Below, in pieces: positions 1-64,000 of a DNA stretch of 64,000 nucleotides. The first letter of the stretch is position 1. The number at the start of each line of letters is the position of its first letter. The position numbers were made by a program, and so were the translations under genes. The notes beneath the pieces were generated by a model. It saw only the letters and a list, made by a program, of their open reading frames with translations. It was not told where the DNA came from and did not search any database. Source of the stretch: Accumulibacter sp. (GTDB lineage: Bacteria > Pseudomonadota > Gammaproteobacteria > Burkholderiales > Rhodocyclaceae); contig JAISAZ010000086.1 in assembly GCA_031266435.1 (NCBI GenBank), forward strand, positions 1 through 64,000. The letters are read 5' to 3'.

Positions 1-7
1 CTTTCAT

Positions 8-1493
8 CCCAGATTGTCCATTAGCCCCCATTAGGGGCCAAGGATGACAGAGGGAACGGAGGCATGGTTCCAGAGTCCGGCGAACCAAGCGCGTTTGCGG
101 CGGGGTAGGGAGAGCATAAGGCGATTCTGGGAGGCGTCGCGATGCCAAGAAGCGCCGATGCTCAACACCAGGCCATGCAAGGTGGAAAGGGTATGCTGGA
201 TTCTGGAACGCAGCACGGCCTGACGGAACAGGCTCATGAGGTTGTAGGCCAGCATGGCAAAGCCCAACGCCGCTTCCGTGGCCCAGAAGTTCCGCATGTT
301 GAAGGCGTCCAAGCCGAAATCGGCCTTCAGTTCCTTGATCCGGTTCTCGCAATCGGCCCGTCCCCGGTAGGTGCGCCAAACCTCCACCATCGGCAGGTCC
401 AGGCAGGTCACGAAGGCGCCATAGCGCCAGCCCTGAATATCCGGATCATCTGCGAACAACGACAGGGTCTTGCCCGGCGCCGTCTTGCGCTTGACCGATT
501 GACGCACGACAATGAACCGCCGCGCCGTCTTCCAGCCCCCCGCCTGGTACCACAGTTCGGCCAGTTCCAGCCCCGCCTCCAGTGCCCACCAGTCACTGAC
601 TTGATAGAGCTTCCGTTGCGGCGGCTGGGTCAGCCGGGCCGCAATGATGTAGGGAATACACTTGCCTTCCAGAGCCAACAGGATGGTCTCGTCGAAGAAG
701 CCGCTGTCCGCGCGTAACAGTCCCACGATCTTGTCGCCCAAATGATGCAGGGTCGATTCGAGAAATTGCAGGAAGTTGTTCGCGCTGTGCGCATTGCCGG
801 ACCGCAGCCAGAAGTTGGCCACCAGACGCGCTTCGGCAACAAAGGCCAGGAGCGGATGATGACTGACCCGACCGCGCCGGTTGGTGTTGTACCCCCGCGC
901 AGCGCCTTCCTGCTCCCCGTTCCGGGTGATGACCGTGGAATCCACGTCCAGCGTCACCTTCTTAAGTGCGCCGATCTTGCCAAAGCACCAGCGATAAATC
1001 TCGGCTTGCACCCGCTCGTTGCTCAGCATGTCGAAGCGGCCAAACAGCCGCATGATGGCTTTGTGCCCAGCCGCCTTCGTCCAGCCGAACAGACGCACCA
1101 GCGTGCCATCCATGCGCACGGTTTCAGCGTGCGCGAACCGGCAGGCACCGCACCAGATCGAGACGATGAATTGCTCGACCAACTGCAAGGGCGCATACCC
1201 CCGATTGGAACGAGGTGCGGGTAATCCCCAGTCGGCCGCCGCCTGCCGGAACCCCATGCTGTCGAGCATCTGCTTGAACAATGCCAGACCCCCCCACGCC
1301 GTTACTTCCCGCTCGGAAAAACTGACCGAAAACCCCTCCCCCTTTAGCCCGAATTGACCCATGTCGTCTTCTATCCCAGTGATTCAACACCATTCCCTCG
1401 AATGGTATCCATTAGAACCCGCCCCACACCCCTCTCACCAAACAAGCTCAGTTTGCCTCAAATCCACAAAAAATGGCTAATGGACAATCTGGG
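8..1493 (-). mobile_element. IS1380-family-like insertion sequence with 19-bp terminal inverted repeats and 5-bp target duplication
   Basis: CCCAGATTGTCCATTAGCC at 8-26 is the exact reverse complement of GGCTAATGGACAATCTGGG at 1475-1493; TTCAT flanks both ends (3-7 and 1494-1498); one intact transposase ORF inside. Confidence 0.9.
31..1362 (-). CDS. IS1380/IS4-like DDE transposase
   Basis: 443 aa ORF with transposase-like segments (TLDVDSTVITRNGEQEGAARGYN, GLLRADSGFF, YRGRADCENRIKELKADFGLDAF). Confidence 0.9.
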   Translation of the reverse strand: MGQFGLKGEGFSVSFSEREVTAWGGLALFKQMLDSMGFRQAAADWGLPAPRSNRGYAPLQLVEQFIVSIWCGACRFAHAETVRMDGTLVRLFGWTKAAGHKAIMRLFGRFDMLSNERVQAEIYRWCFGKIGALKKVTLDVDSTVITRNGEQEGAARGYNTNRRGRVSHHPLLAFVAEARLVANFWLRSGNAHSANNFLQFLESTLHHLGDKIVGLLRADSGFFDETILLALEGKCIPYIIAARLTQPPQRKLYQVSDWWALEAGLELAELWYQAGGWKTARRFIVVRQSVKRKTAPGKTLSLFADDPDIQGWRYGAFVTCLDLPMVEVWRTYRGRADCENRIKELKADFGLDAFNMRNFWATEAALGFAMLAYNLMSLFRQAVLRSRIQHTLSTLHGLVLSIGASWHRDASQNRLMLSLPRRKRAWFAGLWNHASVPSVILGP

Positions 1494-1605
1494 TTCATTT
1501 GAACTCCTGGAAAAGCGGATTCGTTTACGAAGGGGAACACGAGGCGACGTAAGCTCGAACGAAACTTCGGACAAAGGCCAAGGCACAGCCATCAAGGTGA
1601 GAAAA

Positions 1606-1914
1606 ATGAGGCTGTCGAGCGCGTTTACCGCTTTCTTTTGCTTTTTTTGCCTGTTCTATATCGCGGATTACAACTCGGTTCTTTTCAGGGTGTTGGGTAG
1701 TGACAGGGCGGCGCTACGCGAGGGCGTTTGGGACGTCCTGAAATTCGATGTCGTTTATGCGCTATGTTTTGGAGCGCTCGCGTCCATTTTTATCCTGGGG
1801 AAAGATTTCTTTCTGAAAAAATCGTTTTATTTCAATCTGTTGATAATATTTGCCTGCCTGTCTTTTGTCTTTTGGCACATGGGTAGAATTACCCTGTCGG
1901 TGCATTCGGTATGA
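1606..1914 (+). CDS. small putative membrane protein
   Basis: Hydrophobic segments (FTAFFCFFCLFYIADY, LLIIFACLSFVFWHMG); internal ATG at 1606 preferred over the ORF start, which lies inside the IS. Confidence 0.5.
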   Translation: MRLSSAFTAFFCFFCLFYIADYNSVLFRVLGSDRAALREGVWDVLKFDVVYALCFGALASIFILGKDFFLKKSFYFNLLIIFACLSFVFWHMGRITLSVHSV

Positions 1915-1924
1915 CGTGGGCGCC

Positions 1925-2123
1925 CATCAGAGGATAGAAGACAGAGGACAGACGACAGACGACAGAGCGGCCTTCGGCCTCAGACGACAGAGCGGCCTTC
2001 GGCCTTTGTGACCGGTAATAAGATGAAAACCGATCGGTGTTTCAACGATCTTTCTCCGGCGGCGGAGCCACCGCCAACCGATTTGCTCCCTGATACATGA
2101 TTCCTGATACCTGATCTCCCGCC
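1925..2123. repeat. mosaic intergenic repeat (GACAGA / ATCAGG type), copy 1
   Basis: GACAGAGGACAGACGACAG tract, CCGATCGGTGTTTCAACGATC, CCGGCGGCGGAGCC hairpin, then CCTGATACCTGATC on the other side. Confidence 0.8.
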
Positions 2124-2163
2124 AAAAGAGTAAAATAGTGATACATATGCGTATGGAGGCATT

Positions 2164-2607
2164 ATGTTCCAACATATTTTCGTTCCCACCGACGGTTCCG
2201 ACCTCTCCCAAGAAACCGCGCGCCGCGCGATCACGTTCGCCAAGGAAATCGGCGCGAGAATCACCGCTTTTTACGCCAAGCCGGGCTACCCCGTCGCGTA
2301 TTACGGTGAAGGCGCGCTGATTGACCCCGTCGCCCCCGAAAAATTCGTCGAAATGGCGGACCAACAAGCCGCCGAATTCCTCGATTTCATCAAAAAGCTC
2401 AGCGAAGAAGCCGGCGTACCTTGCGAAACCACCTCCGCGACGAGCGACGCGCCCTACGAAGCCATCATCGAAGCGGCGACCGAGTGCGGCTGCGACCTCA
2501 TCTTCATGGCATCCCACGGGCGCCGAGGGATCAGCGCCCTCCTGCTCGGCAGCGAGACGAACAAGGTCCTCACCTACTCGAAGATTCCCGTACTCGTCTA
2601 CCGCTGA
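2164..2607 (+). CDS. universal stress protein (UspA family)
   Basis: MFQHIFVPTDGSDLS start and GCDLIFMASHGRRGISALLLGSETNKVLTYSKIPVLVYR end are typical of the Usp fold. Confidence 0.9.
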   Translation: MFQHIFVPTDGSDLSQETARRAITFAKEIGARITAFYAKPGYPVAYYGEGALIDPVAPEKFVEMADQQAAEFLDFIKKLSEEAGVPCETTSATSDAPYEAIIEAATECGCDLIFMASHGRRGISALLLGSETNKVLTYSKIPVLVYR

Positions 2608-2922
2608 TTATTCAGGGATCAGGGATCAGGGATCAGGAAACAGGAGACAGAGGACAGGAGACAGAGCGCTCGCATCTGAAGACAGAAGATAGAAGACAGA
2701 GCGCTCGCTTTGTGATCAGTTTTCAGTAAAACCCCTCCCCATCCCTCCCCTTGTCAGGGGAGGGAGCCACGAGTCTTCCCTCCCTGACATCAGCTATCGG
2801 GCATCAGAAATCAGGCGTCGGATAAAAACCGATCGGTGTTTCAAAGCTCTTTCTCCGGCGGCGAAGCCGCCGGTAACCGATCTGATTCCTGTCCTCTGAT
2901 CCCTGATCCCTGCTCACGCCCT
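2608..2922. repeat. mosaic intergenic repeat, copy 2, with CCCTCCCCTTGTCAGGGGAGGG module
   Basis: ATCAGGGATCAGGGATCAGG, GACAGAGGACAGGAGACAG, CCGGCGGCGAAGCCGCCGG, then CTGATCCCTGATCCCTG. Confidence 0.8.
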
Positions 2923-3999
2923 CCGCAAAAAACGCGGCTCTTCGAACAGCGAATGGATTTCGACGCGCCCGATTTCGGGATGATCCGGGACGAGGTAAAG
3001 CACCGGCGTCATCAACTCCTCGAAAATCCCGCGTAAACTCCGCGCGCCCGTCTTGTACTCGATGGCGATCTCCGCGATCTGCTCGAACACGCGCGGGCCG
3101 ATCTGCAATTCGACGTTCTCCTCGCGGAAAACCTCGATGTACTGCCGGTAGATCGAATTCTTGGGAATGCTCATGATGCGGATCAGCATATCCCTCCCAA
3201 GGTCATTCAGATTCGCGACGATCGGCAAACGCCCGGTGAATTCCGGGATCAGCCCGAACTCGAACAAATCGGTCGGCTTGACGCGCTTGTTCAAGCGGTC
3301 GAGGATATTCTGATTCTCCTCGGTCGTCGTCGAGATGAACCCGAAAGTATGCGTCCGCGCCATGATGCTCTCCAGCCCGACGAAAGCGCCGCCGCAGATA
3401 AAAAGAATATTCGTCGTATCGACGTAAAGATTCTCCCTCAGTTTGACCTGCGAACCCTCCATGATCTTCAGTAGCGCGTGCTGGACGCTTTCCCCCGAAG
3501 TCGCGCGCGGCGCGTCGCCCTTGCTCGCCTTGAGCTTGTCGATTTCGTCAATGAACACGATCCCGAGCTGAGCCTTCTCGACGTCGCCGTTCGCGCGGTC
3601 GAGCAAGCGAAGCAAAGCCGCCTCGATCTCCTCGTTGACGTACTTCGTCTGCGCGAGCGAAGTCGCATCCGCCGTGACGAAAGGCACGCTGAGCATCCGC
3701 GACAAGGTCTCGCACATCAGCGTCTTCCCGGTCCCGGATGACCCGATGAGCAAAACATTGCTCTTGGAAAGCCCGGAATCCTTATCGCGCAAGGTCGAAA
3801 TCTTCCGGTAATGCGAATAGACCGCGACGGCCAGAACCTTCTTCGCCTCCTCCTGCCCGACGACGTACTGGTCAAGGAATCTAACGATCGTGCTCGGTGT
3901 GGTTTCTTTGGGCAGCAAGACAATCTCCTTCCGGGGCGCAATATCAGCCGCTATTATGGCGCTTTGGGACGCCTCCGCGCGAGATATTCGCGCAAGCAC
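2914..3999 (-). CDS. ClpX-like AAA+ protein without the N-terminal zinc-binding domain
   Basis: LDQYVVGQEEAKKVLAVAVYSHY, Walker A GSSGTGKT, Walker B IVFIDEID, sensor region IPEFTGRLP and GARSLRGIFEE; no Cys4 zinc domain before residue 35. Confidence 0.85.
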   Translation of the reverse strand: MLARISRAEASQSAIIAADIAPRKEIVLLPKETTPSTIVRFLDQYVVGQEEAKKVLAVAVYSHYRKISTLRDKDSGLSKSNVLLIGSSGTGKTLMCETLSRMLSVPFVTADATSLAQTKYVNEEIEAALLRLLDRANGDVEKAQLGIVFIDEIDKLKASKGDAPRATSGESVQHALLKIMEGSQVKLRENLYVDTTNILFICGGAFVGLESIMARTHTFGFISTTTEENQNILDRLNKRVKPTDLFEFGLIPEFTGRLPIVANLNDLGRDMLIRIMSIPKNSIYRQYIEVFREENVELQIGPRVFEQIAEIAIEYKTGARSLRGIFEELMTPVLYLVPDHPEIGRVEIHSLFEEPRFLRRA

Positions 4000-4036
4000 T
4001 ATAGCTTGGGCTTCACTTCGCTCAGCCCAAGCTATA
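4000..4036. repeat. perfect 13-bp inverted repeat hairpin (TATAGCTTGGGCT / AGCCCAAGCTATA)
   Basis: TATAGCTTGGGCT at 4000-4012 and AGCCCAAGCTATA at 4024-4036 with an 11-nt loop. Confidence 0.85.
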
Positions 4037-4163
4037 CACGCTATAGGGTTGAACTCCCCGAAATTTTCGGGTAGCTGCCCTCGGTACCCTCGCGCGAGGG
4101 AGCGGAGAATTCAAGAATTCGTGAATCAGGCCGCCTCTGCCCTGAATCATTGACTTCAACGAC

Positions 4164-5726
4164 TCATTCCCACTCGATCGTCGCAGGCGGTTTTCCTGAA
4201 ATGTCGTAGACGACGCGATTGATTCCCCGGACTTCGTTGATGATGCGGTTCGAGATTTTCGCGAGCAGGGCGTGCGGTAGTTCTGCCCATTGCGCCGTCA
4301 TGAAGTCTTGCGTCTGGACGGCGCGGAGCGCGACCGTGTATTCGAAGGTACGCGCGTCGCCCATGACGCCGACGGATTTGACCGGCAGGAAGACGGCGAA
4401 GGCCTGGTTGGTTTTGTCGTACCAGCCTGAAGCGCGGAGTTCGTCGATGTAGATGGCGTCCGCGCGGCGGAGAAGGTCGGCGAATTCCTTTTTCACTTCG
4501 CCGAGGATTCTCACGCCGAGGCCGGGGCCGGGGAAGGGGTGCCGAAAGACCATTTCGCGCGGCAGTCCCAGCGCCAGCCCCAACTCGCGGACTTCGTCCT
4601 TGAAGAGTTCGCGCAACGGTTCGATGAGTTTCAGGTCGAGCGTTTCGGGTAAGCCACCGACGTTGTGGTGGCTTTTGATCGTGTGTGCTTTTTTGATTCG
4701 GCTTCCGGCGGACTCAATGACGTCAGGGTAAATCGTTCCTTGCGCGAGCCAGCGTGCTCCTTTTAGTTTTTGGGCTTCGGCTTGAAAGACTTCGATGAAT
4801 TCTCGCCCGATGATCTTGCGTTTTTCTTCGGGGTCGGAGACGCCGTGCAGCGGGCGCAGGAACTGTTCGGACGCGTCGACGTGAATGACCTTGACGCCGA
4901 GGTTGCGCGCGAAGGTTTGCATGACTTGCGCCGCTTCGTTGAGGCGCAGGAGTCCGTTGTCGACGAAGACGCAGGTGAGCCGGTCACCGATCGCGCGGTG
5001 GAGCAAGGCAGCGACGACGGACGAGTCGACGCCGCCGGAGAGTCCGAGAATGACTTCGTCGTCGCCGACGAGCGCGCGCGCGTGGGCGACGGCTTCTTCG
5101 ACGTAGTCGGGCATGTTCCAGTCGTTCCCGCAGGCGCAGATGTCGTGAACGAAGTGTGCAAAGATTTCCTTGCCTTTGAGGGTGTGCGTGACTTCGGGGT
5201 GGAACTGGACGCCGAAAAATCGGCGCGCTTCGTCGGACATCGCGGCGATCGCGCACGATTCGTTGTCGGCGATGATTTTGAAACCCGGCGGCAGTTCGGC
5301 GACTTTGTCGCCGTGGCTCATCCAGACGTCGAGGAGGATTTCTCCCGCTTCGTTGATCCGGTCGGTTATCCCTTCAAAAAAACTCGATGCGGGGCGGACG
5401 CGGATCTGCGCGTAGCCGAATTCTCTTTTTCCCGTGCTTTCGACCTTGCCGCCGAGTTGTTGCGCCATCGTCTGCATTCCGTAGCAGATTCCCAGTACGG
5501 GGACGCCCAATTCGAAGACGACTTGCGGCGCGCGCCAGTCGTCGGCTTCATAGACCGAATTCGGCCCGCCGGACAGGATGATTCCCTGCGGGGCGAAATC
5601 ACGGATGAATCGTTCGCCGATGTCGAAGGGGTGCAGCTCGCAATAGACTTGCTGTTCCCGGACACGCCGCGCGATGAGTTGCGAAACCTGCGACCCGAAG
5701 TCGAGGATGAGGATTTTTTGGCGCAT
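4164..5726 (-). CDS. guaA: GMP synthase (glutamine-hydrolysing)
   Basis: [41 protein letters not shown]-loop, C-term [18 protein letters not shown]. Confidence 0.97.
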
Positions 5727-5758
5727 TTTTCAGAAAAATGGGGTTCGCGGCGCGGCGC

Positions 5759-7219
5759 TCATACGATGTGGTAGTTTGGCGCTTCTTTGGTGATTTGTAC
5801 GTCGTGGACGTGCGATTCGCGGATGCCCGCCGACGTGATTTCGACGAATTCGGCGCGCTTACGCATCGCTTCGACCGTCGCCGCGCCGAGATAGCCCATC
5901 GAGGAACGCAGGCCGCCGGTCAGTTGGTGAATCACGTTGACGACCGAGCCTTTGTAGGGGACGCGCCCTTCGATTCCTTCGGGGACGAGTTTGTTGATAT
6001 TCGACGATACATCCTGGAAGTAGCGGTCGGCGGACCCGGCCGCCATCGCGCTGAGCGAACCCATCCCGCGGTAGGATTTGTACGACCGCCCCTGGTAAAG
6101 CTCGACGTCGCCCGGCGCTTCTTCTGTTCCGGCGAAAAGCCCGCCGAGCATGACCGAATGCGCGCCGGCGGCGATCGCCTTGCAAATGTCGCCCGAATAA
6201 CGAATGCCGCCGTCGGCGAGGACGGGGACGTCGGCGGCGTCGAGCGCTTCGGTCACCATCTGGACCGCCGTGATCTGCGGTACGCCGACGCCCGCGACGA
6301 TGCGCGTCGTGCAGATCGAACCGGGGCCGATCCCGACCTTGACGCCGTCGGCGCCGTGGTCTCGCAAGGCGCGCGCGGCGTCTGCCGTCGCAATATTGCC
6401 GCCGATGACGTCGATTTTCGGAAAGTTTTTCTTCACCCAGAGCACTCTGTCGAGAACGCCCTGCGAGTGACCGTGCGCCGTATCGACGACGATCACGTCG
6501 ACGCCTGCTTCGGCGAGGAGTTCGACCCGCTCTTCGGTGCCCGCGCCGACGCCGATCGCAGCGCCGACGTTCAGCTTTCCGAGGCTGTCCTTGCTCGCGA
6601 GGGGGTGCTCGGTCGTCTTGATGATGTCTTTGACCGTAATCAGCCCGCAGAGTTCGAAGGCGTCGTTGACGACGAGGACGCGCTCCAGGCGGTGTTTGTG
6701 AATCAGCGCCTTGCCTTCTTCGACGGTCGTCCCTTCCTTGACAGTCACGAGGCGCTCGCACGGCGTCATGATCGCGCGGACAGGCTGATCGAGATTCGTT
6801 TCAAAGCGCAGGTCGCGGTTGGTCACGATCCCGACGACGACGCGCCCTTCGAGGACGGGGAAGCCGGAAAATTTGTGCTGGCGCGTCAGTTCCAGCACTT
6901 CGCGGACGGACATCGTCGGCGGAATGCTGATCGGGTCTTTGAGCACACCGGATTCGAAGCGCTTGACTTTCGCCACTTCGGCGGCCTGCGCCTTCGGACT
7001 GAAATTCTTGTGGATGATGCCGATGCCACCTTCCTGCGCCAGAACGATGGCGAGGCGACTTTCGGTCACGGTATCCATCGCGGCGGAAACCAGGGGAATG
7101 TTGATCGAGATATTGCGCGTCAGCCGGGTTTTCAGGTCGACTTCTCGCGGTAAAACACACGAATGGGCGGGAAGCAGGAGGACATCGTCAAAGGTAAGCG
7201 CACGTTGAATCACACGCAT
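5759..7219 (-). CDS. guaB: IMP dehydrogenase with CBS domains
   Basis: [18 protein letters not shown] start; [23 protein letters not shown] active-site loop. Confidence 0.97.
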
Positions 7220-7290
7220 GGTCTATAATCCAGGGTTACGAAGGTGGTATTATATCGCATGCTCCTAACCCTTGGTTTCAGAGGACATTT

Positions 7291-7743
7291 ATGAAACGCT
7301 TCGTTTTTCTATCCGCCGCGCTGCTCGTCTCGGCGCTCGCTCAGGCTCAGATTTATCAATGGAAGGACTCGAGCGGAAAAACCATCATTTCCGACAAGCC
7401 CCCGACGGACGCGCAACAGGCGCGCAAGATCGAGGGGGGCACGCCTCCCGCGAGTTCCAATTCTTCCGCGTCGGAAAATAAATCGCTGGCGGAACAGGAA
7501 CTCGAATTCCGAAAGCGCCGGAAGGAATCCCAGGAAAACGCTGAAAAGCAACAAAAGAGCGAGCAACAGGCTCAGCAGCAGAAAAAATTCTGCGCGGGAC
7601 TGACGAACCGGATGCGGACTTTCCAGTCCGGTGAGCGCATCGCCATGCGGGACGACAAGGGAGAGCGTTACTTCCTTGACGATAACCAGCGGGCGCAGGA
7701 AATCCAGGAAATGCAGCAGGAAATGGACAAAAACTGTCAGTAG
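7291..7743 (+). CDS. DUF4124-like secreted protein
   Basis: Signal peptide, then IYQWKDSSGKTIISDKPP. Confidence 0.75.
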   Translation: MKRFVFLSAALLVSALAQAQIYQWKDSSGKTIISDKPPTDAQQARKIEGGTPPASSNSSASENKSLAEQELEFRKRRKESQENAEKQQKSEQQAQQQKKFCAGLTNRMRTFQSGERIAMRDDKGERYFLDDNQRAQEIQEMQQEMDKNCQ

Positions 7744-7842
7744 TCAGTAGGCTGGAAACTCCGCCGATTCAGGGGAGTCCCAGTGGCACACGGCCCACTC
7801 TTTGACGCCAAGGCGCGTGAAGTGGGCCGGACAGGAAAAAAG

Positions 7843-8079
7843 TTATAGCGACAGCGAGGCCAGCAAGCCGGACAATTCCGTACGCAAGGTGTTCGCTTCG
7901 GTATCCAGCTTTTCCAGTTTCGCGTGGTCCGCGTCCGTCGCCCTGCCTACCATCACCGCACGCAGGGGGCGGGTACTTTCGGCGTCGATCTCTTCCAGGC
8001 GCGAAAGTATCCGTACCCGCACGATCTGATCCGCCGTCAGGGTTTTTTGCGAATAGCTGGCGCCGCTGCTCTGTTCCAT
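7843..8079 (-). CDS. small hypothetical protein
   Basis: 78 aa ORF with RBS-like AGGAGGA just upstream; no recognised family. Confidence 0.45.
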   Translation of the reverse strand: MEQSSGASYSQKTLTADQIVRVRILSRLEEIDAESTRPLRAVMVGRATDADHAKLEKLDTEANTLRTELSGLLASLSL

Positions 8080-8283
8080 GTATAAATCCTCCTGTATCTA
8101 TCACTTGATCTTGTTGTGCTTTTCATCCCTTGTGCTTCCCTTTCCAAGTCGCACCCGTCCCTGATTTGGAAGCACAATGAACGTTCGACCGCGACGCCAC
8201 TGGCGTGGCGACCGACAAACCCGGCAATCGCGCCAAACATATACTTTACATCAATCGCATTATCATTGGCAGTGTTTTGAAGC

Positions 8284-10338
8284 CTAAAACCCGTTATTTT
8301 CGTTTGAATTTTGTGTTTGCATCCCTCTTTTCTGCTGATGAAACTTTTCCCCAGTCGTATTCTCATGCGTCAGGTATCCCCCAGCCAGCAGGTGTTCCGC
8401 CTGAAAATAGTTACCTGCCCAGGAAAGATGATTGTTGTCCCGATACAACAGTTTTCCCTCTTTTGAAAAAACGAGACATTCCTTTTGCGGGCAGAAGAAA
8501 TCCAGGGTTCTGATCACCGTAGCGCCTTTTATCTCATCGAGTATCTGTAAATATTCCTTTTGCCAGTCGAATTCGACAGACTTCAAAAAAACAGGCATTT
8601 TTGTCACCATGCGGAAGGGGCGAACGAGATAGTTCCGTGGTGATGGCCAAAGCTCAGGATTTTCAGAGAGGATGAACACTTCCTTTCCCGCATTTCTCAA
8701 GGTTGTAACCGTGGTCTGCAAGGACGCCGCGAATACGGAAGCGGGAATGGCGCCACCCCATTTTTCCGCGCTTCCCAGTTCACCTCCCTTGATATAGCTT
8801 GGGCCTCTTGTACAAATAAAAACCCTCTTGATATCATCATTATTCAACAAGGCATCAATTATTTTGGCCGTGCGAATCTTGCGTTGTTTTCGTAAACTTT
8901 CGTGCATGGCTTCTTCAATACCGATAAAAGGTAGATACGAGCCATATCCCATCACAATCGTATTGACGCCCAGCTTTGCATTGATCCTTTCAATCCCTTG
9001 GTAAGTCCCCAGCGCGTGGCTGTCACCTATGATGGCGACGGTCGTCCTGGAATTGACATCGCTGAACCGGCAATAGGCATTTTTGGTCTTTTCCATCCCG
9101 GAATGAAGCAAACAGGCCGAATCCATCGGTTCGTAAAAAGGTAAATTCAACAATTCATTTCGATTGCTGCTACGCTCATATTCCACGACAACGCGGCGGA
9201 ATGGTATTCCTTCATCGACGTATACCCATATTCCGGCGCATCCCACGGCAACAACGAACACGACAAGAACGGCCGCTATTTTGTTTTTTGCGCCCTTCCC
9301 AAAGCGGATCGGACGTTCAATGAATTCATAGGTCATCCAGGCAAGGAAGAAAGCCGCCAACACGGCCGTAATCCGCAGGTGAACGGGCGGCGTTTCGCCA
9401 TAGACGATGCGCATGAACGAAAGCAAGGGCCAATGCCAAAGATAAAGCGGATAACTGATCAATCCTACCGCCGCCATCGCATTGTTTCCGAGCACAAAGC
9501 GGCTGACAGCGTTTTCCGGCCCGGAAGCAATCAGTAAACACGCCCCCATCACCGGCAACAAGGCCCAGAATCCTGGAAAATGCGGCGCCGGAATAATCAC
9601 CAGCACACCGACGAGAACCAATCCGATGATCGGAAGCGCGGCGTCGATCCATTCGTCGTTCAAAAAGCCAAAACCCGCTTTTCGCTTCAGTTTCTTCCGT
9701 AAATCGGGATTCCGGGCCAGAAGGGTCATCAATACGCCTGACAGCAATTCCCACAGCCGCGTTACTGGAGAATAAAAAGCATAGACGGAATCCCAACTGT
9801 ATATGGCGGCATTGAGCGCAAATGAAACCAGGCAGACTACCGTTATAAACACTGGAAAATCAAAACGCTTTGTCCACAGTAAATAAAGCATGAGCGGGAA
9901 AGCGATATAGAATTGCTCTTCGATGCCAAGGCTCCACAAATGTTGGAGCGGCTTCAAAGCAGCCTCCGTATCGAAATATCCGCTCTCTTGCAAGAACAGG
10001 ATGTTCGATATAAACCCCGCGCCTCCGGCCATATGCTTTCCGAGCAACCTGAACTCATCTGAAAAAAGCGCGAACCACCCGAAACAAAAGACAGCAAGCA
10101 GGACAGTCAAAAGGGCGGGGAACAGCCTCCGAATGCGACGCGCGTAGAACTCGGAAAAACTGAAAGTATTCCGTTCAAGATCGTCCAGAATGATCCCGGA
10201 AATGAGAAAACCGGAAATGACGAAAAAAATATCGACACCGACGAAGCCACCTTGCACTTCTTTCGGGAATACGTGATAAGCGATGACCGCAAGTACCGCC
10301 AGCGCCCTTAAGCCATCTATGTCTTTTCGGTGAGTCAT
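8284..10338 (-). CDS. acyltransferase 3 family protein with C-terminal SGNH domain (OafA/YrhL-like)
   Basis: MTHRKDIDGLRALAVLAVIAYH, VDIFFVISGFLISGII, SLGIEEQFYIAFPL, then IIGDSHALG. Confidence 0.93.
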   Translation of the reverse strand: MTHRKDIDGLRALAVLAVIAYHVFPKEVQGGFVGVDIFFVISGFLISGIILDDLERNTFSFSEFYARRIRRLFPALLTVLLAVFCFGWFALFSDEFRLLGKHMAGGAGFISNILFLQESGYFDTEAALKPLQHLWSLGIEEQFYIAFPLMLYLLWTKRFDFPVFITVVCLVSFALNAAIYSWDSVYAFYSPVTRLWELLSGVLMTLLARNPDLRKKLKRKAGFGFLNDEWIDAALPIIGLVLVGVLVIIPAPHFPGFWALLPVMGACLLIASGPENAVSRFVLGNNAMAAVGLISYPLYLWHWPLLSFMRIVYGETPPVHLRITAVLAAFFLAWMTYEFIERPIRFGKGAKNKIAAVLVVFVVAVGCAGIWVYVDEGIPFRRVVVEYERSSNRNELLNLPFYEPMDSACLLHSGMEKTKNAYCRFSDVNSRTTVAIIGDSHALGTYQGIERINAKLGVNTIVMGYGSYLPFIGIEEAMHESLRKQRKIRTAKIIDALLNNDDIKRVFICTRGPSYIKGGELGSAEKWGGAIPASVFAASLQTTVTTLRNAGKEVFILSENPELWPSPRNYLVRPFRMVTKMPVFLKSVEFDWQKEYLQILDEIKGATVIRTLDFFCPQKECLVFSKEGKLLYRDNNHLSWAGNYFQAEHLLAGGYLTHENTTGEKFHQQKRGMQTQNSNENNGF

Positions 10339-10410
10339 GAAGCGTATAGCGGAAAAGACTTTCGATACGCTGGAGTTCGGAGACGTTTTTCGGAAGGTCT
10401 CCAGAGGATT

Positions 10411-10734
10411 TTACTTTTCGCCACCTACTTCGCCTACGCCCTTTTTCATCGTTTTTCCTTCGGCGGCGCGCTGTTTTCGGACTTCTTTCGGGTCGGCGAT
10501 CAGAGGGCGGTAGATTTCGACGCGATCCCGGTCTTTCAACGGCGTATCCGGCTTCGAAAGTTTTGAGAAAACGCCGACCTTGTTCTTCAAGAGGTCGATT
10601 TCGGGGTATTTCAGGAGAATTCCCGAAGATTCGATGGCTTGCGCGAGCGTTGCGCCTTCGGGCAAGCGGAGGCTGAAAATCTCTTGTTTTTCCCTCAGGG
10701 GGTAGACGACTTCGACGGTGATCGAATCAGCCAT
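10411..10734 (-). CDS. RnfH/UPF0125 family protein
   Basis: ITVEVVYPLREKQEIFSLRLPEGATLAQAI and DRVEIYRPLIADPKEVRKQRA. Confidence 0.85.
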   Translation of the reverse strand: MADSITVEVVYPLREKQEIFSLRLPEGATLAQAIESSGILLKYPEIDLLKNKVGVFSKLSKPDTPLKDRDRVEIYRPLIADPKEVRKQRAAEGKTMKKGVGEVGGEK

Positions 10735-11176
10735 TCGCCGCTCCGTAAACCTCGTTCGCGCGCTTCACGAAAGCCTCGACAAACGTATCCGCGAGCGTTT
10801 CGAACATCGGCGCGAGAAGCTTTTCGAGCACGCGGCTCGAAAAGGCGTAGGACAGGGAAAAATCGACTTTGCACGCATTCTCGGTGAGCCGCTTGAAATT
10901 CCAGACGCCGTCGAGATGGCGGAAAGGCCCTCTCACAAGCCTCAGGTTCATCCTTTCGGGGTAGTCTTTTTCGTTCTCGGTCGTCAGGCTGGACCGGATG
11001 TTCAGAAAATCGACGTACAGCGTCGCGATCGTTTTTTTGTCGTCGCGGTAATCGACGCGGGTGCCGCCGCAACACGGCAGAAATTTCGGGTAGCTTTCGA
11101 TATTTTCGACAAGATCGAACATCTGCTTCGCCGAGCGTTCGATCAAAACCGATTTTTCAACTTTGGCTGCCCGCAT
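10727..11176 (-). CDS. RatA/CoqA-like START-domain protein
   Basis: VEKSVLIERSAKQMFDLVENIESYPKFLPCCGGTRV; adjacent to an rnfH-like gene and divergent from smpB, the usual arrangement. Confidence 0.88.
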   Translation of the reverse strand: MRAAKVEKSVLIERSAKQMFDLVENIESYPKFLPCCGGTRVDYRDDKKTIATLYVDFLNIRSSLTTENEKDYPERMNLRLVRGPFRHLDGVWNFKRLTENACKVDFSLSYAFSSRVLEKLLAPMFETLADTFVEAFVKRANEVYGAANG

Positions 11177-11268
11177 CGTCCGCGCGAATCCTGTATCATT
11201 GAAATTTTTCCGGGAACCGTCGAGTACGCGCTTCCTGATGAAATTATAACATTGCCGACACCGCTGCC

Positions 11269-11730
11269 ATGAGCCTCCCCACGAACAGAAAAGCCTTCCA
11301 CGATTATTTCATCGAAGAGAAATTCGAGGCGGGCCTCTCGCTCGAAGGCTGGGAAGTCAAGGCGATCCGGTCGGGGCGCGCGAACATCAAGGAATCTTAC
11401 GTGATCCTGCACGGCGGCGAGATGTTTCTGTTCGGGATGCACATCACGCCGCTTCCCGAAGCGTCGACGCACGTCAAACCCGACCCGGTGCGTACGCGAA
11501 AACTGCTTCTGCACGCAAGGCAGATCAGCAAGCTGATCGGTCGCGTCGAGCGCGCCGGGTACGCGCTGATCCCGCTCGACCTGCACTTCCAGCGCGGTCG
11601 CATCAAGGCCGAAATCGGCCTCGCCAAGGGGAAAAAGCAGTACGACAAGAGGGAATCGGAAAAAGAACGCGATTGGAACCGCGAGAAGGAAAGAATCTTG
11701 CGCCATCAGAGGACAGAAGACAGAAGATAG
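11269..11730 (+). CDS. smpB: SsrA-binding protein SmpB; C-terminus runs into a repeat element
   Basis: [40 protein letters not shown] and [25 protein letters not shown]. Confidence 0.96.
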
Positions 11731-12125
11731 GGTGGCCTTCGACCTCATCAGGTATCAGATGTCAGGGATCAGGTATCAGATCGGTGAGCGGCGGCTTCGC
11801 CGCCGGAAGAAGATCGTTGAAACACCGATCGGTTTTCATCTGATCCCTGATACCTGATATACGCCTGCGGAATCGTTGGGCTTCACATTCGTTCAGCCCA
11901 ACCTATACCGCCGAGAACGGAGCGGAAACGCTATAGGTTGGGCTGAGTGCAACGAAGCCCAACGTTCCGCAGGCGCATGAATGATGGTGGGCACGGCGCG
12001 CCGTGCCCCTACAAGATCGCGCGGCGGCGAAGCCGCCGGTAACTGATCTGATACCTGTCTTCTGATTCCTGATACCTGAGGCCGAAGGCCGCTCTGTCTT
12101 CTGTCTTCAGTCCTCTGTCCTCTGC
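11703..12125. repeat. mosaic intergenic repeat, copy 3, with TTGGGCT hairpin and GGGCACGGCGCGCCGTGCCC palindrome inside
   Basis: ATCAGGTATCAG and GAGGACAGAAGACAG tracts, CGGCTTCGCCGCCGG, TTGGGCTTCACATTCGTTCAGCCCAACCTATA, GGGCACGGCGCGCCGTGCCC. Confidence 0.8.
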
Positions 12126-12886
12126 CTTACCATTTCAAACAGGCAGACCGACGCGGCAGCGGCGACGTTGAGCGATTCGACTTTCCCCGGCATCGGTATC
12201 TTCACGCGGAGTTTGACGGCTTCCAGAAGCCGGGGGCCGACGCCTTGGCCTTCGCTCCCGAAGACCCAGGCGAGCGGCTCTTTCAGGTCCAGCGAATATA
12301 AATCCGTTTTCGATTCGAGCGTCGTCAGTACCGCCCGCCCTTTGTACGCCGCGAGGAAAGCGGGCAGGTCGGCGTTTTCATGGAGATCGAGTTGAAAATG
12401 CGCGCCCATTCCCGCGCGCAGGGTTTTCGGCGACCACGCTTGCGCGCAATCCGGCGAAAGAAGGATCTGACGCACTCCCGCCGCCGCCGCGCTCCGAAAA
12501 ATCGACCCAAGGTTCCCCGGATCCTGGATTCCGTCAAGCAGAACGGCGTCGACGTCGTCCGCCGCGTCGCCTTCGGGGAGCGGACGGTCGGCCAGCGCCA
12601 TGATTCCGCTCGGCGCTTCGAGCGTCGCCATTTCGTCAAAGAGCGCGTCGGAGAGGAGTGTGAGATTCTTCTCCGCGTTCGCGTGGTCGAGAAAGCGTGC
12701 GACTTCCGGGTTTCGCATGCCTTTTTCGCTGACGAAGAATTCGACCGGCACGGCAAAGCGGTCGATATAGCTTTCGACGAGGTGTAGCCCTTCGAGAAGA
12801 ATCGGGCCGGTTTTTTTCCGCCGGTTCCCCAGGAGCTTTTTCAGGGTCTTGAAGCGCGGGTTCGCGCGCGAGCTTATGGACTTCAT
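12107..12886 (-). CDS. TrmH/SpoU-family RNA 2'-O-methyltransferase
   Basis: ISSRANPRFKTLKKLLGNRRKK; DGIQDPGNLGSIFRSAAAAGV; IPMPGKVESLNVAAAASVCLFEMVR. Confidence 0.92.
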   Translation of the reverse strand: MKSISSRANPRFKTLKKLLGNRRKKTGPILLEGLHLVESYIDRFAVPVEFFVSEKGMRNPEVARFLDHANAEKNLTLLSDALFDEMATLEAPSGIMALADRPLPEGDAADDVDAVLLDGIQDPGNLGSIFRSAAAAGVRQILLSPDCAQAWSPKTLRAGMGAHFQLDLHENADLPAFLAAYKGRAVLTTLESKTDLYSLDLKEPLAWVFGSEGQGVGPRLLEAVKLRVKIPMPGKVESLNVAAAASVCLFEMVRQRTED

Positions 12887-12960
12887 TCGAGCGACCCCGC
12901 GAAAACCCTTGGGTTGTTCCTCGCCTTCTCCAGGTCCGACCCCGTCTTCGTCGGCATGGG

Positions 12961-13575
12961 TCATGGCAGTCCCTTTTGAAAATCGAGCAGCTTTGATACG
13001 GGCGCGTAACTGCGACGGTGTTCCGGGCTGACGCCGTGTTTTTGCAAGGCTTCGAGGTGCCGCGCTGTCGGGTAGGCTTTGTGCCGGTCGAAACCGTACA
13101 TCGGATATTTTTCATGCAAAAGCAGCATCGCGGCGTCGCGCGCCGTTTTGGCGAGAATCGACGCCGCCGCGATCTGCGCGATTTTTCCGTCGCCGCCGAC
13201 GACGGCTTCGGTCGGGCACTCAAGTTCGGGGCAGCGATTGCCGTCAATCAGCGCGCGCATGGGGACGACGGGCAAGGAGGCGACGGCGCGACGCATCGCC
13301 AAGAGACTCGCCTGAAGAATGTTCAGCGTGTCGATTTCTTCCCGGCTCGCTTCGGCGACCGCCCACGCGAGCGCTTTTTCCTTGATTTCCAGCGCCAGAC
13401 TTTCGCGCCGTCGAGGCGAGAGCTTTTTTGAATCGTTCAGTCCACGAATCGGTTTTCCGGGGTCGAGGATGACGGCTGCGGCGACGACCGACGCGGCGAG
13501 CGCTCCCCGTCCTGCTTCGTCGACGCCGCAGACGAGTCCCTCAGGCGTCGAGAGCGGCACGGTGCGCGTCTCCAT
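12961..13575 (-). CDS. rnhB: ribonuclease HII
   Basis: [36 protein letters not shown]. Confidence 0.96.
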
Positions 13576-14710
13576 AGAGGCATCGAACGACCGCTGCGGC
13601 GGCTTTTTCCGCGTTGTTCTGTCTGAGTTGCAGGTGCATTTCCGTAAACAGCTCGCGCAGGCGGTCGCAACTTGTTTTGTCGGAAAAATAATTCAGCAGC
13701 GCCTGCGCCATGTTTTGCGGCGTCGCATCGCCCTGGATGAATTCCGGGACGACGAATTTCCCCGCGAGGATGTTCGGCAGCGCGATCCAGGGTAAGGTGT
13801 AAAGGTGTTTCAACAGGCGGAAGGTCAGCGGCGCCATCTTGTACGCGACGACCATCGGTCTTTTGAGCAAGGCCGCTTCGAGCGTCACGGTACCGCTCGT
13901 CGCGAGCACGACGTCCGACGCGGCGATCGCTTCGCGGGAATGACCGAAGAGCAGCCGGAGCGGCAGGTCTTGCGCGTTCGCGCGATAGACGGCGGTTTCG
14001 AAGAGTTCGCGCGTCTCGCGCGTCGCCAGGGGCACGAGGAAGACGGCGTCGGGAAGCTGTTTTGCCACCTCGCGTGCGGTTTCGATAAAACCGTCGGCCA
14101 TGAAGCCGAGTTCGGACCGCCGGCTTCCGGGCAAAAGGGCGAGGACGGGGCGATGCGGCGAGATGTCGAAAAGCTCGCGTGCGGCGTCGCGGCCGTCTTT
14201 GAGAGGAATCATGTCGGCCAGAGGGTGTCCGACGAAGGAAACGGGGATGTTTTCTTTCTCGTAAATCGCGGGTTCAAACGGGAAAAGCGTCAGGAGATGC
14301 GAGACGGCGGCACCGATTTTTTTGACGCGCCCTCGTCTCCACGCCCAGACCGACGGGCTGACGTAATGGATCGTTCGAATCGCTCGGCGCTTCAGGGCTT
14401 TTTCCAGCGCGAGATTGAAGTCCGGCGCGTCGACTCCGATGAAAACGTCGGGGGGGGCGGCGAGCAGACGGCGTTTCAGCGCGCGGCGTATTCCGAAAAT
14501 CTCGCGGAAATGCTTGAGGACTTCGACGAAGCCGATCACGGCGAGTTTTTCCATCGGGAACCAGGCGTCGAAGCCCTGCTCGCGCATTTTGGGTCCGCCG
14601 ATCCCGTAGAAAACGGCTTCGGGAATCCTGGATTTGAGCGAACGGATCAGGTGCGCCGCCAACAAGTCTCCAGAGACCTCGCCCGCGACCATGGCGATTT
14701 TCACGGTCAT
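13541..14710 (-). CDS. lpxB: lipid-A-disaccharide synthase
   Basis: [29 protein letters not shown]-type motif; [17 protein letters not shown]. Confidence 0.96.
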
Positions 14711-14751
14711 GAAAGAAGTCCGGCGGAGGTATCCAGCTCGGCTTTGGGGGC

Positions 14752-15522
14752 TTAGCGGATGATGCTGCGCCCGGAAACCGCGAGGAAATCGACGAGGGGC
14801 TGCAATTCGGCGTGGTCCTTGGCTTCTTCTTCGAGCTTTTCGCGCGCTTCTTCGAGCCTCAAGCCCGATTTGTATATCGTCCGGTACGCGCGCTTCAATG
14901 TCCGCAGGGCTTCGGCGGAAAAACCGCGCCGTTTGAGTCCTTCGGTATTGATGCCGAAGGGGGATGCCGAATTCCCGGCTGCCATGAGGTAGGGCGGAAC
15001 GTCCTGTAAAACGACGGTTCCGACGGCGGTCATCGTATGCGCTCCGACCCGGCAGAACTGATGGACGCCGGTGTATCCGCCCAGAATCGCCCAATCGTCG
15101 ACATGGACGTGACCGGCCAGTTGCGCGTTGTTTGCGAAGATCGTCTGGTTCCCGACCTGGCAGTCGTGGGCGATGTGGACGTAGGCCATGATCCAGTTGT
15201 CGTCGCCAATGCGCGTCACTTCGGCGTCCTGGACCGTCCCCAAATTCAGGGTGCAGAATTCACGGATCGTGTTCCGGTCTCCGATTTCGAGCCGCGTCGG
15301 CTCGCCGCCGTATTTTTTGTCCTGCGGCACCTCGCCGATCGACGAGAACTGATAGAAGCGGTTGTCCGCGCCGATCTTCGTCCGCCCGGAGACGACGACG
15401 TGCGGCCCGATCCACGTGTTGTCGCCGATTTCGACGTGTTCGCCGACGATCGAATACGCGCCGACGGAGACGCTTTTTCCGAGTTTTGCGCCGGGATGGA
15501 CGATGGCCGTTGAGTGGATCAT
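14752..15522 (-). CDS. lpxA: UDP-N-acetylglucosamine acyltransferase
   Basis: MIHSTAIVHPGAKLGKSVSVGAYSIVG; hexapeptide repeats; LKRRGFSAEALRTLKRAYRTIYKSGL. Confidence 0.97.
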   Translation of the reverse strand: MIHSTAIVHPGAKLGKSVSVGAYSIVGEHVEIGDNTWIGPHVVVSGRTKIGADNRFYQFSSIGEVPQDKKYGGEPTRLEIGDRNTIREFCTLNLGTVQDAEVTRIGDDNWIMAYVHIAHDCQVGNQTIFANNAQLAGHVHVDDWAILGGYTGVHQFCRVGAHTMTAVGTVVLQDVPPYLMAAGNSASPFGINTEGLKRRGFSAEALRTLKRAYRTIYKSGLRLEEAREKLEEEAKDHAELQPLVDFLAVSGRSIIR

Positions 15523-15547
15523 CTGGAAACCTCGTCAGTTCCCAAAG

Positions 15548-15994
15548 TCAGGGAAGCGTCCGCTGCGCGCACATCAGATCCGCCTCGGCGGCGACTTCGC
15601 CGTCGACGCGCGCCACCGCGCCGTACTTCCATACCCCCCGGCTCTGGCGCTTTATTTCGACGTGCAAATGGAGTTGGTCGCCCGGCATGACGGGTCTCTT
15701 GAAACGCGCGTTGTCGATCCCGACGAAATAAAAGATCGAATTCGCGTCGGGTTTCGCGTTCATCGTCTTGAACGAAAGGATGCCCGCCGCCTGCGCAAGC
15801 GCTTCCATGATCAGGACTCCGGGCATCACGGGACGATGCGGGAAGTGACCGACGAAAAAGGCTTCGTTAACGCTTACGTTCTTGTAGGCGTGAATCGATT
15901 TCCCCAACTCGTATTCGACGACGCGGTCGACGAGCAGGAAGGGGTAGCGATGCGGCAGGTGTTCCAGAATGGCGTGGATGTCCATCTCGTTCAA
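15548..15994 (-). CDS. fabZ: 3-hydroxyacyl-ACP dehydratase FabZ
   Basis: [46 protein letters not shown]. Confidence 0.97.
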
Positions 15995-15997
15995 GGT

Positions 15998-17029
15998 TTA
16001 TTCTCCAGTCGGTTTGATTTTTTTCTCGAGTTCGGCGACGCGTTCGGCCAGACGCGCGAGCCGCCTGATCTGTACCGCGTTGCGTAGCCATTCTTCGTGC
16101 GTCCCCAGCGGGAAGATACTGGTGTAAACGCCCGGTTTGCCGAGGCTTTTCGCGACAAACGTGCCTCCCGAGATATGGACGTCGTCGCCAATCTCGATGT
16201 GTCCCGAAATCATCGCCGCACCGCCGAAGGTGCAACGCTCCCCGATCTTCGTGCTCCCCGCGATCCCGGCGCAACCCGCCATCGCGGTATTGTCGCCGAC
16301 CTGCACGTTGTGCGCGATCTGGATCAGGTTGTCGAGCTTGACGCCGTTTCCAATGACGGTGTCGTCGAGCGCGCCACGGTCGACCGCCGTATTGACGCCG
16401 ACCTCGACATCGTCGCCGATGACGACGCGCCCGATCTGCGGAATCTTGACCCAGGAATCGCCGTCCTTGGCGAAACCGAAACCGTCGCCGCCGATGACGG
16501 CGCCGGACTGTAGGATCGCCCGTTTGCCGATCCGGCAATTACTATAGACGACGACTCTTGCGTAGAGAATCGAGTCGTCGCCGATGGAAACGTCGTCGCC
16601 GACGACGCAGCCGGGGTAGATCGTGACGTTTTCTCCGAGTTCCACGCGCCGACCGACGACCGCGAGCGCGCCGACGCGCGTCGACGGCGGAATTTCGGAT
16701 TGGACGACCGCCGAGGGATCTACGCCCGAAAACTCGTGCGAAACCGGATTCAGCAAGGCGACGACGCGGGCATAGCACGCGTAGGGGTTGGCGTGAACGA
16801 TTCTTGGGAGCGCCGTTTCAGCGGAAAACTGCGGCGGGACGATGACGGCGGAAGCCAGCGTCGCTTTCAGGAGCGGCAGGAATTTCGGCGCCGTCAGGAA
16901 AGCGAGTTGCCCACTCCGCGCGGATTCGAGCGACGCGACCTGATGGACGACGACCGACCCGTCGCCTTCAATCCGTCCACCGAAGCGATCAGCGATTTCG
17001 TCAAGACGTATCCCTTTATTCGTGGACAT
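15998..17029 (-). CDS. lpxD: UDP-3-O-(3-hydroxyacyl)glucosamine N-acyltransferase
   Basis: Hexapeptide repeats, [31 protein letters not shown], gene context. Confidence 0.95.
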
Positions 17030-17033
17030 CCGT

Positions 17034-17540
17034 TTACTTCGCGTCGGACATGGCCTTGATCACCCGATCGGTGATGTCGATCGACGGACTCCAAAAGACG
17101 GCGTCCTGAAGGATCAAGTCGTATTTTTCTTCGTCGAAAATCTGCTTGACGGCCTTGTTCGCCTTCTCGAAGATCACCGCGTTTTCTTCATTCTGGCGAA
17201 GGTTCAGATCCTCACGAAACTCGCGCTGCTTGCGCTGGAAATCCCTCGTCAGATCGTTGACGTCCCTTTCCTTGGTCCGACGTTCGGATTCGGAGAGCGT
17301 CAAGCCGTTTTTTTCAAGGGCCTCCTGAAGCGTTTGAATCTGTTTGGCGAGACGCTGCAATTCCTGGTCGCGTTTTGAAAATTCGGTTTCGATCTTTTTT
17401 TGCGCCGCCGCCGCCGCGGGCGCGTCACGGAAAATCCTTTGGGTATTGACGTAGCCGATCTTGATGGAATCCGCCGATGCGCTGGATACGGGCAGAGCCG
17501 CCATCAAGGTAACCAGCAAAACAGCAAATTTTGTATTCAA
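17034..17540 (-). CDS. OmpH/Skp family periplasmic chaperone
   Basis: Signal peptide, [17 protein letters not shown], coiled coil, directly downstream of bamA. Confidence 0.92.
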
Positions 17541-17555
17541 ATCGTCTCTCCTAAG

Positions 17556-19895
17556 CTAAAACGCCTGTCCCATCTGGAACTGGAATCTTTGAATTCTATC
17601 ATTATCCTGTGCGTTGAGCGGGTGGGCGAGGCTGAATTTCATCGGGCCGAAAGGGGATATCCACGTCGCCGCCAAACCCACCGACATACGCATCGGCCCC
17701 TCGGAGACCATTCCGGGCGTCCGGTTATCCTTGTCGCCATAGACTTGCCCCGCGTCGAAAAACGGCCCGAAACGCACCGACTTGTCGACGCCGAAACCTG
17801 GAACGGGCATCGAAAGCTCGGCGTTCAGGAGCATGCGCCGGACACCGCCGAGCCGGACGGGGTCGCCGGTGATCGACGAAATCTCATACGGCCCCAAACT
17901 CGCCATTTCGTAGCCGCGCACCGAATTCGGGCCGCCCGCGTAGAAATTCTTGTAATACGGCAGCGTCTGACCGCCGATCCCCTTGGAGTAGCCGAAGTCG
18001 CCGCTCAGCATGAGAACCCACGAGCCGATGATCGAGAAGAAGCGCTGCTGCTGGTAGGTGATCTTGTGGTATTTGATCGAGCCGATCGGACTGACTTCGT
18101 AACTTATCCGCTGCGTGCCTCCGCGCGTCGGCAGGATCGCGCTGTCCCGCGTATCGTTGGCCCAGCCCAGGGAAAACGGGAACGAGGTGTTGCCGCAAGT
18201 ACTCCCGCCGCTACAGAACTTCTCCGAAAAATGCCGGTACTGAAGCGGCGTATTGGGGTCGTTCGGGTCGATTTCGACCGTCGTGTAATCGAAGGACGCG
18301 CCGAGGTGAATCGACTGCCGCTCGCCGATCGGAATGCCGAAGCGCACGCCGACGCCGCTCGACTGCCGCTTGTAGGCGTAACCGAGCGACCAAGGGTTCG
18401 TCTTCGAATGGTAGACGTCGAAGCCCTGACTGATGCCGTCGACCGTGAAGTAGGGGTCGGTATAGCCCAGGGATACGATGCGGTTGATCCTCCCGGTCGC
18501 CATCTGGAGGGCGACGTATTTCCCGCTGCCGAAGATATTGGACTGCGCGATCGACGCCTGGAGGATCAGCTTTTCCGCCTGCGAAAACCCGACACCGCCC
18601 ATGATGCTACCCGTCGAACGCTCGGTCACGTTGAAATTGACGTCGATTTGATCGGTCGTCCCGGGAACCGGCGGCGTCTCGACGGACACTTCGCTGAAGT
18701 AGTAGGTCTTGTCGATGCGCTCTTTGGAGAGCTTCACGCGCGCGTCGTCGTACCACCCGCCTTCCATCTGGCGGACTTCCTGACGAATGACTTCGTCGCG
18801 CGTCCGGGTATTCCCCGCGATGTTGATGCGCCGTACATACACGCGCTTCCCCGGATCGACGAAGACGGTGAAGGCAACGCGCTTCTTTTCTTTATCGACT
18901 TCGGGCGCCGCGTTGACGTTGGCGAAAGCGTAGCCCCTCGTCGAGAGCTTTTCGCTGATTCCCTTGATGCTGTTGTTGAGGTTTTCGCGCGAAAAGATGT
19001 CGCCCGGCTTGACTTTCATCGCCGCTCTGAATTCCTCCTCGGGCAGAATCAGGTCGCCCGCGATCTTGATCGACGAAACGATGTAGCGGTTCCCTTCCGA
19101 GATGTTCACGTTGATGAAGATATCCTGCTTGTCGGGACTGATCGAAACCTGCGTCGATTCGATATTGAATTCGAGATAGCCTCGGTTAAGGTAGTGCGAA
19201 CGAAGCGTTTCAAGGTCGGCGGAGAGCTTTTGCTTGGAATACTGATCGTTTTTCGTATACCAGCTTATCCAGTTCGGCGTTCGCAGTTGGAAGAGTTCGA
19301 AGAGTTCCTTTTCCTTGAAAGCCTGCGCGCCGACGATCGTGATCTGGCGGATTCTCGCCGTTTCGCCCTCGTCGATATTGAAATTGACCGAGACGCGATT
19401 CCGCTCGAGCGGCGTCACCGTCGTCGTTACCGCGATGCCGTAGCGGCCGCGCGTCAGATACTGGCGCTTCAACTCCATCTCGGCGCGTTCGAGCATGCTG
19501 CGGTCGAAGGAGCGCGAGACCGCGAAACCTGTTTCCTTCAAGCCCTTGACCAACTGTTCCTTGTCGAATTCCTTCAGACCGACGAAGTCGATCTGCGCGA
19601 TGGCGGGGCGTTCTTCGATCGAGACGACGAGGACGTTTCCGTCGATTTCAAGCCGGACGTCCTTGAAGAAACCCGTCGCGAAAAGCGCCTTGATCGCCTG
19701 CGCGGCCTTTTCGTTTGTCATCGTGTCGCCGGTCTTGACGGGAAGGTAGCTGAAAACGGTGCCGGCCTCGGTCCGCTGGATGCCTTCGACTCGGATATCC
19801 CTGACCTCGAAAGGCTCGAACGCCAGCGCCGCGGCGGGCAGGCACAGCAAAGCCGAAAAAAGGAATTTCTTCAAAAAGGGAAAAAAATCAGCCAT
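17556..19895 (-). CDS. bamA: outer membrane protein assembly factor BamA
   Basis: Five POTRA-like repeats; GGVGFSQAEKLILQASIAQSNIFGSGK; GGPNSVRGYE; C-term FQFQMGQAF. Confidence 0.97.
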   Translation of the reverse strand: MADFFPFLKKFLFSALLCLPAAALAFEPFEVRDIRVEGIQRTEAGTVFSYLPVKTGDTMTNEKAAQAIKALFATGFFKDVRLEIDGNVLVVSIEERPAIAQIDFVGLKEFDKEQLVKGLKETGFAVSRSFDRSMLERAEMELKRQYLTRGRYGIAVTTTVTPLERNRVSVNFNIDEGETARIRQITIVGAQAFKEKELFELFQLRTPNWISWYTKNDQYSKQKLSADLETLRSHYLNRGYLEFNIESTQVSISPDKQDIFINVNISEGNRYIVSSIKIAGDLILPEEEFRAAMKVKPGDIFSRENLNNSIKGISEKLSTRGYAFANVNAAPEVDKEKKRVAFTVFVDPGKRVYVRRINIAGNTRTRDEVIRQEVRQMEGGWYDDARVKLSKERIDKTYYFSEVSVETPPVPGTTDQIDVNFNVTERSTGSIMGGVGFSQAEKLILQASIAQSNIFGSGKYVALQMATGRINRIVSLGYTDPYFTVDGISQGFDVYHSKTNPWSLGYAYKRQSSGVGVRFGIPIGERQSIHLGASFDYTTVEIDPNDPNTPLQYRHFSEKFCSGGSTCGNTSFPFSLGWANDTRDSAILPTRGGTQRISYEVSPIGSIKYHKITYQQQRFFSIIGSWVLMLSGDFGYSKGIGGQTLPYYKNFYAGGPNSVRGYEMASLGPYEISSITGDPVRLGGVRRMLLNAELSMPVPGFGVDKSVRFGPFFDAGQVYGDKDNRTPGMVSEGPMRMSVGLAATWISPFGPMKFSLAHPLNAQDNDRIQRFQFQMGQAF

Positions 19896-21255
19896 GAATC
19901 AATCGATTGATATCGTTATAGAACGAGCAGACCATCAGCATCAGCAGCAAGGCGATCCCGATTCTCTGGCCTATTTCGATGCTCCGGTCGGAAAGTGGCT
20001 TGCGCTTGATGATTTCCAGAACATAATACAGTAAATGCCCGCCGTCCAGAATCGGAATCGGCAGCAAATTGAAAACGCCCAGGCTGATGCTGATCAGCCC
20101 AAGGAATTTCAGGTAGTAATCGAGGCCGAGCCGCGCCGATTGACCGGCGTAGTCCGCGATCGTCAAGGGGCCGCCGATATTGCGCCAGGAGACGGCGCCC
20201 GTGAGCATCTTTCCGATCATTTTCAATGTAAACAACGACTTGTCATACGTCTCGCCGACCGCTTTTCCAAGCGCGGGAAGAAGATCGTACCGGACCGTCG
20301 TCATCATTTCCTTTCTTTTCGACTCCGAAGGCCGGATGAGAACGCCGATCCGCCCGATCGACTTTCCGTTCTCCTCGACGGCGTCGGGCGTCACCGGGAA
20401 GGAGAGCACGGTCTCGCCGCGAAGGAGCGAAAAATCCATCGATCGCGCCGGAGACGCGCTGATGCGCTCGATCATCACGAACGAACTCGTGATTTCTTCG
20501 CCGTCGATCGTCAGGATTTCGTCGCCGGGGAGCATCCCCGCGCGCGCGGCGGCGCCGTCGGGCATCAGCTTGTCGATGATCGGCGGGATTTTCGGGCGGA
20601 TGAAAACGAACCCCAGTTTTTGCAAGGAATCGGCGTCGAGCCCCTCGGCCCGCACGGCGGAAAGGTCGAGGCGCCGGAAATTGATTTCACCGCGCGTGTT
20701 GATGACTTCGATTTCAACCGAATTCAATTCCGTCACGAGGCGAAGAACGTCCCAGCGCAAGTCCTGCCAGGTTTGAACGGGTTTACCGTTGACCTTCAGC
20801 GCGAGTTCGCCCTCCTCGAATCCGGCGTGCGCCGCAGGCGTCCCGGCGGGCGGCGCGCCGAAAATCGGTTTCAACTCTTCGCTTCCGATGAAGAAAACGA
20901 CCCAGAAGAGCACGACGGCGAGGAGAAGATTCGCCACCGGCCCGGCGGCGGCGATCGCCATTCGCCGCGCGACGCTCTGCTGGCAGAACGCGCGATCCCT
21001 TTCATTGGCGGGCACCTCGTCGTCGTATTCTCCCAGCATCTTCACGTAACCGCCGAGCGGGATCGCGCTCAAGGCCCATTCGGTCCGGTCGCGCCCCAGA
21101 CGCATCGACCAGAGCACACGACCGAAGCCCAGGGAAAAACGAAGAATCTTGACACCCGCCAGACGCGCGACCAGAAAGTGCGCGTATTCGTGAACGATGA
21201 TCAGCACGCTCAGCGCGACGATAAAAGCAAACGCATAAAACAGGAAATTGTTCAT
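19888..21255 (-). CDS. rseP: RIP metalloprotease RseP
   Basis: IIVHEYAHFLVARLAGVKILRFSLGFG; PDZ domains; FNLLPIPILDGGHLLYYVLE. Confidence 0.96.
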   Translation of the reverse strand: MNNFLFYAFAFIVALSVLIIVHEYAHFLVARLAGVKILRFSLGFGRVLWSMRLGRDRTEWALSAIPLGGYVKMLGEYDDEVPANERDRAFCQQSVARRMAIAAAGPVANLLLAVVLFWVVFFIGSEELKPIFGAPPAGTPAAHAGFEEGELALKVNGKPVQTWQDLRWDVLRLVTELNSVEIEVINTRGEINFRRLDLSAVRAEGLDADSLQKLGFVFIRPKIPPIIDKLMPDGAAARAGMLPGDEILTIDGEEITSSFVMIERISASPARSMDFSLLRGETVLSFPVTPDAVEENGKSIGRIGVLIRPSESKRKEMMTTVRYDLLPALGKAVGETYDKSLFTLKMIGKMLTGAVSWRNIGGPLTIADYAGQSARLGLDYYLKFLGLISISLGVFNLLPIPILDGGHLLYYVLEIIKRKPLSDRSIEIGQRIGIALLLMLMVCSFYNDINRLIHG

Positions 21256-22460
21256 TGCAAATCCGATCGTAGTGACGCGATCCTCTCGCCGATCACGGAG
21301 AAACTCATTCGGCGCGCCTCGTCGCCAGCGGCAAGTATATCGTCCATCGAGTCAAGGGCAAGGGGCGGAACGCGGTCCATCACGGCTTCAATGATTTCAA
21401 AAATTTCACAAAAGCCGATTTTTCTGTCGAGGAAGGCTTCGACGGCGACCTCGTTGGCGATGTTCAACACCGTCGGCGCGTTTTTTCCCGCGCGGATGGC
21501 GCGGTACGCGAGCGAAAGGCAGGGGAAACGCTCAAAATCCGGGGGGTCGAAACAAAGCGGCGCCGTCTTGAAGAGGTCGAGCGCGCCGACACCGGAGGCG
21601 ATGCGTTCCGGGTACGCGAGCGCTTGCGCGATCGGCGTCCGCATGTCGGGGTTTCCGAGTTCGGCGAGCACGGAGCCGTCGGCGTAGCGTACCAGCGAAT
21701 GGACGACGCTCTGCGGATGGATGGCGATCTCGATCCGGTCGACGGGCATTCCGAACAGCCAGTGCGCCTCGATCATTTCGAGGCCTTTGTTCATCAGGGT
21801 CGCCGAATCGACCGAAATCTTTTTCCCCATCGACCATTTGGGGTGCGCGCACGCCTGTTCCGGCGTCACGTCGCGCATTTGCGCGCGCGAATGCGTGCGG
21901 AAGGGCCCGCCCGAACCCGTCAACACAAGTCCTTCGACGCCGTGGCGGGCGTAGTCGCCCGAATACGCGGGAGGAAGCGATTGGAAGATCGCGTTGTGTT
22001 CGCTGTCGATCGGGACGAGCGTCGCGCGATTCTCTCGTACCGTTCGCATGAAGACCTCGCCGCCCATCACGAGCGTTTCCTTGTTCGCTAAAAGAATCTT
22101 CTTCCCGGCGCGCGCCGCCGCGAACGCCGACGGCAAACCGGCCGAGCCGACGATCGCGGCCATCACGGCGTCGGCTTCGGGCAGGCTCGCGGCGCGAACG
22201 AGCGCGTCTTCTCCCCACGCGACGCGTGTCGCGCGCGAAGCGGCGCGCAAGCGCTCTCCGAGGCGCGCAGCGAGCGCTTCGCTTCCGACGACGGCGTAAA
22301 GGGGGTCGAATTCGACACACTGGTCGAAAAGGCGGTCGATCTGCCGGTTCGCGCACAACGCGACGACGCGGAAGCGCTCCGGGTGCCGGCGGACGACGTC
22401 GAGCGTACTCCGTCCGATTGACCCGGTCGACCCAAGAACGACGAGGTTTCGAGAACTCAT
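21252..22460 (-). CDS. dxr: 1-deoxy-D-xylulose-5-phosphate reductoisomerase
   Basis: RNLVVLGSTGSIGRSTLDVVRRHP; LANKETLVMGG; SKMSMGKK-like HPKWSMGKKISVDSATLMNKGLE. Confidence 0.97.
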   Translation of the reverse strand: MSSRNLVVLGSTGSIGRSTLDVVRRHPERFRVVALCANRQIDRLFDQCVEFDPLYAVVGSEALAARLGERLRAASRATRVAWGEDALVRAASLPEADAVMAAIVGSAGLPSAFAAARAGKKILLANKETLVMGGEVFMRTVRENRATLVPIDSEHNAIFQSLPPAYSGDYARHGVEGLVLTGSGGPFRTHSRAQMRDVTPEQACAHPKWSMGKKISVDSATLMNKGLEMIEAHWLFGMPVDRIEIAIHPQSVVHSLVRYADGSVLAELGNPDMRTPIAQALAYPERIASGVGALDLFKTAPLCFDPPDFERFPCLSLAYRAIRAGKNAPTVLNIANEVAVEAFLDRKIGFCEIFEIIEAVMDRVPPLALDSMDDILAAGDEARRMSFSVIGERIASLRSDLQ

Positions 22461-22566
22461 CGCTATTCCTTTTCCAAATCGTTCATACCGAGGAGACGAG
22501 CCGTAGACAGTACTTCTCGTCCCGCAAGGCGAAGTCGACGAAGGAAGGGGCGATTTGGAAATGGAA

Positions 22567-23412
22567 TCACAAGACCACCGCACAGAGCAGCGCCACCAGC
22601 GGCAACACCGACGTCAGGCTGTCGATTCGATCGAGAATCCCGCCGTGCCCCGGCAGAAGTCCGCTGCTGTCTTTCACGTCGGCCTGACGCTTCAACATCG
22701 ACTCGAACAGGTCGCCGACGACGCTGATGAGCGAGAGAAAAACGAGCGAAAGAAAGAACGACAGCGGGGAGACGGCGAGTAGTTCTGGAAAAAGTTCCGG
22801 GAAAACTGCGCGAACGCAAAAACCGTAAACGACGACGGCGAATACGCCGCCGGCGACGCCTTCCCAGGTTTTTCCGGGGCTGATCGACGGCGCCAGTTTG
22901 TGACGGCCGAAACTCCGACCGAAAAAATAGCCGCCCGTATCCGCGAGCCAGACGATCGCCATGACGGCGAGCAGGGGCCACGCACCCAGGCGCTTCAACT
23001 GGATCAACGCGAGCCACGTGGGCAGGATGAGCAGGAGTCCCGTCGCCGCGCCCAAGGCAGGGTTTTTCAGCGGCCAGCGCCGGTTCAACCAGACGGGAAC
23101 GCAAGCGAACCAGAAAACGAAGGCCGGAAGATAAAAATAGAATCCGAAGCACCGCGCCGTCGCGGGGAAGTCGTTTTCCAGCCCCGTCGGCGACGGAAAG
23201 GCAAAGACGAGGAGCACGCAGAGCGCGCAAACGACGACGCCCGACGCAAGTCTCGCGCCGGAATCGAGCCGCATCAGACCGCCCCACTCCCACGCCGCGA
23301 GCGCGGCGATCAGCGTGACGAAACCCGCCCAGCCGACCGGCGGCAGCGCGAAGAGCGCGAAAAAGAAAACCGAGAGGAGAACGGCGGCGGTGAGTATCCG
23401 CGCTTTAAGCAT
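22567..23412 (-). CDS. cdsA: phosphatidate cytidylyltransferase
   Basis: [71 protein letters not shown]. Confidence 0.97.
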
Positions 23413-24241
23413 CGGACTTCGCTGCCTGAAGGGTCTGCCCGGAAACGCGAACGGCGTCCACGCGCGGCGGGGCGAGGCCGGCCGCCAGTTGTTCGCTCGT
23501 TCGTCCGAAGCGGCGCTCGCGCCGACGGTACGAAGCGATCGCCTCGTCGAAAGCGCGGGAATCGAATTCGGGCCACAGCGTGTCGGTGAAATGAAATTCC
23601 GTATACGCCAACTGCCACAGGAGGAAATTGCTGATGCGCTCCTCGCCCCCCGTCCGTATGAACAAATCGGGTTCGGGCGCGTAACTCATCGCAAGCCAGG
23701 GTGTGAAATCCGCTTCGGTCCACCCGCCGAGCGCGCCCGGGTTGTCGAGCGCCATCCGGTTCATGGCCTGGAGGATATCCCACCGTCCTCCATAGTTCGC
23801 GGCGATCGTCAAGGTGAGTTTGTCGTTGCTCGCCGTCTCGCGTTCGGCGGACTCGATCATCCGGCGCAGATTCGCGTCGAAGCGCGAAAGTTCCCCGACG
23901 ATCTTCAGGCGCACGCCGTTGCGCCCAAGTTTCGAGACTTCGTTTTCGAGCGCCTGCGAAAACAACTGCATCAGGAAGGAAACTTCTTCGGGCGGACGCC
24001 GCCAGTTCTCCGAACTGAACGCGAAGAGCGTCAGAAAACCGATGCCGTGTTCCAGGCAATAGCGGACAGCGCCGCGAACCGTCTCGACGCCGCGATGGTG
24101 GCCGGCCAGACGCGGCAGAAAACGCTTCCGCGCCCAACGACCGTTTCCATCCATGATGATGGCGACGTGGTGCGGAGTATCCGCCGTATCGGGAACTTCA
24201 CTCGTCGAACTTTTGAAAATCGCCGCCATCAGGAAACTCAA
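23405..24241 (-). CDS. uppS: isoprenyl transferase / UPP synthase
   Basis: [74 protein letters not shown]. Confidence 0.97.
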
Positions 24242-24798
24242 ACCGCCATGACTTCGACTTTTTTCTGGGCGGTGAGCTTATCGACTTCCGCGACGAAACG
24301 GTCGGTGAGCTTCTGGACTTCGTCCTGCGCCCGCCGCTCCTCGTCCTCGGAACACTCTTTTTTCTTGAGCAAGTCTTTCAGCGCCGAATTGGCGTCGCGC
24401 CGCAAGTTCCGCATCGCGACGCGCGCGTTTTCGCATTCGTGCGTCACGACCTTGGTCAGCTCGCGCCGACGCTCTTCGGTCAAGGGCGGCATCGGGACAC
24501 GGATTCCGTCGCTTTGCGTCGCGGGGTTCAGCCCCAGATTCGAATCCCGAATCGCCTTTTCGACCTTGCCGACCATCGCTTTTTCCCAGACCTGCACGCC
24601 GAGAGCGCGCGAATCGATCAAGGTGACGCTCGAAACCGTGCTGATCGGAACCATTGAACCGTAGTATTCGACCTGAACGTGGTCGAGCAGACCGACGTGC
24701 GCGCGCCCGGTACGAATCTTGGCCAGCTCGATCTTGAGCGCCTCGATCGACTTCTGCATCTTGTATTCGGTCGTTTTTTTCGTTTCGGCAATCGACAT
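24238..24798 (-). CDS. frr: ribosome recycling factor
   Basis: [51 protein letters not shown]. Confidence 0.97.
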
Positions 24799-24815
24799 GA
24801 CGATTTCTCCAGAAA

Positions 24816-25541
24816 TCAACAATACACCAGCGTACCTTCGTTTTCGCCAAGGACGACGCGCCGGAGCGCGCCTCGCTTGAAAATCGAAAAAACGTTGATC
24901 GGCAGACGCCGGTCGCGGCAAAGCGCGAAAGCCGTCGCGTCCAGAACGGCGAGGTTGCGCGAGATTGCCTCGTCGAAACCGATGCGGTCGTAGCGAACGG
25001 CCGCCGGGTTCTTGATCGGGTCTTCCGAATAGATTCCGTCAACCTTCGTCGCCTTCAGGACGATTTCGGCGCCGATCTCCGCGCCGCGCAAAGCCGCCGC
25101 GGTGTCCGTCGTAAAGAAGGGATTCCCCGTCCCGCCCGCGAAAATGACCGTTTTACCCTGTTCCAGCGCGCGGATCGCCTTGCCGCGAATATACGGCTCG
25201 ACGACCTGCTCGATGTTCAGCGCGGATTGAACGATCGCCTTCATCCCCAGCGCACGCATCGCGTCCTGAAGCGCCAGCCCGTTCATCACGGTCGCCAGCA
25301 TCCCCATATAGTCGGCCTGCGCGCGGTCCATCCCGGTCGCGGCGGGCGCAACGCCACGGAAAATATTTCCGCCGCCGATGACGATCCCGATCTGGACGCC
25401 CAAGTCGACGATGTCCTTGACCTCGCCGACGATCTCCGAAATCGTCTGGCGGTTGATCCCGTAGGCATCCGGCCCCATGAGGGCCTCGCCCGAGAGCTTC
25501 AGGAGAATGCGCCGGAACGCGGGAGACGGGGTCGCGCCCAT
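24816..25541 (-). CDS. pyrH: UMP kinase
   Basis: [40 protein letters not shown]. Confidence 0.97.
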
Positions 25542-25550
25542 GATGGCGAC

Positions 25551-26450
25551 TCAGGCGGTAGGCGTAGCGGCGGCGGCCTGCGCGGCAACCTCGGCTGCGA
25601 AGTCGTTCGCACGCTTTTCCAGCCCTTCGCCGACGACGTAGAAACAAAAGCCCGCGACCGAAGCGCCCCTGGATTTCAGCAACTGCTCGACGGTCTGCTT
25701 CCCGTCTTCGGACTTGACGAAGATCTGTCCGAGCAAGGCGACTTCCCTGAGAAATTTCGCAACCGAACCTTCGACGATCTTTTCGATCATCGCTTCGGGC
25801 TTGCCGGACTCCTTGGCTTTTTCGGTCGCCACGCGCCGTTCGCTCTCGATCAGTTCGATCGGGACGTCGCCGACACCGAGCGCAGCCGGCTTCGACGCCG
25901 CGATGTGCATCGCCAGATCCTTTCCGAGCGAAGCGTCGCCGCCGACGACATCGACGAGCGCGCCGATTTTCGCGCCGCCGTGGATGTAGGAAACGAGCTT
26001 CCCCTTGGCTTCGAGACGCGCGAAACGCCGCAAGGAGAGGTTTTCGCCGATCCGACCGACCAGGTCGACACGCGCAGACTCGACGGTGCCCTCGCCGAGC
26101 GGGAGCGCGGAAAGCGCCTGAATGTCGGCGGGATTTTTCTCGACGACCAATTCCGCCGCCTGGTTGGCGAGCGCAAGAAAATCAGGATTCTTGGCGACGA
26201 AATCGGTTTCACAATTGACTTCGAGCAAGGCCGCCGTTTTGCCGTCCGGCGAAATATGGACGGCGACGATCCCTTCCGCCGTAATCCGGGACGACGCCTT
26301 TCTGGCCTTGGACCCCAATTTGACCCGCAGGATTTCCTCGGCCTTGGCGAGATCGCCGTCGGCTTCGGTCAGCGCCTTTTTGCACTCCATCATCGGCGCA
26401 TCGGTTTTTTCACGTAATTCCTTGACTAGACTCGCGGTAACAGCCGCCAT
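25551..26450 (-). CDS. tsf: elongation factor Ts
   Basis: [38 protein letters not shown]. Confidence 0.97.
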
Positions 26451-26571
26451 GTTTTTTCTCCGTTTTCGAGACCGCCGGAAAAACCGTCCGCCTCGCACTC
26501 CAATATTTCAACGCTCCAACGCATCCACAGGGCACGGCGCGCGACGCGCGCGGCCGCTCAAGGTCCCGGGA

Positions 26572-27309
26572 TCAGGCGACTTCTTCGACGAAATCGTCGC
26601 CGGCGATCGTTTCGACGAGTTCTTCGACCAGCCGACTGCGCCCTTCGAGGATCGCATCGGCGACGCCCCGCGAGTACAGACGGATCGCGCTCGACGAATC
26701 GTCGTTCCCCGGAATCATGTAATCGATCCCGTCGGGCGAGTGGTTGGTATCGACGACAGCGACGACCGGAATGCCGAGTTTGTTCGCTTCGGTGATCGCG
26801 ATCTTGTGATAGCCCACGTCGATGACAAAAAGCGCGTCGGGCAGCGTGGTCATTTCCTTGATCCCGCCGATCGACTTTTCCAGTTTGTCGAGTTCGCGCT
26901 GCATGTGCAGCGCGTCTTTCTTGCCGAGCTTTTCAATCGAACCGTCGTCACGCGTGGCCTCCATGTCTTTCAGGCGCTTGATCGACTGGCGGATCGTCTT
27001 GAAGTTGGTCAGCATGCCGCCGAGCCAGCGCTGGTCGACGTAGGGCGCGTCGGCGCGGGACGCCTCCTCCGCGATGATCTCGCGCGCCTGACGCTTGGTC
27101 GCGACGAAAAGGATCGTGCCTTTGTTCGACGCCAACTTGCGGACGAAGGACATCGCCTCGTTATACTTGACCAGGGTTTGTTCCAGATTGACGATGTGAA
27201 TCCTGCTGCGCGAACCGAAAATATACGGAGCCATCTTCGGGTTCCAGAAGCGGGTCTGATGGCCGAAATGGACACCGGCTTCCAGCATTTGACGCATGGT
27301 TGCGGACAT
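26572..27309 (-). CDS. rpsB: 30S ribosomal protein S2
   Basis: [46 protein letters not shown]. Confidence 0.98.
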
Positions 27310-27319
27310 TTGATATTTT

Positions 27320-27410
27320 CCTTTCAGGGTTGAAACCACCATTCGCCAGACTACGCCCGCCGAAGCGGACACCCTTGAACAGGCGAATGTGCGTAATTCC
27401 GCGCCGTCGC
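27320..27410 (-). promoter_or_regulatory. candidate rpsB (S2) leader with a long-range stem and possible pseudoknot
   Basis: CATTCGCC (minus, complement of 27382-27389) pairs with GGCGAATG (complement of 27340-27347); AGGGT in the enclosed loop can pair with ACCCT just before the RBS. Confidence 0.5.
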
Positions 27411-27491
27411 CGACGCGGTGTCGAAACAAGCGTTTTTCAGGGAAACACTTGAAAAACTTTTGGAGTATACACGAAATTGGGGGATGCTGCT

Positions 27492-27632
27492 GGTCAGGTA
27501 TCAGGAGTCAGGGGACAGGAGACAGGAGACAGGAGACAGAAAAGTTACCGGCGGCTCCGCCGCCGGAGAAAAATCGACGAAAACCCGATCGGTTTTCATC
27601 TGTCTCCTGTCTCCCGTCTCCTGATACCTGAT
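27492..27632. repeat. mosaic intergenic repeat, copy 4
   Basis: AGGTATCAGGAGTCAGGGGACAGGAGACAGGAGACAGG, CCGGCGGCTCCGCCGCCGG, CCGATCGGTTTTCATCTG, CTCCTGATACCTGATG. Confidence 0.8.
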
Positions 27633-27647
27633 GGGCGCCGCGGGGTC

Positions 27648-28127
27648 TCAAACGGGTACCGTCGACGCCCACTCGCCGCGCAGCGAGTCGGTATCTTCGC
27701 GTTCGCCGCGCCAGGTCGTGTAGGCGGTCAGGTCGAAGCGAACGAGGCGGACGCTGTTGAACAGCCCCGTCAGCGCCGCGCAGACCGCTTGTTGCGGTCG
27801 CCACAGAGCTGGGTCGCGGTCGGGGTGCGAGAGCCAATCGTCGAGGCTGTCGTACCAGATGACGAAGACCGATTCGGGCATCCCGCCTTTTTCCTTGATC
27901 AGCGCGCGGATATTGTCCGCAGTGGCCGCAAGCGCTTCCGAGCGCCATTCTTTGAGTTCGAGCATTCGGGCGGCGACGCTTTTTGGGACGGGCTGCGCGC
28001 CGTTTTCCCATTGGCGCCAGGTTTCTCCGGAAAATTCCGGGTTTACGGTCGGGGCGATCAGGCGTTCCGCGTCCTGGGCGGTGAAGAAGAGAAGGCGGCG
28101 TAGCGCCTGGAGCGTTATGGGGGTCAT
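27648..28127 (-). CDS. YdiL-like / DUF1870-like protein
   Basis: LQALRRLLFFTAQDAERLIAP..FSGETWRQWENGAQPVPKSVA. Confidence 0.55.
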   Translation of the reverse strand: MTPITLQALRRLLFFTAQDAERLIAPTVNPEFSGETWRQWENGAQPVPKSVAARMLELKEWRSEALAATADNIRALIKEKGGMPESVFVIWYDSLDDWLSHPDRDPALWRPQQAVCAALTGLFNSVRLVRFDLTAYTTWRGEREDTDSLRGEWASTVPV

Positions 28128-28321
28128 GGTCGGTGTGGGGTAGGTCGCTGGAAAAAACGGTCGGTAATTCGGGGTAAATCATCCTGAATCGGGGCAAGGG
28201 GGGGATAATAACGCATCCGCGCCCGGAATGCGCGGAAACGGGAAGACGAGGCAAGGCTCGTACCCGGAAAAATTCAGGATTGAAGGGTTTTTTTGATACG
28301 CACACTGTTAGGAGGGGAAAA

Positions 28322-28810
28322 ATGAAAAAGGCGTTTGACAGAGTCGTATTCGCGTTTGTCGTTCTTCTGCTTTGTTCGTGCAGCGGGATGCTTGCTCCAA
28401 GCGACTTGGGTGTATATGACAAAACGGTTCCGGCGAACCAGTTGGCGCTCCTGTATATTCCAGCGTATTACACGGTCAATCTTTTCGACGGGAAGGAGGT
28501 CGGATGGACCGGGGGAGAACTCATTCCCACGGGCGCCGAAATTCTGATTCCGCCGGGGACGCACGAGTTTGAATACCGTTATGACAAACCTCAGACGGGT
28601 GGGTGTACGGCCGGCGCGCCGCAACAATCCTGCAGCGTCAGCAGGGGCTTCAGGACCTGTTACCAGACGACTCAGCGGACTTGCACGCCGGTCGTTCCCG
28701 CGCGGGCGTTCGACGGGAAAGCCAGCGCGACGATCGAAGCGGGCAAGAATTACCAGGTCAACGAAAAGGACATCGGCTTGGGCAAGTCGCCCTTCAGTAC
28801 CAGAAAGTGA
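28322..28810 (+). CDS. putative lipoprotein
   Basis: Signal peptide with lipobox (VVLLLCSCSG), RBS GGAGGGG upstream. Confidence 0.7.
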   Translation: MKKAFDRVVFAFVVLLLCSCSGMLAPSDLGVYDKTVPANQLALLYIPAYYTVNLFDGKEVGWTGGELIPTGAEILIPPGTHEFEYRYDKPQTGGCTAGAPQQSCSVSRGFRTCYQTTQRTCTPVVPARAFDGKASATIEAGKNYQVNEKDIGLGKSPFSTRK

Positions 28811-28892
28811 GAGGGGATGAAGTCCGGCGGCTGCTTCGAAGGCGATTCCCGGAACTCGCATGACGATGGATTTTCCTGTGCGCCGGCGGTGA

Positions 28893-29368
<476 letters not shown>

Positions 29369-29369
<1 letters not shown>

Positions 29370-29851
29370 TGCGAATCCGGATTTCGATTGCGCGCCAAAC
29401 GCTCGTTTTGAGCGACGATTCCGGTCAGGTCTCCGGCGTCTGGCCCGTTTCGACCTCGTCACGCGGGCCGGGTGAGCGCCGCGAGAGTTGTTGTACGCCG
29501 CGAGGCCGGCACGTCGTTCGGGCGAAAATCGGCGCGGGCTTGCCGGTGAATACCGTTTTTTCCGCCCGTCGCCCGACGGGGGAGGTCTATTCGCCCGCGC
29601 TCGCGGCGACTTTTCCCGACAAGGACTGGATTCTTACGAGGATTCTGTGGCTTTCAGGCGTGGAGCCTGGAAAAAACCGCTTGGGCGAGGTCGATACGAT
29701 GCGCCGCTATATCTATATTCACGGCTGCCCCGACGCGGTGTCGCTTCTTTTCCCCGGATCGCACGGGTGCGTCCGCATGCGCAACGCCGACGTCGTGGAA
29801 CTTTTCGACCGCACGCCGGTTCGCACGCTCGTGGAAATCGTCGAAAACTGA
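29369..29851 (+). CDS. L,D-transpeptidase (YkuD)
   Basis: IYIHGCPDAVSLLFPGSHGCVRMRNADVVELFD; overlaps the tadA stop. Confidence 0.9.
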
Positions 29852-29911
29852 GAACTAGTTGATTTATTTTTTCTCAAAAAGAGTGATAATGCGAAAAAAA
29901 TCAAGGAGGGG

Positions 29912-31105
29912 TTGAAAACTCAGATGGATAATGTGCGTAAAACGATCATGTTGGTCGATGACAACATCTCCAACCTGACGATCGGAAAGAACGTTCTGCG
30001 CGACAAGTACAACGTTTTTACGCTCTCTTCCGGCGAAAAACTTTTCAAGATGCTTGAAAAGGTGACGCCCGACTTCATCATGTTGGACATCGAGATGCCC
30101 GAGATGGACGGGTACGCCGTGATGAGGCAGCTTAAAGCCAGCCCGAAAACGGAGTCGATTCCCGTTATTTTTCTGACGGCGAAGAACGATTCGAACAGCG
30201 AGCTTGAGGGCTTGTCACTCGGTGCCGTCGACTACATCTCCAAGCCGTTTTCTCCGCCGCTTCTCTTGAAGCGCATCGAGCTTCATTCGATGATCGAGTC
30301 GCAGAAACGGGAGCTTCAGGATTACAACGACAATCTCCAGGAGATGGTCGAAAAGAAGACCGAAGACGTTTTCAATCTGCAAAACGTCGTGCTCCAGACG
30401 ATGGCGGAACTCGTCGAATGCAGGGACGACATCACCGGCGGGCACATCGAACGTACGCGCTTCTACCTCCAGATTCTCGTCAATGCGATGGTCGAGAGAA
30501 ATCTCCACCGTGAGCAGGCGCTGGAGTGGATCAAGGACCGTTACTTTTTCGTCTCGGCGCAGTTGCACGACGTCGGCACAATCGCCATCAGCGACAGCAT
30601 CCTGAAGAAGCCCGGCCCGCTGACGCCCGAAGAATTCAACGAAATGAAAACGCATACGACCTTCGGCGCGCAGATCATCGAAAAGATCAGGCATCGCGTC
30701 AACGAAGAGTCCTTCCTCGATTACGCGAAAATATTCGCGCTGACGCATCACGAAAAATGGGACGGGTCGGGCTATCCCGAAGGGCTTGCCGGAGAGAATA
30801 TCCCTTTGCAGGGGAGATTGATGGCGATCTCGGACGTCTACGACGCGTTGATCGCGGAGCGTCCCTACAAGAAGCCGATGTCGCACGAGCGCGCCGTCTC
30901 GATCATCCTGGAAGGACGCGGGAAGCATTTCGACCCGCAGCTTGTCGACGTATTCCTTTCGATTTCCGACCAGTTCGAGCGCGTGACCGAGCTTTCGTAC
31001 CGCATCCTGAGCGGAAAATCCGGTGCCGAAGAAAAGATGGAACTCAACGAGATGCTTCAGCCCGCTTCGCTTTATCCCAAACGACAGCACATTGTGATGG
31101 AGTGA
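29912..31105 (+). CDS. response regulator with HD-GYP domain
   Basis: IMLVDDNISNLTIGKNVL receiver; HDVGTIAISDSILKKPGPL, HHEKWDGSGYPEGLAGE. Confidence 0.93.
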   Translation: MKTQMDNVRKTIMLVDDNISNLTIGKNVLRDKYNVFTLSSGEKLFKMLEKVTPDFIMLDIEMPEMDGYAVMRQLKASPKTESIPVIFLTAKNDSNSELEGLSLGAVDYISKPFSPPLLLKRIELHSMIESQKRELQDYNDNLQEMVEKKTEDVFNLQNVVLQTMAELVECRDDITGGHIERTRFYLQILVNAMVERNLHREQALEWIKDRYFFVSAQLHDVGTIAISDSILKKPGPLTPEEFNEMKTHTTFGAQIIEKIRHRVNEESFLDYAKIFALTHHEKWDGSGYPEGLAGENIPLQGRLMAISDVYDALIAERPYKKPMSHERAVSIILEGRGKHFDPQLVDVFLSISDQFERVTELSYRILSGKSGAEEKMELNEMLQPASLYPKRQHIVME

Positions 31106-31670
31106 GCAGGGATCAGGGATCAGGAGACAGAGGACAGGAGACAGAGAAGAAATATGCGGCGCGAAGCGCCGGAAAATAATCTGTCTCCCGTCTTAATCTG
31201 TCTCCCGTCTCCTGACATCTGATTCCTGAAACCCACCCCCGGCCCCTCCCTTGTCAGGGAGGGGAGATACGTGGCTCCCTCCCCTGACAAGGGGAGGGAC
31301 GGGGAGGGGTTTCCGATCGGTATTTTGTCGCTTTTCCCCGGTGGCGAAGCCGCCGGTAATTGATCTGATTCCTGTCGTCTGATTTCTGATACCTGATCGG
31401 AAGCGGTGAATTCCCGCTTTTGCGGTGCGTCGACGCGCCGGAGAATGATATTCGGTTCCTCCCCTGACAAGGGGAGGACAGGAGGGGTTTGATTCCGTTT
31501 CCAAACCGCCCCTATTCCATTATTCATAGGACAGCGGAACGTTGTGGCTCTCGCTGCGCTCAGCCCAACCTATACCGCCGCTTGGGCACGGCATGCCGTG
31601 CCCCTACAAGAACCCAACGCACAACTACCGATCGGTTTCATCTGTCTCCTGTTTCCTGTTTCCTGACTCC
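31104..31670. repeat. mosaic intergenic repeat, copy 5 (largest, several submodules)
   Basis: GGATCAGGGATCAGGAGACAGAGGACAGGAGACAG, CCCTCCCCTGACAAGGGGAGGG (twice), GGTGGCGAAGCCGCCGG, CTCAGCCCAACCTATACCGCC, GGGCACGGCATGCCGTGCCC. Confidence 0.8.
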
Positions 31671-34363
31671 TGAACAGGGTGCCGCGTTTCGACCATCACG
31701 AGCGGTTCGGTGGGCGCGGGCGCGGCGGTCGTGCGGCGACGCCGGGGCGCGCGGGGCTTGGGTTCTTCTTCCTGGGCGAACTCGGCAAGTTTCACACTGT
31801 CGGTCTCGACCATCACGAGTCCGCTGGTCGTGATCGCGTTGCGGAGTTCGGCCCCGCTCGTTTCGGGCGATTCGACCATAGCCGTTTCGGGCGCGTTGGC
31901 TTCAGGTTCCGCTACAGGCTCTTCCTCGGTGCTCGCTACGGAGGGGGGCGCGACTTCGGTCGGCGGGGTCTCGGGGACGCCGACGCTTTCGGGGGCTTTG
32001 GCCTCCGGCGCCACGGACGTGGAGAGTGGGGAGAGTGGAAGGAGGAGCTGCGGTTCCGGCGCTTCCAAAAGAGGCGTTTCGGTCTCTTCAAGAAGAGGCG
32101 AGGTTTCCGGTGTCGGGGCTTTTTGCGCGGCTTCGGGTGAAGCCCTCACGGCGTCGCTCGCGGGCACGACAGGGGGAGGGAGAGGGGACTCCTGAGCGTC
32201 CGGTCGCGCGTCCTGCATTTTTTCCGCCGAAGTTGCGTCTTCTCTTCCTTCTTTTGCTTCTCCGCGTTCACGGCGCCCACCGCGACGACCGCGCCGGCGG
32301 GGGGTGTTTTCTTCGGTGGGTTTTTCTCCAGAGTCATCGACGGGAGCGGTGGTCTCGGCCACGGCCACGGCCACGGGCACAGCTTCCTTCATCTTGGCGC
32401 GCGTGTTTTTGCCTTCGCCGTTCCGGCGGCGCGCTTCCTTCGGCTCGCGGTCGCCGCGCAATTCCTTCGGCTCACGCTCGCTACGCGTTTCCTTCGGCTC
32501 CCGGTCGCCGCGCGGCGCCTTCGGTTCGCGCTCGCCGCGCGATTCCCTCGGTTCGCGGTCTTCACCACGCCGCCGTTCGCCACGGCGTGCGCCGCCGCGC
32601 GCTTTCTTTTCGGGGAGGGGCGGCGGTGTCGGCGCCGCTTCTTCTTCGACGTTTTCTTTGCCGAACCACGATGCGATCTTCGAGATGAATCCGCCGAGGA
32701 TGCCTTCTTTTTCGGGCGCTTTCGGCGCTTTCTTTTCCGGCGCCTTGGGAATGGGCGCGGACTCCGTGATCGTGATTCCTTTGATCGCGGCTTCCTGACG
32801 CGGGGGGTGGTCGCCGGAGGCGCTCTGGCGCGCGTCGGCTTCTTCGGGGACGTCGACGCGCTTGTACGAGGGCAGCGGCGGGTTTTCGAGGTCGAGTTCG
32901 TCGTGGCGGTAGCGGGCGATGCTGTGCTGCGGCGGGTTCAGGTGCGTGTTCGGGATCAGAAGAATGCCGACCTTGTGCCGGAGTTCGATCGCCTGGAGGT
33001 CGTAGCGCTTTTCGTTGAACAGGAAGGTTGCGACGTCGACGGGAATCTGCGCTTGAATCGCGGCGGTGTTTTCTTTCATCGCTTCTTCTTCGAGAATCCG
33101 AAGAATGTGCAGGGCGGCGGATTCGGCGCTGCGGATGTGGCCGGTTCCCGAACAGCGCGGGCAGGTGATGTAGCTGGATTCTTCAAGCGCGGGGCGAAGC
33201 CTTTGGCGCGATAATTCCATCAGGCCGAAGCGGCTGATCTTGCTCGTCTGGACGCGCGCGCGGTCGAGGCGCAGGTTTTCGCGCAGGCGGGACTCGACTT
33301 CGCGCTGATTGCGCGAAACTTCCATGTCGATGAAGTCGATCACGACGAGGCCGCCCAAGTCGCGCAGACGCAGTTGGCGGGCGATTTCTTCGGCGGCTTC
33401 GAGATTCGTCTTGAACGCGGTTTCTTCGATGTCGGCGCCGCGCGTCGAACGCCCGGAATTGACGTCGACCGAGACGAGCGCTTCGGTGTGGTCGATCACG
33501 ATCGCGCCGCCCGAAGGCAGGGAGACTTCGCGGGAGTACGCCGACTCGATCTGGTGTTCGATCTGGAAGCGCGAAAAGAGGGGGACGTCGTCGCGGTAGC
33601 GCTTGATCCGGTTCGGCATTTCGGGCATGACGTAGGACATGAACTTCCGCGCCTGCTCGAAAACTTCGTCGGTGTCGATCAGGATTTCTCCGATGTCGGG
33701 CTGAAAGTAATCGCGGATCGCGCGGATGACGAGCGTGTCTTCCTGATAGATCAGGGAGGGCGCTTTTTCCTGGACGGAGGCGGCGGTGATCGCTTTCCAG
33801 AGTTGGAGTTGGTAATTGAGGTCCCACTGGAGTTCTTCGATGCTCCGTCCGATCGCCGCGGTCCGGGCGATGAGGCTCATCCCCTGGGGAACTTCGAGTT
33901 GCTCGATCAGCGCGCGCAATTCGTTGCGGTCTTCACCTTCGACGCGGCGTGAGACGCCGCCGCCCCTCGGATTGTTCGGCATCAGGACGAGATAGCGACC
34001 GGCGAGGCTGATGAAGGTCGTCATCGCGGCGCCTTTGTTTCCGCGCTCGTCTTTTTCGACCTGGACGATCAGTTCCTGACCTTCGCGTAGCGCTTCCTTG
34101 ATCGAAGCGCGCGCTTCGACGCCTTCCTGAAAGTACGAACGGGAGATTTCCTTGAACGGCAGAAAACCATTGCGCTCGGCGCCGTAATCGACGAAGGCGG
34201 CTTCGAGGCTTGGCTCGATGTGGGTGATGACCGCCTTGTAGATATTGCTTTTTTTCTGTTCTTTTGCGGCCGATTCAATGTCGAGGTCGATGAGTTTTTG
34301 ACCGTCGACAATGGCGACACGGAGTTCTTCGGCCTGTGTCGCGTTGAACAACATACGTTTCAT
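31625..34363 (-). CDS. rne: ribonuclease E
   Basis: MKRMLFNATQAEELRVAIVDGQKLIDLDIE; GGAIVIDHTEALVSVDVNSGRSTRGADIEETAFKTNLEAA; CPRCSGTG zinc link; basic low-complexity C-terminal half. Confidence 0.97.
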   Translation of the reverse strand: MKRMLFNATQAEELRVAIVDGQKLIDLDIESAAKEQKKSNIYKAVITHIEPSLEAAFVDYGAERNGFLPFKEISRSYFQEGVEARASIKEALREGQELIVQVEKDERGNKGAAMTTFISLAGRYLVLMPNNPRGGGVSRRVEGEDRNELRALIEQLEVPQGMSLIARTAAIGRSIEELQWDLNYQLQLWKAITAASVQEKAPSLIYQEDTLVIRAIRDYFQPDIGEILIDTDEVFEQARKFMSYVMPEMPNRIKRYRDDVPLFSRFQIEHQIESAYSREVSLPSGGAIVIDHTEALVSVDVNSGRSTRGADIEETAFKTNLEAAEEIARQLRLRDLGGLVVIDFIDMEVSRNQREVESRLRENLRLDRARVQTSKISRFGLMELSRQRLRPALEESSYITCPRCSGTGHIRSAESAALHILRILEEEAMKENTAAIQAQIPVDVATFLFNEKRYDLQAIELRHKVGILLIPNTHLNPPQHSIARYRHDELDLENPPLPSYKRVDVPEEADARQSASGDHPPRQEAAIKGITITESAPIPKAPEKKAPKAPEKEGILGGFISKIASWFGKENVEEEAAPTPPPLPEKKARGGARRGERRRGEDREPRESRGEREPKAPRGDREPKETRSEREPKELRGDREPKEARRRNGEGKNTRAKMKEAVPVAVAVAETTAPVDDSGEKPTEENTPRRRGRRGGRRERGEAKEGREDATSAEKMQDARPDAQESPLPPPVVPASDAVRASPEAAQKAPTPETSPLLEETETPLLEAPEPQLLLPLSPLSTSVAPEAKAPESVGVPETPPTEVAPPSVASTEEEPVAEPEANAPETAMVESPETSGAELRNAITTSGLVMVETDSVKLAEFAQEEEPKPRAPRRRRTTAAPAPTEPLVMVETRHPVQESGNRKQETDETDR

Positions 34364-34621
34364 AAAAACGGGCTCCCGCGCGCACCACGGGAACGCCTTG
34401 TGCAGCAGCGCAAATTACAAGAATTAGTTAGATTTCGGAAATGCCGAATAAACTTGCAAAGACTGTTATAACTAATCGAATATGTTTCGCTGACTTTGGC
34501 TTTTTTTTCTTTCCGAAACCCCGGAAACCTTCAAGCCTGCCCTCGGCGCCCCCCGAACGTGTTCGGCGCGCGCAAAAATCAAGTAGTATCGCTACTTTTG
34601 GTGAGCGAACTTAACCAGTTT

Positions 34622-34750
34622 GATTTGCGTTGACTGACCCTGCGCAGGTTGGCGCAGGCAAAGCATCCTGCCTGAAAACGCGCCGTATCCATCGATACGG
34701 GCGCCCAGAAGTCTTGGAGATGTCGCTTTTTTCAGACCAAGACGCAAATC
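34622..34750. ncRNA. candidate structured RNA (four-stem junction) in the rne-rluC intergenic region
   Basis: Closing stem GATTTGCG/CGCAAATC (34622-34629 / 34743-34750); inner stems CCTGCGC/GCGCAGG, CCGTATC/GATACGG, TCTTGG/CCAAGA. Confidence 0.5.
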
Positions 34751-34770
34751 ACACGATAGTATAGGTCAAA

Positions 34771-35763
34771 ATGCCCGATTCAGGCAAAAATTCGGTATCG
34801 AAAGTTTCCGTTCAAGAAGACGCGCAGGACCAACGGCTCGACAACTATTTGTTCCGTTTGTGCAAGGGGGTTCCGAAAAGCCATATTCTTCGGATCATCC
34901 GAAAAGGCGAAGTGCGCGTCAACGGAAAGCGCGCCGCCGTTTCCGCCCGGCTTTCCCTGGGCGATATCGTCCGCATTCCGCCGATCCGCGTCGCGCGGCG
35001 CGCGGAAGAGGAGGGCGCGCCCCCCGCGATCCGCCTCCCCGTCGTCTATGAGGACGACGCGCTGCTGGTCATCGACAAGCCTTCGGGGATCGCCGTCCAT
35101 GGCGGTAGCGGCGTCAGCTTCGGCGTGATCGAAACCTTGCGACGGCAACGCCCGGAGGCGAAATTCCTGGAACTCGCGCACAGGCTCGACAAGGAAACTT
35201 CCGGGCTTTTGTTGGTCGGGAAAAAACGCTCGGCGCTGACGGCGCTTCACGAAACTTTCCGGGACGAGGGCAGGGCGCGGGTCGATAAACGCTATCTCCT
35301 CCTGGTCTGCGGCCGCTGGATGGAGCCCCTGACGGATGTGCGGCGCCCGCTCCTAAAATATTCTCTCGAAAACGGCGAGCGGCGCGTTTGCGTTTCGGAA
35401 GAGGGCAAGGCTTCGCGGACGGTTTTCAGGCTACGTTCGCGCTGGGAAAATTTCAGCCTGCTCGAAGCGAGGCTCAAGACCGGGCGAACGCACCAGATCC
35501 GCGCCCATTGTGCTTCGCTCGGCTTTCCGGTCGCCGGCGACGACAAATACGGCGATTATTCGCTCAACCGGAATTTGCGAAAAGCAGGCTTGAAGCGGCT
35601 TTTTCTTCACGCGTGGAAACTCGCGCTCCCGCACCCGGTGACGCGGGACGCGCTCTCGCTCGAATCTCCCCTGCCGGACGCGCTGAAGGCTTTCCTTGCG
35701 CGACTTTCCGCGCACGAAAATCAGGATTATTGCCAAGACGATGGACGCGGGCAGGCGCTTTGA
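34771..35763 (+). CDS. rluC: 23S rRNA pseudouridine synthase RluC-like
   Basis: S4 domain (RLDNYLFRLCKGVPKSHILRIIRKGEVRVNGKR); HRLDKETSGLLLVGKKRSAL; RTHQIRAH. Confidence 0.95.
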   Translation: MPDSGKNSVSKVSVQEDAQDQRLDNYLFRLCKGVPKSHILRIIRKGEVRVNGKRAAVSARLSLGDIVRIPPIRVARRAEEEGAPPAIRLPVVYEDDALLVIDKPSGIAVHGGSGVSFGVIETLRRQRPEAKFLELAHRLDKETSGLLLVGKKRSALTALHETFRDEGRARVDKRYLLLVCGRWMEPLTDVRRPLLKYSLENGERRVCVSEEGKASRTVFRLRSRWENFSLLEARLKTGRTHQIRAHCASLGFPVAGDDKYGDYSLNRNLRKAGLKRLFLHAWKLALPHPVTRDALSLESPLPDALKAFLARLSAHENQDYCQDDGRGQAL

Positions 35764-36409
35764 GCTTTTGGTCTTCGATTGGGACGGTACGCTCTTCGAT
35801 TCGACCGGCGCGATCGCGTCGGCGCTCCAGGCCGCGTGCCGCGCGCTGTCGATCCCGGAACCCTCGGACGAGCAGGCGCGGCAGGGAATCGGACTCGGCC
35901 TGATCGAAGCCCTGCGTCACTCGATCCCCGACCTTTCCGAGCGTCATTATCCCGAACTGCTCGATCGCTTCGGCGTCGAATACCGGCGTCGGGAATCGAC
36001 GCTGGGGCTGTATGAAGGAATCCCGGAATTGATCGAAAGACTCCACGCTTCGGGCGCAACTTTGTGCGTGGCGACGGGGAAAAGCCGCAGGGGGCTCGAC
36101 CGCGTGCTCGCAAGCACCGGGCTGGGGCGTTTTTTCAGCGCGTCGCGCTGCGCCGACGAGTGCTTCTCGAAGCCGCACCCGCAGATGCTTCTGGAATTGA
36201 TCGACGCGTGCTTCGTTTCACCCGAAACGACGCTGATGATCGGCGATACGACGCACGACCTTCAGATGGCGATCAATGCGGGCGCGCGCGCTCTCGCCGT
36301 CTCGTACGGCGCGCATTCGGCGGAACAACTCAATGCCCTGAATCCGCTCGCCCGCGTCGATTCCGTCGCCGAACTCGACGCGTGGTTTCGCGTGCATGAT
36401 GTAAAATGA
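35741..36409 (+). CDS. HAD-superfamily phosphatase (Gph-like)
   Basis: ELLVFDWDGTLFDSTGAI; MIGDTTHDLQMAINAGARALAVSYG. Confidence 0.92.
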   Translation: MDAGRRFELLVFDWDGTLFDSTGAIASALQAACRALSIPEPSDEQARQGIGLGLIEALRHSIPDLSERHYPELLDRFGVEYRRRESTLGLYEGIPELIERLHASGATLCVATGKSRRGLDRVLASTGLGRFFSASRCADECFSKPHPQMLLELIDACFVSPETTLMIGDTTHDLQMAINAGARALAVSYGAHSAEQLNALNPLARVDSVAELDAWFRVHDVK

Positions 36410-36568
36410 TTATGTGTTCGTCAAAAAGTAAAACCCTACTTTTTGCCGGGTTGTTGGGTTTGAAGGCGGGCAAAGCCCACCTTTTTTTGTCTGAGCAGTC
36501 AAAAAACAGGTGGTTATTTTTTGACGATTCCTATATGGTGAATAAGTGCAATCGCCCTGGGGTGAAAG

Positions 36569-37009
36569 TCAGGGCGAAAGGTTTTGGTCCGGTTCCGACA
36601 TTTTCCGTATTCGCAAACGCCTTCCGCGAAGCACGCCGTATTCTGTTTCCGCGATGACGGACAAAAAAGTTTCCTTTTTGACTATAAAAGGAGAAAAGAC
36701 GATGGCGAAAAATGCGGTAGGCGTTTCCACGCGTTCCTCGGCATCCTCTCTCTCCGAAGAAATATAATCGCATTCGCCCGTATCATGAAGCGGTGTTTCT
36801 TCTTCGCCTTGTACCAAGCGGACACGCAGTTTTTTGAAGGGGCGGCTCGTCGGACTTATCACGCTGACCCAAGCGCACAGCTTCGACAGGGTAAAGGGAA
36901 GTTCCCCTACAAACAGATCTTCACGATAGACGCCGATGAGGCTGTATTTGCCCCGAAGCTCATCCCGGATGTCGTCGCAATACGTCACTTCCACACGACC
37001 GTTAGTCAT
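36569..37009 (-). CDS. DUF6941-like small protein, third gene of a TA-like cluster
   Basis: RVEVTYCDDIRDELRGKYSLIGVYREDLFV; start codon overlaps the antitoxin 3' end. Confidence 0.5.
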   Translation of the reverse strand: MTNGRVEVTYCDDIRDELRGKYSLIGVYREDLFVGELPFTLSKLCAWVSVISPTSRPFKKLRVRLVQGEEETPLHDTGECDYISSEREDAEERVETPTAFFAIVFSPFIVKKETFLSVIAETEYGVLRGRRLRIRKMSEPDQNLSP

Positions 37010-37358
37010 GATGCGCTCCGATTTTTTCCATAATGGCGTCCGAGACGGCTTGCAGTTCCTCCTCCAATGCTTTGGCAAGCTTGACGACCGTGGGATGCGA
37101 GGGGATGTCGGTACCGGCTTCAATCCTGGAAAGCCAGGACTGCGATGCGCCAATCCGGCGCGCCAGTTCGGTTTGCGATAATCCCTTTTTGAGCCGTAGC
37201 GCCGCCAGGGAATGCGAGGGGTAAAGTTCTTCCGCCATTTTCCGGCGCGCTTCCGCCCAGGCTTTTGCGCGCCGAGGGTCCTGATCCAGTTCCGCAATGC
37301 GTTCGCTCATGGCGCGCCAGCCAGGGCGTTGCGGGGGATGGACGACGGAAACCTCCAT
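37002..37358 (-). CDS. XRE-family antitoxin/regulator
   Basis: HTH LAALRLKKGLSQTELARRIGASQSWLSRIEAGTDIPSHPTVVKLAKAL. Confidence 0.85.
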   Translation of the reverse strand: MEVSVVHPPQRPGWRAMSERIAELDQDPRRAKAWAEARRKMAEELYPSHSLAALRLKKGLSQTELARRIGASQSWLSRIEAGTDIPSHPTVVKLAKALEEELQAVSDAIMEKIGAHHD

Positions 37359-37413
37359 CCGAATCACTTCCGCGCCGCCCGAAGCCGCCGTCGGAACAAG
37401 AGTTCGGTGAATT

Positions 37414-37836
37414 CTAGGAGAGTCCGAGTTCGGCGCAGACGCGGACGATGCGCTTTGAAAGCGGGTGGCTGGGGTCATAATCAAAATCTCGCGGGACGAT
37501 ACCAAGGACGTAATAACGCCGCTCTTTTGGATGGAATGTATAGACGATGCGTCGAAGGGCGGCACCCATCGGGACATTGAACAAGCGGAGGCGCCAAAGC
37601 GGATAATCTTTCCACATCACCCGCCAACGCGTGATGTCGAAACCTGGATCATGAAGATGGTCCGCATAGCTGTTATCGGTAAAACGCTCCAGAAGTTCCT
37701 GCGATCCCTCAACTTCTTCAAGAAACATTTCCATGATCGCCGCGCTTTCCTCATCCTCTTCCCAAAGCGCGTCCAGATCATGCTCCGCGTCTTCATGGAT
37801 CGAAAGCGAGTATACGTTATAGGAATAGTTTCTCAT
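37414..37836 (-). CDS. RelE/HigB-like toxin
   Basis: LSIHEDAEHDLDALWEEDEESAAIMEMFLEE, RIVYTFHPKERRYYVLGIVPRDFDYDPSHPLSKRI; directly upstream of the XRE gene. Confidence 0.75.
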   Translation of the reverse strand: MRNYSYNVYSLSIHEDAEHDLDALWEEDEESAAIMEMFLEEVEGSQELLERFTDNSYADHLHDPGFDITRWRVMWKDYPLWRLRLFNVPMGAALRRIVYTFHPKERRYYVLGIVPRDFDYDPSHPLSKRIVRVCAELGLS

Positions 37837-38119
37837 AGCGCCATCAACTTATCAAGCCCTGTCGGGCACACTTGCGATATTCTTGCCGATCTGCGCGAAG
37901 GACGGGCGACGATTGAAAGCGGAGAGTGCCGCCGAGGGAACTTGGCGGAGAGGGCGGGATTAATATATCAATATAAATCAGTAGGTTATGTCTATATATT
38001 CCATAATTACCTATTTATTTACCGTAAACAAGTAGGTTTCGCCTCGGCAATGGGGCGCGGATTAAAACAGCGAAGTGCAGTGTGAAAAAAGCCAAGGGCT
38101 TCCCAGCTTTTCCCCCGAA

Positions 38120-38608
38120 CTATTCGTTAATCGGACACTGGTTTCCGAGACACCAGTTTTGCCACGCAGCGAGCTTCAGGGCGTCTTCAGCGCAGTTTCC
38201 GAGTGTTGTATCAACCAAGCGTTTCCGCTCGGCGTCATCATCCACTTGCTGACTGCTGGCATCGGCGCGCACTCGACCGCGATCGGAACCGGCGTCGCGC
38301 AAGCGGTCAGCCAAGCGAGTATCAGCAGCGGCGCGAATCGTGCGCATCTGTTTGTCCATCTGCGCTCTTGCCACAATGCGCACTGTGTCAATTTGTTTTT
38401 CATACGATCCCCTCACCTCATCAAGCGTTTTTTCGTGCGTCACACGCAGGGCGTCCTGCGCCGCCATGGCTTTTTTCCCTTCGACCGATACCTGCGCCTT
38501 GAATTCAGCGAACTCGGTCAGCGTTGCCTCGTAACGCCAGCCGAGGAGGACGAGTACGACGAGCAAGACCGTGCAGATGCCTGTGAGAATTCTGTCTACA
38601 CCGCTCAT
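38120..38608 (-). CDS. phage Rz-like inner-membrane spanin
   Basis: N-terminal TM, coiled coil, C-term NCAEDALKLAAWQNWCLGNQCPINE; downstream of endolysin and holin. Confidence 0.75.
   Translation of the reverse strand: MSGVDRILTGICTVLLVVLVLLGWRYEATLTEFAEFKAQVSVEGKKAMAAQDALRVTHEKTLDEVRGSYEKQIDTVRIVARAQMDKQMRTIRAAADTRLADRLRDAGSDRGRVRADASSQQVDDDAERKRLVDTTLGNCAEDALKLAAWQNWCLGNQCPINE
38176..38403 (-). CDS. Rz1-like outer-membrane spanin lipoprotein nested in Rz
   Basis: Lipobox LTAC after a hydrophobic stretch (APLLILAWLTACATPVPIAVECAPMP), out of frame within Rz. Confidence 0.6.
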   Translation of the reverse strand: MKNKLTQCALWQERRWTNRCARFAPLLILAWLTACATPVPIAVECAPMPAVSKWMMTPSGNAWLIQHSETALKTP

Positions 38609-39039
38609 TTCTCCTCCAGGGTTTCCCCGGCCTGGAAATCCGCGAGTGATAGGCCTCCAGTAAACTGGAAGTGTGGATAATCCGGAAAGGTTTTCCAGCG
38701 GCCACCCCATTCGAGGCCGACGTATTCGCCCAGGGCGCCGATGTTTTCCCAGAGCTTCCCGGTCGCGCCCGATGTTGTCCATAGGAGTTTCCCGTCTACG
38801 CGCGGAACAACGTCGAACGCGACACGGAAGTTGTGTAAACTCTGGCCACCTTTCGAGTTGGTGACTTTCGCGCCGGGAGCGGTGCGTCCTTTTGCGTAGA
38901 GCGCGTCTTGCGCCTCATGGTCGCGGTAGGTGCTCGTCACGAGTACGTCGACTCCCGCCGCTTTGCATGCGTCAAGGAAAACTTCGGCCAGCGCGCGGAC
39001 GCGGGGGTGCAACTCATTCAGATTTCGACTGTCGATCAT
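38605..39039 (-). CDS. endolysin, M15 L-alanyl-D-glutamate peptidase type
   Basis: DVLVTSTYRDHEAQDALYAKGRT, SLHNFRVAFDVVP, YPHFQFTGGL. Confidence 0.9.
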   Translation of the reverse strand: MIDSRNLNELHPRVRALAEVFLDACKAAGVDVLVTSTYRDHEAQDALYAKGRTAPGAKVTNSKGGQSLHNFRVAFDVVPRVDGKLLWTTSGATGKLWENIGALGEYVGLEWGGRWKTFPDYPHFQFTGGLSLADFQAGETLEEK

Positions 39040-39538
39040 TTTGGGTTTCCTTTCCGCTGGCCAAGGATTTAAGTTTTGTTTCGGCACGCCGACGAAGTCT
39101 GACGACGAGCGCTTTGACGAGGGGATGGACCGGAAGCCCCAGCTTGTCGGCGGACTTGATGATTGACGCCACTTCGGTCAAGACCAAGACAAAAATAAAC
39201 CAGTCGATGAGCGGCGCGGAATGCCCAGTCAGGCCGGTCAGCATCACGGTAATCACGCCGAAAACGAGGATTGTGCAGAGATGCGTCAAGGCTTTTATGA
39301 CCCAGCCGTAGAGCCGGGCACGTGAAAACGACGAGGTCTTGAGCGCAAGTACTACGCCCAGGACAAGGTCAATCACGGATAAAGCGAACCACGTCTCGAA
39401 AAACCCCCAATTACCACCGAAGGTCGATTCAAATGCCGCAGGAATACTTGCAACCAGCGCCTTGATCCCGATGCCGCCGAAAACGCCTTGAAGGTGATAA
39501 GCCATCTCTGCGCCGACATCGTGGAATCGGTAGGCCAT
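39014..39538 (-). CDS. phage holin (toxin-secretion/phage-lysis type)
   Basis: Hydrophobic segments, WFALSVIDLVLGVVLALKTSSFSRARLYGWVIKA, adjacent to endolysin. Confidence 0.8.
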   Translation of the reverse strand: MAYRFHDVGAEMAYHLQGVFGGIGIKALVASIPAAFESTFGGNWGFFETWFALSVIDLVLGVVLALKTSSFSRARLYGWVIKALTHLCTILVFGVITVMLTGLTGHSAPLIDWFIFVLVLTEVASIIKSADKLGLPVHPLVKALVVRLRRRAETKLKSLASGKETQNDRQSKSE

Positions 39539-39539
39539 G

Positions 39540-39776
39540 TCAGGATTCAGATCGGAGTTCAGGCGGCAATTGCCGACCCGCGCGCTCACTCTCGTATGAG
39601 TCCGTGCAGTGTCGGCAATCGAAAAACACGTCGTCAATGAGGTGCATCGGCCAATGCCGCTTGCCCGCGACGTGCCAGCGGTAGGCACGCGAGGAAAGCG
39701 TCTCGTCGGACCAGCCGCCGAGCACCGCGTTTATCACTTGGTCGAGTGCGATCAGGACGTTTTTGACACGTCTCAC
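39540..39776 (-). CDS. phage-conserved hypothetical protein
   Basis: MRRVKNVLIALDQVINAVLGG..DETLSSRAYRW, a type of ORF common next to phage lysis cassettes. Confidence 0.6.
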   Translation of the reverse strand: MRRVKNVLIALDQVINAVLGGWSDETLSSRAYRWHVAGKRHWPMHLIDDVFFDCRHCTDSYESERAGRQLPPELRSES

Positions 39777-40375
39777 AGCGCCGCGGCTGCTGAGAAAAGT
39801 GCGTCGAGTTGCGCGTCGGAAAGTCCCAACTCCCCGGCCAGCTTCACATACAGCGGATTGTCGCGCCGGACTTCAGTAGCAAACTCCCACTCAATCCGTG
39901 CGGAATCGCCCACGTCACCCTCTATCGCTGCGACCATCGTTGAGACTTGCTCGTACAGCCCCGCAGATTTGAGCGCAAGCCGCGCCTGACGCATCGTGAC
40001 CGAGGTCGGGGGTGGGAGGTCTTCAAACGTCCAGCCCTCTCCATCCCAAACGGTTTTTTTACCGGCGGGCGCGAGGGGCATCGGCTCGTCGGTCGTATTC
40101 GGCGGCTGAACATCGGCAAGCGGACCAATGGCCTCGACCTTGGCCTCGCGGCCGTCGGCGGTTGAATAAAAGACCGCCCCCCGGTAATCAGCCTGGATTT
40201 CCCAGGATTCGGTCACTGGGTCGAAAACCGCGACTTCGTTTTCTCCGGTTGATGGCGGTGCGGTAGTCGTCGCTTGAGCCGGAATCAGATAGCCCCCTGT
40301 TTCCATCGGCGAGGGGCGTGCATCGTTTTTCGACAAGAATTCGTGTGTTTTTGGGTGATAGTTATAAATTTCCAT
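39773..40375 (-). CDS. tail fibre assembly/chaperone-like protein
   Basis: VTMRQARLALKSAGLYEQVSTMVAAI..ARIEWEFATEVRRDNPLYVKLAGELGLSDAQLDALFSAAAAL, typically downstream of tail-fibre genes. Confidence 0.75.
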   Translation of the reverse strand: MEIYNYHPKTHEFLSKNDARPSPMETGGYLIPAQATTTAPPSTGENEVAVFDPVTESWEIQADYRGAVFYSTADGREAKVEAIGPLADVQPPNTTDEPMPLAPAGKKTVWDGEGWTFEDLPPPTSVTMRQARLALKSAGLYEQVSTMVAAIEGDVGDSARIEWEFATEVRRDNPLYVKLAGELGLSDAQLDALFSAAAAL

Positions 40376-40413
40376 AAGTCCTCCGAATGAACGAAATAGG
40401 TTTTACTTCAAGC

Positions 40414-40444
40414 AAGCGAAATTTTTTCCTAAAAAATTTCGCTT
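40414..40444. terminator. perfect 14-bp hairpin AAGCGAAATTTTTT-CCT-AAAAAATTTCGCTT
   Basis: Exact inverted repeat 40414-40427 / 40431-40444; symmetrical A/T tracts could act in both directions. Confidence 0.7.
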
Positions 40445-40490
40445 TCCGCGCCAGATACCTTTACCTTCCCACTTTTGCCGGGGGAAAATC

Positions 40491-41369
40491 ATGGCTTTGT
40501 CACTTGCAAAATGGTGCGCGAAATACGCGGAGATCGTCACGACACGGGGCCTGATGCCCGCGACCGCGCAAGAAAAAATCTCGCACGCGCAGGGCCTGCT
40601 CGCGGGAATCGGTGATAAGGCGCTCAAGAAAATCCGGCCTGTCCACGTCGCGCGTGCGATCCACGCTGTCTGGGCGGGTGGGCACCCCGCGAAGGCGCGG
40701 CGCATGCTCTCGGTCGCGCGCGACCTGTTTACCGAGGCGGTGATCAACGGCTATGTCAATGCCAATCCCGCCGCGCCGATCCGGCCGCTCCCGAACCGCG
40801 TCCGGCGCGCGCGGCTTTCGCTCGACCACTGGCGGCTCACGCAAGCCACCCTTGAAACCGAAGCGCTTCCGTGGCGGCGGCTGTTTGCGATTTTGGCGCT
40901 CGTCACCGGCCAGCGGCGCGGCGACCTGCTCAAAATGCGGTTTGACCACGTCTGGGACAAGCACCTGCATATCGTCCAAGAGAAAACCGGCGAGCGGATC
41001 GCACTCCCGCTCTCGCTCCGGCTTCGCGCGGTCGATACGAGTTTGCGCGAGATCATCGCACGGTGCCGCGACTACGGGCCTCCGGGAGACACGCTGATCC
41101 GAAAAAACAATACTGGCGACCCGCTCACGCGCTCATCCTTGACGAAGGCGTTCTCAGCAGCGTTCCGCCGCGCGGTCGTCTGGGAGCGGGAGGATCGAAA
41201 GCCGCCGAGCTTGCAGGAGTGCCGCTCGCTCGCCGAGCGGCTTTACAGCGCGCAAGGGATCGACACGCAAATCCTCCTCGGCCACCGCCGCGCGCAGACA
41301 ACCGCGCTCTACCACGACGACCGGGGCCTCGACCGCGAAGCGGGCGTCTGGCGAACTTTGAAAATTTAA
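40491..41369 (+). CDS. lambda-Int-like tyrosine recombinase without the arm-binding domain; candidate shufflon recombinase
   Basis: VTGQRRGDLLKMRFDHV (R), VQEKTGERIALP (K), PPSLQECRSLAERLY (box II R), LLGHRR (H), TTALYHDDRG (Y). Starts at a point that aligns with lambda Int residue ~65. Confidence 0.93.
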   Translation: MALSLAKWCAKYAEIVTTRGLMPATAQEKISHAQGLLAGIGDKALKKIRPVHVARAIHAVWAGGHPAKARRMLSVARDLFTEAVINGYVNANPAAPIRPLPNRVRRARLSLDHWRLTQATLETEALPWRRLFAILALVTGQRRGDLLKMRFDHVWDKHLHIVQEKTGERIALPLSLRLRAVDTSLREIIARCRDYGPPGDTLIRKNNTGDPLTRSSLTKAFSAAFRRAVVWEREDRKPPSLQECRSLAERLYSAQGIDTQILLGHRRAQTTALYHDDRGLDREAGVWRTLKI

Positions 41370-41370
41370 G

Positions 41371-41688
41371 CCCGATCATCGAGGGGAGTTTGAACGCCTC
41401 TGGGATAACTCGGCCGGGGTCGACGTAGGGCGGGAGATTGGGACGTTCCAGGAGGACGCGATTCGGAATATCACGGGACATATCTATGCCGGAAAACTCT
41501 ATGAATATTTGTTTAGTGTTAGTGGCGTATTTTCTACATACGCAGATGGAACAGTGGAACCGCTGGGGCATAACTCTAATAAGCAGTCGTGTTATCAAAT
41601 GCTGAGCTTCGATGCTTCGCGCGTCGTTCCAGTTGCGTCCGAGAACCGCCCGCGCAGTGTAGCAGTCCTCGCTTGCATCAAATATTAG
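41371..41688 (+). other. silent tail-fibre C-terminal cassette C1
   Basis: Frame from CCC: PDHRGEFERLWDNSAGVDVGREIGTFQEDAIRNITG...FDASRVVPVASENRPRSVAVLACIKY*; starts 1 nt after the recombinase stop. Confidence 0.93.
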
Positions 41689-42021
41689 CCCGATCATCGG
41701 GGAGAGTTTTTACGGATGTGGGATAGTGGTGCGGGCGTCGATATTGGGCGGGAAATCGGGAGTTTTCAGATTGACCAGATGCGAAAAATAACGGGGGCCG
41801 TGTCCGCGATAGGTTTTCGGGCGGATGTAGATACGAGCCATCCTGATATCGCCAATGGTATGTTTAGACGCGCGGCTTTCAGCGATTGGGGTGCGTACAA
41901 CCCACAATCTACCGGCACACACGCTACCCTTATTGCGGACTCGTCTCTTCTCGGCGCCAACTACGACGGCACGGATACCCACGGGCGCAACGTTTCCGTC
42001 CTCGCCTGCATCAAATATTAG
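41689..42021 (+). other. silent tail-fibre C-terminal cassette C2
   Basis: PDHRGEFLRMWDSGAGVDIGREIGSFQIDQMRKITG...ANYDGTDTHGRNVSVLACIKY*; begins at the nt after the C1 stop. Confidence 0.93.
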
Positions 42022-42345
42022 CCCGATCATAGAGGTGAGTTCCCAAGGTTTTGGGATAACAGTGCCGGGATCGATGTCGGGCGCGAGATCGGGACATTCC
42101 AGGGCGACGCGATGCAGAATATCGTCGGAAGCGCCTATTTTATTCGGTTTGCGCAAGACTCTGGGAGCAACGGCAGCGGAGCGTTATATCTAAGCCTTGG
42201 CGATCACGGTTATAACGGTTTGGTTCAGAATACGTCGGCTGGAAGATTATCCGGGACCCTCACCTTCGATGCCTCGCGCGTTGTACGTACCGCCCCCGAA
42301 ACCCGCTCTCGCAACGTTTCCGTGCTCGCTTGCATCAAATATTAG
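42022..42345 (+). other. silent tail-fibre C-terminal cassette C3
   Basis: PDHRGEFPRFWDNSAGIDVGREIGTFQGDAMQNIVG...FDASRVVRTAPETRSRNVSVLACIKY*. Confidence 0.93.
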
Positions 42346-42651
42346 CCCGATCATCGGGGAGAGTTTTTACGGATGTGGGATAGCGGCGCTGGCATTGATG
42401 TTGGAAGGGAAATCGGGACGTGGCAACAAGACGCGATAAGGAATATAACGGGATACCTTTATACAATTTCGTATGGGCTTAGTACGTCGGGAGCATTTTC
42501 ATCGCCTTCGGGCCCGGTACCAAAAACGGCAGGGGCCAATCTAAATACATGGGTAGAGGGCGCCGCTCTTTTCGACGCTTCCCGCGTCGTTCCAGTCGCC
42601 GCCGAGAACTGTCCCCGAAGCGTCGCCGTCCTCGCCTGTATCAAATATTAG
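42346..42651 (+). other. silent tail-fibre C-terminal cassette C4
   Basis: PDHRGEFLRMWDSGAGIDVGREIGTWQQDAIRNITGYLYTISYGLSTSGAFSSPSGPVPK...VAVLACIKY*. Confidence 0.93.
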
Positions 42652-42981
42652 CCCGATCATCGGGGAGAGTTTTTACGGATGTGGGATAGCTCTGCCGGCA
42701 TCGACGTTGGGCGGGAGATCGGGACGTTCCAGATCGACCAGATGCGGAAAATAACAGGGTACGCGCTCCCAATCGGTTTCCGTGAGGATGCAGTTACGAA
42801 TATTCCGTCTCTTGTCGGTGGTATGTTTCAACGCGTAGCGGCAGATTGGGGCGCGTACATTACGAATGGAAATGGTTCGCGTGCGTGTCTTGACGCGGAT
42901 TCGTCCCGCCTCGGCGCCAACTACGACGGCACGGATACCCACGGCAGGAACATCGCCGTCCTCGCGTGCATCAAATATTAG
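42652..42981 (+). other. silent tail-fibre C-terminal cassette C5
   Basis: PDHRGEFLRMWDSSAGIDVGREIGTFQIDQMRKITG...ANYDGTDTHGRNIAVLACIKY*. Confidence 0.93.
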
Positions 42982-43239
42982 CCCGATCAGCGTGGCGAAT
43001 TCGTACGTTCGTGGGATAACAACGCCGGCATTGACATAGGCCGCGAAATCGGCTCGTGGCAAGGGGATGAGCTAAAATCGCATTATCACTTAATTACGGC
43101 CGGCGGAATGAGCGCGCTTACGGCGGGAAGCGTAGTTTCTATGACCCCCGTTTATTCTGGGGGCACAAGCACCCAATACACCGGCGGCGTCGAGACGCGC
43201 GGCCGGAATATCGCGCTCCTCGCATGCATTAAATATTGA
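42982..43239 (+). other. silent tail-fibre C-terminal cassette C6 (shortest, most divergent)
   Basis: PDQRGEFVRSWDNNAGIDIGREIGSWQGDELKSHYHLI...GGVETRGRNIALLACIKY*. Confidence 0.9.
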
Positions 43240-43244
43240 TGCAA

Positions 43245-52101: not shown

Positions 52102-52489
52102 GCCTTCATCGCTTCCACGATTTTCTCCGCTTCCCGCTGCCAGAAAGCCATGTCGGAGAGTGACATCGACCAGATTTCCGACGGCGGGAAGTGAAAGAGG
52201 TAGGCGATCAAGACGGCGGCGCTTTCAACGTCGATGGTTCCAAAAAACTTCCAAGTGCCTCCACGATCTTGAAAGTGTCCGCTGCGGCGAGCTTATCGAT
52301 CGACGACGGCGGCCAGCCCGAAGCGCTTGCGGCGATGTTGAGCAAGGTGTCTATCGTGAGCTTCTCACCGATCGGCAGGCTTCGGAGATCGCCCGCCGTC
52401 GGCTCGTGCAGTTCGATTTCGTTCTTTTCTTCGCCGTGGACAAGTACCATGCGCGACAGCGGAACGACGATCTTGTTCATTCCCATCAC
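52098..52489 (-). CDS. tail assembly chaperone, zero-frame product (52208-52489) plus predicted -1 frameshift extension
   Basis: Zero frame ends ALGSFLEPSTLKAPPS*; T TTT TTG heptamer; -1 frame gives GTIDVESAAVLIAYLFHFPPSEIWSMSLSDMAFWQREAEKIVEAMKA*. Confidence 0.85.
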
Positions 52490-52842
52490 ACCTTCTCCGC
52501 GGGTTTGCCGAAGAATTCGAGCGAGGCTTTTGCCGCGTCGGACGTGTATTCCGGCGGCGCGGCGCAGACGGCGTTACGCACGAGGTAGGTTGACCCGCTC
52601 GAAGTCTCGAAGGTGATCGTCGCGTTGATCGTCGATCCAATCTTGACGAGGTCGTCCTCTGACGAGATCGCCGCGTCGCACTTGACGCGTGCTTCGACGA
52701 CCTTCTCGGTCGAGCCGACCACGCCGAGGTCGGTAATCACCGGTTCGCGCGAGTAGCCGCCGGGGTTCATCGTCGCGCCGGGCATCGAAGCCAGTGTGAT
52801 TCCGTCGACATGGATAAATGCGCGTCCTGAAAAATCAGCCAT
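52486..52842 (-). CDS. tail tube protein (Mu gpM-like)
   Basis: GRAFIHVDGITLASMPGATMNPGGYSREPVITDLGVVGSTEK. Confidence 0.9.
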   Translation of the reverse strand: MADFSGRAFIHVDGITLASMPGATMNPGGYSREPVITDLGVVGSTEKVVEARVKCDAAISSEDDLVKIGSTINATITFETSSGSTYLVRNAVCAAPPEYTSDAAKASLEFFGKPAEKV

Positions 52843-52854
52843 TTTTTAATCTCC

Positions 52855-54345
52855 TCAAAGTCTGAATTGAATTTGTGCTGCGAAAACGCGGAACTGATTG
52901 ACGATATTCGGCGGCAGGAGCACGTCAACGCGGTTCGCGTCGGTCGTGTTTCGCGCGACGATGAGATCGGCCTTGAACTGGTCGACGTCTTCGACGAGGC
53001 CAACGTCTTCCCAGTCGCGGAAGAGCGCGATCAGTTCGGCGCGAATGATCTTCGGCGTGACGATCGCTTGTCCCGGCGCGTAATTCGTCCCGTCGTTGGC
53101 GAGCTTGTAACGCGGGAATTTCTGGCTGATCCGCGCGCGCACCGAATAGCGCAGGTAGGAGAGCGTATACATCGTCTCGATATCACGGTACGAGGGGTCG
53201 ATGAGGCCGCTTGCGTTTTCGGTATAACTCGTCACGGCACGCTCGATGCAGACGTTCCCGCCCGAATCGACGACCGTGGTCGCGGCGCCGTAGGAGAGGA
53301 GGTTATTCCGTTCGGCGCGCGTGAAATGCTTCGCCTCGGGCGCCGGGAGGATTCCCGGAAGCGCGAGCGTTTGCAGGGGACGCGCCGGGTCGATCGCCAG
53401 GTAGTACGCCGAGATCGCGCCCGCCGTTGCAGCCTTGACCCAGAGAGGTTTCGGTTCGCCGCCGACTTCCAAGGTCCAGAATGTGATGTGCGGATTGTTC
53501 CGTGCCGCCAGACTCGCGTTGATACTTCCGACAGAACCTCGCAAGCCGATGTGCGCGTGGCCGTCGTTTTGGTAGAGCGGCCCCCAGCGTGTATCGAGTT
53601 CGGCTTCGATGAGCGCGAGATTCGCCGCGTCGGCAAACGCGCACAGGATTGTGTTGTACTGTCCCGACCCGATGTTCGAGAGCGCTGTCGCGATCGATGC
53701 GTCGCCGGTACCGCCGCTCATCGGCGTAATCGTGATTGTCAGTCCCGCGGGCGTTTTTTCGGAGAGCGTGTAATAGTTCAGGCGCACGTCAATGTCGTTT
53801 CCAAGCGAGCCTTTATGTCGCGCCGTGAGTGTGACTTCAGCGTCTGTGACGCCCGCTGTGACGGGGAAATCGGGAAACGCGTTGATCGCGTCAGTAATGT
53901 TTTCGGCGATCACCGCAGCGGTGTCGTTGACACCGACGCCGACGAGGACACGCTCACCGGCAATGTAAACGGAAAGCACCCCGGCTTCGGTCGGCGCGCC
54001 CGCAACTTCGATCAAAGCCTCGGCGGCGACGGATTGGGCGGCGTCGGCGACGGGAAGTACCCAGGTTTCGAGCGTGTCGGTCGCCTTGAAAACCGCCGAG
54101 ACCATCGCGGCACCGATCGAACCGCGCCCAAAGAGCGCAACGCCGTCGGCTTCGCGGGAAATCTGCGTCGGCGTGTTCGCCGTGCCTGTGCCAATGGCAA
54201 GCATCGGCGCGATCAGCATCAAGCGTTGCGGCATCGCGACGAGGCCGCCGATCGCTTTCGAGTTGTCAAACTCGACGTATTGTCCCGGCGTCAGGAGATT
54301 CACCGGAATCTGATTAAACGAAATCGCAGCTTCAGCCATTTTCAA
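52855..54345 (-). CDS. contractile tail sheath protein (Mu gpL-like)
   Basis: AISFNQIPVNLLTPGQYVEFDNSKAIGGLVAMPQRLMLIAPML; C-term RVDVLLPPNIVNQFRVFAAQIQFRL. Confidence 0.95.
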   Translation of the reverse strand: MKMAEAAISFNQIPVNLLTPGQYVEFDNSKAIGGLVAMPQRLMLIAPMLAIGTGTANTPTQISREADGVALFGRGSIGAAMVSAVFKATDTLETWVLPVADAAQSVAAEALIEVAGAPTEAGVLSVYIAGERVLVGVGVNDTAAVIAENITDAINAFPDFPVTAGVTDAEVTLTARHKGSLGNDIDVRLNYYTLSEKTPAGLTITITPMSGGTGDASIATALSNIGSGQYNTILCAFADAANLALIEAELDTRWGPLYQNDGHAHIGLRGSVGSINASLAARNNPHITFWTLEVGGEPKPLWVKAATAGAISAYYLAIDPARPLQTLALPGILPAPEAKHFTRAERNNLLSYGAATTVVDSGGNVCIERAVTSYTENASGLIDPSYRDIETMYTLSYLRYSVRARISQKFPRYKLANDGTNYAPGQAIVTPKIIRAELIALFRDWEDVGLVEDVDQFKADLIVARNTTDANRVDVLLPPNIVNQFRVFAAQIQFRL

Positions 54346-54509
54346 TCCTTTTTCTCAAACGGCGCCGGAGTGTCGATTTTCTCGAGGTCGCCGGACGCCA
54401 AACAACGCAACCAGAAAGGATGTTCGTCGGGAACAAGCCTTTCACCCTTTACTTCGATTCCAGTGTCCGGGTCGCGTATTACACGCCCTTCGACAGGTTT
54501 TATTCTCAT
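54342..54509 (-). CDS. DUF2635-like small phage protein (not in supplied ORF list)
   Basis: Minus-strand reading MRIKPVEGRVIRDPDTGIEVKGERLVPDEHPFWLRCLASGDLEKIDTPAPFEKKD*, directly upstream of sheath. Confidence 0.8.
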   Translation of the reverse strand: MRIKPVEGRVIRDPDTGIEVKGERLVPDEHPFWLRCLASGDLEKIDTPAPFEKKD

Positions 54510-54510
54510 T

Positions 54511-55068
54511 TCATTTATCCTCAGAAAAATCCACAGAAACTTCGGCGTCGATCTGCCCGTCGGGCCCCGTCGGGAGTTGCGGGTTATTTCGAGGCGAGGC
54601 CATGTCGATCCCGACGGCGACGGTGGAGAGGTCGGGGAGTTCTTCCGCCAGACCGATCACGTCGACGAGGCGCACCGCCAGGGAGAGCGTCAGGCGGCGC
54701 GCAACGGTCTCGCCGGCGGCGTCCATTTCGACGCTGATGCCCTCCAGCGATAAATCCCAGGACAAGAGGCCCGACAGGCGAATGTCAGCAAGCAGGTGCC
54801 GAAGGATCGCGTCGATCAGAATTTCCGCTTGTGTCTCGGGTTCTGAATCCGTCGGCGCGAGCGTCGTGACGGCGACGGAAAACCTCGCTGTCCAGATCAC
54901 CCGCCAGCCGTCGTTTTCGTTCACGGAAGCATCGGAGAACCGGATGACGCACGCGGGAAGGTCGGCGGGTGAGAGAAGGCGCTCGTGCTCGACGTAGACG
55001 CGATTCCCGAATTCGGGGATCGTCTTGACGAGGTCGGAGAGCTTTTGCTTGACGGGATTCGGATTCAT
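54511..55068 (-). CDS. phage tail terminator/neck-like protein
   Basis: 185 aa, VKQKLSDLVKTIPEFGNRVYVEHERLLSPADLPACVIRFSD; position before sheath. Confidence 0.7.
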   Translation of the reverse strand: MNPNPVKQKLSDLVKTIPEFGNRVYVEHERLLSPADLPACVIRFSDASVNENDGWRVIWTARFSVAVTTLAPTDSEPETQAEILIDAILRHLLADIRLSGLLSWDLSLEGISVEMDAAGETVARRLTLSLAVRLVDVIGLAEELPDLSTVAVGIDMASPRNNPQLPTGPDGQIDAEVSVDFSEDK

Positions 55069-55358
55069 GCGACGCGCTCCAGAAAAAGCGTTTTCACTCC
55101 GTAATCCGGGTCGACGCCGACGACTCGGTAGACGTCGTCGCCAGAAAAGCGAACTTCGTCACCAGCGACGCCCGGTCCATCTTCCGGGACCAGGGCCAGC
55201 GTTTTGACGCCGTCGACGGCGAGCTGCTCGACGCCGACGCGGTCTTTTATCCCGCGCACGATGACGCCTTCGCTTCCCGGCGCGCCGATGCGTATGTCTT
55301 CGGCTGGCCAGTCGGCGAAAAAGGCGTCGACGTCGTCGAAACGGTTCAAAAGTGTCAT
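55065..55358 (-). CDS. head-tail joining protein (gpFII-like)
   Basis: RFDDVDAFFADW..VIVRGIKDRVGVE..VRFSGDDVYRVVGVDPDYGVKTLFLERVA. Confidence 0.75.
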   Translation of the reverse strand: MTLLNRFDDVDAFFADWPAEDIRIGAPGSEGVIVRGIKDRVGVEQLAVDGVKTLALVPEDGPGVAGDEVRFSGDDVYRVVGVDPDYGVKTLFLERVA

Positions 55359-55876
55359 TCCGCTTTTTTGTTTTCGTCGTTGAAAAGCCCGGACGATTCC
55401 TGCTGCTTTGCCGCCTGTTTCGCGGCCTGTTTTTTCAGCGCGCGGAAGGCTTTCACAATGTCGTCGGGCGCGGTGTTCCGGCCGCGCTTGTCTGGATCGT
55501 CGGCGCGTTCGAGGTAGAGCGCGCGGCGGTTTTCGGATCGGTCGTCGAAGGCGTCGACAGCGGCGAGGTTCGGCAGGATTTCGAGAGGGACGATTCCGAG
55601 CGTGATTTTTGCGTCGTCGCGTGAGACGATCGCCGCGAGCGCGGCGGTGCCGGCGGTAAAACCGGCCGTCTCGGGAGCGCTGAGCGATACGTCGAAACCT
55701 TCCCCGTCCGGCGAGACTTGCGCGGCGAATTCAAACGGCGCCGTCGCCGCGGCCGCGCGCCAGATCAGGCGAAAAGAAAGCGACCACCCCGCGCTCGCGG
55801 GATAGTCGTCAAGGCGCTCCGACCAAGCGATCGAGTCGCCGGCGCGGAGGCACGAGGGAGACGCAAATGAGACCAT
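55355..55876 (-). CDS. phage neck-region hypothetical protein
   Basis: LRAGDSIAWSERLDDYPASAGWSLSFRLIWR, typical of the ORF after major capsid in related phages. Confidence 0.65.
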   Translation of the reverse strand: MVSFASPSCLRAGDSIAWSERLDDYPASAGWSLSFRLIWRAAAATAPFEFAAQVSPDGEGFDVSLSAPETAGFTAGTAALAAIVSRDDAKITLGIVPLEILPNLAAVDAFDDRSENRRALYLERADDPDKRGRNTAPDDIVKAFRALKKQAAKQAAKQQESSGLFNDENKKAE

Positions 55877-55899
55877 GCGACGAATGGTCTCAAGAAAAA

Positions 55900-55926
55900 G
55901 CGAAATTTTTTCCTAAAAAATTTCGC
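55900..55926. terminator. second copy of GCGAAATTTTTT-CCT-AAAAAATTTCGC hairpin
   Basis: Exact 27-nt identity with the 40.4 kb hairpin core. Confidence 0.7.
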
Positions 55927-55945
55927 GTGCTCTTCTCTTGATTTC

Positions 55946-55962
55946 ATACCCTTTAAGGGTAT
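55946..55962. promoter_or_regulatory. palindromic operator upstream of toxin-antitoxin pair
   Basis: ATACCCTT-T-AAGGGTAT, 10 bp before the toxin start. Confidence 0.6.
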
Positions 55963-55971
55963 AATGAAGCG

Positions 55972-56289
55972 ATGCGTTACGAATTCATCGAATCCCCTGT
56001 TTTCAGCGCTTATGTTTACGATTACTTGTCGGACGAAGCGTATTCCGAATTGCAGGACTATCTTTCCGAACACCCGGAGTCGGGCGACATCGTTCGCGGT
56101 TCCGGCGGCGTCAGGAAGATTCGCTGGGCTAGGAGCGGCAGAGGGAAATCCGCAGGCGTGCGGATATGCTATTACTTTCGAGCGCGTGCCGGACAGATTT
56201 TATTGTTGACGATTTATGCAAAAAACGTCCGGGAATCGATTCCGGGGCATGTTTTGAAATCGCTGTGTGAGATTTTCAAAAATGAATGA
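55972..56289 (+). CDS. RelE/HigB-family toxin
   Basis: YLSDEAYSELQDYLSEHPESGDIVRGSGGVRKIRWARSGRGKSAGVRICYYF..ILLLTIYAKN. Confidence 0.9.
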   Translation: MRYEFIESPVFSAYVYDYLSDEAYSELQDYLSEHPESGDIVRGSGGVRKIRWARSGRGKSAGVRICYYFRARAGQILLLTIYAKNVRESIPGHVLKSLCEIFKNE

Positions 56290-56671
56290 AAAAGAACTCA
56301 TTGAACGCGACAAAAGCCGCGACATCGGTACGGAGCTTCTTGAAGCCATCCGGCAGATCAATGCGGGAAACTGGGCGCGCAAAACGACCTTCGAACCCCA
56401 AGAGGACGGAAGCATCCTGCGCCGCGTCGTCACCCGTGACGGTACCGTGGAACGCGAAACGCGCATCACAGGCGCGCGCGCCGACCTCATGACCACACGG
56501 GCAAGGTATGCGCTCTCGCAAACCGAATTTGCCCGCATGATCGGGGTATCGAAACGCACTATCGAGAAGTGGGAGCAGGGAAGTACCGATCCCTCCGGCG
56601 CCGCGCGCCAACTCCTCCGCCTGACGGCCCACTTCCCCGATACCTTGAAGCGCCTCGCGTCCCTGGCGTGA
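56282..56671 (+). CDS. NadS/HigA-like XRE antitoxin
   Basis: TTRARYALSQTEFARMIGVSKRTIEKWEQGSTDPSGAARQLLRL; overlaps toxin 3' end. Confidence 0.9.
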   Translation: MNEKELIERDKSRDIGTELLEAIRQINAGNWARKTTFEPQEDGSILRRVVTRDGTVERETRITGARADLMTTRARYALSQTEFARMIGVSKRTIEKWEQGSTDPSGAARQLLRLTAHFPDTLKRLASLA

Positions 56672-56703
56672 GTGGGGCGTGGCTTTCCGCCCGCCCCACG
56701 CGT

Positions 56704-56964
56704 TTATTCTTTGATCAGCTTTTTCATCTGCTGGACCCGCCTCTGCGAGACGCCGAGACGTTTCGCCAGGGACGCGGTATCCTCGTCGCCGTAGTCCATG
56801 ATCGTTTCGAGCCGCGCGCGCTTTTTCTCCCTTGGAATATAAACGGTATGCGTCCCGTATATCTGCGTCGCCAGGTGCAGGATTTTATTCCACTGCGCCG
56901 GCGATAATTCTCCCGGCATACTCTGCCGGATGACGCTGATCACCTCGTGAATGTTATCGGCCAT
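56704..56964 (-). CDS. small HTH regulator, Mor/C-like
   Basis: C-terminal HTH DTASLAKRLGVSQRRVQQMKKLIKE; overlaps terL stop. Confidence 0.6.
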   Translation of the reverse strand: MADNIHEVISVIRQSMPGELSPAQWNKILHLATQIYGTHTVYIPREKKRARLETIMDYGDEDTASLAKRLGVSQRRVQQMKKLIKE

Positions 56965-59101
56965 GACGCGCCGACCGTCGTTGCCGTAAAAAGTCCATGA
57001 TGCGCGCGTCTGCTTGCGTCGCGTCGCCGGGTCCGGCGACTAGGTCGTCGACCTCGCTCTCGGCGGGTGCGGAGTCTTCGGCGACGGGCGTCGGCGCCTC
57101 GCTCGCTGTCGGGAAAAGCGGGCGTTGTCGAATCTGAAATTCGAGCACGTCCCATTGATACGGGCGTTTGAGATGCAGGCGCAAATGGCGCGAGAGGTAA
57201 ATCGCATAAACCGTGCAGTCGAGGCATTCGTTCCGGCGGTCGGTGCGCGGCTTCCACGCGCGCCGGCGCGGGTTGAGTCGCGACGGAACTTTTATTTCGG
57301 AGAGGAGTTGCTCGTAAAAGTCTTCGCGGACGTTTTCGTACCAGTGCATCCGGCCGGCGCCGTTGCCCGCCAAGCGAACGCGGCCGCCTTCCTGCGCCCA
57401 GCCGAGGATCAGGTCTTTCGCCTTCGCCGTCCCGACGATGTGGACCTGCACGCCGTAGCGGCTCGCCTTCGTCGCGCGCCGGTTCGGGTCGATCGCGCGC
57501 GGTGGCCGCCAGATTTCGACGTTCCCCTCGGCATCGGAGGCGCCCTTGAGCGCGAGTACTGGGCAAGCGACGCGATCGTGCTGCCGGACGAAGGAATAAA
57601 CGGCGTCGCTCGTCTGGCCGTCAGAGCAGTCGATTCCGCAGATGGCGATCGGGAGCGTTGCGCCGTTGGCCAACGTGATCGGGCGCTCCAAGAGCTGCTC
57701 CAGTTCGCGCCAAGCGCCGGCGTGCGCGACGACGGTTTGGCCGTAAAACTCGCCCCAGAACGCGAGCCACATTTCCTCGCCGCGCCCAACGACCCAGATG
57801 GTGACGGCGAGGTGATCGTGCTGGACGTCGACGCTGGCGATCGGGACGATCCCGCCGACGGGGCAGGTCCATTCGGTGTATTTTTCGGCGCGTTTTTTCA
57901 GCTCGTCCTCCTCCGGCAGCTCGCCCTTGTATTCCCACGGAAGGCCGAGCGTCGAGTTCCAAAACGCGACCATCTCGGTCGGGTCGCCTTGGTCCATCAG
58001 GTATTGCGCGCGGAGGAATTTTTTGGCGAGCAGGGGTAGCCGCGACCCCGGAAAAACGCTCAAAAGTTCGTTGAGGAAAAATCCGGGGTCGGCGCTCGTC
58101 GCGGTCGGCTCCCAGCCGTAAAACGGCGGCTCGGACGCCGCGGCGCGGATCGACGCGATCCGCTCGTCCTCGCTCCAGGGGGCGCCGCAATGCGGACAAA
58201 CGTAATAGGCCGATTCCCAATACGCGCGGCCATAAACCTCGCGGACGGGGAAGCTCGCGTCGATGTCGGGCTTGGCCAAGTCTTCGGGGGAGATGCCAAA
58301 GCCGGGAATGATGACATTCGGCCATTCGAAGGCGTGGCGCTCGCCGCAATGCGGACATGTGACCAGGAATCGCCGCTGGTCGGTGGTCCGCATCTCTTTT
58401 TCGATCTCGGAGGCGCCTTTCGCGGTCGGCGTCCCGCCGATAATCTCGATCGTGTTCCCGACCGTTTTTCCGCGCTCGCGGAGGAGCGCGATCGAATTTC
58501 CCTGTCCTTTCACGTCTTTGTTGACGTCATCCGGCTCCTCGATATAGAGGATTTTCGCGGTCGTCGATTTGACGTCGGACGGCGAATTCGACGCGACGAA
58601 TTTGAGGAGGCCACCTGGATAGTGCTTTCGGGTCTGGCTGTTGCCGGCGGCGCGGCTTTTAAGCTCGATCCGGCTGGCCAATACCGGCGTCGCGCGTACC
58701 ATCGGCGAAAATTTTTCGGCGTCGAAGTCCTTGGCAGACTTATCGCGCGGGAACATGGCGACCTGAACGCACGGCCGCCAGTGTGCGAAATAGCCCATCG
58801 TGGTACAAACGATCGCCGACGTGTAGGCGATCTGCGCGGATTTTTGGCAGACAACACGCGAAACGCCGCGCTGGCCAATCATGGCGAGTACGCCGCGAAG
58901 CGCGGGGATGTTTTCGACGCGGAAGGGGCCAGCGTAATCGGGATTTTCCATCGCGCTCAAATAGCGGTACTTCTCGACCCACGCGAGCGGCAAGAGCGCC
59001 GGCCGCGGACGAAGCTGCGCGAAAACGCGCGTGATCAGCGCGTCGAGCGCGGCGCTTGCCCATTCGGCAGCGGGAGAGAGGGCGAGGTCGGTAGCCGTCA
59101 A
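56954..59101 (-). CDS. terminase large subunit (GpA family)
   Basis: YRYLSAMENPDYAGPFRVENIPALRGVLAMIGQRGVSRVVCQKSAQIAYTSAIV; KSTTAKILYIEEPDDV; LVTCPHCGERHAFEW. Confidence 0.95.
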   Translation of the reverse strand: MTATDLALSPAAEWASAALDALITRVFAQLRPRPALLPLAWVEKYRYLSAMENPDYAGPFRVENIPALRGVLAMIGQRGVSRVVCQKSAQIAYTSAIVCTTMGYFAHWRPCVQVAMFPRDKSAKDFDAEKFSPMVRATPVLASRIELKSRAAGNSQTRKHYPGGLLKFVASNSPSDVKSTTAKILYIEEPDDVNKDVKGQGNSIALLRERGKTVGNTIEIIGGTPTAKGASEIEKEMRTTDQRRFLVTCPHCGERHAFEWPNVIIPGFGISPEDLAKPDIDASFPVREVYGRAYWESAYYVCPHCGAPWSEDERIASIRAAASEPPFYGWEPTATSADPGFFLNELLSVFPGSRLPLLAKKFLRAQYLMDQGDPTEMVAFWNSTLGLPWEYKGELPEEDELKKRAEKYTEWTCPVGGIVPIASVDVQHDHLAVTIWVVGRGEEMWLAFWGEFYGQTVVAHAGAWRELEQLLERPITLANGATLPIAICGIDCSDGQTSDAVYSFVRQHDRVACPVLALKGASDAEGNVEIWRPPRAIDPNRRATKASRYGVQVHIVGTAKAKDLILGWAQEGGRVRLAGNGAGRMHWYENVREDFYEQLLSEIKVPSRLNPRRRAWKPRTDRRNECLDCTVYAIYLSRHLRLHLKRPYQWDVLEFQIRQRPLFPTASEAPTPVAEDSAPAESEVDDLVAGPGDATQADARIMDFLRQRRSARHGR

Positions 59102-59757
59102 TCGTCCTCCTCGTCCTCGATGGACTCATCCTCCAGGGAGTCGTCGGCCTTGGCCCACTCGGCGAGGCCACGCAAAAAGTCCTCAAGCTCTTTACGCAGC
59201 ATCGCCTCGCGCGATTCGGCGTCGTCGGGAAGCTCTCTGGCCAGCCGCGCGGCGGCCTCGATCCACGTTTCACGCGCCGAAACGAAGGCCTCTTTGAGGC
59301 GCGGCTCCAGATCGTCGGCGCGGCCTCCGCGCCTTTGCATCATCTCGACGAGGAGTTTCCAAACGTCAAAATAGCTCCCTTTGAAAATTTCGCCGACGTA
59401 GAAATCGATCCGCTTGATCCGGCCAACCACGATCAGGTGCTCGATGTCCTCAAGGTCGGCTTTGGCCATACACCATGTCGATAACATGCAATAATCTATC
59501 GGCTGCTGTCGGGCGACGAAGCGGAGGTAGGTCAGACTGTCAATGTCTCCGCCCGAAATGACGTGATAGCAGTCTCCCGGCGCGAAATCCCACGGAAGGG
59601 CCTTTTCGAGGTCGGTTTCCGAGTTGAAGCGGCGCGCTTTATGCTTGGAAACGACCTTCCGGGCTTTCGTTTTCGGACGCGGAATGTCCGCGCTCTCGAA
59701 AACTGCGTCCAGATCCAAGTCCAAGTCTAGATCAAGATCAAGCTCTTCCGAATCCAC
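59098..59757 (-). CDS. phage protein in terminase small-subunit position, acidic N-terminus
   Basis: MDSEELDLDLDLDLDLD start; directly upstream of terL. Confidence 0.6.
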   Translation of the reverse strand: MDSEELDLDLDLDLDLDAVFESADIPRPKTKARKVVSKHKARRFNSETDLEKALPWDFAPGDCYHVISGGDIDSLTYLRFVARQQPIDYCMLSTWCMAKADLEDIEHLIVVGRIKRIDFYVGEIFKGSYFDVWKLLVEMMQRRGGRADDLEPRLKEAFVSARETWIEAAARLARELPDDAESREAMLRKELEDFLRGLAEWAKADDSLEDESIEDEEDD

Positions 59758-59854
59758 TTATAACCCCCTATAAGCGCCGGAGAACTGGAAAAAAATCGAG
59801 GTGCGAACTACCCGAAGGCAAAGGGCGGGGGAAGAACCTAGAGCGCATGAGAAA

Positions 59855-60625
59855 TCACTTCGCACTTTTCATCGCCTCGTCAAAGAATTTCGGGAAGCTA
59901 CGATCAAACTCGGCGAGCGCGGCCTTGCCGGCGACGCCGTAAAAGTCGAGCCGTCGGCGATAGGTCGGCGCGCGGACGAAGATCATGACGGGCTTTATCG
60001 CGCTGCCGAACGCGGATTGAAATCGCTGATAGATACCCGGCGGGAGTTTTCCGCGCGGCGCGCGCAAGGCGAAATACACAAACCCGCGCTGACCGCTCTT
60101 GCGCTTGTCGGTGGCCAGCCGCTTGCGGCCCTTGTCGTCGATGTTTGCTTTGTAGCCCTGCTCGCCAAACACGCGGAAGTAGGCAATGATCTGTACGATC
60201 TGTCCCGCCGACATGTTTCCGAAAGCGTCCTTTTTTGCCGCGTCGCCGGGAACGATCGCCATCCCTCGCGGCAATATCCCCGCCCTCTGCAGGGCGATCT
60301 CGTGGCGCTTCAGGCGCCGGCCGCCGCCGCCGATCTCGGCGCGTAAAACCTGATCGACCGCGACGCCCTGTTTGTTCCCCCAATAGTCAAGGTCGATCGC
60401 GCCTTCGAGGCGTATTTTGTCGGCCTTTTTGTATCGGACGCCGCCGACGACCCAAGGCGTCGGGCGGTCGAAAACGCGGCGCATCTCGCTTTTCGTCTTT
60501 TCGGCGCCCTCGCGGACGGCGGCGTTGATCGCGCGCATCGCGGCAAACCGCGTCTGTTTGCCCATATCGACGATTTTTGCCTTCAGCTTCATCAGCCCGG
60601 ACGAGTCGATTTTCATCTCGATCAT
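59855..60625 (-). CDS. phage structural/minor protein
   Basis: 256 aa: KIVDMGKQTRFAAMRAINAAVREGAEKTKSEMRRVFDRPTPWVVGGVRYKKA. Confidence 0.6.
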   Translation of the reverse strand: MIEMKIDSSGLMKLKAKIVDMGKQTRFAAMRAINAAVREGAEKTKSEMRRVFDRPTPWVVGGVRYKKADKIRLEGAIDLDYWGNKQGVAVDQVLRAEIGGGGRRLKRHEIALQRAGILPRGMAIVPGDAAKKDAFGNMSAGQIVQIIAYFRVFGEQGYKANIDDKGRKRLATDKRKSGQRGFVYFALRAPRGKLPPGIYQRFQSAFGSAIKPVMIFVRAPTYRRRLDFYGVAGKAALAEFDRSFPKFFDEAMKSAK

Positions 60626-60897
60626 TTTTTCTTCTCCTCTTTTTTCCCGGCCTCCAGGTGAGCACGTATCCGCTCGTTCGCACCGTGTCCGGCGGCCTTC
60701 AGCCCGACGGCGAGCGCGGCCAGGTCAGCGAGCCATCGCGCCCAGAGAACGATCGTGTCGGGGTCGCCAGCCTTCACGTCCGCGGCGACGGCGGCGCCGA
60801 TCTCGGCTTCGTCGGCGTCGCTCCAGTCGCCGCACGCGCGCCGATCGGCGACGACGAGGTTCCAGTCGGCGCGCATCTTCTCAATGATCATTTTCAT
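60622..60897 (-). CDS. small hypothetical phage protein
   Basis: MKMIIEKMRADWNLVVADRRACGDWSDADEAEIGAAVAAD; overlaps next ORF start. Confidence 0.55.
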   Translation of the reverse strand: MKMIIEKMRADWNLVVADRRACGDWSDADEAEIGAAVAADVKAGDPDTIVLWARWLADLAALAVGLKAAGHGANERIRAHLEAGKKEEKKK

Positions 60898-60911
60898 GAG
60901 TTTTTCTCCGG

Positions 60912-64000: not shown

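Follow-up and report, generated by a model that had tools for sequence, protein, structure and literature searches.

What does a tyrosine recombinase that resembles phage lambda integrase, has no arm-binding domain and lies in the tail module of a prophage do there? We asked this of a gene in a 64,000-nucleotide stretch of Accumulibacter sp. DNA (the window; positions 1-64,000 of contig JAISAZ010000086.1, forward strand, assembly GCA_031266435.1). Its sequence and surroundings make it highly likely that the gene encodes the dedicated enzyme of a prophage tail-fibre shufflon derived from lambda Int.

An earlier note, made by eye from the DNA letters, had aligned the 292-residue protein with lambda Int from about residue 65 to the C-terminus. 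In a phmmer search against PDB sequences, residues 3-281 matched lambda Int 74-349 (E=9e-40), so the alignment stood through the C-terminal catalytic part, while its start belongs at lambda residue 74-75. Identity was 33% with lambda Int and 38% with phage-21-type Int. Pfam detected core-binding and catalytic domains only (PF22022 and PF00589), and a fold search with the AF2 model (mean pLDDT 90.4, pTM 0.73) placed lambda Int 75-356 at the top (TM 0.80-0.84, E about 1e-22). XerA, XerH, Cre and XerD trailed far behind (XerD, E=5e-5). In sequence, the similarity to Rci was weak (E=6e-5 over 111 aa). These HMM and structure comparisons, which the note had proposed, bore out its view that the arm-binding module has been lost. 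Upstream of 40491 the open frame extends by only about 41 codons, none of them ATG, GTG or TTG, and a tail-fibre-assembly gene on the opposite strand begins just upstream at 40375; no arm-binding domain has therefore been missed. Five of the six residues of the tyrosine-recombinase set R-K-H-R-H/W-Y are present (R142, K165, R245, H265 and Y274), as had been read by eye, and the box II His is indeed replaced by Gln (Q242) in an alignment with 48 other recombinases. Since this His is usually catalytic in tyrosine recombinases, the enzyme may work slowly or not at all.

The surrounding prophage spans about 32.7 kb of a 75-kb contig, between 20-bp tRNA-Ser repeats at 37942 and, beyond the window, in the tRNA-Ser 3' end at contig position 70616. 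It combines a lambda-type terminase (gpA) with a contractile, Mu-like tail. A second tyrosine recombinase, of 393 aa, is encoded at contig positions 69231-70412, adjoining the tRNA-Ser. With this integrase and its att repeat at the opposite end, the window recombinase is not the integrase of its prophage; its gene sits between the fibre-assembly gene and the tail-fibre gene. We found no PF00239 match for a serine invertase in the genome and no diversity-generating retroelement at the locus, the only RVT_1 match of the genome being on another contig (C43).

Eight cassettes for the 3' end of the fibre gene fill the space between the recombinase and the fibre (table 1). C1-C6 follow the recombinase stop codon directly on the plus strand, and C7 and C8 lie convergent to them on the minus strand. 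Seven are silent, six on one strand and one on the other, and C8 is joined to fibre residues 1-144. All eight are open, from PD(H/Q)RGEF to ACIKY-stop. They are most diverged in the middle (pN/pS 0.73, compared with 0.21 over the first 25 codons after the core and 0.44 over the last 32). C7 is a mosaic, its first 24 codons resembling C3 and the remainder being 87-100% like C4; such mosaics suggest that cassettes also exchange sequence by homologous recombination, in addition to any site-specific events. The assembly holds a single state of the array, with the C8 junction. In a computed search, inversions between opposite sites reached 10,080 arrangements, in which each cassette gets into the fibre, so that inversion alone suffices to bring all eight there. 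No close relative of the prophage was found: the array is absent from genomes of the same genus, neither a site 18-mer nor a blastn search with the cassette region matched viral contigs or phages, and the nearest fibre relatives in IMG/VR (L048-L054) lack both a cassette array and a recombinase match. Scanning the locus with Rfam and for tandem repeats and promoters returned nothing useful.

Table 1. Features of the prophage tail-fibre locus, in window positions.
Feature	Position	Strand	Basis or remark
Prophage att repeat TTGGCGGAGAGGGCGGGATT	37942..37961	+	20-bp repeat of tRNA-Ser 3' end
Tail-fibre assembly gene	39773..40375	-	phrog_105, E=2e-25
Arm-less lambda-type tyrosine recombinase, 292 aa	40491..41369	+	lambda Int match, Pfam, AF2 model and fold search
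Gln242 codon, replacing box II His	41214..41216	+	alignment with 48 other recombinases
Predicted catalytic Tyr274 codon	41310..41312	+	alignment with lambda Int
Outermost putative recombination site	41362..41378	+	recombinase 3' end AAATTTAAG, then core CCCGATCA (41371-41378)
Silent cassette C1	41371..41688	+	core 41371-41378; open frame PDHRGEF...CIKY-stop
Silent cassette C2	41689..42021	+	core 41689-41696
Silent cassette C3	42022..42345	+	core 42022-42029
Silent cassette C4	42346..42651	+	core 42346-42353
Silent cassette C5	42652..42981	+	core 42652-42659
Silent cassette C6	42982..43239	+	core 42982-42989; 3' end abuts C7, no site between
Silent cassette C7	43245..43550	-	core 43543-43550; inverted repeat with C4; open frame, stop read from sequence
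Cassette C8, currently joined to fibre gene	43551..43856	-	core 43849-43856
Tail-fibre gene, 245 aa	43551..44288	-	Pfam Collar and PHROG tail-fibre matches
Tail-fibre constant part	43857-44288		residues 1-144; variable part, residues 145-245
Mu-like baseplate genes	44285..46955	-	Pfam / PHROG matches; context
Gp48	44285-45352	-	baseplate block
Gp80-like	45360-45809	-	baseplate block
Baseplate J	45840-46955	-	baseplate block

The longest run that is invariant over all eight cassette starts is CCCGATCA, which encodes Pro-Asp and includes two further bases. Left of it, fibre gene and cassette ends diverge immediately, and these differing flanks mean that the crossover cannot lie there. To its right, over the 25 codons mentioned above, codons vary synonymously (pS 0.66) and the protein is kept; the two core codons themselves show no synonymous change. 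Protein constraint on silent copies implies that they are sometimes translated, and thus that the crossover falls in or before the core. Taken together, the pattern places the probable crossover within the 8 bp, a length in keeping with the 6-8 bp overlap of tyrosine recombinases. AAATATTAG is the sequence at all six cassette ends that are followed by a site, and AAATTTAAG that at the recombinase end; the two convergent cassette ends, which no site follows, read AAATATTGA and AAATACTGA. The end sequence shared before sites hints at a left arm that the enzyme may bind and that the fibre-gene side does not share. We also found six exact copies of AAATATTAGCCCGATCA in the genome, all within this array, and a palindrome, CCCGATCATCGGG, at some sites only. 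A crossover deeper in the cassette, for instance in a second invariant run, TGGGATA (+30 to +36), seems unlikely to us. This is the sole other invariant run of seven or more, and the cassette starts of the nearest relative described below share a longer stretch, but the invariance of TGGGATA is mostly due to its single Trp codon. Moreover, an internal crossover would leave the first 30 bp of each silent copy permanently behind a stop codon and untranslated, whereas in fact these bases vary synonymously and conserve the encoded residues (R, G, E, F, R, W).

From these features we propose that the recombinase would cut and rejoin DNA at the 8-bp core that opens each fibre cassette. Recombination of the fibre-gene core with an oppositely oriented core would then invert, rather than delete, the intervening DNA and join another of the eight cassettes in frame to the constant fibre residues. 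The receptor-binding tip of the phage would change, and with it probably the host range. The prophage thus very probably flips fibre ends in and out of its fibre gene, changing which bacteria the virus attaches to. Recombination between the directly oriented cores of C1-C6 could remove cassettes, unless inversion is the preferred reaction of the enzyme. The enzyme itself would stem from a lambda-type integrase whose arm-binding domain became dispensable and was lost, as a simple short site does not need one.

Relatives of the recombinase were found by alignment-based scans only; single-sequence scans of genome and viral contigs gave no kin, and the 80 best matches of the first viral scan were ordinary full-length integrases with the box II His. 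The best relative, at 60% identity, comes from a Zoogloeaceae MAG (L141), where it lies in a Mu-like prophage that also encodes a MuA-type transposase. The layout is that of the window locus, with two cassettes: the recombinase faces the fibre gene, one inverted silent cassette lies between them, and the two cassette starts share 37 bp from the same Pro-Asp codons. Ala takes the box II position. Repeat-like sequence stands in for about 30 N-terminal residues of this recombinase, so that it may be decayed; REP-like repeats, at 5887-6005 and elsewhere, are scattered in this prophage and take the place of the 5' end of the gene. The next relatives (39-46% identity) are arm-less too and keep the His. 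In a tree of 49 recombinases, all the arm-less ones formed one clade (100/99) inside the lambda-type integrases, in which the window recombinase paired with that of L141 (100/100). Its core-binding and catalytic domains and this placement show that it belongs to the lambda-type integrase lineage.

These results bear out several expectations of the earlier note. Its DNA-shuffling enzyme derived from a phage integrase gains support from the eight interchangeable cassettes and from the tree, and the simple short sites that it predicted agree with an invariant 8-bp core at every junction and with a separate integrase that has its own att repeats. It had asked whether close homologues also lie beside fibre cassettes, which is the case for the nearest relative, or are all ordinary prophage integrases, which they are not: an arm-less clade exists, and the L141 enzyme adjoins an inverted fibre cassette.

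The case for a shufflon draws on the domains of the protein, the cassette array with its invariant core, the separate integrase, the layout of the relative and the place in the tree. Two other explanations were weighed against it. We regard it as very improbable that the gene is an ordinary prophage integrase or a remnant of one, with cassettes that are unrelated fibre duplications. The enzyme does belong to the lambda-type family, and almost every other relative that turned up is an ordinary integrase, but the 393-aa integrase of the prophage adjoins the att repeat at the opposite end, and the window recombinase gene lies within the tail module, where its last base pairs are part of the first cassette site. 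An inverted fibre cassette again adjoins the gene in the nearest relative, whose Mu-like prophage has a transposase.

The cassettes might instead be donors for homologous recombination or gene conversion, next to a recombinase killed by the exchange of His for Gln and an array that is frozen with respect to site-specific recombination. Mosaic cassettes such as C7 and the non-His residue at box II would suit this account, which we nevertheless find decidedly unlikely: general homologous exchange does not predict a core that is invariant amid varying surroundings, the recombinase frame is intact with the remaining catalytic residues present, and the Rin recombinase, which has Arg at the same position, goes with inversions seen in reads (PMC6109161). 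A dedicated fibre-inverting enzyme remains our preferred reading.

Beyond the closest pair, many sister recombinases of the arm-less clade lie inside head or tail operons, often adjoining a large surface-type gene. The neighbour resembles a GDSL/SGNH esterase in L232, L243 and L334 and a rhamnosidase in L231; in L242 it is a cement protein whose end is esterase-like, and in L238 a fibre with a collar domain. Several neighbours have no known domain, and in at least one case (L333) the recombinase follows a portal gene instead. Two sister records carry a second recombinase, probably an integrating one. When compared in pairs, the contigs showed breaks at the recombinase. The 99.5% identity of L236 and L237 over 206 bp ends at a short motif ahead of the recombinase gene; L235 (4216-6253) and L334 (144-2179) carry the adjacent gene in opposite orientations with respect to the recombinase; and a portal segment is inverted between L241 (2-765) and L242 (3517-4289). 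These are leads only, which may reflect real rearrangement or, as these are metagenome contigs, mis-assembly.

A pyrimidine-rich motif (about AATCCCCTC..CACG) stands 16-60 bp before many sister recombinase starts, directly after the preceding stop codon (L236, at 5435 and 6122; L237, at 189; L231, L233, L234, L241-L244, L336 and L337). L236 and L237, nearly identical up to the end of the motif, differ from there on. The motif could serve as a site of recombination or as a signal for expression; in a scan of the window with this motif the CCCGATCA sites did not score. Exact direct repeats of 16-31 bp also occur between structural genes, with one copy just after the recombinase stop (L232 at 1073, 3274 and 8887; L242 at 3189 and 8306; L234 at 987 and 8457). 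We rejected att sites of a mobile element as the main reading of these repeats, since those of L232 and L242 lie on either side of portal and capsid genes, which a phage could not survive losing. With their other copies preceding the portal and capsid genes, the repeats in L232 and L242 are likelier to be phage promoters. Tentatively, and with some doubt, we suggest that the arm-less lambda-type recombinases form a family of their own over diverse phages, rearranging virion surface-protein genes at short sites next to the recombinase. In this picture the fibre-inverting branch, and Rin on its own, would have given up the box II His, perhaps since rare switching is better served by a reaction that is slower or tuned in another way.

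Lambda Int is known in atomic detail, and a natural arm-less version of it therefore makes the role of the arm domain, and the choice of inversion over deletion, testable. The eight-member fibre array with its mapped 8-bp core offers a clear model for phage host-range switching. The loss of the His in both phage fibre-inverting lineages examined makes the need for this residue, regarded as catalytic, a concrete question.

Among known systems, the integrases of lambda, HK022 and phage-21 type are the closest family by sequence, fold and tree; the window recombinase differs from them in its missing arm-binding domain, its box II Gln and in not being the integrase of its prophage. In the R64 shufflon, multiple inversions by Rci between short sites select one of several adhesin C-terminal ends. 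This is the same working principle as proposed here, but Rci has only the weak similarity given above, keeps the box II His and acts on the pilus tip of a plasmid. FimB, FimE, XerC and XerD also keep the His, so shufflon and invertase enzymes do not in general lack it. It is missing in both phage fibre lineages checked (Gln/Ala here, Arg in Rin), which are only two independent cases. Gin, Cin and Min of phages Mu, P1 and p15B switch tail-fibre ends by inversion (reviewed in PMC6109161), but these are serine recombinases, of which this genome has no match.

The closest parallel in layout is the Rin shufflon of Bifidobacterium prophages, whose recombinase lacks the arm domain (PMC6109161); a locus similar to the Rin shufflon occurs in Eggerthella lenta prophages (PMC8778435). 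We retrieved three Rin loci through their 11-bp site. In both systems a receptor-binding-protein gene is constant in its 5' part and has several alternative 3' cassettes in an array, each starting with a short core (8/8 in the window), and an arm-less tyrosine recombinase at the far end of the array has a site just past its stop codon, within about 7 bp of it in the three Rin loci. The window locus shares with Rin a constant fibre with silent 3' ends in both orientations, an identical short core and a dedicated recombinase apart from the integrase. The systems differ in hosts and fibre type, in the core (11 bp, TTCCCTAACCC, in Rin) and in the box II residue, the 291-aa Rin recombinase having Arg (L326 and L327), which the parts of PMC6109161 consulted do not mention. 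In our tree Rin groups with XerC/D, and forcing it into the arm-less lambda clade was rejected (p-AU 0.015), a result that long branches advise taking with care. A related system may have been described outside the open-access literature that was searched. The comparison with Rin suggests at least two origins of tyrosine-recombinase fibre shufflons, the present one being in the best-studied integrase family. Tail-fibre shufflers are known in other phages, and the one in the window, which shares its plan with Rin but belongs to another recombinase lineage, appears to have evolved separately, out of the lambda-integrase family, giving an already known layout a new enzyme lineage.
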